Shown piece by piece: positions 1 to 64,000 of a stretch of 64,000 bases of DNA (positions within the stretch are counted from its first letter, which is position 1; each line of letters opens with the position of its first letter). This stretch comes from Halorubrum depositum (GTDB lineage: Archaea > Halobacteriota > Halobacteria > Halobacteriales > Haloferacaceae), in contig NZ_VCNM01000001.1 in assembly GCF_007671725.1 (NCBI RefSeq), forward strand, positions 372,001 through 436,000, written 5' to 3'. A program made the translations under genes and the position numbers. The notes beneath the pieces are model-generated. The model did not search any database. It was not told the DNA's origin and worked only from the letters and a program-made list of their open reading frames with translations.

Positions 1-1465
1 CCACGAGGCGGCCGAACTCCTCCCAGCCCATCAGCTCGAAGGCGGTCGCGGCGTACTCGACCTTCTCCTCGTGAGTCAGTCCGATCGGGAGGTCGCCGGC
101 GTAGGCGTGCTGGTGGTGGACGGTCTGCTCGCAGAACTCGCGGTCGTCGGGCACCGCGTCGGCGGCGGCCCCCAGCAGGTCGCGGACGCGGCTCGGCACC
201 AGCGTGCGGGCCGCGAGCGCCAGCCCGTACCCGCTTCCGGCGCTCTCGACGAAGCCGAAGGCGCTGGCGGGGTTCGTCTTCAGCTTCTTCGCGACCTCGC
301 CCGCGACCTCGCGGACGCTCGACCGCCGGTCGCGGCGCGCCTGCGTCTCCACGTCCGTCGGGACCTCGCTGATGCGGTGCTGCGCGTCGAGGATGGGCGG
401 GCAGGCGTCGGTCGAGACCTCGGCGTCGTACCCCTGATACTCCATCGGAACGCCGAAGAAGCCGGCGTACCCGTGGGTCTCGTACTCGCCCTCGTCCTCG
501 ACGTGACGCCGGATCACCTCCGAGCGGGTGTCGATACAGAACACCAACTGCGCGTCGGGGCGGTCCGACGGGTCTCTCTCGCCCGACGAGTCGCCCCCGG
601 CCGCCGACTCGCCCTCGGCCAGTGACTTGCTCTCGGCGGCGACGCGGTCGACGACCTCGGCGCGGTAGCTCGCCTCCCAGGCGCTCAGGAACGCCTCGGC
701 GAGTTCGTCGGCCGGGTCGGTGCCGGCGCTCTCGGGGCCGGTGGACGGCTCGACGTCGACGCCGAACCCGTCGAGCAGCGCGAGGCGGACCGCGAGGTAG
801 TCCGCGAGCGTGACCGGGTACGCCGACTGCCACGCCCCCTCGTCGTCCGCGCGCTGCTTGATGAACCCGGTCCACCCCGGGAGCGCGGCCAGCTGCTCCT
901 CAAAGACGGGGACCCGCTGGCTCTCCGGGTACGGTTCCAGAACGGCCTCGATGGCTTCGGTCGGAGTCTCCGGGAGCGCCGCGAGGAGGCCCTCCTCCGG
1001 GACGTCGGCGTCGTGCGCGGCCATCTCGCGGAAGGCGGCGTAGAAGCCGTCGCCGCGGTTCGGCATCGGCCACGCGGCGCCGCCCTCGTCGAGGAACGCC
1101 GACAGCCACTTCGTCAGCACGTGGTCGACCCGCTCGGCATCGTCGTCCGGCGCCGGCGACTGGACCGACGTGTCCAGGCGTTCGAGCAGCGTCTCCGGGT
1201 CGGCGTCGTAGCCGCGGTCGGCGAGCTCCGACTCGAGCAGCTCGCGGTCGATCCGGCCGTCGTCGAGCGCCGCCCGGAAGATCTCCCGGCTCGGGTAGCC
1301 GCGTCCGCCGAACAGGTCGGCGGCCTGCGTCACCGCCTCGCCGAACGGCATTCCTTCGAACCCCGAGAGGGGGTTGGCCGTCACGAACGAGTGGATCGGC
1401 CAGACGGACCCGACCGTCGTCGCCGCGTCGTCGATGGCGTCGTGGATAGTGGATTCGGTACTCAT
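1..1465 (-). CDS. dabA: DabA-type inorganic carbon transporter subunit (DUF2309), C-terminus outside window
   Basis: Reading the minus strand from the ATG at 1465 gives about 488 residues with no stop before the window edge, so the C-terminal part is missing. The N-terminus has the family hallmark WPIHSFVTANPLSGFE, and the zinc/carbonic-anhydrase-like motif CIDTRSE sits near residue 308. In characterised DabA proteins this Cys and Asp belong to the metal site. The family forms a membrane-associated complex with DabB that converts and traps CO2/bicarbonate using the cation gradient. The start codon overlaps the dabB stop as ATGA, so the two genes are translationally coupled. The DabA identity is secure; the transported species in this organism is inferred. 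Confidence 0.93.
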   Translation of the reverse strand, partial: MSTESTIHDAIDDAATTVGSVWPIHSFVTANPLSGFEGMPFGEAVTQAADLFGGRGYPSREIFRAALDDGRIDRELLESELADRGYDADPETLLERLDTSVQSPAPDDDAERVDHVLTKWLSAFLDEGGAAWPMPNRGDGFYAAFREMAAHDADVPEEGLLAALPETPTEAIEAVLEPYPESQRVPVFEEQLAALPGWTGFIKQRADDEGAWQSAYPVTLADYLAVRLALLDGFGVDVEPSTGPESAGTDPADELAEAFLSAWEASYRAEVVDRVAAESKSLAEGESAAGGDSSGERDPSDRPDAQLVFCIDTRSEVIRRHVEDEGEYETHGYAGFFGVPMEYQGYDAEVSTDACPPILDAQHRISEVPTDVETQARRDRRSSVREVAGEVAKKLKTNPASAFGFVESAGSGYGLALAARTLVPSRVRDLLGAAADAVPDDREFCEQTVHHQHAYAGDLPIGLTHEEKVEYAATAFELMGWEEFGRLV

Positions 1466-2964
1466 TGGACTCCTCCGCTGTCGTACTCCTCGGCGTTCGT
1501 CAGCACGGTTCCGGACCGCGGGTGCCCCCAGTTCAGGAGCGCGACGTAGAGGCGGTGGCTGCGCTCGTGGGCGCCGGTCTCGATCGCGGCGTACGCGCCG
1601 AGGAAGGCGGCGGCCACGAGCCAATGGAGCGCGGTCAGCTCGGTCGGCGCCGCGACGACCGGGAGCCCGGTCAGGAGCGCCGAGACGCCCCGGTAGACGA
1701 GCGCGTACAGGGCGATGGCCGGCAGGAAGACCAGCGGGACCGCCCCGTAGCGGACCGACGCCGGTAACGACGCGTGCCGGACCGCGCCGCGCGCCGCGTG
1801 GAGCGTGGTGACCACCACGAACAGGACGAGCAGGAGGCCGCTGTCGACGCTCGTCCCCTTCCCCGTCAGCAGCGCGAACGCCGCGCCCCCGGCCAGTCCG
1901 GTCGCCAGCGTCACGGCGGCGTCGACGACGCCGGAGCCGCCCGTTCCGCGTCCAGTCTTCCCGCCCGGGGCCGTCCGTTCGACCTCCCCGCCCGCGCCGA
2001 GGAAGTGGTACGCCTTGTAGAAGCCGTGGAGGATCAGATGGGTGATCGCGGCCCCGAAGAAACCGAGCCCGGCCTGCATGATCATGAAGCCCATCTGTCC
2101 CACCGTCGAGCAGGCCAGCTTGCTCTTGACGTCCGGCCGGACGGACTTGAGGAGCTTTCCGAGCAGCGCGCTGGTCGCTCCGACCGCGACGATCGCGAGC
2201 ATGAGGCCGCCGTCGACGGTGACGACCGGCGCGAAGCGCAACAGGAGGACGCCGCCCGCGTTGACGAACCCGGCGTGCATCAGCGCCGACGCCGGCGTGG
2301 GGGCGGTCATCGACGAGAGCAGCCAGCCGTGAAACGGAATCAGCGCGGACTGGATCATCGCGGCGAGGACGAGCGCGACGGCGGCGACGAGCCACAGCGG
2401 GCCGCCGAGCGCGTCGGCGGCCGCCGCGACGCCGGATATCGTCGTCGCGTCCGTCGCCCACCAGAGGGTCGTCAGCGCGACGCCGAGGAGCGCGGCGCTG
2501 GCGACGAAGTACCGCCGGGCGACCGCCGCGGCCGCCCGTGCCTGCTCCCACTCGTCGACGATACCGATCAGCCTCGCCATCACCAGCCCCATCGCCAGCC
2601 ACAGCAGTCCGAACAGGGCGAGGTGATCGGCCGCGACGAGCGCCATCACGGTCACCTCGAAGCCGAACGCGGCGAGGAAGAACCGCGTCTCGTGGGCGCT
2701 CCCCGCCATGTAGCGGCGCGAGTAGCTGTGGACGACGCCGCCGAAGAAGGCGACGACAACCCACATGAGGACGGTGAGTCCGTCGACTGCGAGCACGCCG
2801 GGGACCTCCGGGGCGAAGCCGAATCGGACTCGGGCGACGAGGACCGCGAGGCTCGCGGCGAACAGCGACCACGCGAGCCGCGTGAGTGCGACGGGCGCGA
2901 ACGGCGTCTCCGCCGTCGCGTCCGGGAGCGCTCCGACCGTCGTCTTCGAGGTGGATTCCGACAT
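1462..2964 (-). CDS. dabB: DabB-type proton-conducting membrane subunit (NuoL/MrpA-like)
   Basis: This 500-residue polytopic membrane protein belongs to the proton-conducting transporter family (complex I NuoL/Mrp antiporter type). More than ten hydrophobic segments are visible, and the conserved core (HGWLLSSMTAPTPASALMHA, about residues 215-235) is intact, as is the later KLLKSVRPDVKSKLACSTV loop. It lies directly upstream of dabA with a 4-bp ATGA overlap. Partnered with DabA it should supply the ion-coupled membrane part of a dissolved-inorganic-carbon pump. Orphan NuoL-like subunits also occur in Mrp and formate complexes, but the DUF2309 neighbour decides for Dab. Confidence 0.92.
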   Translation of the reverse strand: MSESTSKTTVGALPDATAETPFAPVALTRLAWSLFAASLAVLVARVRFGFAPEVPGVLAVDGLTVLMWVVVAFFGGVVHSYSRRYMAGSAHETRFFLAAFGFEVTVMALVAADHLALFGLLWLAMGLVMARLIGIVDEWEQARAAAAVARRYFVASAALLGVALTTLWWATDATTISGVAAAADALGGPLWLVAAVALVLAAMIQSALIPFHGWLLSSMTAPTPASALMHAGFVNAGGVLLLRFAPVVTVDGGLMLAIVAVGATSALLGKLLKSVRPDVKSKLACSTVGQMGFMIMQAGLGFFGAAITHLILHGFYKAYHFLGAGGEVERTAPGGKTGRGTGGSGVVDAAVTLATGLAGGAAFALLTGKGTSVDSGLLLVLFVVVTTLHAARGAVRHASLPASVRYGAVPLVFLPAIALYALVYRGVSALLTGLPVVAAPTELTALHWLVAAAFLGAYAAIETGAHERSHRLYVALLNWGHPRSGTVLTNAEEYDSGGVQ

Positions 2965-3249
2965 CGTTCTGTGCGTCCGACCGCCCGGCAGCCGAAGCGG
3001 GACCGGCGAACCGTTGTTGGTCGTCTCTACCCGTCTGAAGAACAGATTGCCTATTAAATCTACTTATCTTCACAATCCGTTCGATATAACCACATTATAG
3101 AACATTATAGTTACCCCCGCCGTCCGAGGAGAGGGGAGCAGACCGCCGATCCCTCGCGGCCGAGTCGCCGCCGGACCGCCGCACCGTTCCCGAAGCGTTC
3201 GAAATCCGCGTTCAGAAAACCATATCGCGATCCGAGTCGGAGTGTCCGC
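2965..3249. promoter_or_regulatory. Divergent promoter region between dabB and the amidohydrolase gene
   Basis: This AT-rich spacer separates two divergent genes. Toward dabB there is an AT-rich stretch at about 3050-3112 with TATA-like elements and a tandem direct repeat, ACATTATAG, at 3092-3100 and 3102-3110. Such a repeat could bind a regulator of the carbon-uptake pair, but that is inference. No ORF or RNA gene is evident in the spacer. Confidence 0.4.
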
Positions 3250-4266
3250 ATGGAGGAACTCACGGGGACCGTCCTCGCCGGGGAGTCGTTCCGGCCCGTC
3301 CGCGGTCGCGTCGTCGTCGAGGACGGTCGGATCGAGGCCGTCGAGGAGACGGATACCGAGTCGACCGACATCGTTCTGCCGGCGTTCGTCAACGCCCACA
3401 CGCACCTCGGGGACTCCGTCGCGAAGGAGGCGGCCGTCGGGCTGACGCTCGAGGAGGCGGTGGCCCCGCCGGAGAGCCTGAAACACCGGCGGTTGGCGGC
3501 CGCCGACCGGGCCGACCTGGTGTCGGCGATGCGACGGACGCTCCGGTTCATGCACCGGACCGGGACCGTCTCCTGTCTGGACTTCCGCGAGAACGGTGTC
3601 GCCGGGGCGCGGGCGCTCCGCGAGGCGGCGGCCCCGGTCGACGTCGACCCGTTCATATTCGGGAGCGACGACCCCGAGGTTCTCGACGTCGCCGACGGCT
3701 ACGGGGCGTCCGGCGCGAACGACGACGAGTTCGCGGACGAGCGCGCAGCGTGCGAGGATCGCGGCGTCCCCTTCGCCATCCACGCCGGCGAACCGGACGC
3801 GACCGACATCCACCCGGCGCTCGACTTAGGGCCGGATCTGCTCGTCCACATGGTGCACGCCGGCCGGGAGCACCTCGAACGCGTCGCCGACGAGTCGGTC
3901 CCCGTCGCCGTCTGTCCGCGCGCGAACGAGGTCCTCGGCGTCGGCACGCCGCCGGTCCGGGAGCTGCTCGACCACGCGACGGTCGCGCTCGGCACGGACA
4001 ACGTCATGCTGAACCCGCCGTCGATGTTCCGGGAGATGGCGTACACGGCGAAGCGGTTCGACGTGACGGCCAGCGAGGTGCTCCGCATGGCGACCGCCGC
4101 CGGGGCCGAGGTCGCCGGGCTCGACTGCGGCGTCGTCGAGCCCGGCCGCCGGGCGGCGCTCCTCGTCCTCGACGGCGACTCGGACAACCTGGCCGGTTCG
4201 GAGGACCCGGTGCGGGCGGTTGTCCGGCGCGCGACCGCGCTCGACGTCGAGCGAGTCGTCGTATAG
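3250..4266 (+). CDS. Amidohydrolase family protein
   Basis: The 338-residue protein has the metal-dependent hydrolase pattern: HTH at residues 50-52 (in NAHTHLGDS), a central IHAGE, HMVHA, and a late GTDN aspartate loop followed by NPPSMFREM. This order matches the deaminase/chlorohydrolase branch of the amidohydrolase superfamily (cytosine, guanine and S-adenosylhomocysteine deaminases), although the protein is shorter than most of them. The substrate cannot be named from sequence alone. The ATG at 3250 gives a compact N-terminal beta domain (GTVLAGESFRPVRGRVVVED). The next gene downstream is on the opposite strand, so it appears monocistronic. Confidence 0.85.
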   Translation: MEELTGTVLAGESFRPVRGRVVVEDGRIEAVEETDTESTDIVLPAFVNAHTHLGDSVAKEAAVGLTLEEAVAPPESLKHRRLAAADRADLVSAMRRTLRFMHRTGTVSCLDFRENGVAGARALREAAAPVDVDPFIFGSDDPEVLDVADGYGASGANDDEFADERAACEDRGVPFAIHAGEPDATDIHPALDLGPDLLVHMVHAGREHLERVADESVPVAVCPRANEVLGVGTPPVRELLDHATVALGTDNVMLNPPSMFREMAYTAKRFDVTASEVLRMATAAGAEVAGLDCGVVEPGRRAALLVLDGDSDNLAGSEDPVRAVVRRATALDVERVVV

Positions 4267-4301
4267 GGGTCGAGTCGTCGTTTAGATGCCGGAGCCGGCG
4301 T

Positions 4302-4775
4302 CTATGGATCGGCCTCGGCGTCGAATTTACCGAACGGCGTCGTCTCGTGGCTCCGGACGAGCACCTCGTCCGCGACGGTGAGCCCCATGTCGAGGAGCTC
4401 CTGTGCCACGGGCGTGATGTCGTCGTCCGACTCGCCGACCGCCGTCACGAGGAGGTTCTGCTCGCCGGTGACCAGCTCCTGTACCGAGATGACGCCGTCG
4501 ATCTCGAGGATCGCCGGGAGCATCTCGCCGCGCTCGGGGATCGACGCGGTGCAGTAGAGCAGCATCCGGAGCGGATACCCCGACTTCTGGTAGTCGACGT
4601 CGGCGCTGTACCCCTTGATTATCTCGTCCGACTCGAGGCGTTGGATGCGTTTGCGGACGGTGCTGTCCGACGTCCCGGTGCGCTCCGCGATGTCACCGGA
4701 CGAGGCGTTTCGGGCGTCCTCCTGTAACGCGTACAGGATCGCCCTGTCCACGTCGTCGATCGCTTCGTCGGCCAT
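4302..4775 (-). CDS. Lrp/AsnC family transcriptional regulator
   Basis: The 157-residue protein has an N-terminal winged HTH (DVDRAILYALQEDARNASSGDIAERTGTSDSTVRKRIQRLE) followed by the RAM/ligand-binding alpha-beta domain (ISVQELVTGEQNLLVTAVGES). Length and order are typical for archaeal Lrp regulators, which form dimers and octamers and respond to amino acids or other small molecules. A perfect palindrome lies between its TATA-like region and its start codon, suggesting autoregulation. The effector and targets are unknown. Confidence 0.93.
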   Translation of the reverse strand: MADEAIDDVDRAILYALQEDARNASSGDIAERTGTSDSTVRKRIQRLESDEIIKGYSADVDYQKSGYPLRMLLYCTASIPERGEMLPAILEIDGVISVQELVTGEQNLLVTAVGESDDDITPVAQELLDMGLTVADEVLVRSHETTPFGKFDAEADP

Positions 4776-4830
4776 ACCGGGTCCTCCGTGGCATAGCCAC
4801 TTTACTGTTTTATATTGGTTTTAAATAGAG
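4776..4830 (-). promoter_or_regulatory. Promoter of the Lrp gene with palindromic operator candidate
   Basis: On the minus strand an AT-rich TATA-like block (about 4811-4826) is followed by the perfect inverted repeat GTGGC-ATA-GCCAC at 4788-4800, 13 bp upstream of the ATG. The position over the expected transcription start fits an autorepressor site for the encoded Lrp protein. The structure is seen; the function is inferred. Confidence 0.45.
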
Positions 4831-4868
4831 TGCGTGGATTCCCGGCTCGGCCTCGAGTTCGACGCGGC

Positions 4869-5492
4869 CTACGTCGCGTCGAGCGGCGCCTCCCCCTGCG
4901 CCTCGACGACGACCACGGGGACCTCGGCGTCGTCGATCACGGTGTCCGTCGTGGAGCCGAACACGAACCGACCGACGGTGCCCGTGGTGGGCGCGCCGAC
5001 GACCACGAGGTCGTAGTACGGGGACTGTTCGACGATCGCGCCCGCGGCGGTGCGGTCCTCGACGAGCCAGCGGTCCACACGGTCGAAGTCGCCGAGGCGG
5101 TCGCGGGCGGCCGAGAGGAGCCGGTCGCCGGCCGCGGCGTACTCGTCCGCGTCGGCGTCCTCGCGGTCGCCGACCGGCGTCGCGTCCCCGTCCACGAGCG
5201 CCTCGTCGGAGGGGACGACGTGGAACAGTTCGAGCCAGGCGCCGGTCGCGTCGGCGATCTCGCGGGCCACGTCGACGGTCGCTCCGGTGTGCGGGCCGGC
5301 CCCCACGGCCACGAGGATCGAGGACACGCGGTCCGGCCGCGCCGCGCGGTCGATTCCCTTCAGACGGGCGTGCGCCGCCGTCGTCGTCGACGCGACCGCC
5401 TCCCTGACGGCCGGCTCGACGACGGGCTCCCCGACCCCGTCGCCGACCGACGGCGCCTCGGCGCTCGCCTCGTTCGCGTCGCTCCCGTGCAT
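4869..5492 (-). CDS. Universal stress protein (UspA family)
   Basis: The 207-residue protein carries a single Usp domain. It starts around VSSILVAVGAGPHTGATVDVAREIADATGA, and the nucleotide-binding signature GAPTTGTVGRFVFGSTTDTVI is followed by VPVVVVE at the C-terminus. This is the ATP-binding type G-x2-G-x9-G(S/T) pattern. About 60 residues precede the domain and are acidic and poorly conserved-looking. It lies upstream of the Lrp gene on the same strand, but the 93-bp spacer with its own promoter suggests separate transcription. A specific role cannot be assigned. Confidence 0.92.
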   Translation of the reverse strand: MHGSDANEASAEAPSVGDGVGEPVVEPAVREAVASTTTAAHARLKGIDRAARPDRVSSILVAVGAGPHTGATVDVAREIADATGAWLELFHVVPSDEALVDGDATPVGDREDADADEYAAAGDRLLSAARDRLGDFDRVDRWLVEDRTAAGAIVEQSPYYDLVVVGAPTTGTVGRFVFGSTTDTVIDDAEVPVVVVEAQGEAPLDAT

Positions 5493-5567
5493 ACCCGCAC
5501 GTCAGACGCGCGTCAGATAAATCCCGTTGGTCCGCGGCGGCTCACGCCCGAACCGAGCGCGCGGGCG

Positions 5568-6851
5568 TCAGTCGCGGAAGAACTCCTCGCGCTCGAACGG
5601 CTCCGCCTCGCCCTCGACGGCGACGACGTCGAGGGCGGTGACCGCGGCGCCGACGCCGAGTAGGCCGGCGAGGCTCGGCTCGGTACGTCCCTCGTCTCCC
5701 GATATCAGCTCCTTGATGTAGAGCCCGCCGGCGCCGTGGATCTCGACGGTCGCGTGCCGCGGGTCGTCGAGCTCGGCGGTCGCCTCGTACACGTCGCGCT
5801 CGCGGGTGAGGCTCGCGCGCCGGTGGTCCACTCGGTTCGGGGTGTACTGCTCGACGGTCGTCCCCTCAAGCTCGTCGACCGCCTCGGCGAGGGCGTCGGC
5901 GTCGACGTCGGCGTCGAAGGTCACCTCGGCGCGGTAGCGCTTCGTGGCCTCTAGCTCCTTCACGCGCTCGACCATGTCGTAGGTCGCGAGCCGGAGCCCC
6001 TCGACCTCGACGGCGCCGTCAGCGAAGGCGTTGATGTCCGACTCCAGTCGCTCGACGTCGACCCGGCGACGGCGCGGCTCCTCGACCTCGATCACGAACG
6101 GGCGGCCGGTGCCGAGCATGAGCGCGTCGACGTCCTCGCGGCCCGCGCCGTGGAACGTCGCCTCCGTGCCGTCCATCACGTCCTCGACGATCGGCGCGGT
6201 GTACTCCTCGACGCTGTCGTCGTAGAGGTAGCCGGAGCCGCCGCAGTGGTCGCAGGGGTCCGCGCCCTGTCGGCCCGAGCCCTTGCACTCGCGGCAGGGC
6301 CACTCGGTCTGCGGGATGTCGCGCTCCAGTTTTCTGTATCGCCCGTAGACGAACGTCGAGTTCACCTTCGCGTCGATCTCGTCCTCGGCGAGGTCGATCG
6401 TGAACTGCACGTCCGGGCGGTCGAAGGAGACCTCCGCCCCGGTGAGCCGGCCGAACCGCTTGCCGACCTCGCGGTTGAACTCGGACTTGAACGGCTCGCC
6501 GGCGTCCTCGTCGAGGCCGGCGTCCGTGCGGAGCAGCGCCTCGTTCTCCTCGATCAGCGGCGGCGGGCGCGTGCCGACGTTGTACGTGGCGAACTCGATC
6601 CCCTCGACCGCCTCGGCGGCGCGCTCGGCCCACGCGTCGAACTCGGCGCAGCGACCCTCGCAGACCCAGCAGTCGGCGGTCTCGACCGGCTCGTGGTCCT
6701 CGTCGTCGCGCAGCGCGAGGGAGACGCGCAGCGCCGATCCGCGCTCGGCGTTCGACAGCCCGAAGCTCCGGTCGGCGACGAGCCGCCCGAGACAGGCGTC
6801 GCACACCGGTCCCGTCTCGGTCGCCCGCGCCGCGACCTCCAGTACGTCCAT
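5568..6851 (-). CDS. pus10: tRNA pseudouridine(54/55) synthase Pus10
   Basis: The 427-residue protein makes pseudouridine at positions 54 and 55 of archaeal tRNA. It has paired cysteines (CDAC at 17-20 and CWVCEGRC at 61-68, plus CREC 186-189 and CDHC 200-203), a THUMP-like central part and the catalytic motif GREDVDALMLG with Asp240. The C-terminal half contains the pseudouridine synthase core (THRRASLTR-type region and a GLYIKELISGDEGRTEPS loop). The open frame extends upstream to 6923, but the ATG at 6851 gives the normal N-terminus (MDVLEVA). It diverges from the small zinc protein gene at 6980. Confidence 0.95.
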   Translation of the reverse strand: MDVLEVAARATETGPVCDACLGRLVADRSFGLSNAERGSALRVSLALRDDEDHEPVETADCWVCEGRCAEFDAWAERAAEAVEGIEFATYNVGTRPPPLIEENEALLRTDAGLDEDAGEPFKSEFNREVGKRFGRLTGAEVSFDRPDVQFTIDLAEDEIDAKVNSTFVYGRYRKLERDIPQTEWPCRECKGSGRQGADPCDHCGGSGYLYDDSVEEYTAPIVEDVMDGTEATFHGAGREDVDALMLGTGRPFVIEVEEPRRRRVDVERLESDINAFADGAVEVEGLRLATYDMVERVKELEATKRYRAEVTFDADVDADALAEAVDELEGTTVEQYTPNRVDHRRASLTRERDVYEATAELDDPRHATVEIHGAGGLYIKELISGDEGRTEPSLAGLLGVGAAVTALDVVAVEGEAEPFEREEFFRD

Positions 6852-6979
6852 ACGCCCTCCAGCGGCCCGCGTGGTAACTGTCTTACTACATCGCGGGCGG
6901 TCGGCCGCCGGCGGCCGGACCACGAGACGCCCCCTGCTCTCCCGGCCGACTTAAGAGGGTCCGATTCGTTTCGCCGGGC

Positions 6980-7366
6980 GTGAACGAGTCGGCGTCGCGG
7001 GAGGAGAAGCTGGAGCTCGGCGTCGAGCTGCTCGCGCACCTCGAGCACGAGGAGCTGTCGCTGCCGGACGCCATCGACCGGATCGAGACGGTGACGACGA
7101 GCCCGTCGCTCACCCGCGAGATCCTCGACGCCGCCGAGAAGCGCGGCGTCATCGAGCGTGAGAACGCACGCCTCAAAGTCCAGCGCGGCGGCACCTACGT
7201 GAACTACGACAGCCAAGTGATCCAGCGAGAGGGCGAGTTCGAGTGTCGTCGGTGCGGGACCGGTATCACCACCGGTCACTTCGTGAAACTCGACGCGGGC
7301 GAACTCGGCCCATTCGGCTCCTCCTGCATCCGGAAGGTGACCGGGCGGGACGACGACGGGGAGTGA
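6980..7366 (+). CDS. Small conserved haloarchaeal protein with zinc-ribbon-like C-terminus
   Basis: The 128-residue protein starts at GTG 6980. Residues 1-75 look like a winged-helix or helical domain (REEKLELGVELLAHLEHEELSLPDAIDRIE). Residues 85-125 hold a CRRCG knuckle with a later single Cys in GSSCIRKVTG, a possible incomplete zinc site. It resembles a conserved haloarchaeal family that I recall as DUF5830, without certainty. The promoter lies in the 128-bp spacer shared with pus10. The function is unknown; a MarR-like regulator is possible. Confidence 0.8.
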   Translation: MNESASREEKLELGVELLAHLEHEELSLPDAIDRIETVTTSPSLTREILDAAEKRGVIERENARLKVQRGGTYVNYDSQVIQREGEFECRRCGTGITTGHFVKLDAGELGPFGSSCIRKVTGRDDDGE

Positions 7367-7385
7367 GCGCCGCGGTCTCGACGTG

Positions 7386-7710
7386 CATTTATAAATGATA
7401 GACCGCGGTGGCGCGTGCCTTCGAGGCCGCCTCGCGGCCGAGGAGCACGCGCGAGGGAGTCGGACCGGCGCGGCCGCGCCGGTCCGACGAGGCTGGGGAG
7501 GCGTGAGGCTGCGGTCGCTGTGCGGGCGGGACTTGAAGGGGCAGCCGCGAGGACGAAGCACGGCGTTCACGAGAGCTTCGCTCTCGTGAGCCAATCAGAA
7601 CGCTTCGCGTTCTGATGACGATGTAAGGACCGCAGGGAACGAGCGAAGCGAGTGACTGAGGACCACAGCGAGCCGCGCGAGTCGTCGCGGCTGGGGCTTC
7701 GGAGGTGGCC
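7386..7710 (+). repeat. Dispersed structured repeat, copy A (candidate ncRNA with own TATA box)
   Basis: Copy A of an element also present in reverse orientation at 35319-35571. It begins with a TATA-like TTTATAAATG (7388-7397), then GCGGTGGCGCGTGCC (7405-7419), a 6-bp stem (7425-7430 with 7434-7439), GCGCGAGGGA, a 30-bp perfect palindrome (7459-7488), and a long conserved core (7488-7549). Two strong hairpins follow near 7567-7617, then the closing module (7666-7707, GAGCCGCGCGAGTC then GGCTGGGGCTT). The conserved blocks match copy B, while the stems differ in sequence but still pair. Short ORFs cross it but are not conserved in frame and look spurious. Confidence 0.7.
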
Positions 7711-7893
7711 ACCGCCAATCCGAGATCAATCTATTGGCTCTGTTGAATCTTCTATTGATGATATTTTCTCGACGCCCTGCTGAATACAGAGCGCGAGTCG
7801 GTCACGAGGCTAGAGAGTCCTCGCAGGTGTCGTCACGCTTCGTCGAGAGGGGCGCCGAATGCTCATGCGACCAGTCGCTCAACATCGAGTACG

Positions 7894-8173
7894 ATGGCCA
7901 GTTCGACTCGCGACGACAACGGTCACGACGCCGAGATCAGTCTCTGGCAGGAGGACGACTGTAGATCGCAAAGGACGTAGAGACGGGCGTCACGACACAG
8001 GGCGGTCCAGAGCGGCAGCTCTAAAGAACTCGACGACGCAGTGGCACTGCAAGAGCGTGAGCGGGAGGCGTGCAATCGGCGAGGAACTCCGCGCGGCGAG
8101 AATCGATTCCGCCGACAAAACCACGTGGGAGCGCGAACCGCCGGACGTCCTCGACCTACTCGACCCCGAGTGA
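7894..8173 (+). pseudogene. HicB-family antitoxin pseudogene (frameshifted)
   Basis: From ATG 7894 the frame reads MASSTRDDNGHDAEISLWQED and then breaks. The next frame gives a VETGVTTQG-type segment, and the third frame ends with EELRAARIDSADKTT and VLDLLDPE at 8173. Read together, these match the haloarchaeal HicB antitoxin pattern (substrate-like RNase-H-fold domain: WQEDDWWIAKDVETGVTTQG, then an ALENLDDAVAL helix). At least two frameshifts are needed, and the tryptophan pair codons are damaged. No hicA toxin is visible beside it. The family match is from memory of such proteins and is good but not verified by search. Confidence 0.65.
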
Positions 8174-8305
8174 CTCCACGGGTTCTGCCTCTGGTCGATG
8201 ATTGTTGAATCTGTGAACTGCGTGGGTTTCTCCAGGGCCCTGTATCCAGCAGCATCGGTGTATGTTCAGCGACGGCCTTTTTCATCGGACGTCTCTCTAT
8301 CCGGT

Positions 8306-9100
8306 ATGCCGAACCGACGTGCAGTCCTGAAATCTACCGCCGCGGGTGCCCTCGTCGCGGTCGCAGGGTGTGTCGACCGAATCGGAGAGAGCATCCCTGA
8401 CACCGAGGCGGGACCCGACCTGTTCCAGGCCGACGATACAACACCACAACCACTCGACGATACGGCAGTCGAGCAAGCCGGCGAGGTCGGCCGACAAGTT
8501 CGCGAGTCGGTCGTCTATCTGCAGACGGAACTCGGCCGCGGCGCCCTCGCCAGCGGGGCCGGGTTCGTGTATGGCGATGGCGATCACGTCATCACCAACG
8601 CCCACAACATCCAGGGGTCAGAGACGTTCGATCTCTGGACGTTAGATGGCGAGGCGTACGAGGCCGAGGTGGTCGACTACGTGGCGGATCGCCAGCCCGA
8701 CGTGGCGCTGGTGCGTGCCGATGGGCTCGACCTTGACCCGCTCGACAGTGGGTCAGCAGAGGATCTCGAAACCGGCCAGCCCCTGCTCCAAGTTGGCCAC
8801 CCATCGCTCATGGGCAACTGGGTGATAACTGCAGGTCCGATGGCCTCCTCGAGTCGGTTTCGGTCGGGGCTCCAGACACACGTCCCCGGGATGCAGGGCA
8901 ACAGCGGCTCGCCACTCGTGACCCTGGATGGGCAGGTCGTTGGCCTTACGTACGGTGCAACGTCTCCAGACCTGCGCGCCCCGGACGAACCACCGGCGGG
9001 GCCGCCATCCGATGCCGCCAACACTCGCCTCGTCGGACGGATGATGTCGCTACACGTGTCGATCGAGGCCGTCAACGAACAGTACACGGCGTGGACCTGA
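8306..9100 (+). CDS. Secreted trypsin-like serine protease lipoprotein (S1C/HtrA-like, no PDZ)
   Basis: The ATG at 8306 gives a Tat-type lipoprotein signal: NRRAVLKS, a hydrophobic stretch and the lipobox VAGC with Cys22. The catalytic triad can be read as His100 (ITNAHN), Asp132 (RQPDVALV) and Ser200 (QGNSGSP), in the order of chymotrypsin-fold proteases. With 264 residues there is no room for a PDZ domain after the protease fold. An upstream in-frame start at 8198 would bury the signal peptide and is rejected. It lies within the decayed islet. The likely role is extracellular or membrane-anchored proteolysis; the substrate is unknown. Confidence 0.88.
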   Translation: MPNRRAVLKSTAAGALVAVAGCVDRIGESIPDTEAGPDLFQADDTTPQPLDDTAVEQAGEVGRQVRESVVYLQTELGRGALASGAGFVYGDGDHVITNAHNIQGSETFDLWTLDGEAYEAEVVDYVADRQPDVALVRADGLDLDPLDSGSAEDLETGQPLLQVGHPSLMGNWVITAGPMASSSRFRSGLQTHVPGMQGNSGSPLVTLDGQVVGLTYGATSPDLRAPDEPPAGPPSDAANTRLVGRMMSLHVSIEAVNEQYTAWT

Positions 9101-9648
9101 CGAATCGCCTAGCGCTCTCACCGTCTGTGCTCCGATGCACTGCAGCGGCGGTTCTCGAGCCGGACGATCTTCGAGTTCGATCCTTCGGCGGGCGCCGTCG
9201 GCTGGGTCGGCAGCACCTTCCCACGATCGGTCGCAGTGCAGACGTGTTCTCAAGAATTAACCAACACATCCCAAACCCCCCAATCGTTGTTGGTTAAGAT
9301 ATGCACCGATAAGCTGGCTCAACCGATCGCCATCCAGCATCACATACCACTAAACCCGAGCGTTTGCAGGGCGCACCCACCAGAAGCTGGATTGGTCCGA
9401 CGATGTGGTAGTCAGACAGGAACCGCTGGCGGCTGGAAAATCGGTGTGGTCTGGGGCTCGGCCCATGTATACCGACTACACCACCGGGTCTCGCAGGTCG
9501 CTACTGACAGCGGCTGAGGAATTCCCCGAGGCTTTGCTGTACACAGGGCGCGAGTCGGTCACGAGCGGGTGATCAGAAACGAGACGTTCGGGCCGGTCGA
9601 TACAGAGGAGGTATTGGTCGGCGAGGAAGCGTCCCGTTCTCGTTCTGG
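9101..9648. other. Gene-poor spacer with insertion-element end remnant
   Basis: No convincing gene was found in this 548-bp stretch. The short open frames across it have no recognisable motifs. The only identifiable structure is the element-end-like sequence at 9530-9566, a near copy of 7779-7808. The segment is probably decayed accessory DNA. Confidence 0.5.
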
Positions 9649-9804
9649 TTAGTCCAAGGGGACGAAATCGGTGTTTCCGCACTGGTTGCACGTCCCTTCA
9701 GTTCCGACTGGGTGCCAGCCGTCGTCTATCTCGTGTAGCGGATACGTTTCCCCGCAGTTCGAGCATTGTCCCAGTTTTGGCGGTGCACCGCCTGGGGAAC
9801 CCAT
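9649..9804 (-). CDS. 51-residue double zinc-finger microprotein
   Basis: The minus-strand ORF reads MGSPGGAPPKLGQCSNCGE and ends TCNQCGNTDFVPLD, with a clean stop at 9649-9651. Two CxxCG knuckles (Cys14/Cys17 and Cys39/Cys42 approximately) are separated by about 22 residues, the layout of one zinc ribbon. An AT-rich TATA-like region lies 30-45 bp upstream of the ATG. Haloarchaea express many such small CPxCG-type zinc proteins, some involved in stress, motility or biofilm phenotypes. The start at 9804 is the only ATG compatible with this frame. The function is unknown. Confidence 0.7.
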   Translation of the reverse strand: MGSPGGAPPKLGQCSNCGETYPLHEIDDGWHPVGTEGTCNQCGNTDFVPLD

Positions 9805-10110
9805 ACTGTTGTTGTGATTATCTTCGATACGATATCAAATATTTTCCGTTCAATATGCCACACAGAAATACCGAGATCTGAACGAGTGGCATACCGTGAC
9901 CGCGTTCTGAACTTATCCTCTGCATCTCGCACGCAGTTTGTCTCAGTTCTTAAGCATTTCAACAGAGCCAGTCAGTTATAAATAACCGATCAAACTGAAC
10001 GCGACAGCATCTCCGACGCCGGTCTCGCCACCACCCGAGTCTTCACCTTCGTATACCACGTCCTGACGCGCAAGCGAACGGTTTTTGCGTCGACCGACGG
10101 GAGGAGACGT
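9805..10110. promoter_or_regulatory. Divergent spacer: promoters of the zinc-finger gene and trpS, right end of islet
   Basis: This 306-bp AT-rich spacer contains the right 12-bp inverted repeat of the islet (9958-9969) and TATA-like stretches at about 9835-9850 on the minus strand. No ORF with recognisable features was seen. Confidence 0.35.
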
Positions 10111-11784
10111 ATGGACGAGGACACCCCCGAGGAGACGGGGCCGTCGGCGGCGGGCGGTCCCCGCGACGAGACCCCGGGATCGCCCCGCACCGACGGCGGG
10201 ACGGAGCGCGCGGACGGACCGAGCGAGGACGTCGCGCTCGACCCGTGGGGGTCGGCGTCGGTCGGCGACTACGCGGACTTATTCGAGAAGTTCGGTATCG
10301 AGGCGTTCGACGACGTGGCCGACGACGTGGCCGACCCGCACTACCTGATGCGCCGCGGCGTCATCTTCGGGCACCGCGAGTACGACGCCGTCGCCGAGGC
10401 GATGGCGAACGACGAGCCGTTCGCCGCGCTCTCGGGATTCATGCCCACGGGCGACCCGCACATCGGCCACAAGCTCGTCTTCGACGAGATCATCTGGCAC
10501 CAGGAGCAGGGCGGCGACGCGTTCGGCCTGATCGCCGACCTCGAGGCCCACTCCGCGCGGGGGATGTCGTGGGACGAGATCGACGAGCACGCGCGCAACT
10601 ACCTGCTCAGCCTCCTCGCGCTCGGCTTCGACGCCGAGGACGGCGAGCTGTACCGCCAGTCCGACAACCGGGCGGTCCAGGACCTCGGCTTCGAGCTGGG
10701 CTCGAAGGCGAACTTCTCGGAGTTCGAGGCGATCTACGGCTTCGACGGCGAGACCAACATCTCGCACATGCAGAGCGTGGTGACCCAGACCGCGGACATC
10801 CTCTACCCGCAGCTCGTCGACGAGCCGAAGCCGACCGTCATCCCGGTCGGCCCGGACCAGGACCCGCACGTCCGACTGACGCGGGACCTGGCGACCCGCG
10901 TGCGCTACTTCAAGGTGACCGAGGCGTTCGCGAGCTTCGAGCTCGACGACGCGGAGCGCCAGCTCGTCCGGGCCGCCTACGACGCGCTCGCCGCCGACGT
11001 CGAGGACGCCGAGACCGACGTGCGCTGCGAGGACGCCGCCGCGTGGCTCGACGACTACGAGCCGCCGGCGAGAGACCCCGCTGACGGCGACGAACCGACC
11101 GGTCCCGACCTCGCCGCGGCCAAGCCGACCGCCCTCGAGAAGCTCCGCGCGGGCGGCAAGGAGCCGCTCCGACCCCGCGTGCGCTTCTTCGACCGCAACG
11201 CCACCGACGAGGCGTTCGAGGCCCTGATCGAGGCGGTCGACGGCGAGAAGCGCGTCTTCGAGGGCCACGTCGACGCCTTCGACCTCACCCGCGGCGAGGC
11301 CGAGTCGCTGGCGCGCGAAGTCGAGATCGACCACGACGGGTTCGGCTTCCGGCAGCCCTCCTCGATCTACCACCGCTTCATGACCGGGCTCACCGGCGGG
11401 AAGATGTCCTCGTCGATCCCGGCGAGTCACATCTCCCTGCTCGACGACCCCGAGGACGGCTACGACAAGGTGAAGGCGGCGACCACCGGCGGCCGGGACA
11501 CGGCGGAAAAGCAGCGCGAGCTCGGCGGCGAGGCCGACGAGTGCCCCGTCTACGAGCTGTACGCCTACCTGCTCGCGGGCGACGACGACGAGCTCACGAA
11601 GACGGTGTACTCCGAGTGCGTCAACGGCGAGCGCCTCTGCGGCGGCTGCAAGGAGCAGGCCGCGGAGCTCATGCGAGAGTTCCTCGCGGACCACCAAGAG
11701 AAGCGCGAGGAGGCCGAGGAGCTGCTCGACGACCTCGACATCGACCTGGATTCGGACCGGCGCGGGACCGGCGGCGAGCACTGA
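10111..11784 (+). CDS. trpS: Tryptophan--tRNA ligase
   Basis: The 557-residue class I aminoacyl-tRNA synthetase charges tRNA-Trp. The HIGH motif appears as DPHIGHK near residue 117, and the KMSKS loop as GGKMSSS near residue 431. The FMPTGDPHIGHK and VGPDQDPHVRLTRD signatures are those of the archaeal/eukaryotic TrpRS type. An acidic N-terminal extension of about 45 residues and an insertion around 310-350 are typical of halophilic versions. The C-terminus contains a CVNGERLCGGCKEQ cysteine cluster that may bind metal. It appears monocistronic. Confidence 0.96.
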   Translation: MDEDTPEETGPSAAGGPRDETPGSPRTDGGTERADGPSEDVALDPWGSASVGDYADLFEKFGIEAFDDVADDVADPHYLMRRGVIFGHREYDAVAEAMANDEPFAALSGFMPTGDPHIGHKLVFDEIIWHQEQGGDAFGLIADLEAHSARGMSWDEIDEHARNYLLSLLALGFDAEDGELYRQSDNRAVQDLGFELGSKANFSEFEAIYGFDGETNISHMQSVVTQTADILYPQLVDEPKPTVIPVGPDQDPHVRLTRDLATRVRYFKVTEAFASFELDDAERQLVRAAYDALAADVEDAETDVRCEDAAAWLDDYEPPARDPADGDEPTGPDLAAAKPTALEKLRAGGKEPLRPRVRFFDRNATDEAFEALIEAVDGEKRVFEGHVDAFDLTRGEAESLAREVEIDHDGFGFRQPSSIYHRFMTGLTGGKMSSSIPASHISLLDDPEDGYDKVKAATTGGRDTAEKQRELGGEADECPVYELYAYLLAGDDDELTKTVYSECVNGERLCGGCKEQAAELMREFLADHQEKREEAEELLDDLDIDLDSDRRGTGGEH

Positions 11785-11862
11785 CGAGCGTTAGTCGCCC
11801 CGGAGTGAGTCGTCCGCTCGTCCTCCGCGAAGCGAGAGGACCTCGTCCGCCGGTCGCGCCCT

Positions 11863-12213
11863 CTACAGCTCTCGCTTTACGTACGCCCCGATAAGCCCGC
11901 CAACGGCGCTGAGGGCCATCGTGTAGGCGAACACGAGCGCGATGACCACGAGTACCAGCACGCCGCTACCGATCACGACGCCGGGTTCCGGGGCGACCGG
12001 TATCACCAACAGGACCAGGAACAGGACCCCGAAAACGGGGAGCGACGCTATCGCCCCGGAGATCGCACCGACCCGGAGGCCGTCGATCGACTCGCCGCCC
12101 TCGAGGTACCCCGCGAGCGCGCCGCCGAGTATGGGCGAGATACCTGTGAACGAGAGCAGGATCGTCGCGACCGCGCCGATGAGCGCGTTGAGATAGGTGT
12201 TGTCGGTGTCCAT
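11863..12213 (-). CDS. Small integral membrane protein (DUF5518-like)
   Basis: A protein of about 116 residues from the ATG at 12213 (an upstream start at 12240 is possible). It has a glycine-rich, repeated hydrophobic architecture: ALIGAVATILLSFTGISPILGGALAGYLEGG, then two or three further membrane segments, ending GGLIGAYVKREL. The motif GGALAGYLEGG is characteristic of the haloarchaeal DUF5518 membrane proteins as I recall them. The function is unknown. It is convergent with trpS and diverges from the ATPase gene at 12341. Confidence 0.75.
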   Translation of the reverse strand: MDTDNTYLNALIGAVATILLSFTGISPILGGALAGYLEGGESIDGLRVGAISGAIASLPVFGVLFLVLLVIPVAPEPGVVIGSGVLVLVVIALVFAYTMALSAVGGLIGAYVKREL

Positions 12214-12340
12214 GCCCGACCTGTCGTCGGGCAGCATCATAAACGCGGAGGACGGGGCGGGGGTCGACCGTTCCCGGCCGCTTCCGTGAGCTGATTACTG
12301 GAGCCGATAGTTTATGAGGCGGGCGGTGCCTGTCACGTGT

Positions 12341-14332
12341 ATGGCCGAGCAGGAGACGATCCACGTCGCGGACGTCAGCGAGGGGATCGGCGGCGACGCG
12401 ACGGCGGATCCGGGCACCCCGGTCGAGCTCCCGGTGGTCGACGTGCTCACCGGCCGCTCGTTTATCACGGGAAAGAGCGGGTCCGGCAAGAGTAACACGG
12501 CCTCCGTCGTCATCGAGAACCTCCTCGACAACGGGTTCCCGGTGATGATCGTCGACACCGACGGGGAGTACTACGGCCTCAAAGAGGAGTACGAGATCCT
12601 CCACGCCGGCGCCGACGACGAGTGCGACATCGTCGTCTCCCCCGAACACGCCGAGAAGCTCGCCAATCTGGCCTTGGAGCAGAACGTCCCGATCATCCTC
12701 GACGTCTCCGGCTACTTAGAGGAGGAGACCGCGAACGAGCTCCTCCTGGAGGTCGTCAAGCAGCTGTTTGCGAAGGAGAAGCGCATGAAGAAGCCCTTCC
12801 TGCTCGTCGTCGAGGAGTGCCACGAGTACATCCCCGAGGGCGGCGGGATGGACGAGACGGGCAAGATGCTGATCAAGGTCGGCAAGCGCGGCCGGAAACA
12901 CGGGCTCGGCATCGTCGGGATCAGCCAGCGCCCGGCCGACGTCAAGAAGGATTTCATCACGCAGTGCGACTGGCTCTGCTGGCACCGGCTCACCTGGGAC
13001 AACGACACGAAGGTCGTCGGGCGCATCCTCGGCTCCAAGTACGCCAGCGCGGTCGAGGACCTCGGCGACGGCGAGGCGTTCCTGATGACCGACTGGGACG
13101 AGTCGATCCGCCGGATCCAGTTTCACCGCAAGGAGACGTTCGACGCGGGCGCGACCCCCGGGCTCGACGACTTCGAGCGCCCGGAGCTCAAGTCGGTCTC
13201 CAGCGACCTCGTCGGCGAGCTCCAGTCGATCTCCGACGAGGAGGAGCGACGAGAGTCCGAGATCGCCGACCTCCGCCAGGAGCTCGACAAGCGGGACCAG
13301 CGGATCGCCGAGCTCGAACGCGAGCTGGGGGAGGCGCGCGACCTGAGCAGCATGGCCGACCAGTTCGCCCAGGCGCTCCTCGGGAAGGCTGAGGCGCCCT
13401 ACCGCGAAGGCGGGGCGTCCGTGGCCGGGAACGGGCGATCCGCGCCCGACGGCGGGAGCGGTGGCACCGGGGGCGGTGCCGGCGAGAGCGACGGCGACGA
13501 CGACCAGTCCGTCCTCAAGTCGTACGACGAGGCGGTCGCGGCGACCGTGGACGGCGACGAGGCGGCGGACGCCGACACCGACACGGACGAGACCGCGGCG
13601 GACGCCGGCGACGCCGACGACGCTGACACGGCCGCCGCCGGCGACCCCGAGGCCGACGACGCGCCGCCCGACGACGTCGAGCCCGTGACGCGCGCGGACG
13701 TCGCCGAGAGCGCGCTCCGCTTCGACGACGCCGTCGAGCTCGGCACCCGAGAGGCCGTCATCGAGGAGCTCCGCGGCCGGATCGAGGCGCTCCCGGAGCT
13801 GTCGCGCGGGATGCTCCGCCACTACCGCCGCGAGGGCGTCAGCGACCCCGTCGCCGCCCACATCGACGCCGGCGGCGACGGCGACTCCGGGCACGCCTAC
13901 AGCCGCCATCGTCCGGTCCGGCGGGCGGGGCTGATCCGCCACGCCGGCCGCGGCCACTACGCCTACGCCGTCCCCGACCTGATCCGCGAGGCGTACGCCG
14001 ACCGGCTCGACGAGGAGAGCGTCCGCGAGATCGTCCGCGCCGTTGAGACCGCCTTCGTCCCGCCGGCCGAGCGGAGCTACCCCCCGGACGCGGACCCGAC
14101 CGAGGTCGACGTCGGCGTCGGCGACGACCCGGCGGAGACCGCTTCCGACGACGAGGGCGTATCGGCCCGCGAGGGGCTCGACGCCGGCGGCGACGTCGCC
14201 GACGACGACGGTGGTGCCGTCGACTCCGACGGCGACGATCGAGACGCCACGGGGAGCACGGACCGACGGACGAGCGCCCTGAGCGACGCCGCACGCCGCC
14301 TCGCGGAGCGCGGTCGCACCGCCGACGAGTGA
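12341..14332 (+). CDS. HerA/DUF87-type ATPase
   Basis: The 663-residue protein has a HerA/FtsK-like P-loop ATPase in its first half: Walker A GKSGSGKSNT near residues 44-53, Walker B LLVVEECHEY near 155, and a QRPADVKKDF sensor region. A coiled-coil segment follows (residues about 290-335). Next come a disordered acidic linker and a C-terminal domain of about 190 residues (TREAVIEELRGRIEALPELSRGMLRHYRREG). The start is taken at MAEQETIH, because the upstream start at 12314 lacks support. HerA-like ATPases act in DNA end processing or as DNA-translocating motors. No NurA partner is nearby, so the role is open. Confidence 0.85.
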   Translation: MAEQETIHVADVSEGIGGDATADPGTPVELPVVDVLTGRSFITGKSGSGKSNTASVVIENLLDNGFPVMIVDTDGEYYGLKEEYEILHAGADDECDIVVSPEHAEKLANLALEQNVPIILDVSGYLEEETANELLLEVVKQLFAKEKRMKKPFLLVVEECHEYIPEGGGMDETGKMLIKVGKRGRKHGLGIVGISQRPADVKKDFITQCDWLCWHRLTWDNDTKVVGRILGSKYASAVEDLGDGEAFLMTDWDESIRRIQFHRKETFDAGATPGLDDFERPELKSVSSDLVGELQSISDEEERRESEIADLRQELDKRDQRIAELERELGEARDLSSMADQFAQALLGKAEAPYREGGASVAGNGRSAPDGGSGGTGGGAGESDGDDDQSVLKSYDEAVAATVDGDEAADADTDTDETAADAGDADDADTAAAGDPEADDAPPDDVEPVTRADVAESALRFDDAVELGTREAVIEELRGRIEALPELSRGMLRHYRREGVSDPVAAHIDAGGDGDSGHAYSRHRPVRRAGLIRHAGRGHYAYAVPDLIREAYADRLDEESVREIVRAVETAFVPPAERSYPPDADPTEVDVGVGDDPAETASDDEGVSAREGLDAGGDVADDDGGAVDSDGDDRDATGSTDRRTSALSDAARRLAERGRTADE

Positions 14333-14336
14333 CCGG

Positions 14337-15284
14337 TCAGAACGGGACGGAGAGGTGCTCGCTCGGCACCGCGTTCCGCGCAGTCACCTGCGGGTCGACC
14401 ACCTGACTGACCTCCAGGCCGCCGACGAGACTGGAGAACAGGTACGCCTCCGTCCGGGAGAAGCCGTGCTCGTTCGCCAGCAGCCGCACGACGTCGCGGT
14501 TCGCGAGTTCGACCGCCGCCTCCATCGTCTCGGCGCTCGCGATCGCCTTGACCGCGTCGCCGGTGTCGACGAGGGGCCGGTCGAGCGGGACCTCGGGAGA
14601 TTCGATCACGGAGAGCGTCACGTCGATCTCGGTGGCGATCTCCGCGCCGGTCCCGCACATCTCGCCGTCGGCCATCGCGGCCTTCGAGTCGCCCATCGCG
14701 AGCATCGCGCCCTCCTGGAAGACGGGGAAGTACGCGGTCGTCCCCGTCGTCATGTCGGTCGTGTCGAGGTTGCCGCCGTGGTCGTCCGGCGTCAGCGTCG
14801 ACACCGGCTCCTCTGCGGTGGCGACCCCGATCGTCCCGATCACGGGATCGATCGAGACGTCGACCCCCTCGAACTCGATCCGGCCGCCGCCCGTGCCGTC
14901 GTTGCCCGCGGCGTCCACGTCGCCCGCGGCGTCGACCTCGGTGATCCGCGTCGCCGGGTGTTCGATGTCGGGATCGTCTTGCAGGAGCCCGAACCCGGGC
15001 GCCGTGAGGACTCGCCCGCGGTCCTCGGCGACGCGCACGTCCTCGATCTCGACCGTGAGCACGTCGCCGGGGCTCGCTCCCTCGACGGCGATCGGGCCGG
15101 TCGCGGCGTTCACCTCCTCCGGGATCGCGTCCAGCAGGTCGTCGTCGGTCCGGATCGCGCCGTTCAGGCTGTCGATCGTCTCGATCGTGAGCGACTCGCC
15201 GTCGGCCGCCTCGTAGACGGGGTCCATCTCCGGAGCGAACTCGTAAACGTGGCTGTCGCGGTGGGAGATCACTTCGCGTGACAT
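14337..15284 (-). CDS. Acetamidase/formamidase family protein
   Basis: The 315-residue protein starts at ATG 15284 (MSREVISHRDSHVYEF). The FmdA/AmdA family features are SPGDVLTVEIEDVRV, a glycine-rich DHGGNLDTTDM segment, the YFPVFQEGAMLAMGDSKAAMADGEMCGTGAEI core and the C-terminal EAYLFSSLVGGLEVSQVVDP. These enzymes hydrolyse formamide, acetamide or related amides to ammonia and acid with a metal-bound water. The family length of about 300-400 is respected. The gene ends 4 bp from the convergent ATPase gene. The exact substrate is not determinable. Confidence 0.92.
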   Translation of the reverse strand: MSREVISHRDSHVYEFAPEMDPVYEAADGESLTIETIDSLNGAIRTDDDLLDAIPEEVNAATGPIAVEGASPGDVLTVEIEDVRVAEDRGRVLTAPGFGLLQDDPDIEHPATRITEVDAAGDVDAAGNDGTGGGRIEFEGVDVSIDPVIGTIGVATAEEPVSTLTPDDHGGNLDTTDMTTGTTAYFPVFQEGAMLAMGDSKAAMADGEMCGTGAEIATEIDVTLSVIESPEVPLDRPLVDTGDAVKAIASAETMEAAVELANRDVVRLLANEHGFSRTEAYLFSSLVGGLEVSQVVDPQVTARNAVPSEHLSVPF

Positions 15285-15442
15285 GTCGGCCTCGACTCGG
15301 GGACGAGCGGACAAAAATCCCGGCGCGGACGCTCTCCGGGCGACGCGGCGGACGCGGTCCACTCGTCACTCTCGCATATGTAAACGGAAGATTCGTTTCG
15401 CGTTCGATCAACTTTACAAGTCAACATCCCCCACGAGAAGTA

Positions 15443-16915
15443 ATGACATCTTCTCGGGAGCTGTCCCGTGTGCTTCTCGTCGTGTGTCTCGTCGCTCTCG
15501 CGGGTTGCGCGGGCGCGTCCCTCGGTGACCCGACGACCACCGACGCGACGCCCACTGACCAGTCTTCCGATAACGGGTCGGACGTCCCGACGGCCAACGG
15601 CTCGCTCGAAGTCCACTACATCAACGTCGGCCAGTCAGTGAGCACGCTCGTCGTCGGACCGGACGGCGAGACGATGCTCGTCGACACGGGCCACTACAAC
15701 GACGACGGCGAGCACGTGCTCGACTACCTCCGACGACACGACGTCGAGCGGATCGACCGCCTCGTGACCTCGCACAACGACGCGGACCACATCGGCGGGA
15801 ACGCCGCGATCATCGACTACTACGAGACGGAGGCCGACGGGATCGGCGCCGTCTACGACCCGGGGATCGCGGCGAGCACGCGGACGTACGGAGAGTACCT
15901 CGACGCGGTCGAGGAGCACGACGTGACGCTGTACGAGACCCGCGAGGGCGACGCGATCCCCTTCGGCGAGGTCACGGTCGACGTGCTCGGTCCCCCGGAG
16001 CCGTACCTCGAGAACGAGGCCCGCAACGAGAACAGCGTCGTGCTCAAGCTCACCCACGGTGAGACGAGCTTCGTGCTGTCCGGCGACGCCGAGGACGACC
16101 AGGAGGCGTACCTCGTCGACGCGTACGGCGAGGAGCTCCGGGCGACCGTGCTGAAAGCCGGCCACCACGGGTCGAGCAGCTCCTCGAGCGGGGCGTTCGT
16201 CGACGCGGTCGACCCGAGAGTCGCGGTCGTCTCGAGCGCCTACGGCTCGCAGTACGGCCACCCGCACGAGGAGGTGCTCGAACGCTTCGCCGACCGTTCG
16301 ATCCCGACCTACTGGACGGCGACGCACGGCGACGTCGTCTTCGTCAGCGACGGCGCGAACGTCTCGGTGCGGACGCAGCGCGACGCGCCGACGGACCCGC
16401 TGTCGCTCCGCGACGGCGACCCGGTCGAGCCCGGAGCGGGCGGCGACGCGGTGGAACGGGCTCAGATAACCGGTGACGGAGCCGTCGCCGTCACCGACGG
16501 GGGCGACGGTTCAGACGGCGACGGTACGGACGGCACAGACGGCTCGGGCGGGAGCGACGACGAGACCGGCTCCGATTCGAACGGCACGCTCGCGGTCGCG
16601 GCGATCAACGCGGACGCCGCGGGCGACGACCGAGAGAACCTCAACGACGAGTACGTCGTCTTCGAGAACGCGGGGGCGGAGACGCTCGACCTGTCGGGGT
16701 GGACCGTCGAGGACGAGGCCGGGAAACGCTACGCGGTGCCGGACGGCGTGACGCTCGCCCCGGGCGAGACGCTGACGCTCAGGACGGGAAGTGGGACCGA
16801 CACCGACGACGACCTCTACTGGGGCGCCGGCTCGCCGGTCTGGAACAACGGCGGCGACACCGTGACCGTCGAAAACGCTACGGGGGACCGCGTCCTTGCG
16901 GAGTCGTACGAATGA
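15443..16915 (+). CDS. Secreted metallo-beta-lactamase-fold lipoprotein with C-terminal lamin-tail domain
   Basis: The 490-residue protein has a lipoprotein signal (LLVVCLVALAGC, lipid Cys near residue 22). A ComEC/Rec2-like metallo-beta-lactamase domain spans about 50-310, with the motif SHNDADHIGGN in place of HxHxDH, then a DTGHYND loop, LSGDAEDD and KAGHHGS. An acidic Asp/Gly linker follows, then a lamin-tail domain (about 385-490: NLNDEYVVFENAGAETLDLSGWTVEDE). Extracellular nucleic acid or phosphoester hydrolysis is a plausible role. The stop overlaps the next ATG as ATGA. Confidence 0.9.
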   Translation: MTSSRELSRVLLVVCLVALAGCAGASLGDPTTTDATPTDQSSDNGSDVPTANGSLEVHYINVGQSVSTLVVGPDGETMLVDTGHYNDDGEHVLDYLRRHDVERIDRLVTSHNDADHIGGNAAIIDYYETEADGIGAVYDPGIAASTRTYGEYLDAVEEHDVTLYETREGDAIPFGEVTVDVLGPPEPYLENEARNENSVVLKLTHGETSFVLSGDAEDDQEAYLVDAYGEELRATVLKAGHHGSSSSSSGAFVDAVDPRVAVVSSAYGSQYGHPHEEVLERFADRSIPTYWTATHGDVVFVSDGANVSVRTQRDAPTDPLSLRDGDPVEPGAGGDAVERAQITGDGAVAVTDGGDGSDGDGTDGTDGSGGSDDETGSDSNGTLAVAAINADAAGDDRENLNDEYVVFENAGAETLDLSGWTVEDEAGKRYAVPDGVTLAPGETLTLRTGSGTDTDDDLYWGAGSPVWNNGGDTVTVENATGDRVLAESYE

Positions 16916-17208
16916 CCCCACTGGACCTCTCCGACGGCGCGTACACGGCGGTCGTCGACTCGATCGAAGACGGGCTCGCGACGGTCTTCTTCGAGCGCGA
17001 CGACGACGAGGTCGGAAACGCCGTCGTCGACGCCGACCGACTCCCCGAGGCCGGGCGACACGCGGACGCGATCTTGGACGTCGAGATCGAGGACGGATCG
17101 ATCGCGACCGCCACGTACGATCCCGAACGCACCGAGACCCGTTCCGAAGCCGCGCAAGACCGGTTCGACCGGTTATCGAACCGACCGCCGAGCGACGATC
17201 GGGAGTAG
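16912..17208 (+). CDS. Small DUF3006-like protein coupled to the MBL lipoprotein
   Basis: The 98-residue acidic protein (MTPLDLSDGAYTAVVDSIEDGLATVFFERDDD) has a small beta-barrel pattern resembling DUF3006. That domain is often found next to or fused with secreted MBL/LTD proteins. It overlaps the upstream stop by 4 bp (ATGA), so it is translationally coupled and probably functionally linked. It has no signal peptide, so it acts in the cytoplasm or a different compartment from its partner. Confidence 0.8.
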   Translation: MTPLDLSDGAYTAVVDSIEDGLATVFFERDDDEVGNAVVDADRLPEAGRHADAILDVEIEDGSIATATYDPERTETRSEAAQDRFDRLSNRPPSDDRE

Positions 17209-17364
17209 GAGGTTGTTCGCGCGAGTCGCCGCCGCCGGCCGGGACGCGATGTTCCGCGACCGCGCCGCAGTTGCAGAGACGCTGTCGGGTGTCGCTCCAG
17301 CTTTCTCAGCCGCCCGCTGACGGTCTGGAAGTACACTTAATGAGTGTAAATGTGTATTGCTAAC

Positions 17365-18360
17365 ATGGATCGGAATAGATTCACTCCCGATCTCGAACTT
17401 GACCGGCTTTCCCCGGACGAAGCCTTCGCCACTTTGGGGAACGAAATACGGCTAGATATCATCCGGGTGCTCTGGCGGGCAGGTGCCACCTACGAATACG
17501 ACGACGGCTCTGACGCCGTCGAGACGGTGCCGTACTCTGAGTTGCAAACCGAGATCGATATCGACGATAACGGGAAGTTCAACTACCACCTCGCGAAACT
17601 CTCTCCCCATTTCGTCCGATGGACCGACGACGGATACCGGTTGAGCAGTGCGGGTAAGCAGATCGCCAGAACGGTGATCGCCGTTTCCGGGTCGGAGTCC
17701 CTCGAGTTCTCCGAGGAACTCGATGAAAGTTGCCCGTTATGCGGGGCAGCCGTTGCGATCACCTACGAGGATCAATGGCTCCGAGTCAGGTGTACTGAGT
17801 GTTACGGACTGTTCGGCGATCAGGCACCGGCTGGGACGCTTTTCCTCACGAGCTATCCAGCGGCAGGTCTGACGACCCGTGACTCTGAGCAAGCACTCGC
17901 AACCGGACTCTATCGGTGTGCTCTGGACATAACCTATTTGATGTACGGCATCTGCCGTGAGTGTGCAGGGCAGATCTCCTCGTCGATGACGGTCTGTGAC
18001 GTGCACGAAATGAAGGATGGTCAGTCCTGCCCCACTTGTGGAACACCGTTCCCGGTTTGGGCGGACATGCAGTGTGGTACCTGTGGGTTCGCCAAGCGGT
18101 TACCGGTCGAGATGTTCGCGACCGGTCTCGTCTTGGCGACCGAACTGACCGGCAATCCCGAGCTGGACATCGACTCACCGACGGTCCGAGAGGCCATTCA
18201 ACTGCTTCAGCACAGCGTTGAGACCGACGTTTCAACGGAGCCTCTCCGCGTATCACTTCGTATTGAGGTCGAGACGACGGCGTTCACTCTCACGTTGGAC
18301 GACGAGATGAATATCGTCGAGTTCGGCCGAGAACCGCGGACTGACAGCGTCGTTTCGTGA
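17365..18360 (+). CDS. ArsR-like winged-helix regulator with multiple zinc ribbons
   Basis: The 331-residue protein has an N-terminal winged HTH (EAFATLGNEIRLDIIRVLW, about 20-100), followed by three cysteine-rich modules: CPLCG with CTEC near 120-150, CRECAG near 200, and CPTCG with CGTCG near 225-245. It resembles a haloarchaeal regulator family that I recall as DUF7351 with a DUF7347-type HTH. The ATG at 17365 is preferred over one five codons upstream. An AT-rich promoter (TTAATGAGTGTAAATG) lies just before it. Codon use and composition are less GC-rich than in neighbouring genes, suggesting accessory status. The ligand is unknown. Confidence 0.82.
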   Translation: MDRNRFTPDLELDRLSPDEAFATLGNEIRLDIIRVLWRAGATYEYDDGSDAVETVPYSELQTEIDIDDNGKFNYHLAKLSPHFVRWTDDGYRLSSAGKQIARTVIAVSGSESLEFSEELDESCPLCGAAVAITYEDQWLRVRCTECYGLFGDQAPAGTLFLTSYPAAGLTTRDSEQALATGLYRCALDITYLMYGICRECAGQISSSMTVCDVHEMKDGQSCPTCGTPFPVWADMQCGTCGFAKRLPVEMFATGLVLATELTGNPELDIDSPTVREAIQLLQHSVETDVSTEPLRVSLRIEVETTAFTLTLDDEMNIVEFGREPRTDSVVS

Positions 18361-18537
18361 TCCAGATACGTCTCGTCCTCTCGGAGAAATATTATTCTCC
18401 TAACAAATAAGCCCGACCCCGACGATCGCATTAGTCGCTCGTCTCGGGTCGGAATCCAGCGACCGGCGTCCGTCACGCGGGGTTCCCGGGGCGATATCGA
18501 GCGGCGAAACGGACGCTACCGGAGGTGACGACCGACC

Positions 18538-19131
18538 ATGACAAGGAAATCGACGTCGACCAGTGAGGGTGTTGGCGGAGAGGACTCGATTAAGACGGCA
18601 GAGCGCGGCAGACAGGATCGCATCCTCGATTGGGGGGGTTTCCCAGGCCGCTGGGAGATCACGCGTTCGACGGCGGACACGGACGGCGAACTGTTGGAAA
18701 TGCGATTCGAGATCGAAACCGTCCCCGAGGAGGGCCCGTTCGTCCACACGCATCCACACGCCGAGGAGCGCTACGAAGTGCTTTCAGGTGTGCTGGAGGT
18801 GTACGTAGACGGCGAATGGACGGAGGTAACGGCCGGTGAGGAACACACCGTCCCTCCGGGCACGGCCCATACGTTCAGGAACGCAACTCCCGTCGAGATC
18901 ATAAACGTCCACGAGCCCGCGCTACGGCACGAGGCGTTCTTCCGGCGGTTCCATCGGCTCGTCACGGAGCGGGGAGTGTCGTTACCGCCGGAGGGATTCA
19001 GCGACGTCCTGCTGTTGGCGATGCTGACGACGGAACACGAGGAGGACATCTACGCGGTGAGCCCACCGCATTGGGTGTTCAAGGTCCTGACCGTCCTCGG
19101 ACGTGCGTTGGGGTACCGCCTACCTGACTAA
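18538..19131 (+). CDS. Cupin domain protein
   Basis: The 197-residue protein has the cupin motif 1 THPHAEERYEVLSG (about residues 70-83) and motif 2 PPGTAHTFRNAT (about 107-118), which provide a His/Glu metal site. The C-terminal third (LPPEGFSDVLLLAMLTTEHEEDIYAVSPPHWVFKVL) is helical and similar to that of cupins often annotated as quercetin-dioxygenase-like. The enzymatic activity is unknown. It is followed 53 bp later by the cupredoxin gene on the same strand. Confidence 0.88.
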   Translation: MTRKSTSTSEGVGGEDSIKTAERGRQDRILDWGGFPGRWEITRSTADTDGELLEMRFEIETVPEEGPFVHTHPHAEERYEVLSGVLEVYVDGEWTEVTAGEEHTVPPGTAHTFRNATPVEIINVHEPALRHEAFFRRFHRLVTERGVSLPPEGFSDVLLLAMLTTEHEEDIYAVSPPHWVFKVLTVLGRALGYRLPD

Positions 19132-19184
19132 CCGAAACCGCAGATGCCACCGGTGACATCCAGCAGTGCGATTCGAGACACGCA

Positions 19185-19985
19185 ATGACACGATCATCAG
19201 ACCATCGAACGGAGAGGCCAGACGCGTCGGACGGTCGACGGATATGCCGACGCAGAACCGTCCTCAGAGCGACCGGACTCGGCGCGACACTCCCGATGTT
19301 CGGAGGGACCGTCGTGGCGCGAGGGAGTCCCTCTGAACCGCGGGGCGACCGAGGTGAGACCGGAGATCCCAGCCCGCCGACTATCCACTCCCACTTCGGC
19401 TATTCGGGGACGAGTGACGACGAGATTCCGAACCGGTTGGAACCGGACGAGACCGTCGAACTCCACGTCGACGAGGACAAGATCGACGATTCGAAGCTTC
19501 CGGCCCTGACGGTCGAGTTCGGCGCGTTCCACTTCGCTCCCGCGGGGCTCCACGTGGAACCCGGGTCGATCGTCGAATTCGATTTCCACACGCCGGAGCA
19601 CACGGCGACGGCGTACCACCCGGGTCAAGAGCGCCAGCGACGCGTCCCCGACGGCGTTCCGGCGTTCTCATCGACTGTCAACGAGCACCACGGGTTCTGG
19701 TTGTATCGCTTCGAGGAAGAAGGCGTATACGACCTGTTCTGTGCCCCGCACGAATGGGGCGGGATGGGCATGCGAATCGTCGTCGGGGACGATCCCGGAG
19801 ATGTCGTGCGGGGTCCCGGCCGTCCACCGCTTCCGATGACCGCCGCGCTCCTCGGGACGGGACTAGACGGAGATATCGGTCATCCGGAGATGGAACCGCA
19901 GAACATCGTCGACAACGGGCCAATCTCCGGTCACGACCTGGATATCGGTCTCGAGGTAACGATAACGGCCCCGAGTTCACCCTGA
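19185..19985 (+). CDS. Secreted cupredoxin (plastocyanin/azurin-like) protein with Tat signal
   Basis: The 266-residue protein has an N-terminal twin-arginine signal (CRRRTVLRATGLGATLPMFGG). A cupredoxin fold covers roughly residues 105-200. The type 1 copper ligands can be read as a histidine near 139-145, Cys186 and His189 in LFCAPHEWGGMGM, and Met194 or Met196. The C-terminal 65 residues (PPLPMTAALLGTGLDGDIGHPEMEPQNIV) are outside the copper domain. It would be exported folded and carry or sense electrons and copper at the cell surface. A relation to the cupin upstream is possible but unproven. Confidence 0.88.
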   Translation: MTRSSDHRTERPDASDGRRICRRRTVLRATGLGATLPMFGGTVVARGSPSEPRGDRGETGDPSPPTIHSHFGYSGTSDDEIPNRLEPDETVELHVDEDKIDDSKLPALTVEFGAFHFAPAGLHVEPGSIVEFDFHTPEHTATAYHPGQERQRRVPDGVPAFSSTVNEHHGFWLYRFEEEGVYDLFCAPHEWGGMGMRIVVGDDPGDVVRGPGRPPLPMTAALLGTGLDGDIGHPEMEPQNIVDNGPISGHDLDIGLEVTITAPSSP

Positions 19986-20164
19986 TATCCAGTCCGTTTT
20001 GGCTCCCGTTTTCTGTGAACGAGTGGAACCGAGTGAGAGGGGCGGTCCCACTCGGACCGACCGCCGATGATTGACTCCAGATCGAGGATATCGTCCTCCC
20101 AGAGCGGGACGTGAAACCCGCACAACTCGTCGAGACAGAGGGCTCCGATGTGCGTCGGCTCTTC

Positions 20165-20207
20165 TCCGAGCGAAAAGAATATATATATGAATATGATATG
20201 AATACGC
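20165..20207 (+). promoter_or_regulatory. Promoter/operator of the MazEF-type module
   Basis: A TATA-like ATATATATGAATATG lies at about 20180-20195 and continues into GATATGAATACGC directly before the ATG at 20208. The repeated GAATA(T/C) units (20178, 20190, 20200) could be the operator for the AbrB-fold antitoxin. Transcripts would have a very short leader. Confidence 0.4.
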
Positions 20208-20474
20208 ATGAGCCAGAGCGAGGAACGTAAGGTCGGTGAACGGGGGCAAGTCACCCTCCCGAAAGAACTGAGAGAGAAACTGGGTATCCACGGCGGGGAC
20301 GAGGTACTGGTTCACGAAGAGGACGGGAAGATCACCATCGAAAAACCGCTGTCTCGTGAGGAACTCGCTGAGGGGTACCGACGACGCGCAGCAGAATCCG
20401 AAGATCTCGCGGAGGAGATGGACGGTGTGTCTCGCGAGGCCGACGAGTACCTCGGTGATGTTCCCGAGTGGTAA
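20208..20474 (+). CDS. AbrB/MazE-family antitoxin
   Basis: The 88-residue protein has an N-terminal swapped-hairpin AbrB domain (GERGQVTLPKELREKLGIHGGDEVLVHEEDGKITIEKP) for DNA binding. An acidic helical tail (REELAEGYRRRAAESEDLAEEMDG) probably wraps the toxin. It is followed after 3 bp by a MazF/PemK-type toxin gene, forming a type II toxin-antitoxin module. Autoregulation through the upstream AT-rich repeats is expected. Confidence 0.9.
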   Translation: MSQSEERKVGERGQVTLPKELREKLGIHGGDEVLVHEEDGKITIEKPLSREELAEGYRRRAAESEDLAEEMDGVSREADEYLGDVPEW

Positions 20475-20477
20475 TCG

Positions 20478-20831
20478 ATGGACGTTCGCCGCGGAGACAT
20501 CGTCATCGTCGAGCTTGACCCGACAGAGGGGTCAGAGCAACGGGGAACACGACCGTGTCTAGTCGTGCAAAACGACGTTGGGAACGAGAACGCGCCGACG
20601 ACAATCGTCGTCCCGTTCACGACCTCGCGAGGAGACGAACTGTACCCGTTCGAGGTACTCGTCTCGGCTGCCGAGTCTCCGCTCCGAGAGGACTCGGTCG
20701 CTCTCTGTAGTCAGATTCGCACGGTGTCCATCGAGCATCGTATTAATACCAGTCTCGGCTCCGTGCCGGCGTCCCGTATGGAGGAAGTGGACGAGGCACT
20801 CGAATACAGCCTCGGTCTGAGAGAACTCTAA
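20478..20831 (+). CDS. MazF/PemK-family endoribonuclease toxin
   Basis: The 117-residue protein has the PemK-like SH3 barrel: N-terminal RRGDIVIVELDPTEGSEQRGTRPCLVVQND, central TTIVVPFTTS and SQIRTVS. The GSEQRGTRP segment carries the conserved catalytic Arg region, and the toxin looks intact. The family cleaves mRNA at short sequences. Its 3' end overlaps that of the convergent chorismate mutase gene by 4 bp (20828-20831), so insertion of the module left the aroQ-type stop untouched. Confidence 0.9.
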   Translation: MDVRRGDIVIVELDPTEGSEQRGTRPCLVVQNDVGNENAPTTIVVPFTTSRGDELYPFEVLVSAAESPLREDSVALCSQIRTVSIEHRINTSLGSVPASRMEEVDEALEYSLGLREL

Positions 20832-21121
20832 CGGCTCTCCCGCTGTTCCACTTTGTTCAGTTCGATCAGCAGCCGGAAGATCGCCTTCACGAGGTTGGCG
20901 TCGACGTCGAAGCGCTCGGCGTTCGCTCCGGCGCGCTCCATCACCCGTTCCTCCTGCCCCTCGTCCGTCGTCGGGAGGTCGCGCTCCTCCTTCACGGCCG
21001 CCACGGTGTCCGCGACGTACGTCCGGCGGGCGATCAGTTCGACGATCTCTCGGTCGATGTCCTCGATCTCGTGTCGCAGTTCGTCGAGGCTTCGGTCCTC
21101 CGCGTTCGGTGTGTCACTCAT
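20828..21121 (-). CDS. Chorismate mutase (AroQ type)
   Basis: The 97-residue protein (LDELRHEIEDIDREIVELIARRTYVADTVAAVKEERDLPTTDEGQE) is a monofunctional all-helical chorismate mutase. It converts chorismate to prephenate for phenylalanine and tyrosine. The Arg and Lys residues of the active site are in place (ELIARRTYVA, VKEERDLP). It starts at ATG 21121, 14 bp downstream of the shikimate kinase gene, forming a two-gene aromatic biosynthesis operon. Confidence 0.94.
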   Translation of the reverse strand: MSDTPNAEDRSLDELRHEIEDIDREIVELIARRTYVADTVAAVKEERDLPTTDEGQEERVMERAGANAERFDVDANLVKAIFRLLIELNKVEQRESR

Positions 21122-21135
21122 TGTAAATCGTGTGG

Positions 21136-22041
21136 TCACTCGACGGCCGCGCCGTCGTTTCTGGTTGTCGTTCGTCGCAGCGCTCCGGGGCGCTCGCCCC
21201 ACGCGTCGGCGACCGCGTCGAGGCCGGTCTCGGGGTCGGCCGGGTCCGCGACGGCGACGACGCTCGGTCCGGTGCCCGACAGCGACACCCCGGTCGCGTG
21301 GGGCATGGCCTCGACCGCGGGGTCGGCGTCGAACCCGAGCGCGGCCGAGAACGCGAGCCCGTTGACGGTCATCGCCTCGGCGTACCGGCCGTCCAGCGCG
21401 AGGTCGGCCACGAGGTCCGCCATCGGCGCGACCGCCTCGCAGCGGGCCACGTCCGCGTCCGCGCTGTAGGCGCGCTCCGGCGGGGTCCACACGAGGACGT
21501 CCCAGTCGACGGCCTCGCGCGACCGGAGCTCGTCGGCGTCGTTGTCGGTGACGGTCACGCCGCCGAGCATCGAGGCGGTCGCGTCGTCGAACGCGCCGGT
21601 GACCGTCACGCCCGCCTCGCGGGCCGCGCGCACGCCGAGCCGGCAGGCCTCCAGCCGGGTCACGTCCGGGGTCGCGTCGTCCCCACCGCCATCGCCTCCG
21701 TCCCCCACCGTCAGCCCGAGCGCGTCGCAGGTCGCGAGCACGGTCGCGTTCGCGGCCGCGCTGGAGCTCTTGAGCCCGGCCGCGAGGGGGACGTCGCTGT
21801 CGGTCCGGACGGTGCCGCCCTCGCCGTCGCCCCACCGGTCGGTCGCGAGCGCGACGCAGCGCTCGATCAGGGCGGTGTCCGCGTCGGGGTCCTCGGCGAT
21901 GGTCCCGTCGACGCCCTCGGCGTCCGGGTCGAGCGCGACGCTGGCCCGGGTCTCGACGTCGAGGCCGAAGGCCGCGCCGGTCCCCGTCGCGAGCGCGTTC
22001 AACACGGTGCCGGCGCCGAGCGCCGCGGCCCGTCCCTCCAT
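21136..22041 (-). CDS. aroK: Archaeal GHMP-type shikimate kinase
   Basis: The 301-residue GHMP kinase phosphorylates shikimate in the chorismate pathway. The N-terminus MEGRAAALGAGTVLNALATGTG and the ATP-binding motif PLAAGLKSSSAAANA (about residues 85-100) are characteristic of archaeal shikimate kinase, which is unrelated to bacterial AroK. The late GVSLSGTGPSVVAV motif is also present. The start is set at ATG 22041 because the family begins there; an extended frame to 22083 exists. The operon partner is the chorismate mutase. Confidence 0.94.
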   Translation of the reverse strand: MEGRAAALGAGTVLNALATGTGAAFGLDVETRASVALDPDAEGVDGTIAEDPDADTALIERCVALATDRWGDGEGGTVRTDSDVPLAAGLKSSSAAANATVLATCDALGLTVGDGGDGGGDDATPDVTRLEACRLGVRAAREAGVTVTGAFDDATASMLGGVTVTDNDADELRSREAVDWDVLVWTPPERAYSADADVARCEAVAPMADLVADLALDGRYAEAMTVNGLAFSAALGFDADPAVEAMPHATGVSLSGTGPSVVAVADPADPETGLDAVADAWGERPGALRRTTTRNDGAAVE

Positions 22042-22148
22042 GCACTCACGGCTCGCGAGCGCGGACAAAGAGGTAGCGATCACGGCGAGACTCTCGGCGC
22101 CGCGACCGCGGGGCCTCCCGAGCGCTCGCGAGACCGAGGACGGCCGGC

Positions 22149-22850
22149 TCAGACCGGATCGGCGGTCCGAACCGCGGCGTCGACCGCGTACCAGTCCACG
22201 TCGGCCGGGACGTTCGTCTCCCGGCTCCGGAACGAGATCGAGACGTCGAACCGCCGGGTGCCGTCGTCGAACCGGTCCTCTGACGTGAAGCGTCGGGTGA
22301 CGTAGGCGCGGCCGACCGAGTCGCGATCGGGCGAGTTCGGGCGCGTCGCGTACGCGTCGGCGCGGAACTCGACCGTCCCGTAGGTGAACCGCCCCCTGTT
22401 CTCGACGGTGAGCCGGGCGTCGACCGTCGTCTCGTACCCCTCGTCGGTCACGTCGAGCACCTCGGCGCTCGTGACGACGAGGCCGGAGCCGTCCGGCCCG
22501 ACCTCGTCGGGAACGGGCTCGTCGGCGGTCTGATCGGTACTGTCCCGGTCGGCTTCGGACTGCTCGGTGTCGGACTGACCGCCGTCGGTCTGGGCGGCGG
22601 TCGAGCCGTCACCGTCGTTTGTCGCCGAGCCGTCGTCGTCGGACTGGCCGTCGTCTTCGGGCGTCGAGCCGTCGTCTTCCGCGCCCGTTCCCGCATCCCC
22701 GTCGGCGCTCCCGTCCGACTCCACGAGACAGCCGGCGAGCAGGCCGGGGACGCCGGCGGCGAGCAGCCGCCGCCGGGAGAGCGGGCGCCTCACGGGCTCC
22801 CCCTCTCCGCCGTCCCGTTTAAATGTGGACATCGATCCCGCATCGGTCAC
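22149..22850 (-). CDS. Tat lipoprotein with acidic linker and beta-rich C-terminal domain
   Basis: The 233-residue protein from GTG 22850 overlaps the upstream stop as GTGA; ATG 22832 is an alternative start. The signal SRRRLLAAGVPGLLAGC has a twin-arginine motif and lipobox Cys. A long Asp/Ser/Gly/Thr linker (about 45-115) precedes a domain of about 110 residues (VVTSAEVLDVTDEGYETTVDARLTVENRGRFTYGTVEFRADAY), similar in pattern to FxLYD/CARDB-like immunoglobulin folds. It is the third gene of a lipoprotein-membrane-lipoprotein operon. The function is unknown. Confidence 0.82.
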   Translation of the reverse strand: MTDAGSMSTFKRDGGEGEPVRRPLSRRRLLAAGVPGLLAGCLVESDGSADGDAGTGAEDDGSTPEDDGQSDDDGSATNDGDGSTAAQTDGGQSDTEQSEADRDSTDQTADEPVPDEVGPDGSGLVVTSAEVLDVTDEGYETTVDARLTVENRGRFTYGTVEFRADAYATRPNSPDRDSVGRAYVTRRFTSEDRFDDGTRRFDVSISFRSRETNVPADVDWYAVDAAVRTADPV

Positions 22851-23308
22851 CCCGTCACCGACCCGAGCGCGCCGGCCGCGGCGCCGACGACGGCCGAGAC
22901 GACCGCGGTCGTGAGCGTCGGTCCGAGCGCGTCCGCGATCCCGTGCGCCTGCGTCGCGGCCTCGCCCTGCGAGGCGACGACGAGGACGACGACGACGAGC
23001 CCGTATATCAGCGCGCCGGCCCCGCCGCCGACCCCCGAGGTCGCGGCCGCCTCTTGGACGTCGTACGCGCGGGACCCGAACAGCACGCCGAGGACGCCCG
23101 CGAGGAGCGGCGCGGCGACCAGCGCCGCGGCGGTGACTGCGAGGTACGACTGCGCGACGAACACCGGGCCGAATCGCGCGGTCTCGCCGGTCGCGGCGGT
23201 CGCGAGCGCGGTCTCGGCCCAGCCCGTCCCGACCGCGGCGACGAGGCCGACGCCGACGCCGACCACCGCGAACACCGCGGCCGTGAGGCCGACTCCGTTC
23301 GCGTTCAT
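22847..23308 (-). CDS. Integral membrane protein of unknown function
   Basis: The 153-residue protein has four apparent hydrophobic segments separated by short Gly/Ala loops (LTAAVFAVVGVGVGLVAAVG; YLAVTAAALVAAPLLAGVLGVLFG; GALIYGLVVVVLVVAS; LTTAVVSAVVGAAAGALG). Its ATG shares one base with the stop of the upstream lipoprotein gene, and its TGA overlaps the next GTG. It is therefore tightly coupled with lipoproteins on both sides and may anchor or export them. No family was recognised. Confidence 0.8.
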   Translation of the reverse strand: MNANGVGLTAAVFAVVGVGVGLVAAVGTGWAETALATAATGETARFGPVFVAQSYLAVTAAALVAAPLLAGVLGVLFGSRAYDVQEAAATSGVGGGAGALIYGLVVVVLVVASQGEAATQAHGIADALGPTLTTAVVSAVVGAAAGALGSVTG

Positions 23309-24663
23309 CAGACTACCACCCACCCGTCGGCCAGTCTGCCCTGCCATCCGGCGCGCTCCTCCCACGCGTCGCCGGAGAACCCGACGGCGAGGAGGAACTC
23401 GCCGGCCCGCGCGACGTAGCCGTACTGGACGCCGGCGTGCTCGTCGAAGCCGTAGCGCTCCCCCTTCGCCTCGTCGTGATAGAGCCGATGCCAGCGGGCG
23501 GGGTCGTCGTCTACCGAATCTCCACCGTCGCCGGCGGACGAGTCTCCTCCGTCGCCGTCGGCGGATCGGTTCCCGGAGAAATCCGAACCGGCGACGGTCG
23601 ACTCGGGGTCGATCGGTGCCCGCCCCTCCGTCGACGCGTCGTCGAGGACCGCTTCGAGCCGTTCGCTCGCGGTCTCCGTGTCCGGGTAGCGCTGGACGTA
23701 CAGGGGCGTCCCGTCGAGCTCGTAGGCCCACCCCTCGAACGTCTCGCTCGGCCGGTTTCCGGCCGGCGGGCGGGTGGCGAACGCGACGAACAGCTCCTCG
23801 GTCCGGTCTTCGGGACGGGGGACCGGTCCCAGTCGGGCGCGGAGCTCCTCGCGGCGGTCCGACCCGTAGGCGCCGCCGTATATCCGCGGTATCCGCGATC
23901 GGTCGTACCGGTCGTCGTCGTACGGCTCGTGGGCGAACGCCGCGAATCCGCGGCTCGCTAGCGCGAGCTCGACGAACGCGGTTCCCCGGATCTCCCGCCG
24001 TCGCTCGTCGCTCTCGGGGAGCGGATACAGCAGCCGGTCGAGCAGGCGGTTGTGGATCGGGTCGCGGGAGAACGCCTCCGCGACGTAGGTCGCGGTGCCG
24101 ATGCTCGCGAACCCCCGGCGCATGCGGTCGAGTTCCTCCAGAAAGCGGTCCACGTCGTTCCGAGGAGCGATCGTCCGGAGCTCCTCGACGTGGCGCCGCG
24201 CCCGCCCGCGGATCCGGGCCTCCGGGCGGAAGTGCGGCTCCAGGGCCTCGGCGGCGCGCTCGGCGGCGGCGCGCGCGGCCGCGTCCAAGCGGTCGGCCAT
24301 CGCGAGGGTCACCGCGTCGTTCGCGTCGGCCTCCGCACGGACGGAGTCCACCGCGTCGACGACGTTGGCGATCGCGTCGCGGTAGGTCGCGACCGCGTCG
24401 GGGTACTCGGTCGCGAACCAGACCGCGTCGTCGACGACGTTCCGGGTCGCGACAGCGAGCGCCTCGTTCTCGACGGGAGCGGGGTCCTCGACCTGCTCTC
24501 CGTCGCCGCCGTCCGTCTCCCCGTCGCCGCCGTCGCCCGCGTCCGGAGGGCTCTCGTCCGGGGCCGCGTCGGGGTACTCGACGCCCCGCACGCCGAGGCA
24601 CCCCGCTATCCCGGCGGCGAGCCCGGTTCCGGCGCCCAGCAGCCCCCGTCGCGTCCGTTGCAT
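23308..24663 (-). CDS. Tat lipoprotein of unknown function
   Basis: The 451-residue protein starts at ATG 24663 (MQRTRRGLLGAGTGLAAGIAGC), with a twin-arginine signal and lipobox Cys. After an acidic linker it has a helical segment (TRNVVDDAVWFATEYPDAVATYRDAIANVVDAVDSV) and a large alpha/beta region with a repeated theme of a disordered Asp/Gly insert near 365-390. A promoter-like TTAAAT lies 25-30 bp upstream. It is the first gene of the three-gene operon. No enzymatic motif was recognised, and it looks like a haloarchaeal-specific surface protein. Confidence 0.82.
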   Translation of the reverse strand: MQRTRRGLLGAGTGLAAGIAGCLGVRGVEYPDAAPDESPPDAGDGGDGETDGGDGEQVEDPAPVENEALAVATRNVVDDAVWFATEYPDAVATYRDAIANVVDAVDSVRAEADANDAVTLAMADRLDAAARAAAERAAEALEPHFRPEARIRGRARRHVEELRTIAPRNDVDRFLEELDRMRRGFASIGTATYVAEAFSRDPIHNRLLDRLLYPLPESDERRREIRGTAFVELALASRGFAAFAHEPYDDDRYDRSRIPRIYGGAYGSDRREELRARLGPVPRPEDRTEELFVAFATRPPAGNRPSETFEGWAYELDGTPLYVQRYPDTETASERLEAVLDDASTEGRAPIDPESTVAGSDFSGNRSADGDGGDSSAGDGGDSVDDDPARWHRLYHDEAKGERYGFDEHAGVQYGYVARAGEFLLAVGFSGDAWEERAGWQGRLADGWVVV

Positions 24664-24821
24664 GGAATACCTTCCCGGCGGCGGGGACTTAAATGTGGGA
24701 CGCCGATTCTCGGGACTGAGGGCGCCCGTAGTCGATCGCCCCGCGACAGTCGATCGGTCGGTCGACGCGAGCGCCGCCGCCGAGCGCGCCCCTTTTGAGG
24801 CGGGCGACCCGAGCGTCGCGT

Positions 24822-25280
24822 ATGTCAGCGCCTTCACGCAGCGACGTCCCGCCGACGTCGATCGGGATCGACCTCCGCGAGGAGGGGGTCGTCGTCGAGT
24901 ACCTCGACGGCCGGACGACGCTCTACCGCGGCGCCCCGGACGCGGTCGAGGGATCGGTGACCGCCGGCCCCGGCAAGGAGACGCACGTCCTCGTCACCGA
25001 CCCGACGGAGACCGAGGGCGTGATGACGTACGTCAACGACTACAACACCGACGACGAAATTCTGGAGGAGTCCGGCGTCGGCCGCGTCCTCGTCGAGGAG
25101 GGCGAGCGCGACGAGGTGTTCCCCGGCGTGATCGTCGCCCGCACGAACCAGCGCAACGAGGTGATCGCGGACCCCGAGATCGCCGGCGGCCGCGTGTTCG
25201 TCTTCGTCGAGGACGGCTGGACCGAGGGGAGCTTCGAGATCGTCGAGGGCCCCGAGGACGGGCTCGACGCGCACCGGTGA
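24822..25280 (+). CDS. Conserved haloarchaeal protein (DUF5796-like)
   Basis: The 152-residue protein from ATG 24822 (MSAPSRSDVPPTSIGIDLREEGVVVEYLDGRTTLYRG) is beta-rich, without cysteines or membrane segments. It resembles the haloarchaeal family that I recall as DUF5796. Its stop overlaps the following GTG as GTGA, so the two products are coupled. The function is unknown. Confidence 0.82.
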   Translation: MSAPSRSDVPPTSIGIDLREEGVVVEYLDGRTTLYRGAPDAVEGSVTAGPGKETHVLVTDPTETEGVMTYVNDYNTDDEILEESGVGRVLVEEGERDEVFPGVIVARTNQRNEVIADPEIAGGRVFVFVEDGWTEGSFEIVEGPEDGLDAHR

Positions 25281-25516
25281 GCCTCGCGAAGCCCTGGCGC
25301 GACCTCGACCGCTCGACCGTCGGGAGCGCGCCGAGCCGCTACGCGCTGTACGAGCTCGGCGACGCCGACGGCGACACGGTCGGGTTCGGCGCGGGCGTGC
25401 TCCGCGACGAGCTGAAGGAGGCGCTCGCGTACGGGGACGCGGAGCGGGTGCGGTGGGAACTCGCCGACTCGGCCGAGCACGCGGAGCGCCTGCTCGCCGA
25501 GCACGTCGAGGACTGA
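25277..25516 (+). CDS. Small conserved haloarchaeal protein coupled to the DUF5796-like gene
   Basis: The 79-residue protein starts with GTG 25277 (VSLAKPWRDLDRSTVGSAPSRYALYELGD). The pattern GDTVGFGAGVLRDELKEALAYGDAERVRWEL suggests a compact alpha/beta fold resembling small GIY-YIG-like haloarchaeal proteins. The residues Y-x-LYELGD and VGFGAG would correspond to the strand motifs, but a catalytic set is not evident. It is translationally coupled to the preceding gene. Confidence 0.75.
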   Translation: MSLAKPWRDLDRSTVGSAPSRYALYELGDADGDTVGFGAGVLRDELKEALAYGDAERVRWELADSAEHAERLLAEHVED

Positions 25517-25613
25517 CGGCCCGCCCGTCGCGGGGGCGACCTCCGGACTCGGGCGTCCCGAGCGAGCGGGAACGACCGACAGACGAAAGTCCCGCGGCCG
25601 CCGACGAGTAGCC

Positions 25614-25964
25614 ATGAGCGACGAGGCGGACGAGGGCGACGAGGTGTTGCGCGCCAGCGACATCGGCGGGGAGGGACCGCCGATCGAGGAGAAGCCGTAC
25701 AAGATCGTCTTCGAGGCCAACAAGTGCTTCGGGGCGGGGAAGTGCGCCGAGGTCGCCGACAACTGGGTGATGGACGTCCAGAGCGGGATGGCGAAGCCGC
25801 GGTCGTACTACATCGGCGAGGACGAACTGGAGGAGAACGTGCGGGCGGCAGAGGTGTGTCCCGCTAAGAAGGAACGGGGCGTAATCCACGTCGTCGACCG
25901 ACGCACGGACGAGGAGATCGCGCCCGACCCGCACGGCGACGGCACGCTCTCCGTCGACTGGTAG
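25614..25964 (+). CDS. Ferredoxin-like iron-sulfur protein (3Fe-4S/4Fe-4S single-cluster type)
   Basis: The 116-residue protein has the cluster ligands CFGAGKC (residues about 43-49) and a later CPAK (about 83), in the arrangement of short single-cluster ferredoxins (EANKCFGAGKCAEVADNWVMD and RAAEVCPAKK). Only three cysteines are visible, which fits a 3Fe-4S cluster or a 4Fe-4S cluster with a non-Cys ligand. A 30-residue acidic N-terminal extension precedes it. The electron partner is unknown. Confidence 0.85.
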   Translation: MSDEADEGDEVLRASDIGGEGPPIEEKPYKIVFEANKCFGAGKCAEVADNWVMDVQSGMAKPRSYYIGEDELEENVRAAEVCPAKKERGVIHVVDRRTDEEIAPDPHGDGTLSVDW

Positions 25965-26047
25965 CGGGTCGACGTCGGCCGACCGTCCTCCCGGCGACGC
26001 CGCCCATCCGAAAGGCGTTTCACCCCGCCGCCGGAACCGGAATCCGG

Positions 26048-26132
26048 GCGGGGGTGGCTGAGCCTGGCCAAAAGCGGCGGACTTAAGATCCGCTCCTGTA
26101 GAGGTTCGAGGGTTCGAATCCCTTCCCCCGCA
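26048..26132 (+). tRNA. tRNA-Leu (anticodon UAA)
   Basis: The 85-nt cloverleaf has acceptor GCGGGGG (26048-26054) pairing with CCCCCGC (26125-26131), discriminator A at 26132, anticodon stem GCGGA/TCCGC with loop CTTAAGA (anticodon TAA at 26084-26086), a long variable arm, and a T-loop in GGTTCGAATCC. The long variable arm and anticodon fit leucine. CCA is not encoded. Confidence 0.96.
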
Positions 26133-26361
26133 TGCTGTCGCGAGCATCCCGCGAGCGACAGCACTGGGCCGAGAAGGGATTCGAAGCGGGGAACGAAGCG
26201 AGCGCAGCGAGCGGAGTGACCGTGGTTCGAATCCCTTCCCCCGCATGCCGTCGGGAGCACCCCGCGAGCGACGGCACTGGGCCGAGAAGGGATTCGAATC
26301 AGGGAGGTCGCGCGCAGCGAAGCGAGCACGTCCGACTGTGGTTCGAATCTCTTCCCCCGCA
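26133..26361 (+). repeat. Tandem duplications of the tRNA-Leu 3' end with hairpins
   Basis: The tRNA 3' sequence (GGTTCGAATCCCTTCC plus CCCGCA) at 26111-26132 recurs at 26224-26245 (exact) and 26340-26361 (one mismatch), spaced 113 and 116 bp. Each unit starts with a hairpin: TGCTGTCGC/GCGACAGCA (26133-26141 with 26155-26163), then TGCCGTCG/CGACGGCA (26246-26253 with 26269-26276). Each unit also carries an inverted tRNA fragment, GAGAAGGGATTCGAA (26171-26185, 26284-26298), able to pair with the direct copy. The hairpin base pair T-A changes to C-G between units, so pairing is kept. These may be relics of tRNA-targeted integration or processed RNA structures. No protein gene is seen in 26133-26595. 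Confidence 0.8.
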
Positions 26362-26595
26362 CTCCTGCGGCGAGCACGCGGGGCGACTCGCGGAGAGCGG
26401 ACGCCCGCGGACCGTGCCCCGTCGAAACTCCAACGGGCGATCTACGCCGATCCGTCGGCGGTCATAGCTGGGCGACGACGTCCCTGACAAAATATGTCAG
26501 ACACTCGTCCAAATATATTCGGTGCAAAGACTTTGTTACCTCACGGTCGATCCAAGTTGTCGAGAGTATAACACGCATCTTGTCACACAACCGTT

Positions 26596-26910
26596 ATGAA
26601 TATCAAAACGAGTAGGGACGGAGACGTCCCCGTATACAAAGTCGATCTGGACGAGGCCACCGACCGATCGACGAGCAATGTAGTGGTCAGCAGTATCGCA
26701 GACTTGACTGGCCGAGACCCGAACGACCTCGATCCGTTGTGGGACAGCGTGGATCCGGAAGCGTTGGACTCGTTCGTGGACCACGCGAGCGAATACTCGA
26801 CTCCGTATCAGCTCTCTTTCCAGTACCAGGAGCACACGGTCGACATCGTCGAGAACCGATGGCTTCGGATCACCCCAACCGAAGAAGCGACTTCGTCCGC
26901 GAGCGATTAG
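26596..26910 (+). CDS. HalOD1 output domain protein
   Basis: The 104-residue protein (VVSSIADLTGRDPNDLDPLWDSVDPEALDSFVDH, then ITPTEEATS) matches the haloarchaeal HalOD1 output domain in length and motifs. Such stand-alone domains are thought to act in signalling, but their partners are unknown. An AT-rich promoter region (about 26490-26530) precedes it after the tRNA repeats. Confidence 0.85.
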   Translation: MNIKTSRDGDVPVYKVDLDEATDRSTSNVVVSSIADLTGRDPNDLDPLWDSVDPEALDSFVDHASEYSTPYQLSFQYQEHTVDIVENRWLRITPTEEATSSASD

Positions 26911-27053
26911 CTCCCGACGGTACGGCTCGTCCGGATTTCTCGACCGAGAGCGACTCTCCGTAGACCGGTCTCTCCGCGCTCGTCGCGGCGGGTTCGCGGC
27001 CGGAACCGCGTCGGAGGAAGATGCGTACGACGGAGCCGCGTGGGAGGACCGAC

Positions 27054-27506
27054 CTAACAGCAGAACATGAACGGGTACACCAAGGCGACGCGGTCGCCCT
27101 CCTCCAGCTTCGTGTCGAAGCCGTTCTCGTTCTCGTTGAAGTGGCCGTTCACGAGGATCCGGGCGTACGCGATGGTCTGCTCGCCGAGCGGGTTCTTCGT
27201 CCACGTGCCGGGGAGCTCCTCGGGCGTCGGCGCCCACCCGCTGTGGGTCGCGTCCGCCTCGGTCTCGGCGATGAGCATGTCCTGCAGCTCCGGGTACTCC
27301 GCGAACAGCTCGTCGAGGAACTCGCGGAGCGTGTCGCCAGCGAACGTGTACTCGAACTCGTACTCGCCCAGCTCCGTGCGGACGTGGCCGGTACAGCGGA
27401 CGGTGACGGTCGTCTCCGCCTCGGTCTCGGGCTCCGCCGCGGCGTCGCCCGCGTCGTCCGTCGCCTCCTCGCCGGCGGCCTCCGCCGCCTGCTGACTCGA
27501 TGACAT
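27054..27506 (-). CDS. MoaD/ThiS-like ubiquitin-fold protein ending in Cys-Cys
   Basis: The 150-residue protein starts at ATG 27506 (MSSSQQAAEAAGEE). After an acidic 30-residue leader it shows a beta-grasp pattern (TTVTVRCTGHVRTELGEYEFEYTFAGDTLREFLDELFAEYPEL). The typical C-terminal region is ILVNGHFNENENGFDTKLEEGDRVALVYPFMFCC. Sulfur-carrier and SAMP proteins normally end in Gly-Gly; here the last two residues are Cys-Cys. It is divergent from the nitric oxide reductase gene with a 158-bp shared promoter region, so a redox or maturation role with that enzyme is possible. Confidence 0.85.
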   Translation of the reverse strand: MSSSQQAAEAAGEEATDDAGDAAAEPETEAETTVTVRCTGHVRTELGEYEFEYTFAGDTLREFLDELFAEYPELQDMLIAETEADATHSGWAPTPEELPGTWTKNPLGEQTIAYARILVNGHFNENENGFDTKLEEGDRVALVYPFMFCC

Positions 27507-27664
27507 ACCCCTCCGTAGGGCGTTCCCGGGCGTAAGCGCCGCCACGAACATGTTCGCGTACCGGTTTCGGCTCGGCGACCTCGGCGGGCGTCCCGGCTCG
27601 CGGGAACGGCGGCCGAACATGTTGCCGCTAAACTGATAGGGCGAGCGGGGGCAATCCCCCGCCG

Positions 27665-29956
27665 ATGGAGCTCACACGGAAGACTATCGCGAAGGTCATC
27701 GTCGCGGCGTTCCTGCCCAACCTGGTCGTGATGGGCGCCGGGGCGTGGTTCGCGTATCAGGAGGCGCCGCCCATTCCCGAGGAGGTGGTCGGCCCCGACG
27801 GCGACGCGGTCGCGACCGGCGAGTCGATCCGGGACGGGAAGGCGGCGTTCCAGCAGTACGGACTGATGAACCACGGGTCGATCCTCGGCAACGGCGCGTA
27901 CTACGGCGAGGACTACACCGCCGACACGCTCGACCTGAAGGCCGCGCACATGCGCGAGTACTACGCGCGGGAGGAGTACGGGACCGGCTACGACTCGCTC
28001 GACGCCTCTGAGCGGGCGGGGATCGACCAGACGGTCCGCGACGACCTCGACAGCGCGCACGACGGCGGGGCGATCGAGTACTCCGCCGCGGAGGTGTACG
28101 CCCACGAGCGGGTGCGCGAGACGTACGTCGAGCGGTACCACGAGGGCGACCACGACCGGGGCGTCCCCGTCGGGATGATCGAGTCTCGCGAGGGGGCCGA
28201 GGAGTTCGCCGACTTCGCGCTGTGGACGGCGTGGTTCTCCCACACCGACCGGCCCGGATCCGACAACTCCTACACGAACGAGTGGCCATACTCGCCGCCC
28301 GCCGGCAACGACGCCACCGGCGCCGCGATGGTGTGGAGCGTGATCGCGATGGTGCTGCTCGTCGGCGCGGCCGGCGCCGCCATCCTGCTGTACAAGTCGG
28401 TGAAGCTCCCGGAGCCGTCGGCCGAGGGCATCTCGGTGCCGGAGCCGGGCGACGTGAGCGTCTTCCCGAGCCAGCGCGCGGCGCTCAGGTTCGTCCCCGT
28501 CGCCGCCGGATTGTTCCTCGCGCAGGTGTTGCTGGGCGGGTTGCTGGCGCATTTCTACATCGAACGCGCGGGCTTCTTCGGGATCGAGGAGCTGTTCGGC
28601 GTCCACATCCTCCAGCTGCTCCCCTTCGCCATCGCGAAGACGTGGCACATCGACCTCGGCATCCTCTGGATCGCGTCGACGTGGCTCGGCGCCGGGCTGT
28701 TCCTCCCGCCGCTCCTGACCGGCCACGAGCCGCGGAATCAGGCCCGGTACGTCAACGTCCTGCTGGGCGCGCTCGTGGTCGTGGTCGGCGGCGGGATGGC
28801 CGGCATCTGGCTCGGCGCCAACGGCTACCTCCCCGGCGAGCTCTGGTGGCTCCTCGGCAACGAGGGGTTGGAGTACCTCGAGGTCGGAAAGGTGTGGCAG
28901 GGCGGCCTGCTCGTGGGGTTCGTCCTCTGGGCCGTGCTCGCGGTCCGGGGACTCAAACCCCTGCTCGACCGCGAGCCGATATACGGGCTCGCGCACATGA
29001 TCCTCTACGCGGGCGGCTCGATCACCCTGCTGTTCGTCGCCGGCTTCCTGTTCACGCCGTCGACGAACATCGCCGTCACGGAGTTCTGGCGGTGGTGGGT
29101 CGTCCACATGTGGGTCGAGGGCGCCTTCGAGTTCTTCATCGTCGCGATCATCGGGCTCACCTTGGTGTCGATGAACCTCCTCACCCGTCGCAGCGCCGAG
29201 AAGGCGGTGATGCTGCAGGCGCTGCTGGTGATGGGGACCGGCGTCATCGGCGTCTCCCACCACTACTGGTGGGTCGGGATGCCCGACTACTGGGTGCCGA
29301 TCGGGAGCGTCTTCTCGACGCTGGAGCTGCTCCCGCTGATCTTCATCCTCTACGAGGCCATCGGTCAGTACCGGGCGATGACGGGCTCCGGCGGGTTCCC
29401 CTACACGCTCCCGTTCATGTTCATCGTCGCCAGCGGGGTGTGGAACTTCGTCGGCGCCGGGGTGCTCGGCTTCTTCATCAACCTCCCGCTCGTCAACTAC
29501 TACGAGCACGGCACCTACCTCACCGTCGGTCACGCCCACGCGGCGATGTTCGGCGCCTTCGGGTTCCTCGCGCTCGGGATGGTCGCGTACATGCTCCAGC
29601 TGTCGATCGACCCCGACCGCTGGGACGGCTCGTGGCTCCGCGCCTCGTTCTGGCTCTGGAACGTCGGGCTCGCGCTGATGGTGTTCGTCTCAGTGCTCCC
29701 GGTCGGATTCCTCCAGCTCGACGTCGCGTTCACGGAGAGCTACGCCGCGGCTCGCAGCCTCGCGTTCTACGAGCGACCGCTCGTCCAGGCGCTGTTCTGG
29801 GCGCGGCTCCCGGGCGACACGCTGCTCATCCTCGGCACCGTCGTCTACGCCGCCGACGTGGTTCGGAAGCGCTTCGTGCTCCGGCGCTCCGAGGACGACC
29901 CGACCGTCGACGACATGGCCGTCGCGGAGGGGATCGTCGGCGGCGACGACGACTGA
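27665..29956 (+). CDS. norB: Quinol-dependent nitric oxide reductase (qNOR)
   Basis: The 763-residue single-chain enzyme reduces NO to N2O using quinol. It has an N-terminal membrane helix and a periplasmic-type domain (FQQYGLMNHGSILGNGAYYGEDYTADTL) like the cytochrome c-derived region of qNOR but without CxxCH. A NorB-type catalytic core of about twelve helices follows. Ligand motifs are visible: VHMWVEGAFEFF (His and Glu of the FeB site), SHHYWWVG (the adjacent His pair) and GHAHAAMFGAFG. No norC is present, as expected for the fused type. Denitrification or NO detoxification is the role. No other nir/nos genes are in the window. Confidence 0.95.
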   Translation: MELTRKTIAKVIVAAFLPNLVVMGAGAWFAYQEAPPIPEEVVGPDGDAVATGESIRDGKAAFQQYGLMNHGSILGNGAYYGEDYTADTLDLKAAHMREYYAREEYGTGYDSLDASERAGIDQTVRDDLDSAHDGGAIEYSAAEVYAHERVRETYVERYHEGDHDRGVPVGMIESREGAEEFADFALWTAWFSHTDRPGSDNSYTNEWPYSPPAGNDATGAAMVWSVIAMVLLVGAAGAAILLYKSVKLPEPSAEGISVPEPGDVSVFPSQRAALRFVPVAAGLFLAQVLLGGLLAHFYIERAGFFGIEELFGVHILQLLPFAIAKTWHIDLGILWIASTWLGAGLFLPPLLTGHEPRNQARYVNVLLGALVVVVGGGMAGIWLGANGYLPGELWWLLGNEGLEYLEVGKVWQGGLLVGFVLWAVLAVRGLKPLLDREPIYGLAHMILYAGGSITLLFVAGFLFTPSTNIAVTEFWRWWVVHMWVEGAFEFFIVAIIGLTLVSMNLLTRRSAEKAVMLQALLVMGTGVIGVSHHYWWVGMPDYWVPIGSVFSTLELLPLIFILYEAIGQYRAMTGSGGFPYTLPFMFIVASGVWNFVGAGVLGFFINLPLVNYYEHGTYLTVGHAHAAMFGAFGFLALGMVAYMLQLSIDPDRWDGSWLRASFWLWNVGLALMVFVSVLPVGFLQLDVAFTESYAAARSLAFYERPLVQALFWARLPGDTLLILGTVVYAADVVRKRFVLRRSEDDPTVDDMAVAEGIVGGDDD

Positions 29957-29966
29957 GCGGGCGACC

Positions 29967-30017
29967 GCTCACCGCAGTCGGTCGCTCACCGCAGTCGGTC
30001 GCTCACCGAAGCCGGTC
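29967..30017. repeat. 17-bp tandem repeat, three copies
   Basis: GCTCACCGCAGTCGGTC is repeated at 29967-29983 and 29984-30000, with a third copy at 30001-30017 differing at two positions. A partial fourth unit (GTTCACCG) follows. The third unit carries the stop codon of the gene on the minus strand (30003-30452), so slippage here could shift that protein's C-terminus. It lies between convergent gene ends. Confidence 0.75.
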
Positions 30018-30452
30018 GTTCACCGCGCGCCGGATGCGGTCAATGAAGCCGGAGTCATCGACGGACCGGGGCTCGATGAGCTCCCAGTCGGCCCGCTCGG
30101 CCGCCTCGCGGATCGGGCGGTACTCGAAGCCGACGTGCGTCGCGACGCGGCGGTCGGACGGGGAGGTCCCCACGAAGACGTGTCGGGGCGTGTCGGCCTC
30201 GTCGTAGACGTCGCCGAGCGTCCCCCACTTGTCCCAGTTGCGGAGCGCGTAGTCGTTCTCGACGCCGTGTTCGCGGACGAACCGCTCGACTGCGTCGGCG
30301 TCGTTGGCGACGATCCCGACGTACCGGCTCCACCGGCGGGCCTCCGCGAACGCCGCCGCGGGGTCGGCGAGCCGCCGCGCCGCGCCGAGCGAGAGGACGA
30401 GCGTCAGCTCGCCGCTCCGGGTCGCGGGGTCGTCGTCGACGTCGAGGCTCAT
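30003..30452 (-). CDS. Conserved haloarchaeal protein of unknown function
   Basis: The 149-residue protein from ATG 30452 (MSLDVDDDPATRSGELTLVLSLGAARRLADP) has an alpha/beta pattern: RYVGIVANDADAVERFVREHGVENDYALRNWDKWGTLGDVYDEA, then HVFVGTSPSDRRVATHVGFEYRP. It resembles a family that I recall as DUF7124. There are no metal or membrane motifs. Its 3' end falls in the 17-bp tandem repeat. The function is unknown. Confidence 0.8.
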   Translation of the reverse strand: MSLDVDDDPATRSGELTLVLSLGAARRLADPAAAFAEARRWSRYVGIVANDADAVERFVREHGVENDYALRNWDKWGTLGDVYDEADTPRHVFVGTSPSDRRVATHVGFEYRPIREAAERADWELIEPRSVDDSGFIDRIRRAVNDRLR

Positions 30453-30534
30453 GGACGCTCGTTTGCGGTTCGACCGCGACCGACTAAACCGTGTGGGGAG
30501 GCTTATGAGGGGCGCGGGCGTCGCTGGCGGTGAC

Positions 30535-31362
30535 ATGGAGTTCGAGGCCACCTTCGGCACGGACGCGCCGGTGATCGGCATGGTACACCTCCCGCCCCTC
30601 CCGGGCGCGCCGAAGGCGCCGGCGGACGGCGCCCGCGCGATGCGGGACGCGCTCGACCGCGCCGCGGCCGACGCCCGCGCCCTCGACCGCGGCGGCGTCG
30701 ACGGGGTCATGATCGAGAACTTCGGCGACGCCCCCTTCTACCCCGACGACGCGCCGAAACACGTCGTCGCGGCGGTCACGCGCGCCGCGACCGCGGTCGC
30801 CGCCGAGACCGACCTCCCGATCGGGGTCAACGTCCTGCGGAACGACGCCGAGGCCGCGCTCTCCGTCGCGGCCGCGGTCGGCGCCGACTACGTCCGGGTG
30901 AACGTCCACACCGGCGCCCGCGTCACGGACCAGGGGATCGTGCAGGGGAAGGCCCACGAGACGCTCCGGCTCCGGGAGGCGCTCGGCGTCGACGTCGGGA
31001 TATTCGCCGACACCGACGTGAAGCATTCCGCGCCGCTGTCGGCGGAGGGACACACCGCGGAGTCGTTCGCCGACACCGCCGAGCGCGGCCTCGCCGACGC
31101 CGTCGTCGCCTCCGGACGGGGGACCGGCGAGGAGACCGACCCGGAGGCGCTGGCGGCGGTCGTCGCCGAGCGCGACGCGCACGGGCTCGACACGCCGGTC
31201 CTCGTCGGGAGCGGAGCCACCGCCGAGACGGTCGCCGACGCCCTCTCGGTCGCCGACGGCGTCATCGTCGGCACGGCGCTCAAGGAGGGCGGCGAGACGA
31301 CCGCTCCGGTCGACTCGGAGCGGGTCGCCGAACTCGTCTCGCGGGCGGACGAGGCGCGGTGA
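30535..31362 (+). CDS. BtpA/SgcQ family TIM-barrel protein
   Basis: The 275-residue protein starts at ATG 30535. Typical motifs are VIGMVHLPPLPGAPKAP, GVDGVMIENFGDAPFYPDD, PIGVNVLRNDAEAAL, YVRVNVHTGARVTDQGIVQGKAHE and VGSGATAETVADAL. These give the BtpA fold, a TIM barrel first linked to photosystem I biogenesis in cyanobacteria. In archaea the role is unclear, perhaps a sugar or nucleoside-related lyase. It is convergent with the PfkB kinase gene, and such neighbours often share nucleoside or sugar metabolism, which is an inference here. Confidence 0.9.
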   Translation: MEFEATFGTDAPVIGMVHLPPLPGAPKAPADGARAMRDALDRAAADARALDRGGVDGVMIENFGDAPFYPDDAPKHVVAAVTRAATAVAAETDLPIGVNVLRNDAEAALSVAAAVGADYVRVNVHTGARVTDQGIVQGKAHETLRLREALGVDVGIFADTDVKHSAPLSAEGHTAESFADTAERGLADAVVASGRGTGEETDPEALAAVVAERDAHGLDTPVLVGSGATAETVADALSVADGVIVGTALKEGGETTAPVDSERVAELVSRADEAR

Positions 31363-31380
31363 GTTCGAACCGGACTCGGG

Positions 31381-32400
31381 TCACGCCCGCGCCGCGAGGA
31401 ACCGCTCGACCGCCTCGCGGGTCGGAAGCCCGCCCTGTGCGAACCGCTCGGTGCAGTTGATCGCGGCGACCGCGGCCGCGAAGCGGACGCCGTCAGCGAG
31501 CGCGACGGACCCCGCGGCCGCGGCACCGCCGCCGTCTCCCGCGACCCACCGATCGATCAGCCCGGCGACGAACGCGTCGCCGGCGCCCGTCGCGTCCACG
31601 ACGTCGACGTCGAAGGCGTCGAACCGGCGAACGCCGCCGTCGGCGATCACCGTCATCCCGTCGCCGCCGTGCGTGAGGACGGCGCGGGGCCAGGCCGCCT
31701 CGGCGGTGTCATCGCGGGAATCGTCGACCGGCCCGGTCCGCGCCCGCTGCGCGGCCGCGATCCGCTCGACTGCGGCTGCCTCGCCCCCGAAGTAGGCCGC
31801 GGCTGCGACGTCGCCGGCGACGAACAGGTCGGCGGCGTACAGGAGTCGGTGAACGGTCTCCGGTTCGGTGCCGCGGCCGACGAGCTCCTCGACCGGACCA
31901 GAGAGGTCGAAGACGAGCGCGGGCGGGTCGGGGGTCGCCTCGACGAGTTCGAGAACGCCCCGCGAGACCGCGTCGGGCGTGTAGCCGGTGAGGAAGGCGA
32001 CGTCGGCGGCGGCGATCGCCTCGCGGTCGGCGGCCGCGAGGCGGAGTTCGCGGAAGCTCTCGCCCGTCGTGACGATCGCGCGCTCACCGTCGGGCGCGCT
32101 GAGGACGAGGGAGCGGGTCGACGGGTCGTCGCCGACCGCCACGCGCGAGGCGTCCACGCCGGTCTCGGCGAGGTACTCGCGGGCGCGGCGGCCGTACTCG
32201 TCGTCGCCGACGCGGCTGACGAGGCCGACGTCGCGGCCGAGGCGGTCGAGCGCGACGGCGACGTTCGCGCCGACGCCGCCGAACGCGGACGTCACCTCGC
32301 TCGCGTACGCGCCGCCGTCCGGCTCGGGGAGGTTGCTGACGGCGTACCACTCGTCTATCGCCGCGGCGCCGACCGCGACGATCGAGGGGGTCTCGCTCAT
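31381..32400 (-). CDS. PfkB family carbohydrate or nucleoside kinase
   Basis: The 339-residue ribokinase-fold protein has the N-terminal substrate motif FGGVGANVAVALDRLGRDVGLVSRVGDDEYG and the C-terminal ATP/anion-hole signature VDATGAGDAFVAGLID. The catalytic Asp is the one in GAGD. The substrate is undetermined: sugar, sugar phosphate or nucleoside. The deaminase gene lies 30 bp upstream on the same strand, suggesting a nucleoside or purine salvage unit. Confidence 0.92.
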   Translation of the reverse strand: MSETPSIVAVGAAAIDEWYAVSNLPEPDGGAYASEVTSAFGGVGANVAVALDRLGRDVGLVSRVGDDEYGRRAREYLAETGVDASRVAVGDDPSTRSLVLSAPDGERAIVTTGESFRELRLAAADREAIAAADVAFLTGYTPDAVSRGVLELVEATPDPPALVFDLSGPVEELVGRGTEPETVHRLLYAADLFVAGDVAAAAYFGGEAAAVERIAAAQRARTGPVDDSRDDTAEAAWPRAVLTHGGDGMTVIADGGVRRFDAFDVDVVDATGAGDAFVAGLIDRWVAGDGGGAAAAGSVALADGVRFAAAVAAINCTERFAQGGLPTREAVERFLAARA

Positions 32401-32430
32401 CGGGACGGCGGAGTTCGGCCGGCCGGCACG

Positions 32431-32949
32431 CTACGGCTCCCCCGTCCCGTCGCCCCCGTAGAACGACTCGTGGAGCGCCATCGCGGCCTCGGTCGCGACC
32501 GGCCCCTCGACCGTCGTCTCCCCGTCTGCCCGGCGGATAACTTCCTCGCAGGGGATCGCGACGACGTCGCCGGCGAGCTCGTCGAGCGTCGCGCCCGAGA
32601 CGCCGAAGACGACCCGGCCGAGTCCGGCGTAGTGGATCCCGGTCGCGCACATCGGACAGGGCTCCGTGCTGGCGTACATGGTACAGCGCGCCCGCTCGTC
32701 GGCGTCGAGCTCGCGGCCGGCCCGCCGCGCGAGCGCCAGCTCCGGGTGGGCCGCGATGTCGTCCCCGCTCCGGATCTCGTTGCGTGCCTCGGCGACGACC
32801 TCGCCGTCGACGACGAGGAGCGCCCCGAACGGGGTGTTCCCGCGCTCCACCGCCTCCTCGGCGAGCTCGATCGCGCGGCCGACGAACGCGCGGTCGCTCG
32901 CCTCGACGCGGCCGTCCCCGCTCTCGCCTCTCTCAGTCGGCTCCGTCAT
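32431..32949 (-). CDS. Zinc-dependent nucleoside/base deaminase (CDA superfamily)
   Basis: The 172-residue protein from ATG 32949 has the zinc site motifs of the cytidine/guanine deaminase family: HPELALARRA (HxE, where HAE is usual) and STEPCPMCATGI (PCxxC). The glutamate of HPE supplies the proton shuttle. Overall similarity is to guanine deaminase and TadA-like nucleoside deaminases (TPFGALLVVDGEVVAEARNE). It is probably co-transcribed with the PfkB kinase gene 30 bp downstream. Confidence 0.9.
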   Translation of the reverse strand: MTEPTERGESGDGRVEASDRAFVGRAIELAEEAVERGNTPFGALLVVDGEVVAEARNEIRSGDDIAAHPELALARRAGRELDADERARCTMYASTEPCPMCATGIHYAGLGRVVFGVSGATLDELAGDVVAIPCEEVIRRADGETTVEGPVATEAAMALHESFYGGDGTGEP

Positions 32950-32973
32950 ACGGGCGTGTTCGACCGCGGGCAC

Positions 32974-33276
32974 CTAATCCTTCCTGCGATCCGGTGGGTC
33001 GTCCCCGCTCTCGTCGGTCGGGGCGCTTTCGTCGGTCGAATCGCCGTCTTCGGTCGGCCCGTCCGCATCCCGCGACCGCCGCACGTCGCGGAGCGCGTCG
33101 ACGGCGTCGTCGGTCGCCGCGGTCCGGGTCTCGTTCGCGGCGTCCGGGTCGAGGCCCGCGGGCTCCCCGTCAGCGTCGCTCTCGTCGTCGGAGGCGTCCT
33201 CGGCCGGCGGTTCACCGGCCTCGTCGCCGCCGAGATCCCCGGCGATCCACGCGCGCAGTCGCGACAGGAGCCCCAT
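32974..33276 (-). CDS. Small acidic hypothetical protein
   Basis: The 100-residue protein starts MGLLSRLRAWIAGDLGGDEAGEPP, a short amphipathic or hydrophobic N-terminal helix, followed by a very acidic, Asp/Glu/Ser/Thr-rich, probably disordered chain. Its start lies 6 bp beyond the stop of the upstream gene, in a same-strand chain (33993-34172, 33283-33990, 32974-33276). The function is unknown. The coding assignment rests mainly on this tight spacing. Confidence 0.6.
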   Translation of the reverse strand: MGLLSRLRAWIAGDLGGDEAGEPPAEDASDDESDADGEPAGLDPDAANETRTAATDDAVDALRDVRRSRDADGPTEDGDSTDESAPTDESGDDPPDRRKD

Positions 33277-33282
33277 CGGTCG

Positions 33283-33990
33283 TCAGTAGTTCCGGAACAG
33301 CAGCGCGCGCACGTCGTCTTTGGTGCGCGCCGTCTCGACGTCGCCGTCGGGCAGTTCGACCTCGTACCGCGCGTCGCCGTCCGCCTCGCGCCACTTGTCG
33401 TCGTGGGTGTCGAGGAGGCTCATCATCGCGTCGAGCTGGCTGGCGCCGGCGTCGTCGCCCGCGTCCTCGACCGCCGCCCCGTCGTCCGCCGACTCCGGCG
33501 CCTCGCTCTCGTCGGCGGGGGACGGTTCGCCCCCGTCGCCGCCGAGGTCGACGTCGACCCACGAGAACGGGTCCGCCGACAGCGACTCGGCCGCGTCGAG
33601 GACCGCGTCGACCAGCTCGGCCTTCGTCATGTCGCTGCGGCCGGCCACGTCGAACGCGGCCGCGACCTCGTACAGGTCCATCTCCTCGGCGGCGTCCGGG
33701 TCGCCGCGCCGGCGCGGGCGCGATTCGAGCCGCTCGCGGGCGCGGTCGCGGTCGAACGGACGGTCGCCGTTTGAGGTCGTGTCCGCCGCGTCGCCGGGCG
33801 CGTCCCCTCCGAGCGCGGCCGGGTCGGCCTCGCGCTGGGGGTCGTCGACGGCGTCGGCCAGATCGAGGAGGTACGCGAGCGTGTCCTCCGCGTCGACGGA
33901 GGCGTACGGGCCGGCGTGGGTCGCCGTCAGTTCCTCGCGGAGCGACTCGATGCGGTCGCGGTGGTCGTCGGTTATCTCGATGGTCGGCAT
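33283..33990 (-). CDS. Conserved acidic protein with SAP/Rho-N-like helix
   Basis: The 235-residue protein begins MPTIEITDDHRDRIESLREELTATHAGPYASV, a helical haloarchaeal N-terminal module. It is followed by a disordered acidic linker and MTKAELVDAVLDAAESL, a Rho-N/SAP-like helix-extended-helix (about residues 120-136). It ends with a short beta-rich domain (ARYEVELPDGDVETARTKDDVRALLFRNY). A nucleic-acid role is possible but unproven. The stop of the upstream zinc-ribbon gene lies 2 bp before its ATG. Confidence 0.8.
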   Translation of the reverse strand: MPTIEITDDHRDRIESLREELTATHAGPYASVDAEDTLAYLLDLADAVDDPQREADPAALGGDAPGDAADTTSNGDRPFDRDRARERLESRPRRRGDPDAAEEMDLYEVAAAFDVAGRSDMTKAELVDAVLDAAESLSADPFSWVDVDLGGDGGEPSPADESEAPESADDGAAVEDAGDDAGASQLDAMMSLLDTHDDKWREADGDARYEVELPDGDVETARTKDDVRALLFRNY

Positions 33991-33992
33991 TG

Positions 33993-34172
33993 TCAGTCGT
34001 GGTCCTCCTGGAAGCGAGCGAACGCGTCCTCCCAGCTCTCGACGAGCCGCGGCTCGCCCGAGTGGTCGGCCTCGACGCCGGCGTAGCCGCAGTCGTCGCA
34101 GGCGATCGCCGTCGCCCCGCCGAGCGCGAACGTGGACAGCGTCGTTCCGCAGCGGGGGCAGTCGAGTGGCAC
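33993..34172 (-). CDS. 59-residue zinc-ribbon protein
   Basis: From GTG 34172 the minus strand encodes VPLDCPRCGTTLSTFALGG, then IACDDCGYAGVEADHSGEP, ending RFQEDHD with a stop at 33993-33995. The cysteine pairs CPRC and CDDC form a compact zinc ribbon. It is the first gene of the chain with 33283-33990 (2-bp gap). A similar short zinc-ribbon architecture recurs at 9649-9804 and 53910-54074. It probably acts as a nucleic-acid or protein interaction module. Confidence 0.75.
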   Translation of the reverse strand: MPLDCPRCGTTLSTFALGGATAIACDDCGYAGVEADHSGEPRLVESWEDAFARFQEDHD

Positions 34173-34287
34173 GGGCTATCGCCTGAAGGGTGGACCCGTG
34201 CCCTCAAAAGCGCACGGGGTAACGCGGTCGCGGCGACCGCCGACGCCGCGGGGCAACAATCATTAGAGTCGGCGGCGACGCTCCCGT

Positions 34288-35232
34288 ATGAGCGAGTCGA
34301 ACGCGGAGAACCGCCTGCTGGAGTACTACCGGCGCTACGTCGGCGACCCCGACCGAACGATCGACGTGTACGCGGGGTTCGGACTCTTCTTCGCCGGGAT
34401 CGGACTCGGGCTGGTCGGCGTCGCGATCTTCCTCTACAGCGCGACGCTCCCGCCCGAGGCGCTGTCGACGTACGGGGTGAAGGAGGTCGCCGCCGTCGCC
34501 GCCGCGGTCGGGCTGCCGGCCCTCCTGCTCGGCGTCGTCGTCCTCCTGCCGGTCGACCGGCGCATGCTGTACCTCGCCGGCGTCGGCACCGCGATCACGC
34601 TCGTCGCGATCGGGCTGTTCGCGTGGGCGTACCCGTACAACTGGAACGTGCCAGACTCGGCCGACTACAGCGCGCAGGTGGTCGCGGTGTACACCCTCGG
34701 GCTCGTCGCCGTCATCGCCGCGACCGGCGGCGCCCTGGTCGCCCACCGCGTCGAGCGCGCGACGGGCGTCGCCGCGGGCGGCGCGGCCGGGGGCGGCGCG
34801 GCGGCGGGCGCCGCGGGCGGTTCGAGAGCCGAGGGGGCCGCCGGTGCGGGCGGCGACGGCGAGGCGGTCACGGACGCCGAGGTCCGGGCCGACATCGAGC
34901 GCGAACTGGAGGACGCGGAGCTGACGTGGGGTGGCGTCGAGCGGAGCGAGACGCGCCGGCTGGAGCTGGACACGAGCGCGGTCGACGACGTCGACGTCGA
35001 CCGCGAGAAGCTCGCCGGCTCGGCCACGGAGACCCGGACGACCTCCGGGACGGTCAACGACGCGGTCTCGGAGCTGAAGGGGCTCCAGGGCGGCGAGAAG
35101 AAGACCGCGAGCGGCTCGGGGACCGACGACCAGGCCGCGAAGCTCCGCGAGCTCCGGGAGCGACAGCGGCAGGAGGCCGAGGCGGACGACGAGGGGTCGG
35201 TCGTCGAGCGGATCAAGGGGCTGTTCGGCTGA
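34288..35232 (+). CDS. Membrane protein with long cytoplasmic tail (DUF7139-like)
   Basis: The 314-residue protein has four membrane segments in the first 160 residues (FGLFFAGIGLGLVGVAIFLY; VAAVAAAVGLPALLLGVVVLLPV; MLYLAGVGTAITLVAIGLFAWAY; VAVYTLGLVAVIAATGGALVAH). A Gly/Ala-rich linker and an acidic coiled tail follow, ending in VERIKGLFG. It resembles a haloarchaeal family that I recall as DUF7139. It is divergent from the small-protein chain at 33993-34172. The function is unknown. Confidence 0.82.
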   Translation: MSESNAENRLLEYYRRYVGDPDRTIDVYAGFGLFFAGIGLGLVGVAIFLYSATLPPEALSTYGVKEVAAVAAAVGLPALLLGVVVLLPVDRRMLYLAGVGTAITLVAIGLFAWAYPYNWNVPDSADYSAQVVAVYTLGLVAVIAATGGALVAHRVERATGVAAGGAAGGGAAAGAAGGSRAEGAAGAGGDGEAVTDAEVRADIERELEDAELTWGGVERSETRRLELDTSAVDDVDVDREKLAGSATETRTTSGTVNDAVSELKGLQGGEKKTASGSGTDDQAAKLRELRERQRQEAEADDEGSVVERIKGLFG

Positions 35233-35318
35233 ACGCGTCGTCTATCGTTGCCGTCGGCGACACCGCGAACACCTCCGGTCCCAGCCGCTCGCCTGTACGC
35301 GATCGATAATTCTGCAAC

Positions 35319-35571
35319 GAACACCTCCAAAGCCCCAGCCTCGAGGACTCGCGCGGCTCGTTGTCGTTCGAAAGACGCTTCGCGCCTCTGGCAGCCGGCG
35401 GCACCGCCGCCGGCGACTGCCCCTTTGAGTTCCACCCCGCACAGCAACCGCAGCCTCACGCCTCCCCAGCCTCGCGGCTCCCTTCGGTCGCCGCGTCCCT
35501 CGCGCGTGCGACTCGCGCCCGGTGGGCGCTCGTCGGCACGCGCCACCGCACATCCATTTTATAAATAAGCG
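35319..35571 (-). repeat. Dispersed structured repeat, copy B (candidate ncRNA)
   Basis: Reverse-orientation copy of the element at 7386-7710. Read on the minus strand it begins with TTTATAAAATGGATG, then GCGGTGGCGCGTGCC. A 6-bp stem GCGCCC/GGGCGC follows (35515-35520 with 35524-35529), then GCGCGAGGGA and a stem CGCGGC/GCCGCG (35473-35478 with 35490-35495). The conserved core (35413-35475), a GCCGGCGG hairpin and the closing module (35322-35364) complete it. It is shorter than copy A because the variable hairpin region is reduced. Small frames crossing it are judged spurious. Confidence 0.7.
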
Positions 35572-35619
35572 TCAGACGCCTCTCGCGCATTTAAGTATCT
35601 CCCGTCGCCTACTTCGGGT

Positions 35620-36486
35620 GTGTCCAGCGTCACGGTCAGCATCGATCCCCACGTCCACTCGGACGAGAGCTACGACGGCCACGAGCCGATCGAGCTCATC
35701 CTCGAACACGCCGCGGAGATCGGACTCGACGCGGTCGTGATCACCGACCACGACGTGATCGGGGAGTCGAAGCGGGCGGCCGAACTGGCCCCGGAGTACG
35801 GGCTGATCGGGATCCCCGGCGTCGAGGTGTCGACCGCGCACGGCCACCTTCTGGCGGTCGGCGTCGAGCGGATGCCGCCGCGTCGACGCCCCTACGACGA
35901 GACGATCGCGTGGATCCACGAGCGCGGCGGGGTCGCGATCGTCCCGCACCCGTTCCAGCGCTCGCGCCACGGCGTCCGTCAGCGGAACATCCCGGTTCCC
36001 GAGACGGACGACGAGGGGGCCCTCGTCGCCGACGGCGACCCTGTCGACGAGGTCGACGCCGTCGAGGTGTTCAACGCGTGGCTGTTCACCGGCTACCGGA
36101 ACCGGCGCGCGCGGCGCTTCGCGGCGACGTACGACTATCCCGGCGTGGCCGCCAGCGACGCGCACCACCTGGAGTACGTCGGGCGCGCCTTCACCGAGGT
36201 GCGGATCGAGGGCCGCGAGTCGGCCGCCGACGTCACCGCGACCGACGTCCTCGACGCGATCCGGGACGGGACGACCACGGTCGACGGCCGCCGGGCCCCG
36301 ATCCGGATGGCCGCGAAGCACTACGTCGGCGCCGCGGGGCGCAAGTCCGGCTACTACGCCCGGACCGGTGCGGTCCGAAGCGCGACCGCGGCGCGGCGAG
36401 GGGTCGCGGAGACGCTCTCGACCGCCCGCGTCGCGGCGATTCAGGGGACTCACCGCGCGGCGCGAGTCCTCTCGTGGATCACCTGA
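35620..36486 (+). CDS. PHP domain phosphoesterase
   Basis: The 288-residue protein begins at GTG 35620 after an AT-rich CATTTAAGTATC promoter-like stretch. The PHP metal-binding motifs are DPHVHSDESYDG (HxH), ITDHD, PGVEVSTAHGHLLAVG, VPHPFQ and SDAHH, which supply the trinuclear metal site. The family hydrolyses phosphoesters such as nucleoside bisphosphates, RNA/DNA ends or histidinol phosphate. No second domain is present apart from a basic C-terminal helix region (KHYVGAAGRKSGYYARTGAVR). Confidence 0.92.
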   Translation: MSSVTVSIDPHVHSDESYDGHEPIELILEHAAEIGLDAVVITDHDVIGESKRAAELAPEYGLIGIPGVEVSTAHGHLLAVGVERMPPRRRPYDETIAWIHERGGVAIVPHPFQRSRHGVRQRNIPVPETDDEGALVADGDPVDEVDAVEVFNAWLFTGYRNRRARRFAATYDYPGVAASDAHHLEYVGRAFTEVRIEGRESAADVTATDVLDAIRDGTTTVDGRRAPIRMAAKHYVGAAGRKSGYYARTGAVRSATAARRGVAETLSTARVAAIQGTHRAARVLSWIT

Positions 36487-36592
36487 GGCGCACGCGACCG
36501 CGTCGCGGTGACGACGTACTCGCGGTCTGCCCCGCGTCGCCGCGACCGCCCGGAGAGCGGGGTTTTTGCACGCGGGCCCGAAACGAACGCCC

Positions 36593-37858
36593 ATGAGCCA
36601 CGACAGACGCGAGGCCGGCTTCAAGCGGCGGACCCGCGTCGCGGACGCGCTGGCGACGCTGCTCGACGCCGCCGAGCCCCACGGCCGGACCGAGTCGGTG
36701 CCGGTCGCCGACGCCGACGGCCGGGTCGTCGCCGAGCCGATCGACGCGCCGGCGCCGGTCCCGAGCTACGACCGGGCGGCGATGGACGGGTTCGCGGTCC
36801 GCGCCGAGGACACCTTCGGCGCCTCCGACCGCTCGCCCGCGGTGTTGCGCGCGGCGGAGACCGAGGCCGAGTCGATCGCGCCCGGCGAGGCCGCGCGGGT
36901 CCACACGGGGAGCGCGGTCCCGGAGGGCGCGGACGCGGTCGTGATGATCGAACAGGTCGAGGAAGTCGGCGACGAGGTCGAGGCGTTCGACGCGGTCGCG
37001 ACCGGCGAGAACGTCGGCGAGGCCGGCGAGGACGTCGCGGACGGGCAACGGCTCTTCGACGCGGGGCACACGCTCCGCCCCTCCGATCTCGGGCTCCTGA
37101 AGTCGGTCGGGCTCGACGCGGTCCCGGTGTACGAGCCGCCGACCGTCGCCGTGATCCCGACCGGCGAGGAGCTGGTCCAGTCCGATCCGGACCCCGGCGA
37201 GGTGATCGAGACGAACGGGCTGACCGTCTCGCGGCTGGTCGAGCGGTGGGGCGGCGAGGCGCGCTACCGCGACGTCGTCACCGACGACGAGGACGCGCTC
37301 GCGGCCGCAGTGGAGGCCGACCTCGACGCAGACGTGGTCGTCACCACCGGCGGGTCGTCGGTCGGCGAGCGCGACCTGATCCCCGAGGTCGTCGACGGGC
37401 TCGGCGAGGTGCTCGTCCACGGTGTCGCCCTGAAGCCGGGCCATCCGGTCTGTCTCGGCGTCGCCGACGGCACGCCGGTCGTCTCCTTACCCGGTTACCC
37501 GGTCGCCTGCATCGTCAACGCCGCGCAGTTCCTCCGGCCGCTCCAGAAGCGCGTCGGGGGGACGACCGCCGACCCCTTCCCGACGCGGCGCGCGGTCCTC
37601 GACCGGAAGGTGCCGAGCGAGCCCGGGACGCGGACGTTCGCGCGAGTGGCGCTCGACGAGAGCGAGGGCGACGAGGAGGGGGACGCGGCGGACGCCGACG
37701 ACGCCGGTCTCCCCGTCGCCACGCCGACCCGCGCGAGCGGCTCCGGCATCCTGTCGAGCGTCGCGCTCGCGGACGGCTGGGTCGCGGTGCCGGAGCCGCG
37801 GGAGGGGTTCGACGCGGGCGAGGTCGTCGACGTCGAGATCTGGGAGGTGACGCCGTGA
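36593..37858 (+). CDS. moeA: Molybdopterin molybdenumtransferase MoeA, first copy
   Basis: The 421-residue protein from ATG 36593 has the complete MoeA layout: PSYDRAAMDGFAVRAEDTFG, HTGSAVPEGADAVVMIEQVEEV, PPTVAVIPTGEELV, VVTTGGSSVGERDLIPEV, LHGVALKPGHPVCLG and VSLPGYPVACIV. It inserts molybdate or tungstate into adenylated molybdopterin. Its TGA overlaps the GTG of the second MoeA gene as GTGA, so the pair is translationally coupled. Haloarchaea often carry two copies, possibly for Mo versus W or different cofactors. Confidence 0.95.
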   Translation: MSHDRREAGFKRRTRVADALATLLDAAEPHGRTESVPVADADGRVVAEPIDAPAPVPSYDRAAMDGFAVRAEDTFGASDRSPAVLRAAETEAESIAPGEAARVHTGSAVPEGADAVVMIEQVEEVGDEVEAFDAVATGENVGEAGEDVADGQRLFDAGHTLRPSDLGLLKSVGLDAVPVYEPPTVAVIPTGEELVQSDPDPGEVIETNGLTVSRLVERWGGEARYRDVVTDDEDALAAAVEADLDADVVVTTGGSSVGERDLIPEVVDGLGEVLVHGVALKPGHPVCLGVADGTPVVSLPGYPVACIVNAAQFLRPLQKRVGGTTADPFPTRRAVLDRKVPSEPGTRTFARVALDESEGDEEGDAADADDAGLPVATPTRASGSGILSSVALADGWVAVPEPREGFDAGEVVDVEIWEVTP

Positions 37859-39852
37859 GCGACCGCAAGGAGTTCCGCGACCTCGCGACGCCCGAGGCGG
37901 CCCGCGAGGCTATCGCCTCGCTCGACCTCGCGCCGGAGCCGGAGACGGTCCCGCTGGGGGAAGCCCGCGGGCGCGTCCTCGCGGAGCGGATCGACGCCGC
38001 GATCGACGTGCCCGGCTTCGACCGGGCGTCGATGGACGGGTACGCGGTCCGCGCCGAGGACACCTTCGGCGCCGACGAGGTCGATCCCGCCGAGCTGGAC
38101 CTCGTCGGGGCGGTCCACGCCGGCGCCGCGCCCGAGGTGACCGTCGCGCCCGGCAGCTGCGCGGAGATATCCACGGGCGCCGTGATGCCCGAGGGCGCCG
38201 ACGCGGTGGTGATGGTCGAGCGCACGGACGAGCTGAGCGCGACGGGGGAAGGGAACGCGGAAGAGGGGTCCGACCGCATCGCGGTCCGGACCGCCGTCGC
38301 ACCCGGCGACCACGTGATGAGCGCCGGCGCGGACATCGCCGCGGGCGCCCGAGCGCTCGGCCCCGGAACGCGGCTCACGCCGCGCGAGATCGGGCTGCTC
38401 TCCGCGCTCGGCGTCGACGAGGTCCCGGTCGAGGGAAAGCCGCGCGTCGGGATCGTCTCGACCGGTGACGAGCTGGTGCGCCCGGGCGAGGACCTCGACC
38501 CCTCGCGCGGGGAGATCTACGACGTGAACTCGACGACGATCGCCGCGGGCGTCGAGGAGGCCGGCGGCGAGCCGGTCCTCTACCCGCACGCCGGCGACGA
38601 CTACGACGAGATGGAGCGGCTGCTCCGGCGCGCCGCCGACGAGTGCGACCTCGTGCTCTCGTCGGGATCGACGTCGGCGAGCGCCGTCGACGTCATCTAC
38701 CGTGTGATCGAGGAGCGCGGCGAACTGCTGCTCCACGGCGTCGCGGTCAAGCCCGGCAAGCCGATGCTCGTCGGCCGGCTCGACCGCGGCGGGAGCGAGG
38801 CGGCGGCGGAGGGCGACGGCGACGGCGCCGCCCCCCGAACCGACGAGTCGGCGTACATCGGTCTCCCGGGCTACCCCGTCTCCGCGCTCACGATCTTCCG
38901 GACGTTCGTCGCGCCCGCGATCCGCGAGGCGGCCGGCCAGCCCGAGCCCGCGACGGCGACCGTCGAGGGGCGGATGGCCGTCGGCGAGCGCTACGGCGAG
39001 GGGCGCATGCGGCTGATGCCCGTCGGACTGCTCGACCTGACCGACGACGACCTCCCGCTCGTCTACCCGGTCGACAAGGGCTCAGGGGCGACGACGAGCC
39101 TCGTCGAGGCCGACGGCGTCGTCGCCGTCGACCCGGACACGGAGTACCTCGACCGGGGCGAGACCGTCTCGGTGCAGCTGTTCTCGCCGGACGTGCGCCC
39201 TCCGAGCCTGCTCGGCGTCGGCGAGGACGACCCGGCGCTCAACCGCCTGCTCGACCGACTGGAGAACCCGCGGTACCTCCCGGTCGGCTCTCGGGAGGGG
39301 CTCCGGCGACTGCGCGACGGCGTCCCGGACGTCGCGGTCGTCGCCGGCCCGACCGACCGCGAGGTCGAGACGGTCGACCTCGGCGGCTGGACCCGGGAGT
39401 GGGGGCTCGTCGTCCCCGCCGGCAACCCGGCCGACGTGACGGGGCTCGGCTCGGTCGTCGACCGCGACCTGAGGTTCGTCAACCGACCGACAGATTCGGG
39501 GCTCCGGCGGAGCCTCGACGACGCGCTCGACGCGCTCGCCGACGAGCGGGAGACCTCGCGGAGCGCGTTGACCGAGTCCGTCGCGGGCTACGAGCTCACC
39601 GTGCGCGCGTTCGAGAGCCCGGCGCGGAAGGTGATCGCCGGCGACGCCGACGTCGGGGTCGGGCTGCGCGAGACGGCGAAGCGGCTCGACTGCGGCTTCG
39701 TGTCGCTCGGCGAGCAGTCGGTCGTCGTCCGCGCGGCGCCCGACCGGACCGACCGCGACGCGGTGGCGGAGCTCGCGGCCGCGCTCGACGGTCCCGCCGA
39801 CCTCCTCGACGGTCTCGCGGGTTACTCGCGGAACAGCCGGAACGAGCCCTGA
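37855..39852 (+). CDS. MoeA, second copy, fused to a LysR/PBP-type substrate-binding domain
   Basis: The 665-residue protein starts at GTG 37855. Residues 1 to about 440 are MoeA (PGFDRASMDGYAVRAEDTFG, STGAVMPEGADAVVMVERTDEL, GIVSTGDELVRPGE, YIGLPGYPVSALTIF). The remainder (about 455-655: NRLLDRLENPRYLPVGSREGLRRL, GLVVPAGNPADVTG, ARKVIAGDADVGVGLRETAKRLDCGFV) is a type 2 periplasmic-binding-like domain of the molybdate-binding LysR substrate kind. A role in sensing or channelling molybdate is plausible. Its 3' end overlaps the convergent thioesterase gene by 31 bp. Confidence 0.93.
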   Translation: MSDRKEFRDLATPEAAREAIASLDLAPEPETVPLGEARGRVLAERIDAAIDVPGFDRASMDGYAVRAEDTFGADEVDPAELDLVGAVHAGAAPEVTVAPGSCAEISTGAVMPEGADAVVMVERTDELSATGEGNAEEGSDRIAVRTAVAPGDHVMSAGADIAAGARALGPGTRLTPREIGLLSALGVDEVPVEGKPRVGIVSTGDELVRPGEDLDPSRGEIYDVNSTTIAAGVEEAGGEPVLYPHAGDDYDEMERLLRRAADECDLVLSSGSTSASAVDVIYRVIEERGELLLHGVAVKPGKPMLVGRLDRGGSEAAAEGDGDGAAPRTDESAYIGLPGYPVSALTIFRTFVAPAIREAAGQPEPATATVEGRMAVGERYGEGRMRLMPVGLLDLTDDDLPLVYPVDKGSGATTSLVEADGVVAVDPDTEYLDRGETVSVQLFSPDVRPPSLLGVGEDDPALNRLLDRLENPRYLPVGSREGLRRLRDGVPDVAVVAGPTDREVETVDLGGWTREWGLVVPAGNPADVTGLGSVVDRDLRFVNRPTDSGLRRSLDDALDALADERETSRSALTESVAGYELTVRAFESPARKVIAGDADVGVGLRETAKRLDCGFVSLGEQSVVVRAAPDRTDRDAVAELAAALDGPADLLDGLAGYSRNSRNEP

Positions 39853-40283
39853 CCGACGACGACCTCGGCGGCCTCGCCGTTGGTGGCGCTGGTGACGCGC
39901 ATGTCGCTGACGCCGATCGAGCCGCCCGACCTGACGACCGTCGCCTCGGCGCGGAGGTCCCCGGTCGCCGGCCGGAGGTAGTTCGCGTTGAGGTTCACCG
40001 TCGCCACTCCCCCGGAGAGCGGGTCCTCGAAGGCGGTGCGCTGGACGATCCCGCCGGCGGTGTCGACCAGCGTCGCCGCCACGCCGCCGTGGATGGTGTC
40101 GCCGTCGCTGTTCGTCAGCTTGTCGTCGAACGGGATCGAGAGCACGACGCGCCCGCGCTCGACGACGTCGACCGACGTGTTCAGCCACGAGAGGTAGCCG
40201 TGCTCCTCCTCGATCCGCCGCTCGACGAGCGCGACGGCCTCCGCCGGCAAGGGGTCCAGCTCCGCGACGTCTGTCCGATTCAT
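39822..40283 (-). CDS. PaaI-type hotdog thioesterase
   Basis: The 153-residue protein has the hotdog signature HGGVAATLVDTAGGIVQRT (active-site Asp in VDTAG) followed by VATVNLNANYLRPATGDLRAEATVV. Family members hydrolyse aryl- or acyl-CoA thioesters. The C-terminus overlaps the moeA2 3' end on the other strand by 31 bp. The substrate is unknown. Confidence 0.92.
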   Translation of the reverse strand: MNRTDVAELDPLPAEAVALVERRIEEEHGYLSWLNTSVDVVERGRVVLSIPFDDKLTNSDGDTIHGGVAATLVDTAGGIVQRTAFEDPLSGGVATVNLNANYLRPATGDLRAEATVVRSGGSIGVSDMRVTSATNGEAAEVVVGQGSFRLFRE

Positions 40284-40540
40284 ACCCGCACCTCACGGGG
40301 CGTCCGTTTGTAGCCCCCGAAACGGGAAACAACTGGTCCGAGGTTGGCGGCGACGACAGCGGGCAGGTTCCCGCCGCTTCGAGACCGACCCGACCGCTTA
40401 TCACCGATACCGAACCAGCCGCCCCGTGACCTGACGCCTCGCCCGCGGCGGCCGAGACGGGAGTCCGGCGCACCGCCGCGGGAACCGCCGAACGTGCCGG
40501 CTGTTCGCTACGCCCCTACCCGGTCCCGAAGACGGACGCC

Positions 40541-41428
40541 TCACCCGACCCCGAGCCGGATCGGGTCGTCGCTCGGGACCACGTCGAGCGACACTGCCTC
40601 GCCGACCGCGAACTCCCCGTCCGGGCAGACGACCTTCGCGCCGTACCCCGCGTCCCGCGCCGCGAACAGCGACAGCCCCACGACCCGCTCGCCGTTCGCG
40701 AGCACGTCGACCGGGTCCCACGCGAGCCCGCGGCCCGCCGCGACGCCGACGCGGGTGCCCCACAGCGTCGCCTCTGCGCTCTCGCCGAGGCGACCGAACG
40801 CGCCGCCGCCGGCGTAGTGGGTCAGACCGCCGTCCAGCGGAATCCCCTCGTCGCTCGCGAGGGCCGCGAACGACTCGCCCGGGTCGGGGTGAGCGGGCGC
40901 GTCAAGGAGGGCGTGCGTCGGCCCGCGTTCGACCACGACGCCCTCCCCGTCCCACGGGATCGGGTCGACAGCGACGGCGACATCGACCGGGAGCGACCCG
41001 CTCGCCCTGAGCGCGCTCGCGCCCGGCGGCCGGAACCCGAGGTGGACGTGGTCGTCGACCCACCGCCCGAAGAACCCGGAGCGCGTCGTCGGCCCGAGGT
41101 CGTCGCCGACGGCGACGCGGTCGCCGGGGGACACCTCCGGGATCACGTGAAGCATTCGAGCGGTGGTTCCCGGATCGGCGCCGGCCCGCCGGCACCACTC
41201 GTCGTCGAGGTCGACGACTATCAGGTGGTCCTCGCTCGCGGCGTACGACCGGTCCGGACAGCCGACGGTCCGCGTCTCGCGAACGACGCCGGAGACGGGG
41301 GAGATCCCTCGGTCGGCCTCGGGATACAGGTCGACGGCGCTGCCGTCGTCGTGCGCGGGGTACGGCGAGTTGAACCGCGAGAACCGCCGGTAGCCGTCGA
41401 GCGAGTCCGGCGGCAGCGTGACTGGCAT
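40541..41428 (-). CDS. Haloarchaeal protein with LytM/M23-like metal motifs
   Basis: The 295-residue protein begins MPVTLPPDSLDGYRRFSRFNSPYPAHDDGSAVDLYPE. An H...D pair (HDDGSAVDLYP, about residues 26-36) and a later DDHVHLGFRP (HxH near 125-127) are spaced and flanked like the zinc ligands of M23 peptidases (HxxxxxxxD then HxH). It has no signal peptide, and the second half (about 140-295) is a beta-rich domain of its own. M23 enzymes normally act on peptidoglycan, which haloarchaea lack, so the activity is uncertain. The family assignment is tentative. Confidence 0.65.
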   Translation of the reverse strand: MPVTLPPDSLDGYRRFSRFNSPYPAHDDGSAVDLYPEADRGISPVSGVVRETRTVGCPDRSYAASEDHLIVVDLDDEWCRRAGADPGTTARMLHVIPEVSPGDRVAVGDDLGPTTRSGFFGRWVDDHVHLGFRPPGASALRASGSLPVDVAVAVDPIPWDGEGVVVERGPTHALLDAPAHPDPGESFAALASDEGIPLDGGLTHYAGGGAFGRLGESAEATLWGTRVGVAAGRGLAWDPVDVLANGERVVGLSLFAARDAGYGAKVVCPDGEFAVGEAVSLDVVPSDDPIRLGVG

Positions 41429-41509
41429 CGTCGTTCGCAGGGCGGGGCTCGACCGACAAGTGGTCGTCGACGCCGGTAGTCCGGACCGAGGGTCAGTCGA
41501 CGATTGGCC

Positions 41510-43189
41510 TCACCCGTCCGCGGGCTCGATGCCGACGACCACGAAGCGGGCGCCGCCCGACTCGGACTCCTCGACGGAGAGCTCCCAGCCGTGCGCCTCC
41601 GCGATGTCGACGACGATCGCGAGCCCGAGCCCCGTCCCGCCCTCCAGCGAGACGCCGCGCTCGGTCACCTCCGAGCGCTGCTCGGTCGGGACGCCGGGAC
41701 CGTCGTCGGCGACGGCGAGCGCGACGCCGTCGGGTCGCCGCTCGATCTCGACCCGCACCGCGACGTCGTCGCCGGCGTGTTCAGTCGCGTTGCGGAACAG
41801 GTTCGAGAGCAGCTGTTCGAGGCGGTCGCCGTCGGCGAACACCGTCGCGTCTGGCCCCTCGACGGAGAGCGTCGCGTCCGCGGTCTCGAGCCGCGACCAG
41901 ACCCGGCGGACGGTCGCGTCGAGGGACACCCGGTCCACGGAGTCGACCGAGCGCCCCGCGGTCGCAAGCGAGAGCAGCCCCTCGATCAGGTCGTCCATGC
42001 GCTCGTGGGCGTTCGCCGCCCGGTCGAGCGCGTCGTCGTTCTCCCCGTCGTCGTGGCGGGCGAGCTCGACCGCCGCGGTCGCCGCGGCGAGCGGGTTCCG
42101 GAGGTCGTGGGAGACGACGCCGGCGAAGTCCTCCAGGCGTTCGTTCTGCCGCTCCAGCTCCGCCTCGCGGCGCTCCAGCTCCGTCTGTCGGCGCTCTCGC
42201 TCGGTCACGTCGCGGAGCAGGAACACGTGACCGCGGTCCGTCCCGCGGGGGTCCGTTATCGGGTCCTCCTGGATGTCGAACTGCCGCCCGCCGATGGCGA
42301 TCGGGTGTTCGACGCCGACCTCCAGCCGCGGGAACACCGCCGAGAGCGACGAGCCGACCGCGTCCGGCGGGAGCAGCTCCTCGGCGGCCGGGTTGAGGTC
42401 GCGGATCCGACCGTCGGAGCCGGCCACGATCACCGGGTCCTGCATCACCTCGACGGCGGTGTCGCGGGCCACGACCGCGGCGTCGAGCGTCCCGAGCCAG
42501 AACACCGTTCCGTACAGGAAGACCCCGTGAACGACGAGCGCCGACGGGAACCACGCGAGGTTCGCGTAGCTCCCCAAATCGACCACGGTGGCGATCCCGG
42601 CGAGGAACGGGAACAGCGTTCCGAGGAGGATCACGAACGTCTGGAGCCGGTACCGGTTCCCGGTCCGCTGGTAGAGGTCCGCGACGACGAGGACGCCGAC
42701 GACGCAGAGCCCGTACGCGTAGAGGACGAACCCGATGTCGGCGAGGCCCAGCCCGAAGGAGAGCAGGGAGAACGGTCCCTCGACGACCGCGGCGAGCGAG
42801 CGCCGGGAGAGCCCGTGCGTGGCGCTCGACCACGCGAGCAGCACCCAGAGGAACGGGGGCGTCGCCAGCGCGACGATCCGGTGTTCCGTCCGCCACCGGT
42901 CGTGGCCGGCGAACGCGAGCGTGAACGCCGTCCAGATGCCGGGGACCGCGGCGACGAGCGGCGTCGCGAGGTTGAGCGTGACGACCATGACCAGCTCGCT
43001 CGCGCTGGCGACCCTGACCGCGTACAGCAGCGAGATTCCGCCGCCGCAGAGCAGGTAGAGGGCGACCTCGGTCCCGCCCGGCTGGTCGCGGTCCCGCCAC
43101 GCGACTCGACCGAGCCACAGTCCGATGATCCCGGCGAGGAGACAGGCTGCGAGGTACGCTCGCACCGGCAGCGCGCCGAGATCGCTCAT
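41510..43189 (-). CDS. Membrane sensor histidine kinase with 7TM sensor and PAS domain
   Basis: The 559-residue protein from ATG 43189 has about seven membrane segments in residues 1-230, a PAS domain (about 243-330, VMQDPVIVAGSDGRIRDLNPAAEELL), a coiled linker, a HisKA box (VVSHDLRNPLA, phospho-acceptor His361) and an HATPase domain to the C-terminus (NLFRNATEH, ADDGPGVP, GTGLGLAIV). It phosphorylates an unknown response regulator; none is encoded nearby. The much longer open frame to 43780 is a shadow. It is divergent from the lipoate-ligase-like gene. Confidence 0.93.
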   Translation of the reverse strand: MSDLGALPVRAYLAACLLAGIIGLWLGRVAWRDRDQPGGTEVALYLLCGGGISLLYAVRVASASELVMVVTLNLATPLVAAVPGIWTAFTLAFAGHDRWRTEHRIVALATPPFLWVLLAWSSATHGLSRRSLAAVVEGPFSLLSFGLGLADIGFVLYAYGLCVVGVLVVADLYQRTGNRYRLQTFVILLGTLFPFLAGIATVVDLGSYANLAWFPSALVVHGVFLYGTVFWLGTLDAAVVARDTAVEVMQDPVIVAGSDGRIRDLNPAAEELLPPDAVGSSLSAVFPRLEVGVEHPIAIGGRQFDIQEDPITDPRGTDRGHVFLLRDVTERERRQTELERREAELERQNERLEDFAGVVSHDLRNPLAAATAAVELARHDDGENDDALDRAANAHERMDDLIEGLLSLATAGRSVDSVDRVSLDATVRRVWSRLETADATLSVEGPDATVFADGDRLEQLLSNLFRNATEHAGDDVAVRVEIERRPDGVALAVADDGPGVPTEQRSEVTERGVSLEGGTGLGLAIVVDIAEAHGWELSVEESESGGARFVVVGIEPADG

Positions 43190-43327
43190 CGATACGTGAC
43201 CCAGTCCGAGCGCCGGCAAAACGTTTGTGTCATACGCCCGGGCGGCCGCCCTCGGCGGGCTATGGCTGCGGACAGAAGCCGTCTCCCGGGCGAAACCGCC
43301 TTGTCCGCGGCCGACCTGCGGACCGGT

Positions 43328-44083
43328 ATGCGCGTGCTCAGGGGGACCGCCGGCGACCCGGACACGGATCGGGAGCTGACGGCGTCGCTGCTCTCGGAAG
43401 CGGGTGCAGGGGAACCCGGACTCCGCGTGTGGACCCCGGCGCGGCAGCTCGCCTTCGGTCGCCGAGACGTCCGCGCGGAGGGGTTCGATCGGGCCGAGCG
43501 GATCGCCGCGAACCGCGGATTCCACACGGTCGAGCGCGACGTGGGCGGCCGGGCCGTCGCGTACGCCGGTGACACGCTCGCGTTCGCGCACGCGGTCCCG
43601 CTGGACGGTGGAGGCGAAACAGGGGAGTCGCTGGACGGAGGGGACGCGACGAGGAGGTCGCGGGGATCGATAACGGAGCGGTACGACTGCGCCGTCGAGA
43701 CGGTGATCGGGGCGCTCCGCGGACTCGGCGCCGACGTCGTCGCCGGCGAGCCGCCGGCGTCGTTCTGCCCGGGCGACCACTCCGTGCGCGTCGCCGGCGG
43801 CGGGAAGGTGTCGGGGATCGCCCAGCGCGTCCGCGCGGACGCGGCGCTGGTCGCCGGGTGCGTCGTCGTCGCGCCGTCGGACGCGAGCGAGATCGCCGCC
43901 GTCAGCGACGCGGTGTACGACGCCCTCGGCGTGCCGTTCGATCCCGAGACGGTCGGGAGCGTCGCGGCGGCCGGCGGTCCCGACGACCCGGAACGCGTCG
44001 CTCGGGCGCTGGAGGACGCGTTCGTCGACGGCCCGTGGGGCGACGGGTCGCGGCGGGTCGAGCGGATCGGCGCCGAGCGGTGA
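43328..44083 (+). CDS. Lipoate/biotin protein ligase family protein
   Basis: The 251-residue protein from ATG 43328 (MRVLRGTAGDPDTDRELTASLLSEAG) fits the haloarchaeal start, although ATG 43262 is in frame upstream. The BPL/LplA fold is shown by LRVWTPARQLAFGRRDVRAEGFDRAERIAANRGF, RDVGGRAVAYAGDTLAFAHAVP, and CPGDHSVRVAGGGKVSGIAQRVR with its substrate lysine GGKVSGIAQR. It should attach lipoate or an octanoyl group to E2 or GcvH proteins. The partner genes are not in the window. Confidence 0.88.
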   Translation: MRVLRGTAGDPDTDRELTASLLSEAGAGEPGLRVWTPARQLAFGRRDVRAEGFDRAERIAANRGFHTVERDVGGRAVAYAGDTLAFAHAVPLDGGGETGESLDGGDATRRSRGSITERYDCAVETVIGALRGLGADVVAGEPPASFCPGDHSVRVAGGGKVSGIAQRVRADAALVAGCVVVAPSDASEIAAVSDAVYDALGVPFDPETVGSVAAAGGPDDPERVARALEDAFVDGPWGDGSRRVERIGAER

Positions 44084-44187
44084 GTCCGTTCCCGAGTCGA
44101 ATCCACCCGACGAACCGGGTTCGAAGGCCGATCGGTCCGGATCGCGGTTTCGACGTGCTTTTTATTCGCGGGGGTCTCGGTTCGCCC

Positions 44188-44589
44188 ATGGCCGAATTCA
44201 AAGTCGTCATCGCCGACCCCGAGAGCGGCGAGACGTTCCAGCGAGAGGTCGACGGACAGGACGCCAACCGGTTCCTCGGTCGCGAGATCGGCGACGAGAT
44301 CGGCGGCGACGCCGTCGGCCTCTCCGAGCACGAGATCGAGATCACCGGCGGCTCCGACGAGACCGGCCGACCGATGCGCGAGGACGTCTCGGGCACCCGC
44401 CTGAAGGAGCTCCTCTTAGAGGGCGGCGTGGGCTTCAAGCCGTCCCGCGAGGGCGAGCGCAAGCGGATCACCGTCCGCGGCCGCGAGATCGACGACGACG
44501 TCGCGCAGATCAACGTCTCGGTGATCGAGGGCGACGACGTCGCCGCCGCGCTCGGCGAGGACGACGACGAAGACGCCGACGAGGAGTAA
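44188..44589 (+). CDS. rps6e: 30S ribosomal protein S6e
   Basis: The 133-residue archaeal/eukaryotic ribosomal protein begins MAEFKVVIADPESGETFQREVDGQDANRFLGREIGDEI. It contains the S6e signature LKELLLEGGVGFKPSREGERKRITVRG and has the short archaeal length (no phosphorylated C-terminal extension). It is located in the small subunit. An AT-rich TTTTTATTCGC element precedes the start by 25-30 bp. A conserved downstream gene follows 13 bp after the stop. Confidence 0.96.
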   Translation: MAEFKVVIADPESGETFQREVDGQDANRFLGREIGDEIGGDAVGLSEHEIEITGGSDETGRPMREDVSGTRLKELLLEGGVGFKPSREGERKRITVRGREIDDDVAQINVSVIEGDDVAAALGEDDDEDADEE

Positions 44590-44602
44590 GCGCCCGCTTT
44601 CG

Positions 44603-45070
44603 ATGCCCCGCGTTCCCTCCGACGACGAGGGCGTCGCTTCGATTCGCGTCTCGCTCTCCCGGAGCGGCGGCACTCGCCGCCCTTGCGTGCGGATCCCCGA
44701 CGACGACGAGCTCGGTGGCCGCGTCGAGTCCGGGACCTGCGAATCACTGGAGATGGCCGCCGGCGACGTGATCCGAGTCGCGGTCGACCGCGAGGAGTAC
44801 CACGCACCGGTGACCGCCGACAGCGCCGGACGGCTGATCCGCGGCGCGTTCGACAACCGGCGGCTCGCGCGCGAGGTCGGCGAGGGGGAGAACCGACTGG
44901 TGGCGTGGCTCGACGCGAACGACCGGGAGCCGGGCGACAGCGTCGTCCTCGACGTCGTCGTGCCGGGGGAGCTGTACGGGCTCCGGATCCCCGGCGATCG
45001 CGTCGTGTACGAAGCGACGCGCGGCCCGCCGTCGTCGCTCTCGGACATCGCGCGCGACCTCGACGGTTGA
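44603..45070 (+). CDS. Conserved haloarchaeal protein downstream of S6e (DUF7112-like)
   Basis: The 155-residue protein has a beta-rich fold: MPRVPSDDEGVASIRVSLSRSGGTRRPCVRIPDDDELGG, EMAAGDVIRVAVDREEYHAPVTAD, and LIRGAFDNRRLAREVGEGENRL. It resembles a haloarchaeal family that I recall as DUF7112. Residues GDSVVLDVVVPGELYGLRIPGDRVVYE suggest a double-psi or swapped-hairpin-like barrel. The 13-bp spacing suggests co-transcription with rps6e. The function is unknown. Confidence 0.83.
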   Translation: MPRVPSDDEGVASIRVSLSRSGGTRRPCVRIPDDDELGGRVESGTCESLEMAAGDVIRVAVDREEYHAPVTADSAGRLIRGAFDNRRLAREVGEGENRLVAWLDANDREPGDSVVLDVVVPGELYGLRIPGDRVVYEATRGPPSSLSDIARDLDG

Positions 45071-45159
45071 GTCGGTGCCGGGGGCGTGGGATCGAGGGCG
45101 CTTCGAGACCCCGCCCGCGGGTCGGATCGCTTATTCTCGCTCGGACCCGATCCGGAGGC

Positions 45160-46245
45160 ATGAGAGAGGTCGACGCGGATCTGACGGCGCTCGACCGCGG
45201 GATCATCAACGCCTTCCAGGGCGGGTTCCCGGTGACGGAGCGGCCCTTCGAGCCGGCCGCGGCGGCGCTGCGGGAGCACGGCGTCGACGTGACCGGGACC
45301 GAGCTGTGCGAGCGCGTGCGCGAGCTCGACGCGGAGGGTATCCTCTCGCGGTTCGGCGCGCTCGTCAACGCCGAGGAGATCGGCGGGGCGGCGTCGCTCG
45401 TCGCCATGCACGCGCCCGAGGACCGCTACGACGAGATCGCGGAGACCGTCAACGAGTTCACCGCGGTGGCGCACAACTACGAGCGCGAGCACCCGCACCT
45501 CAACATGTGGTTCGTCGTGAGCGTCGCCGACCATCCGGACCCGGACAAGGACGGGAACGACCGGGTCGAGGAGGTGCTCGCGGAGATAGAGGCGGCGACG
45601 GGCCAAGAGACGTACAACCTGCCGAAGCTCCGGGAGTTCCACGTCGGCGCGAAGTTCCTCGTCGACGGCCCGGTCTCCGACGGCGACGTCGACCTGTCCG
45701 AACTCGGTCCCGCGGTCGCGCCGAGCGACAGGGGGACGCTCACGCCCGACGAGCGCGACCTCGTCGTCGAGATCCAGGGCGGGCTCCCGATCACGGAGAC
45801 GCCGTACGCCGACGTGGCGGCCGCGATCGACGCGGACGTCGACTGGGTGATCGAGACGGTGAAGCGGTTCGAGGCGGAGGGGAAGGTGCGCCGCGTCGGC
45901 GTCATCCCGAACCACTACGCGCTCGGCTACACGGAGAACGGGATGACGGTCTGGGACGTGCCGGAGGACGCCCTCGACGAGGTCGGGCCGGCCGTCGCCT
46001 CGCTCGACTTCGTCACGCACTGCTACCAGCGCCCCCGGCACGCGGGCGTCTGGGAGTACAACTTCTTCGCGATGACGCACGGACGGACAGAGGCGGAGAG
46101 CGAGCGCCGCATCGCGGAGGTGAAAGAGCTGATGGACGAGCACTGGGAGGTCGGCGCCGCCGACTGGGACACGCTGTTCTCGACGCGGATCTTAAAGAAG
46201 ACGGGGATCCGGATCGCCGACCGCGCCGACAGCAACACGGCGTGA
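45160..46245 (+). CDS. Siroheme decarboxylase, AhbA-AhbB fused form
   Basis: The 361-residue protein consists of two tandem Lrp/AsnC-like halves: residues 1-180 (LDRGIINAFQGGFPVTERPFEPAAAAL, then HLNMWFVVSVAD) and 195-355 (DLVVEIQGGLPITETPYADVAAAID, then VWEYNFFAMTHGRTE). This duplicated structure matches the AhbA/AhbB siroheme decarboxylase heterodimer in a single chain. It removes acetate side-chain carboxyls from siroheme to give didecarboxysiroheme in the alternative heme pathway. It sits directly before the precorrin-2 dehydrogenase and glutamyl-tRNA reductase genes. Confidence 0.93.
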   Translation: MREVDADLTALDRGIINAFQGGFPVTERPFEPAAAALREHGVDVTGTELCERVRELDAEGILSRFGALVNAEEIGGAASLVAMHAPEDRYDEIAETVNEFTAVAHNYEREHPHLNMWFVVSVADHPDPDKDGNDRVEEVLAEIEAATGQETYNLPKLREFHVGAKFLVDGPVSDGDVDLSELGPAVAPSDRGTLTPDERDLVVEIQGGLPITETPYADVAAAIDADVDWVIETVKRFEAEGKVRRVGVIPNHYALGYTENGMTVWDVPEDALDEVGPAVASLDFVTHCYQRPRHAGVWEYNFFAMTHGRTEAESERRIAEVKELMDEHWEVGAADWDTLFSTRILKKTGIRIADRADSNTA

Positions 46246-46276
46246 TCCGCCGAATCGCGGTCCGGAGGCGGCGATC

Positions 46277-46975
46277 GTGATCCCGCTGTATCACGACTTC
46301 GCCGGGGAGTCGGTGCTCGTGTTCGGCGGGGGGAGCGTCGGCGCGCGGAAGGCGGCGCGGTTCGCCGGCGAGGCCCGCGTCGTCGTCGTGAGCCCGGCGT
46401 TCGACGAGCGGCTCGTCGACCTCGCGGAGACGGGGACGGACGGCGACGGAACGGGCGATCGGAGCGTCGAACTTGTCCGGGCCGCCCCGGACGCCGACGC
46501 GGTCGGAGAGTGGATCGACCGGCTCGAACCGGCCCTCGTGGTCGCCGCCACCGACGACGCCGCGGTCAACGCCGCGGCCGAGGCCGCCGCGCTCGACGCC
46601 GGGCTGCTCGTCAACCGGACGGACGTGTCGGCAGCGGACCGCTCGGGCGACCGCGACGCCCGGAGCGTCGTCGTCCCGGCGACCGTCGAGGACGACCCGG
46701 TGCGGGTCGCCCTCTCGACGGGGGGTTCGAGCCCGGCGTTGGCGAAGGCGCTCCGCGAGCGCGTCGAGGCCGAGATCGACGGCGCGGGCGCGATGGCGGA
46801 GCTCTCCGGCGAGCTGCGCGCGGAGCTCAGAGAGCGGGGGATAGCGCCCGAGACGCGCCGGGAGGCGATCCGTCGCGTCGTGCGATCCGAGGGGGTTTGG
46901 AAGGGTTTACAAAAGGGGAGATCCAACGGTCGACAAGAGGCGTACTCCGTGATCGAGGAGGTACTCAAGGGATGA
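46277..46975 (+). CDS. Precorrin-2 dehydrogenase/sirohydrochlorin ferrochelatase-like (Met8/CysG-N family)
   Basis: The 232-residue protein begins at GTG 46277 (IPLYHDFAGESVLVFGGGSVGARKAARF). An NAD-binding Rossmann motif GGGSVGARK is followed by LVVAATDDAAVNAA, VNRTDVS and STGGSSPALAKALRERVE, all typical of the Met8/CysG N-terminal domain. It oxidises precorrin-2 to sirohydrochlorin; chelatase activity is variable in the family. Its stop overlaps the hemA start as ATGA. Confidence 0.94.
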   Translation: MIPLYHDFAGESVLVFGGGSVGARKAARFAGEARVVVVSPAFDERLVDLAETGTDGDGTGDRSVELVRAAPDADAVGEWIDRLEPALVVAATDDAAVNAAAEAAALDAGLLVNRTDVSAADRSGDRDARSVVVPATVEDDPVRVALSTGGSSPALAKALRERVEAEIDGAGAMAELSGELRAELRERGIAPETRREAIRRVVRSEGVWKGLQKGRSNGRQEAYSVIEEVLKG

Positions 46976-48312
46976 AGGAGACGGGAGCCATCGCCGGCGT
47001 GAGCGTCGCTCACTCCCGCGCGACGGTCGACGAGATCGAGTCGGCCGGCGGCGACGGCGTCCGCGCGACCGTCTCGGACCTGCTCGCGCGCGACGGCGTC
47101 GAGGAGGCGTTCGCCCTCCAGACGTGCAACCGCTCGGAGGCGTTCGTCGTCACCGACCGGACCGTCGACGGGACCGACGCGCTGGCGTCGTTCGCCCCCG
47201 AGGTCCGCGGCGGCGCGGTCCGCCGACTCGACCACGAGGAGAGCTTGGAACACCTGATGCGCGTCGCCTCCGGGCTGGAGTCGCTCGTGCTCGGGGAAGA
47301 CCAGATCATCGGCCAGCTGCGGGAGGCGTACGAGGAGTCGAAGTCCGCGGGCGGCATCGGCCCCGTCCTGAAGGACGCGGTGACGAAGGCGCTCCACGTC
47401 GGGGAGCGCGCGCGGAACGAAACGTCGATCAACGAGGGCGTCGTCTCGCTGGGGTCGGCCGCGGTCAGGCTGGCCGCGACCGAGATTGACCTCACCGACG
47501 GCTCGGCGGTCGTCGTCGGCGCCGGCGAGATGGGGACGCTCGCGGCCCGGACGCTCGACGACACGGCCGTCTCCGAGATCGTCGTCGCGAACCGGACGGT
47601 GCCGAACGCGGAGTTCGTCGCCGGCGAGGTCGACACGCCCGCCGAGGCCGTGTCGCTCGCGGACCTCCCGGCGGTCGTCCCCGACGCCGACCTCGTGATC
47701 TCGGCGACCGGGAGCCCGGAGCCGGTGATCGAGCCGGAACACGTCGCGGACGCGGGGCGGCTCGTCTGCATTGACATCGCGCAGCCCCGCGACGTCGACC
47801 CGTCGGTATCCGATCGGGACGGCCTCACGCTGTACGACATCGACGCGTTGGAGGACGTGACGCGGCGAACCCGAGAGAGCCGCGAGGCCGAGGCGCGCGA
47901 GGTCGAGGCGATCATCGACGAGGAGCTCGACCGGATCCTGCGGGCGTACAAGCGCAAGCGCGCGGACGACGCCATCTCCGCGATGTACGCGGGCGCCGAC
48001 CGCGTGAAGGCGCGCGAGGTCGACCGCGCGCTCTCGAAGCTGGAGTCGCAGGGCGGGCTGACCGACGAGCAGCGCGAGACCGTCGGCGACATGGCGGACG
48101 CCCTCGTCGGCCAGCTGCTCGCGGCCCCCACCAGCTCGCTGCGCGACGCCGCCGGCGAGGACGACTGGGAGACGATCCGGACCGCCCTCCGGCTGTTCGA
48201 CCCCGAGTTCGACGCGCCGCCCGAGGTCCCGGGCGGAGAGTCGCCGGGCGAGGGAAGCGCGCCCGAGCTCGACGGCCCGCCGGAGTCGGTCGCCGAGGAG
48301 CTGGACGACTGA
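46972..48312 (+). CDS. hemA: Glutamyl-tRNA reductase
   Basis: The 446-residue enzyme catalyses the first step of tetrapyrrole synthesis, reducing glutamyl-tRNA to glutamate-1-semialdehyde. The nucleophile Cys52 lies in ALQTCNRSE. The substrate-recognition stretch is ESLVLGEDQIIGQLREAYEESK, the NADPH-binding motif is VVGAGEMG, and the dimerisation helix region is IIDEELDRILRAYKRKRADDAI. A haloarchaeal acidic C-terminal tail follows. It is the last gene of the siroheme/heme operon. Confidence 0.96.
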   Translation: MKETGAIAGVSVAHSRATVDEIESAGGDGVRATVSDLLARDGVEEAFALQTCNRSEAFVVTDRTVDGTDALASFAPEVRGGAVRRLDHEESLEHLMRVASGLESLVLGEDQIIGQLREAYEESKSAGGIGPVLKDAVTKALHVGERARNETSINEGVVSLGSAAVRLAATEIDLTDGSAVVVGAGEMGTLAARTLDDTAVSEIVVANRTVPNAEFVAGEVDTPAEAVSLADLPAVVPDADLVISATGSPEPVIEPEHVADAGRLVCIDIAQPRDVDPSVSDRDGLTLYDIDALEDVTRRTRESREAEAREVEAIIDEELDRILRAYKRKRADDAISAMYAGADRVKAREVDRALSKLESQGGLTDEQRETVGDMADALVGQLLAAPTSSLRDAAGEDDWETIRTALRLFDPEFDAPPEVPGGESPGEGSAPELDGPPESVAEELDD

Positions 48313-48373
48313 CCGCCGTCCCCCGCCGATCCGGTCCGCCGTCCTTTATTTTCCTCCGACCGTATCCGTCGCC

Positions 48374-49150
48374 ATGAAACTCTCCGAGTACGCGGAGCGG
48401 CTCGACGATGAGCTCGACACGGCGGCGTACGCCGACGTCGACGCCAGCGCGAACGGGCTCCAGGTGGGACCGGGCGACGCCGAGGTCGAGCGCGTCGCGT
48501 TCGCGGTCGACGCCGCACTCGCGACGATCGAGTCTGCCGCCGAGGCGGGCGCCGACGCCCTCGTCGTCCACCACGGGATCTCGTGGGGCGGGATCGACCG
48601 CGTCACCGGGCAGGCCTACGACCGGATCGAGGCGCTGGTCGAGAACGACCTCGCGCTGTACGTCTCGCATCTCCCGCTGGACGGCCATCCAGACCTCGGC
48701 AACGCGGCCGGCGTCGCCGGCGTGGTCGGGATCGAGGGCCGCGAGCCGTTCGGCGAGATCGGGCCGGTCACGATCGGGACGGTCGGCGAGATCGGTGCGC
48801 CTCGGTCCGCGGCTTCGATCCGCGAGACGCTCGACGGGTTCGAGGGGCAGCCCGACGGCGAGGACCGCCCGACGCGGGTGCTGGAGTTCGGACCCGACGT
48901 GATCGAGCGCGTCGCCGTCGTCACCGGATCGGGCGTCGACTGGCTCGACGAGGCTGTCGACGCGGGCGCCGACGCGCTGATCACGGGCGAGGGGAAGGGA
49001 CAGGTCTACCACGACGCCCGGGAGGCCGGGATCACGGTGTTCCTCGCCGGGCACTACGCGACCGAGACGTTCGGGGTGCGCTCGCTGGCGTCGCTGTCGG
49101 CGGAGTGGGGGCTGGAGACGGAGTACGTGAGCCACCCGACCGGGCTCTGA
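48374..49150 (+). CDS. Nif3-like dinuclear metal protein
   Basis: The 258-residue protein has the NIF3 motifs [41 protein letters not shown] (metal-binding HH), [39 protein letters not shown] and [10 protein letters not shown]. The family folds as a toroidal hexamer with a dinuclear metal centre. It has been linked to GTP cyclohydrolase I-type and cofactor-related functions without a settled activity. A TTTATTTTCC promoter element precedes the start. Confidence 0.94.
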
Positions 49151-49232
49151 GAACGACGGCCGGACTCCGCGAGGTGTCCGATCCGTCGCCCCCGAACGCA
49201 ACCCTTACCGCTCGCGTCCGCCCACTCCGGGT

Positions 49233-50738
49233 ATGCGCGATCACTTCGAGGTCCGGGACCACGACGCCGCCGGGCGGATCGGCCGGCTGGAGGTCCCCCG
49301 CGCCGGGGTCACGGTCGAGACGCCGGCGCTGCTGCCGGTCGTCAACCCCAACGTGCTCACCGTCGAGCCGTCGCGGCTCCGCGAGGAGTTCGGCGCCGAG
49401 ATGCTGATCACCAACTCCTACATCATCCGGAGCACGGACCGGATCCGGGACCGGGTCGTCGAGGAGGGCCTGCACGACTACCTCGGCTTCGACGGCGCGA
49501 TCATGACCGACTCCGGCTCCTTCCAGCTCGCCGAGTACGGCGACATCGACGTCACCACCGAGGAGATCATCGAGTTCCAGCGGCAGATTGGGAGCGACGT
49601 GGCGACCCCCGTCGACGTCCCCACCCCGCCCGACGTCGACCGCGAGCGCGCCGAACGGGAGCTGGCGACCACCGAGGAGGCCCTCGCCGACGCGGAGGCG
49701 GCGGAGACGGGCGAGATGCTCGTCAACGCCCCCGTGCAGGGGTCGACATTCCCGGACCTCCGAGAGGCCGCTGGACGGCACGCGACGACCACCGATCTCG
49801 ACGTGTTCCCGGTCGGTGCGATGGTCCCGCTCCTGAACTCCTACCGCTACGCCGAGGTCGTCGAGGCAGTGCGCGCCGCGAAGCGCGGGCTCGACCCGGA
49901 CGCGCCGGTCCACCTGTTCGGCGCGGGCCACCCGATGATGCTCGCGCTGGCGGTCGCCGCCGGCTGCGACCTGTTCGACTCGGCCGCCTACGCGCTGATG
50001 GCGCGCGACGGGCGCTACCTGACGGTGTCGGGGACGGAACACCTCGAAGAAATGGAGTACTTCCCCTGCTCGTGTCCGGTCTGTGCCGAGCACACGCCCG
50101 CGGAGCTTCGGGGGATGCAGGGAGGCGACGGGGAGGGAGACGGCGACGCCGAGCGACTTCTGGCCGAGCACAACCTCCACGTCACCTTCGAGGAGCTCCG
50201 GCGCGTGAAGGCCGCGATCCGGTCCGGGAACCTCCTCGAGCTCGTCGACCGCCGCGCCCGCGGCCACCCCGCGATGCTCGACGGCTACCGGGCGCTGCTG
50301 GACCACGCCGACGAGCTGGAGCGTACCGACCCGGTGTCGAAGGACGCGTTCTTCTACACCTCCCACGAGTCGGCCCGGCGCCCCGAGATCCGTCGGCACC
50401 GCGACCGGCTCGCCCGGCTGGAGGCGCCCGACCGCCTGCTGCTCACGGAGTCGAACGCTCCCTCCACGCACGACTACGACGCCGTGTGGCGCGTGAAACC
50501 CCCCTTCGGCCCCTTCCCGCGGGCGCTCTCGGAGACGTACCCGCTCACCGCGGAGGTCCCGGAGCGACTCGACGAGGCGGCCCGAGTCGCCGCGGCCGAG
50601 GGCGTCGCCGCGCTCGCGGAGGCGAACCCGGAGACCGCGATCACGCTCGGCCACGACGGATGGCCCGAGACGGCGCTCGCCGCCGTTCCCGACCGCGTCG
50701 AGACCGAGGACCTGCGGACGCTCGGGCGGTCGGGGTAA
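49233..50738 (+). CDS. tgtA: Archaeosine tRNA-guanine transglycosylase TgtA
   Basis: The 501-residue enzyme exchanges guanine at position 15 of tRNA for preQ0. It carries the TGT catalytic Asp region [38 protein letters not shown], and the zinc site [10 protein letters not shown]. The C-terminal part (residues about 345-500) is the shorter archaeal C1-type domain without a visible PUA. The paralogue/partner ArcS at 51167 completes archaeosine synthesis. The two are separated by a 428-bp spacer with an insertion-element relic. Confidence 0.95.
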
Positions 50739-51166
50739 GGAGGGGTTGTTGGATCCCTCAATCAGTGATAAATTTCAGTGGCTGTGCTGAATACAGGGCG
50801 CGTACGTGGTACGAACCAAGGGCGATCTACGGGAGAGAGAGTGATCGCTCAGTACAGATGATGTACTCAGCAGCGAGTGTTCCTTAGTTCACCTACGCTC
50901 TTGGTCGGATAGCCCACCTACTATAAGTTGCTGGCAGATGCCATTTCAATCATGTCATCCCCCGCCGCCGTCGCGCGTGTCGAACCGTCCTGCCATCGCC
51001 TCCGGCGAGGCTCGACCGGGTTAAAACGTTTGTCACGTCGGTATCGGTGCTGAGAGCCACACCGGACGGACCGCTCCCGATCGCGCCGTCTCGACCGGCG
51101 GCTCGCAGGGCGATCGCTCCCGGCGCGGAACACAAGAGAATTGACCGTCCCCGCGCGAGGGGACGT
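50739..51166. other. Spacer between tgtA and arcS with insertion-element end relic
   Basis: GGCTGTGCTGAATACAGGGC at 50780-50799 matches the element-end sequence at 7779 and 9537 and may pair with a degenerate inverse copy GTACTCAGCAGC at 50863-50874, enclosing about 70 bp. No gene with recognisable motifs was found. The remaining part is ordinary promoter-region sequence before arcS. Confidence 0.4.
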
Positions 51167-52972
51167 ATGACCGACCACTTCGAGGTCCACGAGCGCGACG
51201 GCGCCGCCCGACTCGGGGAGCTGCGGCTCGCCGAGCCGGTGACGACGCCGGCGCTCGCGGACCCGTTCCTCGAGGACGCGGGCAGCCTCTGGGCCGGCGA
51301 CCGCGAGGTCCCCGACGGCGACGACGACGACGCGCTCACGGTCCTGCCGCACCGCTCGTTCCCCGCGGGGACCCGCGCGGAGGTCCGCGAGTCGTTCGCG
51401 GTCGACCATCCCGACGTCGACTACCCCTCCGCGGCCGTCGTCGACAGCGCGGGCGCCCGCGACGTCGGCGCCGACGCGTACCTGCTCTCGGACGCGTCCG
51501 GGTTCGTCGGCCACGGCGAGGCGTTCCGCGACGCGATCCTGGCGGCGAAGGAGTCGCTACCGGCCGACACCGCGCTGTTCCTCTCCGGGGTCGCCACGCC
51601 GCTGAACGTCGCCGTCCTCGCGTACGCCGGCGTCGACCTCGTGGACGCGACGCTCGCCCGGACGAAGGGGACGCAGGGGAAGTATCTCACCGCCGACGCC
51701 GAGCACTTCCTCGAGGACCTCGACGAGCTGCCGTGCGCCTGTCCCGCCTGCGCGACGCCGCGCGACGAGTTCACCCGCGCCGACTGCGCCGATCACAACG
51801 TGAACGCGATCCGCGCCGAGCTCCGACGGGTCCGCGAGCGGATCCGAGCGGGTCGCCTCCGGGACTACGTCGAGGGCCAGGCCCGTCACGAGCAGTGGCT
51901 CACGGCCGCGTTTCGCGAGTTCGACGACCAGTGGGGGTATCTGGAGGAGCGGACGCCGCTCATGCGCGACGCCGAAGTGACGGCGGCGAGCGCGGAGACG
52001 CTGGACCGCGTCGAGATCCGGCGGTTCGCCGACCGCGTGACGAGGCGGTACCGAAATCGGTTCACCGACCAGCCGCTCGTGCTGGTGCCCTGCTCGGCGA
52101 CGAAGCCGTACAGCGACTCCCAGAGCCACGGGCAGTTCCACGACGCGATCCAGTGGCGCGGCCACACCGTCTCGATGACGTCGCCGATCGGCGTGGTCCC
52201 CCAGGAGCTGGAGACGACGTACCCGGCGCAGCACTACGACGCGGTCGTCACCGGCGACTGGAGCGAGGACGAGGTCGGATTCGTCGCCGAGGTGCTGCGG
52301 CGGTACCTGAAGCGGAACGACTACTCGCGGGTGATCGCGCACGTCCCCGAGGACGGCTACCGCGAGATCTGCGAGCGCGTCGAGGACGACCCCGCGGTCG
52401 ACCTCCCCTTCGAGTACACCTGCGTCGGCCACCCGACGAGCGACGAGTCGCTCGGGGAGCTCAACGCCGCGTTACAGGGCGAGCCAGCCTACAGCAAGCG
52501 CGAGCGCGAGCACAACACGGTTCGGGCGCTCGCCGACTACCTGCTCGGCGACGGCGCCGGCGACGACCTGTTCGGCGGGCCGGGCGAGGCCGACATCCGA
52601 ACGACCGGACGCTACCCCAAGCTCCAGGTGTGGGGCGACGACCCCGACGCCGGCCGCGAGGGCGAGCCGGGCGAGCAGCTCGCCACGATGGTTCCCCAGT
52701 ACGGCACTCTCTCGTTCACCCTCGCCGGTGCGCGCCGCTGGGCCGAGAGCGACGCCCCCACCAAGCGCGTCGAGATCGACCCGTTCGTCCCGCACGGCTC
52801 CGTCCTGGCGCCCGGCGTCGTCGACGCTGACGACGGCATCCGCGTCGGCGACGAGGTCGTCATCGAGGGGCCGAAGGCGTTCGCGGTCGGCCGCGCCGAG
52901 ATGTCCGGCCCGGAGATGGTCGACTCGACGCGCGGCGTCGCCAGCGAGGTCCGGCACGTCGACGAGAAGTGA
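51167..52972 (+). CDS. arcS: Archaeosine synthase ArcS (TgtA2)
   Basis: The 601-residue protein from ATG 51167 is a TGT-family paralogue with the zinc site CACPACATPRDEF. It has the ArcS-specific core PLVLVPCSATKPYSDSQSHGQFHDAI (residues about 305-330) and a C-terminal PUA domain (KRVEIDPFVPHGSVLAPGVVDAD, GDEVVIEGPKAFAVGRAEMSG). It converts preQ0-modified tRNA to archaeosine using lysine/glutamine-derived nitrogen and sulfur chemistry as known for ArcS. The ORF could start at 51047, but the 51167 ATG gives the family start. Confidence 0.95.
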   Translation: MTDHFEVHERDGAARLGELRLAEPVTTPALADPFLEDAGSLWAGDREVPDGDDDDALTVLPHRSFPAGTRAEVRESFAVDHPDVDYPSAAVVDSAGARDVGADAYLLSDASGFVGHGEAFRDAILAAKESLPADTALFLSGVATPLNVAVLAYAGVDLVDATLARTKGTQGKYLTADAEHFLEDLDELPCACPACATPRDEFTRADCADHNVNAIRAELRRVRERIRAGRLRDYVEGQARHEQWLTAAFREFDDQWGYLEERTPLMRDAEVTAASAETLDRVEIRRFADRVTRRYRNRFTDQPLVLVPCSATKPYSDSQSHGQFHDAIQWRGHTVSMTSPIGVVPQELETTYPAQHYDAVVTGDWSEDEVGFVAEVLRRYLKRNDYSRVIAHVPEDGYREICERVEDDPAVDLPFEYTCVGHPTSDESLGELNAALQGEPAYSKREREHNTVRALADYLLGDGAGDDLFGGPGEADIRTTGRYPKLQVWGDDPDAGREGEPGEQLATMVPQYGTLSFTLAGARRWAESDAPTKRVEIDPFVPHGSVLAPGVVDADDGIRVGDEVVIEGPKAFAVGRAEMSGPEMVDSTRGVASEVRHVDEK

Positions 52973-53139
52973 ACGCGTCGGCGTTCCGGGAACCCACACC
53001 GAATCGGTTAGGGTGCGCGACTAAGGTGGCGCGGCCCCGTGGTGTAACCGTCAGAGGCACGCCTCCGAGTTCCCGCCGCAGTTCGCCGCAGTGCCCGCGG
53101 GGAAAGGGTTGAAACCGGTCAAGAGTGAACCGTCGCGTA

Positions 53140-53835
53140 ATGGCGTCCCAGAACTCCCCTCTGTCCGACGAGCGGGTGACGTACGTCGAATTCTCCCTTT
53201 CGAGCTCCGACCACCCCTTCGTCGCGGTGTCAGAGACTGACGGCGCAGAGGCGCTGCTGAGGGAGTTCATCCCGCGGGGAGCGGGGAGCTACGCCGAGTT
53301 CTTCTCGGTCGGCGGCGCCGAGCCCGAGACCGTCCTCGCGCACGCCGACGACCATCCGTCCGTGGAGGCGCGTCTCGTCGAGCGGTTCGAGGACGAGGTG
53401 CTGTTCGAGTTCGTCGTGGACGACGGGTGTCCCGCGGTCTTTCTCGGCGAGTCGGGCGCGCTCCCCTGCACCGTCGAGAGCCGAGGCGGGACCGGGACCG
53501 TGGGGGCGGAGGTCCCGCCGTCCGAGGACGTCACGACGGTCATCGACGGCTTCCTCGACGCCTATCCGGACGCCGAGCTGACGGTCAAACGAACGCAGCC
53601 CCACGGGACGCCGATCTTCGGACAGGGGTGTCTCCGCGCGGCCCTCGAAGCGGACATGACCGATCGCCAGCGGGACGTCCTCGAAGCGGCGCACGACTCC
53701 GGGTACTACGACTGGCCGCGAGCGGTCACCGCCGAGGAGCTCGCCGAGCGGTTCGACATCTGTCCGGCGACGTTCCACCAGCACCTCCGGGCCGCCGAAC
53801 AGAAGCTCGTCGCGCTGTCCCTCAGACGGAACTGA
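53140..53835 (+). CDS. Bacterio-opsin-activator-type HTH regulator
   Basis: The 231-residue protein from ATG 53140 (a GTG at 53125 is an alternative) has a sensory N-terminal part of the Bat family (VTYVEFSLSSSDHPFVAVSE). Its C-terminal HTH is the characteristic haloarchaeal bacterio-opsin activator type (MTDRQRDVLEAAHDSGYYDWPRAVTAEELAERFDICPATFHQHLRAAEQKLV). It is likely a one-component regulator, with no target identified. It could be co-transcribed with the small zinc protein that follows. Confidence 0.9.
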   Translation: MASQNSPLSDERVTYVEFSLSSSDHPFVAVSETDGAEALLREFIPRGAGSYAEFFSVGGAEPETVLAHADDHPSVEARLVERFEDEVLFEFVVDDGCPAVFLGESGALPCTVESRGGTGTVGAEVPPSEDVTTVIDGFLDAYPDAELTVKRTQPHGTPIFGQGCLRAALEADMTDRQRDVLEAAHDSGYYDWPRAVTAEELAERFDICPATFHQHLRAAEQKLVALSLRRN

Positions 53836-53909
53836 CGAGCGGCGTCGTGCGAGACGGCGACGACCGCCGAATCAGTAGCTTCAAAACCGCGCCGGACGGA
53901 TCCGCGCAC

Positions 53910-54074
53910 ATGGCGCTCGAAAAGGACGTAGACTGTCCCTCGTGCGGGGAGACCCAGTCGTTCTACCGGACCGCGGCGATGACCCTCCACCTCGGCGAGA
54001 AGACGAAGTGGCGCTGTCCCGAGTGCGGCTACGGCTACGTCGAGATCAACGGGATCGACACGCTCCCGGCCTGA
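53910..54074 (+). CDS. 54-residue zinc-ribbon protein
   Basis: The protein starts at ATG 53910 (MALEKDVDCPSCGETQSFYRTAAMTLHLGE) and has CPSCG and CPECG knuckles, about 28 residues apart, forming a classical zinc ribbon. It resembles a small conserved haloarchaeal family that I recall as DUF7838. It stands alone, 74 bp after the Bat-type regulator stop. The function is unknown. Confidence 0.85.
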   Translation: MALEKDVDCPSCGETQSFYRTAAMTLHLGEKTKWRCPECGYGYVEINGIDTLPA

Positions 54075-54221
54075 TCCGCGAGCGGGAGTCTGGACCCGCG
54101 GTCTCACGCACCCTCTCGTTCTCTCGCACCGCAACCGACCACCGGCGATAAAAAAAGCGAGACGACCGGCCGATTCCGGTCTCGTTCCGCGACCGATTAC
54201 GGTCCGCGACCGGGTCCGCGA

Positions 54222-55307
54222 TCAGTCGTCGCTTTCGGCGGCGGGCGGCTCCTCCGGTTCTCCCTCGGCCTCTCCGTCCTCCGCGGCCGTGATCGGGTCG
54301 TTCTCCTCCTCGGTGAAGCCGGCGGACTCCTCCTGTCGGGCCGACGCCTCGGGGTCGAAGCGCGCCTCGACGTCCTGGTACCGCGGGACGAAGGAGAGCT
54401 CGTGGTGGCTCTCCGTCTCGTGGCCGAGGTAGCGGTCCTCGAGGTCGAACTGCGCTTGCTCGTCGTTCTCGGCGATGTTCTGCATGTCCTCGTACACCGC
54501 GTGGGCGCCCGAGTGGAGCCCGTAGAGGGTGATGAAGATGTACTGGTAGCCGAGGTCGCCGAGCTCCTCGAAGGTGAGCGGGTCCTCCTGCTCGCTCCAC
54601 GCGAACGACGAGGAGTAGTTGAAGGCGAGGTCGAGGTCTGGGTGGGTCTCGTGGATCGTCTCGGCGTACTCGATCGCGTCCTCGCGGGACGGGTCGGGCA
54701 TCTCCGGCCAGACGAGGTCGACGCCGGCGTCGGCGTAGATCCGGCCGCGTTCGAGGTGCTCCTCCCAGTCGCCGTTGGCGGAGCCGTACGCGTCGGTCCG
54801 CGCGATGATCACCGTGTCCTCGCTCTGCCTCGCGTCGACGGCCGCCTCGAAGCGCGACCGCGCCTGTTCGCGGGAGGCGATCTGCTTGCCGGCGATGTGG
54901 CCGCAGCGCTTCGGCGAGGTCTGGTCCTCGATGTGGACGGCGGCGACCCCGGCCTTCTCGTACTCGCGGACCGCCCGGCGGACGTTGTGGACGCCGCCGT
55001 AGCCGGTGTCGCAGTCGGCGACGACCGGGAGGTTCGTCGCCTCGACCATCCGCTTGGCGTTGTCGACCATCTCGGTCATCGTGACCATCTCCAGGTCGGG
55101 GAAGCCGAACTGGCCGAGCACGGTCGAGTAGCCGCTCATGTAGGCGGCGTCGACCCCGGCCATCTCCGCGAGGCGGGCGTCGAGCGCGTGGTAGATCCCG
55201 GGCGCGAACGTGTACTCCTGCTCCGCGAACAGCTCGCGGAGCCGGCGGCCGGCCGGGTTGTCGATATCTCTCTGGAAGACGTCGTCGTCGAGTTCGTTGG
55301 GATGCAT
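54222..55307 (-). CDS. aceA: Isocitrate lyase
   Basis: The 361-residue protein starts at ATG 55307 ([27 protein letters not shown]). Motifs of the PEP-mutase/isocitrate lyase fold are DCDTGYGG (Mg site), [20 protein letters not shown] (catalytic Cys in KRCGH) and [10 protein letters not shown]. It splits isocitrate into glyoxylate and succinate in the glyoxylate bypass. The C-terminal tail is acidic. No malate synthase gene lies beside it in the window. The gene is preceded by two small ORFs. Confidence 0.95.
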
Positions 55308-55312
55308 GGGTG

Positions 55313-55420
55313 TCACTCCGCGGTGTCGCCGTCGGTGAACTGATAGGTCGCGCGTCGCGTGAACGTCGTCGGGTCCGGTCGCGGTCCGCGCCCGGTCCCC
55401 GCCAGCGGGACGGCGCTCAT
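55313..55420 (-). CDS. 35-residue ORF upstream of aceA
   Basis: The reading [15 protein letters not shown] then [18 protein letters not shown] begins at ATG 55420 and ends 6 bp before the aceA start. Its ATG overlaps the stop of the ORF upstream as ATGA. It may be a short coupling peptide or regulatory leader. Codon-level support is limited to the tight spacing, so this is tentative. Confidence 0.4.
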
Positions 55421-55791
55421 CGCGACCCCCCGTCGGTCCGCGGGCGGCGGGTCGGACGCAGGTCGGGGACTAGCGGCGCGTCCCGCTCCCCGTCGGTCGG
55501 CGGCGGGCTCGGGCGACGCGGGGTGTCGGTCGCGGTCGACCCCGTCGTCGACGTCCGGATCGTGGGGACGATCGGCGCACCCGCTTCCTCGGTGATCGGC
55601 GTGCGGCCGGGGATCGGGCGGGGAGAAGCGTCAGCGGTCGTCTGCTGGTCTGTCGGTCGGGTCCTCTCGGGCGTCGTGGTGTCGTCAGGTGTCGTCATCG
55701 GATCGTGTGGGTGGTTGCGGTGGTCGTCTGATGATCGGTCGGTCGGCGTATCGTGCTGCCGCGTGTCCGGATACGGGTACTGACATTGCAC
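55417..55791 (-). CDS. Pro/Thr-rich hypothetical protein upstream of aceA
   Basis: The 124-residue low-complexity protein starts [20 protein letters not shown] and is rich in Pro, Thr, Asp and Arg, with no recognisable domain. An internal Met near residue 32 is an alternative start. Its position in the aceA upstream chain, with an ATGA overlap to the next small ORF and an AT-rich promoter directly before it, argues that it is translated. The composition differs from typical acidic globular haloarchaeal proteins. The function is unknown. Confidence 0.45.
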
Positions 55792-55870
55792 TCGGTTCGT
55801 TCGGAGGGATGGTAATAAACATAATGATCGATAATGATAATATTCGTTAATGTGTTTTACGCCTTTAAAT
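55792..55870. promoter_or_regulatory. AT-rich divergent promoter region (aceA side and thiL side)
   Basis: The stretch GGTAATAAACATAATGATCG, the following ATAATGATAATATTCG and TTTACGCCTTTAAATGATG is strongly AT-rich compared with the flanks. TATA-like TAATATT/TTTAAAT elements lie in both directions. TTTAAAT at about 55863 is placed for transcription toward thiL, and the ATTATCATTATCG block for the aceA side. Confidence 0.4.
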
Positions 55871-55976
55871 GATGCGTGGTACCACGGAACACGGCCGCGG
55901 ATCGAGGGCGTCGAGCGTGCAGATCGCGAGCGCCGGACCGATCCATACTAACCGGGTCCGGCGCGTTGTCTCGCCC

Positions 55977-56870
55977 GTGAACGAGCGCGACGCGCTTCGC
56001 CGGCTGGCTGCCGACCTGCCGCACGCGGGCGACGACGCCGCCGTCGTCGGCGACACCGTCATCACGACCGACATGCTCCACGAGCGCACCGACTTCCCGC
56101 CGGGGACCACGCGGTACACCGCCGGGTGGCGCGCGGTCGGCGCGTCGCTCTCGGACGTGGGGGCGATGGGCGCGAGCGCGACCGCCGCGGTCGCCGTCTA
56201 CGCCGACAGCGCCTTCGACCCCGACCAACTGGACCGGTTCGTCGCCGGCGCGGTCGACGTCTGCGAGGCGGTCGGCGCCGAGTACGTCGGCGGCGACCTC
56301 GACGACCACGAGGAGTTCACGACCGCCTCGACCGCGATCGGCGACGTTTCAGACGCCGGCCCGGTAACGCGCTCGGGGGCGGCCCCGGGCGACGCGCTCT
56401 GCGTCACCGGCGAGTGGGGGCGGTCGGCGGCCGCGCTCCGGCTCTTCGAGCGCGGCGACGACGCCGCGGTCGAACGCGCCAATGAACTCTTCCGGTTCAC
56501 GCCCCGCGTCGCCGACGGGGTCGCGCTCGCCGGGCGCGCGACCGCGATGATGGACTCCTCGGACGGCCTCGCCCGGTCGCTCCACCAGCTCGCGGAGGCG
56601 AGCGAGGTCGGCTTCGCGCTCGACCGCGACCGTCTCTCCGTCCACCCCGCTGTCGAGGACGTGGCGGAGGACTCGACCGACCGGTTCGAGCTCGCCGCGC
56701 ACTTCGGCGAGGACTTCGAGCTCGTCTGCGCGGTGCCCGAAGGCGACCTCGACGCGGCCCGCGAGAACTGCCCGTCCGGGCTCACACGCGTGGGCACCGT
56801 CGTCGACGCCGCCGACGGGGTGACCGCCGACGGCGACCCCCTCCCTGACCGCGGCTACACGCACGGGTAG
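55977..56870 (+). CDS. thiL: Thiamine-monophosphate kinase
   Basis: The 297-residue protein from GTG 55977 (VNERDALRRLAADLPHAGDDAAVV) is of the PurM/ThiL fold. Motifs include GDDAAVVGDTVITTDMLHERTDFP, LSDVGAMGASATAAVAVYA, GGDLDDHEEFTTASTAIGDV and MMDSSDGLARSLHQLAE. It phosphorylates thiamine monophosphate to the diphosphate. The frame extends upstream to 55869 but family length favours 55977. Confidence 0.93.
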   Translation: MNERDALRRLAADLPHAGDDAAVVGDTVITTDMLHERTDFPPGTTRYTAGWRAVGASLSDVGAMGASATAAVAVYADSAFDPDQLDRFVAGAVDVCEAVGAEYVGGDLDDHEEFTTASTAIGDVSDAGPVTRSGAAPGDALCVTGEWGRSAAALRLFERGDDAAVERANELFRFTPRVADGVALAGRATAMMDSSDGLARSLHQLAEASEVGFALDRDRLSVHPAVEDVAEDSTDRFELAAHFGEDFELVCAVPEGDLDAARENCPSGLTRVGTVVDAADGVTADGDPLPDRGYTHG

Positions 56871-56947
56871 GTCGGACGGACGGGCGAGGAGACGGGCCGG
56901 GCGCGCGAACCGCCGGACCTTATGAGCTCGGCCCCGTCGCCCCGACC

Positions 56948-57505
56948 ATGCCGACCGAGACGGAGCGGATGCTGTCCGGAGAGGCCTACGACTCGAGCGA
57001 TCCGACGCTCGTCGCCGACCGCGAGCGCGCCCGCGACCTCGCCCGCCGCTACAACGCGACGAGCGAGGCCGAGCGGGATCGGCGCGAGCGGCTCCTCCGC
57101 GAACTGTTCGACGCGGTCGGAGAGGGCCCGACCGTCCAGCCTCCGTTCCGGTGCGACTACGGCTACAACGTCGCCGTCGGCGACGACTTCTTCGCGAACT
57201 ACGGCTGCGTCTTCCTCGACTCGAATCCGATCGCCTTCGGTGACCGCTGTCTGCTCGGCCCGGGCGTTCACGTCTACACCCCGACGCACCCGCTCGACCC
57301 CGAGGAGCGCGCGACCGGCCGCGAGCGCGCGGAGCCGGTGACCGTCGGCGACGACGTCTGGATCGGCGGGCGCGCCGTGCTCAACCCCGGCGTGACCGTG
57401 GGCGACGGCGCGGTGATCGCCTCGGGCGCGGTCGTCGCGGAAGACGTCCCGGCGCGGACCGTGGTCGGCGGGAACCCGGCGCGAGTGATCCGGGAGATCG
57501 AGTGA
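56948..57505 (+). CDS. Maltose/galactoside O-acetyltransferase family (left-handed beta-helix)
   Basis: The 185-residue protein has a Mac domain (SGEAYDSSDPTLVADRERARDLARRYNATSEAERDRRERLLREL) and hexapeptide repeats (VGDDVWIGGRAVLNPGVTVGDGAVIASGAVVAEDVP). The catalytic His lies in THPLD, following CLLGPGVHVYTPTHP. It acetylates sugars or related acceptors with acetyl-CoA and should be a trimer. The substrate is unknown. Confidence 0.92.
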   Translation: MPTETERMLSGEAYDSSDPTLVADRERARDLARRYNATSEAERDRRERLLRELFDAVGEGPTVQPPFRCDYGYNVAVGDDFFANYGCVFLDSNPIAFGDRCLLGPGVHVYTPTHPLDPEERATGRERAEPVTVGDDVWIGGRAVLNPGVTVGDGAVIASGAVVAEDVPARTVVGGNPARVIREIE

Positions 57506-57523
57506 GAGCGGAGGAGGGAAGCC

Positions 57524-58378
57524 CTACGCCAGCGCGTCGGCGAGGACGGGGGCGACGCTGACGACGCTGCAGCCGCGCTCGATGGTGTCGCTGCCGACGA
57601 TGCGATCGACGCCGGCGCCGCGCAGCTTCGTCACGGCGTTGGCGGCGAGCATGGGGTGGACGCAGGCCGCGAGCACCGTCGCCGCGCCGCGGTCGTTCAG
57701 CACGGCCACCGACTCGCTCATCGTCGACCCGGTGGCGACGATGTCGTCGACGACGACCACGTCCCGCCCCCCGACCGCGGCGTCCGACGGCGACACCGCG
57801 ACGGCGCCCGTCTCACGGTCGCGGTGCTTCTCGAAGTAGTCCGTCTCGCCGGCGCCGTACGCGTCCCGGACCGTCTCGGCGATGCCGACCGCGCCCTCGT
57901 CCGGCGCGAGGAACAGCGGCTCTGAGAGGCCGGTCGGCAGGGGATCGGCGAGGACGCCCGCCGCGTCGACCGTCTCGACGGCGACGTCGTAGAAGTCGGC
58001 GACGCCCGACTCGTGAGGGTTGACGAGGACGACGCGGTCGGTCCCGGTGGAGACCGCCCGCGCCATCGCCCGGGCGGAGACGGGCTCGCCGTCGCCGAAC
58101 GACTGGTCCTGCCGGGCGTACCCCATGTACGGGAGGACGGTCGTCACGCGCTCGGCGCCGGCCTCGCGGACGGCGTCCTGCAGCTGGAGCAGTTCGACCC
58201 ACGCCCGGTCGGAGTCGGTCGTCGCGACGACGACCGCCTCCTCGCCGTCGAAGTCGGGCACCGCCGCGAGCGTCTCCCCGTCCGGGAACCGGTCGTACGT
58301 CGGCGTCGCCAGCGGCCGGCCCGTCTCCTCGGCGAGCGCGGCCGCGAGCAGCTGTGAGCTGGATCCGGGAACGATCAT
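57524..58378 (-). CDS. prs: Ribose-phosphate pyrophosphokinase
   Basis: The 284-residue archaeal PRPP synthetase from ATG 58378 (MIVPGSSSQLLAAALAEETGRPLATPTYDRFPDGE) makes PRPP from ribose-5-phosphate and ATP. The RFPDGE, PYMGYARQDQSFGDGEPVSARAMA, and PRPP loop VVVVDDIVATGSTMSES motifs are present. The length is shorter than bacterial Prs, as in other archaeal class I types. It is convergent with the acetyltransferase gene. Confidence 0.94.
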   Translation of the reverse strand: MIVPGSSSQLLAAALAEETGRPLATPTYDRFPDGETLAAVPDFDGEEAVVVATTDSDRAWVELLQLQDAVREAGAERVTTVLPYMGYARQDQSFGDGEPVSARAMARAVSTGTDRVVLVNPHESGVADFYDVAVETVDAAGVLADPLPTGLSEPLFLAPDEGAVGIAETVRDAYGAGETDYFEKHRDRETGAVAVSPSDAAVGGRDVVVVDDIVATGSTMSESVAVLNDRGAATVLAACVHPMLAANAVTKLRGAGVDRIVGSDTIERGCSVVSVAPVLADALA

Positions 58379-58543
58379 GGGCGTCCGTTCCCCGGACACC
58401 GGTAAACCAGTTTCCTTACTCCGGCGGGGAGCGGCCGCCGAGAGCGGCTGTCACCGAACCGCCGTCGCGAGCCCCACGCGAGCGTGTGACGCACCGCGGC
58501 CACAGGGGCGGATATTTACGCGAGCGGCGGATACGACGCCGTA

Positions 58544-59194
58544 ATGACCGAAACAGGAGACCGAGTCGGTCTCGCCTGCCCGTCGTGTTCGCCGGGCGAG
58601 GAGACCGTCCACGAAGTGTTACGCCCCGGCGGGCAGGCGACCGTCCGCTGCACCGACTGCGATCACACGTACAAGACCGAGATCCCGGAGGAGGAGACCG
58701 TCGGGCTGAAGATCGTCGTCTCGCAGGACGGCGAGTCGTTCACCACCCGGATGGACGTCCCCGCGGACACCTACGTCGGGACCGGCGAGGAGTTCGTCGT
58801 CGACACCCCCGACGCGCTGATGCAGGTTCGGGTGACCGGGATCGAGGTCGGCCCGGAGCAGCGCGTCGAGGAGGCCGACGTCGAGGACGTGGAGACGCTG
58901 TGGACCCGCGCGGTCGACAACGTCTCCGTCCCGGTGACGCTCCACCCGAAGGACGGGAACGCCGACGAGACGCGCTCGATCCGCGTGAACGTCCCCGGCG
59001 ACTACGAGTTCACCGTCGGCGAGACGGTGGAGTTCGGCGACGAGGAGTTCGTCGTCGAGGGCGTCCAGATCCGCGAGGACGCCCCCGAGTACCGCCACGA
59101 GAAGCTGGACCACGACGGCGACTTCGCCTACGCGAAGGACTGCAAGCGGGTGTACGGCCGCGACGAGAGCCTGACGGCGTGGTCGGCCTGGTAG
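58544..59194 (+). CDS. HVO_0476-type zinc-finger protein
   Basis: The 216-residue protein has an N-terminal zinc-ribbon (LACPSCSPGEETVHEVLRPGGQATVRCTDCDHTYKTEI; CPSC and CTDC). Two beta-rich OB/SH3-like repeats follow (about 45-110 and 125-190; GEEFVVDTPDALMQVRVTGIEVG and GETVEFGDEEFVVEGVQIRED). It matches the haloarchaeal HVO_0476 family. The function is probably nucleic-acid binding, by domain pattern only. Confidence 0.88.
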   Translation: MTETGDRVGLACPSCSPGEETVHEVLRPGGQATVRCTDCDHTYKTEIPEEETVGLKIVVSQDGESFTTRMDVPADTYVGTGEEFVVDTPDALMQVRVTGIEVGPEQRVEEADVEDVETLWTRAVDNVSVPVTLHPKDGNADETRSIRVNVPGDYEFTVGETVEFGDEEFVVEGVQIREDAPEYRHEKLDHDGDFAYAKDCKRVYGRDESLTAWSAW

Positions 59195-59323
59195 GGGGCG
59201 TCGCGAGGGGCGGAGAGGGCGACCGCTCTCCGGCGAAGCGCTTCGAAAAAACGGTGGCACCGATGGGGGTGACCCACATCGAACACCGTCTGTGAGTGCG
59301 ACCGCGGCGTGGTCGGTGCGGCG

Positions 59324-59713
59324 TTAGATGACGCGGTTCTGCAGGTAGTCGAGGTGTTTCGCGTTGTAAACGATCTTGACCTCGTCGGTCGCCGGGCTCC
59401 CGATGCAGGTGAGACGGACGTTCTTCTCTTCGACCTCCTCGTCGGAGAGGATCTGCTGCATGTCCATCTCGATGTCGCCCTCCTTCACGATGGAGGCGCA
59501 GTTCGCACAGGCGCCGGCGCGGCACGAGAAGGGCCAGTCGTAGCCCTGCGCCTCGGCCGATTCGAGGATGTATTCGCCTTGGTTCACTTCGAGGGTGCCG
59601 TAGTCCTCGGCGTCGAGGTCGGCGTCGGCGGCCTCCTCGAACAGGTTGTCGTCGTCCATCGACCAGCCGTGGTCGTCGAGCACTTCGTAGTTGAGGTATT
59701 CTACTGTGGGCAT
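59324..59713 (-). CDS. Haloarchaeal plant-type 2Fe-2S ferredoxin
   Basis: The 129-residue protein from ATG 59713 ([39 protein letters not shown]) has the plant-type cluster motif CRAGACANC (Cys64, 69, 72) and the fourth Cys103 in [10 protein letters not shown]. An acidic N-terminal insertion after the first beta hairpin is characteristic of halophilic ferredoxins. It transfers electrons in pathways such as 2-oxoacid oxidation. Monocistronic. Confidence 0.95.
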
Positions 59714-59928
59714 CACCCGACGATTTAACGCCCTCCTCATTAGGCTTTGCTGTTCCCCACGTCTCGGCGTCCGATCGATCGACCGATCGAAGCCGATCGG
59801 GACCGAACGCGAGGCGATCGACGGCCGAACACGTTTCGCTCGCGCCGCGCGCGGGTCCTGACAACTCGTTATCACGACTGATACGTCGTGGGTAACAGTA
59901 AATAGCGAACGGCGCCTACGACTGTCCG

Positions 59929-60798
59929 ATGGGAGAGTCCGTCGTCGCCGACTTCGTCGGTCGCGTCCACGCCCCGGACGTCGGGAGCGACGAACCGGTG
60001 ACGGGGCGCGTGCTCCTGAGCGGACGCCGGCTGGTGCTCGCGACGGACGACGGGAAGACGACCGTCCCGCTCGCCGGCGTCTTCGACGTGGTCGTCGGCA
60101 CGGTCCCCGGCGACCTCCGGTCGTTTTTCAGCGACAGCGTCACCCTCGCGTACGAGCGCGGGAGCGAGCGGCGCACGGTCCTCGTCGAGGGCGAGCCGGA
60201 GGACATGGACCGGTTCACCCGCCTGCTGTTCAAGGCCCTGTTGCGCGACGTGATGGTCACCGTCCGGCACCCCGCGAAGGTGGGCGGGCGCGTCACGGAC
60301 GCCTCGGACCACGCGGCGTCGGTCGCGCTCTCGTCCGGTGCGATCCGCTTCGTCGACTGTCCCGATCCGTTCGAGGTCGACCTCTCCGCCGTGATCGACT
60401 ACGAGCGGACCGACCGGACACTCGCGGGGACGCAGCGGCCCGCGCTCGTGTTCCGTCACGTGGTCGACTCCCAGACGGTCACGTCGATCGCGACCGTTCC
60501 GAACGAGCGCACGCTGAACGTGCTCGGCCGGTACCTCAAGCTGGAGTACGACGACGCGATGGAGGAGCTCGAGTCGTTCGACCCGACCGAGGAGCAGCTG
60601 GAGATCCTCGTGTCGATCTACTCGGCCGGCGGCGAGGCGGACATCGCCGACGTCGTCACGGGCGACGTCACGCAGACGTCGATGATCCTCGACACGCTCC
60701 GCGAGGAGGGACTCGTCGTCGACGGCGAGTCGGGCGCGGCGCTCACGCGCAAGGGGCAGATGATCGTCACCTCGTACCTGGAGTCGGTCAACGCCTGA
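59929..60798 (+). CDS. CheF family archaellum-chemotaxis adaptor
   Basis: The 289-residue protein ([53 protein letters not shown]) has the CheF/DUF439 pattern and a C-terminal winged-helix-like part ([43 protein letters not shown]). In haloarchaea CheF links the chemotaxis protein CheY with the archaellum motor. It lies here with no other chemotaxis or arl gene in the window. Confidence 0.9.
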
Positions 60799-60849
60799 CC
60801 GGGCGATCTCGGGGGAAGTTTCAAGCTCGTGCGGACGAAGGGTGTTCAC

Positions 60850-61755
60850 ATGCCAGACGACCGCCACGGGCGTTCGACGCGGCTCGACGCCGCGGCCCGC
60901 GAGCGGGGGCTCGACGCGCCGGCGGACGACCGCCGCAACGGAGGGCCGCCCGACGACGCGGGACCGCGGACCGCGCGGGTGCCGGAGCCGCACGTCCACG
61001 ACACCTTCTCGGTCGACGGGATCGACACGAAGCGACGCGAGGGGCTGCTGGAGGCCGTTCTCCTCGACCGCGACGGCGTCAGCGCCGCCTCGGCGACGAA
61101 GCGGAACGGGACGGTCGGGGTCCACCACGACCCCGACGTCTCCCGCGAGGAGCTCAGAGCGGAGCTCGAGGCCTGCGGGCTCGTGGTCGCACCGGGCGAC
61201 GCGGCGTTCGAGGTGCGGCGCGCCGCGCAGTTCGACTCCGCGCGCGTCGCCGTCGCCGTCCTCTTCGGGCTGATGGTGGCGACACCCTACATCGCCGTCC
61301 TCTACCCCACGCGGGTCGAGTGGCTGTTCTACGACCCGGTGACGGTGCAGTACCTCCAGTCGATCCTCGACTCGAACGTGGCGACGCACTTCTTCGTCAA
61401 CCTCGGCTCGCTGTCGGGGATCGCGTTCCTCGTCGCCTGCGGCCCGATGATCAAGCGGTCGCTCTCCGCGGCGGCCGCGGGGGAGGTGACGAACGAGAGC
61501 GTCTTCGTGGCGGGCGTCGTCGCCCTCTTCGGCTACAGCACGCTCGCCGCGTTCACGGCGTTCGAGGGCGCCGTCCACTACGACCTCGTCGCGTACGCGG
61601 TCGTCGGCGTCACCCTCTGGAACCACTTCGGCGTCGGCGAGACGACACCCGACACCGCGGGCGTCGCGGATCCGACCGCCGACGGGAGCGGGACCGCCGA
61701 CGCCGCGACCGAGGCCGACGAGGAGCCGGTCGCGATGACCGACGGCGGTCGGTAG
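60850..61755 (+). CDS. Half P-type-ATPase-like protein: degenerate HMA domain plus membrane bundle
   Basis: The 301-residue protein from ATG 60850. After a disordered leader, residues about 50-110 read like a heavy-metal-associated domain (TFSVDGIDTKRREGLLEAVLLDRDGVSAASATKRNGTVGVHHDPDVSREELRAELEACGLVV), but TKRRE replaces the metal-binding CxxC. Four to five membrane segments follow (about 125-255), in the pattern of the first helices of copper/cation P-type ATPases (VLFGLMVATPYIAVLYP, LQSILDSN, MIKRSLSAAA, FGYSTLAAFTAF). The actuator, DKTGT and nucleotide domains are absent, and an acidic tail closes the protein. It could be a truncated relic or a repurposed subunit. Confidence 0.65.
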   Translation: MPDDRHGRSTRLDAAARERGLDAPADDRRNGGPPDDAGPRTARVPEPHVHDTFSVDGIDTKRREGLLEAVLLDRDGVSAASATKRNGTVGVHHDPDVSREELRAELEACGLVVAPGDAAFEVRRAAQFDSARVAVAVLFGLMVATPYIAVLYPTRVEWLFYDPVTVQYLQSILDSNVATHFFVNLGSLSGIAFLVACGPMIKRSLSAAAAGEVTNESVFVAGVVALFGYSTLAAFTAFEGAVHYDLVAYAVVGVTLWNHFGVGETTPDTAGVADPTADGSGTADAATEADEEPVAMTDGGR

Positions 61756-61843
61756 TCGCCGGCGGTCGCACCGCGCGTTACCTTTTAGCTGAGCTCGCCA
61801 GTTCGGACGCGCCGAGCGCCCAGCACGGCTCTCCGTCGACCGC

Positions 61844-62725
61844 TCAGTACAGCTCTCGGTCGAGCGGCTCGACGCCCGCGATCGTCACCTCGTCGCCGAC
61901 CGCGAGGGACGACCCCCACCACTCCTCCGGGACGACGGTGTTCACCATGAGCCGGAAGTCGTGGTCGAAGCGGTCGCTCTCGGTCCAGTCTGGAAGGGTC
62001 TCTCGCCGCTTTCGCACGAACCGCTCGCGGAACCCCTCGATCGCCTCGCCCGTGTCCGGGTTCCGGGACGGGACGACGCAACGCTGGCAGGGGTTGACCC
62101 CCAGCAGCTCGGCGTCGCCCGCGGCGAACCGCACGGCCTCCCCGCGGTCGGCGAACAGCCGGTCCTCCCAGAACGCGGGACAGTCGTCGATGACGACGCT
62201 GGGGCGGAGCCGCCGGCGCATCTCCGTCGCGTCCGCGACCGCGTCGAACCAGCCCGCGACGGTCTCGAGGGTCGCGCGCGAGACCACCGTCGGGCCGCGG
62301 GCCGTCCGGTCGTCGGGGAGTCCGCCGTCGGGCTCGCACACTAGGTCGACGGCGTAGCCGAGGTAGTCGCCGACCCACGCTTCCAGCGCGTCGCCGTCGT
62401 CGGGGAGCGCGAAGATCCGCTCGCCCGCGGCGGTCCCCGTCTCGGGCCGCGCCGGCCGCGAGAGGGTCACCGCGGTCGGCGTCGCGTCGGTCGGACCCGC
62501 CAGCTCGTAGCTCGCGCGGAGCCCGTGGACCGCGGGCTCGCGCTTCCCGTTGACGTAGCCCCCGCTCCCGCCGACGGAGGCCTCGTGGGGGTCGACGCCG
62601 GCCTCGACGAGCGCGTACGTGCGGTCGCCGCGGAGGGCGCCCGCGGCCCCGAGTTCGGCGCGGTCGAGGGCGACGCCGTCGTTCGACTTCAGCGGGTAGG
62701 CGACGAGTTCCGCGATGCGTGCCAT
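61844..62725 (-). CDS. MOSC domain protein (molybdenum cofactor sulfurase-like)
   Basis: The 293-residue protein has a MOSC N-terminal beta-barrel (ARIAELVAYPLKSNDGVALDRAELGAAGALRGDRTYALV) and a MOSC domain with the ligand-type motif LLGVNPCQRCVVPSRNPDTGEAIEGF (Cys in NPCQRC). Such proteins carry sulfur for molybdenum cofactor enzymes, or act as mARC-like N-hydroxy reductases. It is separate from the moeA pair at 36.6 kb. Confidence 0.92.
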   Translation of the reverse strand: MARIAELVAYPLKSNDGVALDRAELGAAGALRGDRTYALVEAGVDPHEASVGGSGGYVNGKREPAVHGLRASYELAGPTDATPTAVTLSRPARPETGTAAGERIFALPDDGDALEAWVGDYLGYAVDLVCEPDGGLPDDRTARGPTVVSRATLETVAGWFDAVADATEMRRRLRPSVVIDDCPAFWEDRLFADRGEAVRFAAGDAELLGVNPCQRCVVPSRNPDTGEAIEGFRERFVRKRRETLPDWTESDRFDHDFRLMVNTVVPEEWWGSSLAVGDEVTIAGVEPLDRELY

Positions 62726-62779
62726 GCCCCGCGTTCGACGGGGGGAGAGAAAAGCGATCGGCCGATTGCGACGGCGGCG

Positions 62780-63622
62780 CTACTCCTCGTCGCTCGCGTC
62801 GGCGTCGTCCGCGCCGTCAGCGTCGGTTCCGTCGTCCGCGCCGTCAGCGTCGGTTCCGTCGTCCGCGCCGTCAGCGTCGGTCCCGTCGTCCTCCTCGTCG
62901 CCACCGAGCCCGGCCGCCTCGAACGCCTCGGCGACCTCGTCGGCGGGGACGGTCCGGTAGCCGTCGGCCTCGGTGATCGTCGCGACGGCGACGTCGTCGG
63001 GCTCGAACTCGTCCTCGTGGGCCGCGAGCGCGGCGAGGCCGAGCTCGACGCCGGCGGTCAGCGAGAGGTCGTCGCTCCACTCCTCCTCGAGGTGTCCCTG
63101 GATGTCCTGTCGGCCGCCGCCGATGACGGTCGCCTTCCACTCGTTCGGCGTGCCGGAGGGGTCGGCGGCGAACAGGCGCGGCTCGCCGTCGTCGATGCCG
63201 CCGATGAGGAGCGCGGCGCCGTACGGGCGCGTGCCGCCGCGCTGGGTGTTCTCCTGGATGTGGTCGGTGACGAACTTCGTCAGCGTCTCGACGCCGACGG
63301 GCTCGCCGTAGCGCAGGCGGTTCCCCTGCGACTGCCGGCGCGCGAGGTCGATCAGCTGTCGCGCGTCCGCGACGTGGCCCGCGCTCGCGGTGCCGAGGTG
63401 GTCGTCGAGCTTGTGGAGCTTCTCGATGCTCTCCGCCTCCATCAGCGTCGAGGAGGCGCGGGACATCGCGACGAACACGACGCCCTCCGCGGTGCGGATC
63501 CCGACGCTCGGCGCGCCGCGCGAGACCGCCTCGCGGGCGTACTCGACCTGGTAGATGCGCCCGTCGGGCGAGAACAGCGACGTGCCGCGGTCGTACGCCT
63601 GCTGGTCGTTGCCGCCCATCAT
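62780..63622 (-). CDS. psmA: Proteasome subunit alpha
   Basis: The 280-residue protein begins MMGGNDQQAYDRGTSLFSPDGRIYQVEYAREAV (the alpha-subunit N-terminal signature YDRxxxxFSPDGRLxQVEYA). GTASAGHVADARQLIDLARRQSQ, GTRPYGAALLIGG and ATVIGGGRQDIQGHLEEEW follow. Alpha subunits form the outer heptameric rings of the 20S proteasome and are not proteolytic. The C-terminal about 45 residues are a hyper-acidic tail made largely of a nine-residue repeat (DGTDADGAD). Two adjacent ATGs are possible starts (63622, 63619). Confidence 0.95.
   Translation of the reverse strand: MMGGNDQQAYDRGTSLFSPDGRIYQVEYAREAVSRGAPSVGIRTAEGVVFVAMSRASSTLMEAESIEKLHKLDDHLGTASAGHVADARQLIDLARRQSQGNRLRYGEPVGVETLTKFVTDHIQENTQRGGTRPYGAALLIGGIDDGEPRLFAADPSGTPNEWKATVIGGGRQDIQGHLEEEWSDDLSLTAGVELGLAALAAHEDEFEPDDVAVATITEADGYRTVPADEVAEAFEAAGLGGDEEDDGTDADGADDGTDADGADDGTDADGADDADASDEE
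62804..62884. repeat. 27-bp tandem repeat (3 copies) in the psmA C-terminal tail
   Basis: Three 27-bp units at 62804-62830, 62831-62857 and 62858-62884 (GTCGTCCGCGCCGTCAGCGT start) differ only at the end of the third. They encode the nine-residue repeat in the acidic tail, so copy-number change would alter tail length without breaking the frame. Confidence 0.9.
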
Positions 63623-63795
63623 CGCCGATCACCCGCTCTCGCGGTGTCGCTTTGGCTCATTACCCGTCCTTACGCCGGACGGTTGAAAAAGGGTCCGTAA
63701 CCGGTACGTGTCGGCCGTGACCCGGCTCCCTTTACACGCTCGCGGCCGGCGAGGGCGGCGAGTCGCCGCTCCCGACCCCCGCCTACGACGGATAT

Positions 63796-64000
63796 ATGCC
63801 GATCGCTCCCCTAACAGGGTCGACATTGACTCCCACACGAACGACAGCCGCCCTGATGGCCCTCCTCGCGCTGCTCGCGGCCGTCGGCGGGGCCGCGGCG
63901 GTGCCCGACGCGCGGATCGCCGTCGACGGGGTCGAGCCGAGCACGAGCGAGCCCGTCGTCGGCGAGCGCACGAGCCTGAACGTCACCCTCTCGAACTCCG
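63796..64000 (+). CDS. N-terminus of a secreted protein with CARDB-like domain, cut by window end
   Basis: From ATG 63796 the frame encodes MPIAPLTGSTLTPTRTTAA, followed by the hydrophobic ALMALLALLAAVGGAAA. It then reads PDARIAVDGVEPSTSEPVVGERTSLNVTLSNS to the window end. The hydrophobic stretch is a Sec-type signal peptide, and the mature start resembles a CARDB or Ig-like surface-protein domain. TTG 63826 or an internal ATG is an alternative start. A GATATATG element precedes the ATG. The function is unknown because the rest is not visible. Confidence 0.6.
   Translation, partial: MPIAPLTGSTLTPTRTTAALMALLALLAAVGGAAAVPDARIAVDGVEPSTSEPVVGERTSLNVTLSNS

Follow-up and report, generated by a model that had tools for sequence, protein, structure and literature searches.

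A structured repeat with two copies in the window

In the 64-kb window (the whole stretch of DNA analyzed here), a DUF5830 gene and an adjoining archaeal Pus10 gene are found at 5568–7366, and a structured unit, copy A (7386–7710, plus strand), lies 3′ of the DUF5830 gene. Copy B occupies 35565–35322 on the minus strand. The two belong to a family with 71 copies in the source genome, as detected (E ≤ 1e-5) with a covariance model built on 37 copies, copy A included. Copies A and B score 85.9 and 74.6 bits with this model and nothing else in the window exceeds 23.5 bits, so they are not chance matches. An earlier note had described two copies in opposite orientation with common blocks, a core and a closing module. 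Every part was found again, and the extent given there for copy A is correct. Both copies contain GGTGGCGCGTGCC, GCGCGAGGGA, the core GAGGCTGGGGAGGCGTGAGG and the closing module CTGGGGCTTYGGAGGTG.

The unit is about 250–330 bp long and consists, from 5′ to 3′, of a TATA-like box, a GGTGGCG block, hairpin H1, a GAGGGA block, hairpin H2, the core, a variable linker and the long-range helix P3. H1 is composed of an outer arm, a three-pair center helix, a tandem G.A and an inner stem. The arms of P3, CAAAG-GGG-CAG and CTG-GGG-CTTTG, are mostly about 80–250 nt apart and flank a longer stem, which may contain nested two-hairpin modules; in copies that lack this stem, the arms are separated by a few nucleotides. 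GAGGGA and GAGGYTGGGGAGGNGTGAGG form invariant purine-rich blocks, and the unpaired blocks pointed out earlier are indeed kept across copies.

In copy A, the TATA-like box TTATAA (7389–7394), which is kept in orthologues, precedes the first block and H1 (7407–7452). This region was assigned from the covariance model and the alignment, and the single-sequence centroid has the same helices: the H1 outer arm (7411–7418/7445–7452), the center helix (7420–7422/7442–7444), the tandem G.A (7423–7424/7440–7441) and the inner stem GGCCGC/GCGGCC (7425–7430/7434–7439). The nearly invariant, unpaired GAGGGA (7453–7458) is followed by H2, an exchangeable hairpin cassette that is here a 30-nt palindrome (7459–7488), the core GAGGCTGGGGAGGCGTGAGG (7489–7508) and a GC-rich variable linker (7509–7533). 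The P3 5′ arm TGAAG-GGG-CAG (7534–7544) pairs with 7691–7701 across a long 3′ domain (7545–7690) closed by CCGCGAGGAC/GTCGTCGCGG, and the 3′ arm and tail read CTG-GGG-CTTCG-GAGGTG (7691–7707). A nested two-hairpin module, CACGAGAGC..GCTCTCGTGAGCCAATCAGAACGC..GCGTTCTGATGACGA, is located at about 7563–7621 within the 3′ domain. All seven occurrences of this module found in the source genome sit within element copies, and the module also matches by itself in plasmids of other haloarchaeal genera.

Copy B shows the same arrangement on the minus strand, with TTATAA at 35559–35564, the first block and H1 at 35502–35547, GAGGGA at 35501–35496, H2 at 35495–35474 and the core GAGGCTGGGGAGGCGTGAGG at 35454–35473. 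Its P3 region (35322–35427) has the arms CAAAG (35427–35423) and CTTTG (35332–35328), with a nested two-hairpin module between them. The stem differences reported earlier are present: the H1 inner stem is GCGCCC/GGGCGC in copy B, and the 30-nt palindrome of copy A is replaced by CGCGGC..GCCGCG.

Many copies end in 57-bp tail units that repeat the P3 3′ arm, and truncated copies and tail-only units also occur. At some loci (e.g. L100, L208 and L231), the arm is repeated in tandem with a spacing of mostly 51, 54 or 57; these spacings are multiples of three, yet every frame contains stops. The spacers of the 57-bp units are homologous and drifting, not unique, and a CRISPR array was therefore rejected. 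A coding function was rejected likewise: the length of H2 modulo 3 is unconstrained (89/59/88 in 236 copies), from which we conclude that the element is non-coding, and the tail units have stops in all frames. The small open reading frames that cross the element are thus not conserved as proteins, as had been suggested.

Copy number and distribution

BLAST of copy A against its own genome returned 71 matching stretches at ~40 places, and a core-pattern search added others. A search of haloarchaeal genomes, which the earlier note had proposed, found the family in all 23 same-genus genomes searched, with 16 to at least 104 copies each; judging from the distribution of the family, this genus is almost certainly Halorubrum. 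Two of these genomes (G017 and G019) contain just 16–17 copies, and the remaining ones 44 to at least 104. Across the order, 41 of 194 sampled genomes match at 1e-6, including 12 of 12 from the same genus and many from one other genus; outside the genus, the distribution within the order is patchy. Among the matches listed, the core GAGGYTGGGGAGGNGTGAGG is present in many Halorubrum species and in Haloparvum, Halorussus, Halosimplex and Halobellus. A relative carries about 100 copies. The related genome G007 gave 105 hits, none of them on its second contig.

No match to the exact core pattern was found in 2.9 million viral contigs, and the phage records searched contain no match to the family. 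Plasmid records, searched with copy B as query (without the nested module of copy A), yielded three matches. Virus or plasmid cargo was rejected on these results. In Rfam 15, no covariance model matches the family, and the same search recovered the archaeal RNase P at locus L006 as a positive control; a known RNA family was accordingly rejected. At this locus (1497–1844 and 1913–2225), an element copy and the gene for the archaeal RNase P RNA are ~70 bp apart in tail-to-tail arrangement, and the orthologue of this copy in G007 (L230) is among the few with nearly identical hairpins. A published description of the family or the core sequence was not found in the literature searched. The family apparently represents an undescribed structured dispersed repeat, as the earlier note had supposed.

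A conserved single-strand fold

Covariation in a wider alignment had been set beforehand as a test of the proposed structure, and it lies far above both shuffles and slid partners. Among 101 model-aligned copies, 93.1% of 2566 cells are paired and 425 cells have changed on both sides, compared with 129 ± 8 in shuffles; sliding the partners by 1–3 columns reduces the paired fraction to 20–49%. This alignment was fitted to the structure and thus leans towards the model. In a plain MAFFT alignment, 81.4% of cells are paired, and changes on both sides number 107 versus 43. Pairing thus persists through two-sided changes more often than in the controls, although the copies are not independent of each other: since they exchange hairpins, p-values and shuffle controls make the evidence look stronger than it is. 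The compensatory stems claimed earlier stand as far as maintained pairing is concerned, but the differences between stems largely reflect exchange of whole hairpins, not independent substitutions.

H2 is Watson–Crick paired in 1160 of 1188 cells, a count restricted to copies with at most one non-pair in the cells considered, and 179 distinct H2 sequences were seen. The best single structural argument is P3, because its arms are far apart (about 10–250 nt in covarying copies). Its arm pairs are CAAAG/CTTTG (165), CGAAG/CTTCG (19), GAAAG/CTTTC (2) and GGAAG/CTTCC (1); copy A has TGAAG/CTTCG instead of the CAAAG/CTTTG of most copies, and Haloparvum and Halosimplex have GAAAG/CTTTC. An A-T pair of P3 has changed to G-C in 22 copies, with six mixed cases, and the GGG/GGG internal loop is nearly invariant (205 copies).

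In the orientation read here, G-T outnumbers A-C by 71 to 16 (for H1, counts come from 90 of 274 copies that were parsed), and at the first P3 stem pair, T-G outnumbers C-A by 34 to 3. This asymmetry points to a single strand in this sense, either RNA or single-stranded DNA. Folded alone, copy A gives a centroid with H1, H2 and the P3 domain (z = −4.6), and the fold of copy B alone is matched by many shuffles (z = −1.3). Taken together, the family conserves a single-strand fold comprising H1 with its tandem G.A, H2, the purine-rich core and the long-range P3.

A TATA-like box upstream of H1

As stated in the earlier note, TTATAA occurs at a similar short distance before the first block in both copies, starting 18 nt (copy A, 7389) or 17 nt (copy B, 35564) ahead of GGTGGCG; other copies have it mostly at 15–18 nt. 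Among 19 source copies with the box and their counterparts in G007, 18 pairs keep it, compared with 66% identity over the rest of the 75 upstream bases, and the box is therefore probably under selection. The earlier proposal that it serves as the element's own promoter is only partly borne out by its position. The start of TTATAA is 19–20 nt from the H1 5′ arm and 29–30 nt from the H1 center helix, so a transcript starting at the usual archaeal distance from the TATA box would begin inside H1 and lose its 5′ arm. The haloarchaeal BRE, CGAAA (PMC4983044), was not seen at its usual place by TTATAA. This would be accounted for by atypical transcription starts, by folding of the complete element in read-through RNA, or by another function of the box.

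Genomic context

The copies are nearly all intergenic: 44 of 52 lie between called genes, and 8 overlap a call, several of these calls being weak. Among the 50 copies with both neighbors called, 20 are in convergent gaps; of 50 gaps in the window, 10 are of this kind (p = 9e-4), an expectation derived from one 64-kb window with a simple GC-based home-made gene caller. In tandem gaps, the two orientations occur 11:12. This even split and the preference for convergent gaps fit an independent unit better than a UTR element that belongs to a single gene. The source genome contains one TnpB (PF07282) gene, more than 4 kb from the nearest copy, and as it adjoins none of the copies, a TnpB guide RNA (OMEGA) was rejected for this genome.

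Fixed sites and exchanged hairpins

For a comparison of sites, 90 copies of G007 were taken with their flanks. Both flanks and the orientation are shared with G007 at 36 of 52 source-genome copies, which indicates that most copies were inherited in place; six further copies share at least one flank, and a separate search added one more shared site. At locus A, the element is absent directly after the gene in most other Halorubrum, where unrelated sequence is found instead; clean empty sites were sought there and none was found. At one site, G007 carries the element and the source genome lacks it, and the site shows neither a clean insertion nor a target duplication. Judging from these sites, gain and loss of copies do occur. 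By eye, no terminal inverted repeats or target-site duplications were seen in the copies inspected, and the ends of the element are not sharply defined.

The hairpins do not follow the loci. Across 29 orthologous loci, H2 has a median identity of 0.63, versus 0.60 for random pairs, and the closest H2 at a non-orthologous locus reaches 0.96; at 11 of these loci, H2 is found letter-for-letter at another locus. H1 shows the same trend more weakly (0.83 orthologous versus 0.78 random). The H2 of copy A is present at five other loci of G007 and absent from the orthologous one. Orthologous H2 sequences that resemble each other little more than random ones, together with near-identical H2 sequences elsewhere, indicate that hairpins move between loci as units. 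From sequence comparison, it thus emerges that hairpins are traded among copies as cassettes, with positions largely inherited. The exchange may be gene conversion, which is efficient in polyploid haloarchaea (PMC11276520).

Comparison with known systems

REP/BIME-type bacterial repeats are intergenic palindromes, of which a genome contains tens to hundreds, often at the 3′ ends of genes. The family resembles them in all these respects, but is far longer and has unpaired conserved blocks, a long-range helix, strand asymmetry and whole-hairpin exchange. HEARO, omega and TnpB guide RNAs are likewise structured RNAs in many dispersed copies, whereas the family has no Rfam match and no TnpB adjoining its copies in the source genome. 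Haloarchaeal sRNAs are usually single genes. They resemble the family in being intergenic and possibly having their own promoter (e.g. Haloferax volcanii, PMC5892119), and differ from its 71 paralogous structured copies.

The PATEs and SMRs of Haloquadratum walsbyi are, like the family, multi-copy, transposase-free, palindrome-rich haloarchaeal repeats, with repeats nested in palindromes and core deletions that leave terminal-only forms (PMC3119063). The near-terminal palindromes of PATEs are also found in IS605-type transposons, and PATE insertions are strain-specific (PMC3119063). In contrast, the family has mostly fixed sites, no TnpB adjoining its copies in the genome examined, a covarying RNA-like fold and a TATA box that is probably selected.

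Possible nature of the family

The explanation that we favor, to which we assign about an even chance, is a resident RNA-carrying dispersed repeat. Transcription of the unit in the orientation read here would yield a structured RNA. Its invariant unpaired core (GAGGGA, GAGGYTGGGGAGGNGTGAGG and perhaps the P3 GGG/GGG loop) may bind one shared cellular factor, with the stems as a replaceable scaffold. Recombination between short conserved blocks, aided by polyploid gene conversion, would spread hairpins among loci. More speculatively, because convergent gaps are preferred and the orientation to neighbors is not fixed, the unit may act locally at the 3′ ends of genes, keeping convergent transcription apart or terminating it, and not as a classical trans-acting sRNA.

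The same palindromes could instead act in DNA, as double-stranded or cruciform sites for a nucleoid protein, a topoisomerase or recombination in the manner of REP/BIME repeats, with template switching or gene conversion, and not selection on RNA, keeping the arms perfect. Near-perfect palindromes swapped as cassettes, the preference for convergent gaps and the random orientation in tandem gaps speak for such a repeat. We nevertheless consider it unlikely: long unpaired blocks are kept in one strand, the excess of G-T over A-C in the strand read here (71:16, and 34:3 at one P3 pair) runs against it, and template switching hardly explains the 5-bp P3 helix, whose arms are mostly at least ~80 nt apart. 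A non-autonomous mobile element similar to PATEs, MITEs or HEARO, with a structured RNA, spread by a trans-acting enzyme and now fixed at most sites, would account for the high copy number, the patchy presence between genera, the truncated and tail-only forms and the locus occupied only in G007. At least 36 of 52 copies at orthologous sites, an absent site without clean insertion or target duplication, the lack of the family in the virus and phage records searched and its near absence from plasmids, and a sole TnpB located away from all copies make this rather improbable in our judgment.

Still less probable is an element that acts in cis for the upstream gene, as its 3′ UTR, terminator or processing signal. 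Read-through from that gene would provide the H1 5′ arm that a TATA-driven start loses. Of the 50 copies for which an upstream gene was called, 31 lie behind one that runs in the same direction, often within 60 bp; the other 19 have no co-directional upstream gene, and the tandem-gap orientation is even.

As a resident RNA-carrying repeat, the family might, more tentatively, represent a multi-locus RNA family with fixed chromosomal addresses, in which complete hairpins are traded among 70–100 loci, so that each genome holds a reshuffled modular set with one constant core. The variable hairpins would then possibly carry locus-specific or fast-evolving information. The favored explanation would give archaea a large structured RNA-like family that is absent from Rfam and reaches about 100 copies in some genomes. 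The family also illustrates that high covariation in repeat families can stem from cassette exchange and not only from base-by-base compensation, and it offers a natural system for following the exchange of hairpins between dispersed loci.

Follow-up and report, generated by a model that had tools for sequence, protein, structure and literature searches.

A small MoaD/ThiS-like protein of Halorubrum depositum carries a cysteine where its relatives carry the Gly-Gly of their C-terminal tail, and its gene lies at a near-fixed distance behind a promoter box of the denitrification type. Judged from its sequence, it may be a thiol or persulfide carrier that serves the assembly of respiratory metallo-cofactors and is driven by the low-oxygen box, a statement to which, taken as a whole, we give a probability of roughly 0.4. 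In broader terms, the Cys-tailed protein is probably a helper for oxygen-free respiration. The gene lies within the 64,000-nucleotide stretch of DNA that was analysed (the window), with the following features:

27054..27506, minus strand: coding sequence of the Cys-tailed MoaD/ThiS-like protein, 150 amino acids (open reading frame, Pfam, relatives and AlphaFold2)
27057..27062, minus strand: codons of the C-terminal Cys149-Cys150, Cys149 being the conserved residue
27384..27386, minus strand: codon of the near-invariant His41, in a C-T-G-H motif past strand 1
27545..27556, palindrome with no strand assigned: CGAACATGTTCG, denitrification-type promoter box, 50 bp ahead of the start codon of the coding sequence (motif search)
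27614..27625, plus strand: degenerate box CGAACATGTTGC, two mismatches, 51 bp ahead of the norB start codon (motif search)
27665..29956, plus strand: norB, quinol-type nitric oxide reductase (qNOR), divergent neighbour (profile matches)

The open reading frame (window:27054-27506, minus strand) starts at an ATG, encodes 150 amino acids and ends in ...DRVALVYPFMFCC, or over a longer C-terminal stretch in ...GDRVALVYPFMFCC, with YPFMFCC as the final residues. It goes beyond chance, because 70 relatives, all haloarchaeal by record title, emerged when 84,980 species genomes were scanned with sequence patterns, and a repeat search with a profile, made because one of the scan patterns had included the CC end, found the gene in 245 of 391 Halobacteria genomes and in 58 of 86 genera. 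The protein matches Pfam ThiS at 5e-6 (27.4 bits against a gathering cut-off of 22.5), which places it in the superfamily, and it does not reach the NCBIfam cut-offs for moaD_arch (38.5 against 49.5 bits) or SAMP1 (33.4 against 60 bits). An AlphaFold2 model of residues 29-150, for which 61 of the 70 homologues from the pattern scan were supplied (nine were left out), adopts a beta-grasp fold with a mean pLDDT of 74 and a pTM of 0.68, the last three residues falling below a pLDDT of 50. When this model was compared with the PDB, nearly all of the top 25 matches were SAMP1, MoaD, Urm1, CysO or MoaD-related, the best of them being 2l52 (E 3e-6). The open reading frame is real and encodes a MoaD/ThiS beta-grasp protein; the fold had already been read from the sequence in the first-pass annotation, and the Pfam score, the model and its matches to SAMP1 and MoaD bear this out.

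With SAMP1 and archaeal MoaD (TIGR01687, NF041918; PDB 2l52, 3po0, 4hro) the family shares the fold, the Pfam ThiS match and, by eye, the length of the tail. It differs from them in having Cys149 followed by Cys or a hydrophobic residue in place of Gly-Gly and an extra conserved stretch (GW...LPGTW.KNPEGEQ) ahead of the third strand pair, and the window protein stays under both curated cut-offs. When VYPFMFCC was set by eye against VFPPVAGG, the tail of a SAMP1-type neighbour, the two aligned residue for residue, so that Cys149-X occupies the place of Gly-Gly.

Among 123 distinct pooled sequences, 118 end in Cys-X and five are broken before the end. As tails were assigned to this group by the presence of a Cys at the penultimate position, the figure of 118/118 holds by construction; the five sequences that did not qualify were inspected and found to be broken or frameshifted, and the tandem second copies described below are not part of the set. 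Residue 150 is C in 103 of the 118 intact tails, L in eight, V in four, F in two and Y in one. The same picture emerged from the 70 relatives of the pattern scan, where the penultimate Cys is present in 70/70 and a CC end in 64/70, and from 58 loci of the profile search (the 30 best profile matches together with the loci of 30 genomes lacking qNOR, the CGCGG protein and Cu nitrite reductase, two being shared). Three of these loci are broken and the 55 intact ones all have the penultimate Cys, followed by a second C in 44 and by L, V, F or Y in the other 11. A GG end occurs in none of the 123 distinct sequences, five of which are broken. The suggestion that the Gly-Gly end has been replaced therefore holds across the family, whereas the vicinal Cys-Cys end, which the first-pass annotation proposed as a possible metal, thiol or persulfide carrier, is not required, 15 of the 118 intact tails ending in C followed by L, V, F or Y. 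A strict CC motif was rejected: throughout the family only Cys149 is conserved, and this residue is quite likely to be functionally central.

These tails also bear on whether the protein might be a standard ubiquitin-like modifier (SAMP) whose tail is simply unusual, and which is joined to other proteins either once processed or straight through its Cys. The fold and superfamily would suit such a role, but it is highly improbable given the missing GG ends, the lack of anything past Cys-X to process, and a score below the NCBIfam SAMP1 cut-off.

Other residues are also strongly conserved. Of 117 aligned sequences, 116 have H at position 41 (His41) and 110 have C at position 38 (Cys38), where the other seven carry A, F or G; W91, N105, R116, N124 and R139 are among the invariant positions. 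The main and serious rival to a thiol carrier is a chaperone in which Cys149 and His41 (and Cys38) would bind heme b or a metal (copper, iron) and pass it to enzymes of anaerobic respiration, for example qNOR, COX1-like proteins or nitrite reductase. In favour of this reading, tandem second copies in three genomes (G116, G166 and G388, two of them in one genus; loci L153, L178 and L179) have lost the tail Cys and carry an Arg where the TGH motif has its His, a joint loss that speaks for such a site. The seven sequences without Cys38 and one sequence (L174) with Arg at position 41 despite an intact CC tail argue the opposite way, suggesting that a fixed multi-ligand site is not strict, and the idea of a strict Cys38-His41-Cys149 site is weakened accordingly. 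Moreover, Pfam and NCBIfam profile searches with the Cys-tailed protein returned no match to a metal-binding family, and the tail is modelled as flexible. On balance, we regard the chaperone as somewhat doubtful.

We then consider the promoter. Within 300 bp upstream of the gene, a perfect CGAA-N4-TTCG was found in 107 of 116 distinct stretches, compared with 152 of 3000 random stretches of equal length; of the other nine, seven have one mismatch and two have two. The box is also placed with precision. In the window it lies between the gene and norB, 50 bp before the ATG of the gene, and it falls 44-56 bp before an in-frame start at 89 of 102 distinct loci, as against 9 of 332 control ORFs (other acidic ORFs). 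The spacing is 50 bp at 62 of the 102 loci and 49 bp at 14. Four of the nine box-positive controls represent a Haloarcula gene that faces the Cys-tailed gene from the far side of the shared box; another three represent a single Halorientalis gene whose spacing is 50. A perfect box precedes the gene under 34 of 40 genus labels, and a box with at most one mismatch at 96 of the 102 loci; these upstream and spacing counts, like those for tails and neighbours, were taken over the loci in hand rather than all 245 genomes. The possibility that the palindrome is coding sequence of an N-terminal extension was rejected, conserved coding sequence being unlikely because spacings from 49 to 55 occur that are mutually out of frame. 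Across the 64 kb window as a whole, enrichment of the box is unconvincing (four against 1.9 expected, with at least four in 10 of 100 shuffles); it is the position of the box in the window, not its number, that is special.

The palindrome before the Cys-tailed gene, CGAACATGTTCG, is identical to the Haloferax denitrification promoter motif, to which the regulator NarO is reportedly tied. According to the excerpts of PMC10062603, this sequence is the nor and nos promoter motif in Haloferax mediterranei and precedes 83 genes; mutation of its first base significantly lowered nor and nos promoter activity under anaerobic conditions, with no significant effect on nirK and no decrease for the nar promoter. 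CGAA-X4-TTCG is described in excerpts of PMC5746218 as the likely site of a helix-turn-helix regulator. In H. mediterranei the motif stands 66-79 nt before the start (nirK, nor, nos), whereas the box of the Cys-tailed gene mostly stands at 50 bp.

In the window's own genome, a stricter pattern, CGAAYRYRTTCG, occurs in 19 places, and the reversed control pattern in none. Eight of the 19 sites lie 49-52 bp before the start of a plausible frame. Besides the Cys-tailed gene, these sites precede genes for heme o synthase and a copper-type P-ATPase, for a COX1-like protein that narrowly misses the Pfam cut-off, and for a cupin, a GlutR_dimer-domain protein and two DUF2249 proteins, a set that fits a heme, copper and low-oxygen programme. 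The other 11 sites have no plausible gene at 49-53 bp, basic frames and frames inside another gene having been set aside. The Htur_1727 gene of this genome has its box at 75 bp. At one site (G000:C2:492790-492848, L203/L204), two perfect boxes stand back to back between two divergent genes, one for a COX1-like membrane protein and the other for a DUF2249 protein, both starts being exactly 50 bp from a box.

Genes near the Cys-tailed gene vary in whether they carry the box themselves. A perfect box at 44-56 bp precedes 16/16 COX1-like genes, 15/19 CGCGG genes and 7/15 members of one unnamed family, with lower counts for HTH_10 (5/19), the AhbD-like radical SAM protein (1/26) and Htur_1727 (1/18). 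At this spacing no perfect box was found before norB (0/19), multicopper (0/21), TIGR04347 (0/5), AOR (0/9), SAMP1 (0/10) or universal-stress protein genes (0/10). Elsewhere within 25-80 bp, perfect boxes precede 6/19 norB, 7/22 multicopper and 4/29 AhbD-like genes, which agrees with the distances of 66-79 nt in H. mediterranei. Furthermore, CGAACATGTTGC, or once its one-letter variant CGAATATGTTGC, lies 50-54 bp before norB at 14 of 20 norB loci, the window included; of the remainder, one has no box and five have no assigned start. From these patterns, the Cys-tailed family most likely belongs to a low-oxygen programme in which its box would act within the promoter, a view we hold slightly less firmly than we otherwise might because several denitrification neighbours have no box at 44-56 bp.

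The neighbour that faces the gene across the box in the window is norB, whose product (27665-29956, plus strand) matches NorB_cytochrome_c-like at 2.8e-50 and COX1 at 2e-49. Two other genes lie further out:

26596-26910, plus strand: HalOD1-domain protein (profile match)
30003-30710, minus strand: DUF7124 protein (profile match)

A tRNA-Leu(TAA) is found at 26048-26132, upstream of the HalOD1-domain gene, and a small ferredoxin-like protein, with a Fer4_15 match barely above its cut-off, at 25614-25964.

Gene context was compared across 102 distinct loci under 40 genus labels, drawn from the loci in hand and not from all 245 genomes; the labels numbered 44 before merging and removal of duplicates, and some number labels may coincide with named ones. 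norB adjoins the gene at 18 of these loci and under a single label, Halorubrum, where it does so at 18 of 29 loci. The pairing had been put forward in the first-pass annotation as a sign of a role in NO or heme-iron chemistry; as a conserved feature it was rejected outside Halorubrum, and across genera the gene does not keep its place beside norB. The wider part of that proposal fares better, since the conserved palindrome and the gene context back a link to a denitrification or low-oxygen programme. In two Halorubrum genomes (L003:5083-5931 and L029:5757-5867), the best norB match is a C-terminal piece only, beside an intact Cys-tailed gene, which suggests that the qNOR gene may be lost while the Cys-tailed gene stays.

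Neighbours tied to anaerobic respiration are frequent. AhbC/AhbD-type radical SAM proteins, which match TIGR04053 and TIGR04347 best and the AhbD and AhbC models only below the cut-offs of those models, occur at 30 of the 102 loci and under 15 of the 40 labels, multicopper proteins at 20 loci (6 labels), Htur_1727 proteins at 19 (7 labels), HTH_10 regulators at 19 (10 labels), CGCGG proteins at 18 (7 labels) and COX1-like membrane proteins at 16 (7 labels). At least one of these or norB is present at 65 loci, and none at the other 37. The Htur_1727 family (TIGR04031) is PaaB-like and often stands beside TIGR04347 proteins (for example L193:1009-1437 and L055:6732-7148).

Several of these neighbours speak for the heme or metal chaperone, namely the AhbC/AhbD-type proteins, qNOR, the COX1-like protein and the multicopper protein, as does the box before heme o synthase and the copper-type P-ATPase in the window's own genome. 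Excerpts of PMC5746218 describe AhbD of H. volcanii (HVO_2144) as the anaerobic heme synthase, encoded near nirK and norB and required when the cells grow by denitrification or by respiring DMSO. The TIGR04053 protein at the loci studied here may correspond to AhbD; H. volcanii is one of the controls that match TIGR04053.

In loci from Haloarcula, Halobacterium and Halovenus, the gene is accompanied instead by a tungsten AOR together with a SAMP1 of the GG type. AOR is near the gene at 9 of the 102 loci and the SAMP1-type GG protein at 10; MoaA- and MobB-like frames (L061) and a MoeA-like frame (L069), named by eye, also lie close to it. Such neighbours raise the possibility that the protein is a side protein of the molybdenum or tungsten cofactor, that is, a MoaD variant that works with MPT synthase or a later enzyme and gives sulfur, or competes with true MoaD, in the building of anaerobic molybdo-enzymes. 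A functional precedent exists in PA1006 of P. aeruginosa, which is persulfide-modified and critical for molybdenum homeostasis (excerpts of PMC3568144). This reading is nonetheless unlikely, as AOR and SAMP1 genes carry no box at 44-56 bp and occur under just 4 and 5 of the 40 labels. A SAMP1-like frame in the window's own genome (G000:C1:244494-244754, L185) ends in ...LFPPVSGGSVGR, four residues past Gly-Gly, as if needing processing.

The HTH_10 regulators, the finding of this type of box before NO-handling genes and the single conserved Cys on a flexible tail would also suit a redox or NO sensor or adaptor, in which oxidation or nitrosation of Cys149 would allow the protein to modulate the regulon or some enzyme. 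This evidence is indirect, and the invariant W91, N105, R116, N124 and R139 suggest a specific protein or ligand partner over a bare thiol sensor, which makes this role distinctly improbable.

Co-occurrence was analysed in the 391 Halobacteria genomes, with descent corrected for only in the within-genus test, which used the 364 genomes of known genus. The gene and qNOR occur together in 163 genomes, the gene alone in 82, qNOR alone in 44 and neither in 102 (odds ratio 4.6, p 3e-12, within-genus z 5.5), so that qNOR is absent from 82 of 245 gene-bearing genomes and the gene from 44 of 207 qNOR-bearing ones. The corresponding counts (both, gene only, partner only, neither) are 192, 53, 69 and 77 for the CGCGG protein, 195, 50, 73 and 73 for the AhbD-like radical SAM protein, and 163, 82, 55 and 91 for Cu nitrite reductase, the last as defined by our own cut of E <1e-30 (218 of 304 matches, 208 being above the profile cut-off). 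The label 'AhbD-like' is loose, because TIGR04053 matches fall by E-value into a strong group of 163 and a weak group of 105 and the tally of 265 above the cut-off does not fit the bit estimate of the weak rows. AhbD as the sole explanation of the presence of the gene was rejected, since, with 195 of the 245 gene-bearing genomes and 73 of the other 146 having it, it does no better than qNOR. At least one of the four markers is found in 226 of 245 genomes with the gene and in 93 of 146 without it. The gene is not required for denitrification, since 19 of 245 gene-bearing genomes have none of the markers and 36 of 180 genomes with both qNOR and the AhbD-like protein have no gene. The link between the gene and denitrification markers is clear but loose. 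The CGCGG proteins (TIGR03995, 'rSAM-modified RiPP'; L055:6370-6717 and relatives) themselves co-occur across genomes with genes for nitrite reductase, qNOR and the AhbD-like protein (odds ratios 13-19); given also the box counted above, they may belong to denitrification and not represent a peptide natural product.

How might a thiol or persulfide carrier of this kind work? The MoaD-derived haloarchaeal protein is probably made under low oxygen from the CGAA-N4-TTCG box about 50 bp upstream. The Gly-Gly tail that E1-like enzymes adenylate is replaced by Phe-Cys149-(Cys or hydrophobic), and the flexible tail would probably act through the Cys149 thiol, presumably with no E1 involved. Cys149 may take up sulfur, as a persulfide, or another thiol-bound group, and the loaded group would be shown to an enzyme that assembles a respiratory metallo-cofactor, which may be heme, copper or molybdenum/tungsten, in a manner comparable to MoaD with its thiocarboxylate. 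In MoaD and ThiS, sulfur is placed on the carboxylate of the C-terminal glycine after adenylation (excerpts of PMC2948915). Such carboxylate chemistry is unlikely here because Cys149 replaces the first Gly and several hydrophobic residues are allowed last; a side-chain thiol on an exposed tail would be a natural replacement for it. DsrC/TusE and TusA-type carriers bear sulfur as a persulfide on an exposed or penultimate Cys. Their fold is presumably unrelated to that of the Cys-tailed protein, so they are work-alikes only, in which the exposed or penultimate Cys is the likeness and the persulfide role of Cys149 is putative. In its full form, in which a ubiquitin-fold carrier free of E1 and Gly-Gly is induced by low oxygen and builds respiratory metallo-cofactors with its tail Cys as the persulfide- or ligand-bearing group, the proposal is a tentative one.

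A Halobacteria beta-grasp family with a double-cysteine C-terminus, arCOG00539, is given one line in the excerpts of Makarova and Koonin 2010 (PMC2948915), and it fits the Cys-tailed family by description; the two are very likely the same. Those excerpts give arCOG00539 no function and mention neither conservation of the penultimate Cys alone nor a promoter box. In the literature searched, arCOG00539 appears in PMC2948915 alone, a search on double cysteine, beta-grasp and haloarchaea gave no title on the function of such a family, and searches on haloarchaeal denitrification gave no title on the Cys-tailed protein. MoaD has 0 occurrences in the main texts of PMC11218638 and PMC8305020. Ten plasmid records annotate the protein as a MoaD/ThiS family protein (nine) or a pterin cluster protein (one). 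Within the literature searched, three findings are new: that of the two end residues only the penultimate Cys is conserved, that a promoter box stands at a near-fixed distance, and that the qNOR pairing is restricted to Halorubrum.

An unassigned haloarchaeal protein family whose CC tail was remarked on in 2010 thus gains a likely regulon and one testable residue. If the proposal is true, the MoaD/ubiquitin fold would have a third mode of action in addition to the thiocarboxylate and isopeptide ones. Should Cys149 bear sulfur or a metal group, this fold could act without activation by an E1, and haloarchaeal denitrification would gain a helper.
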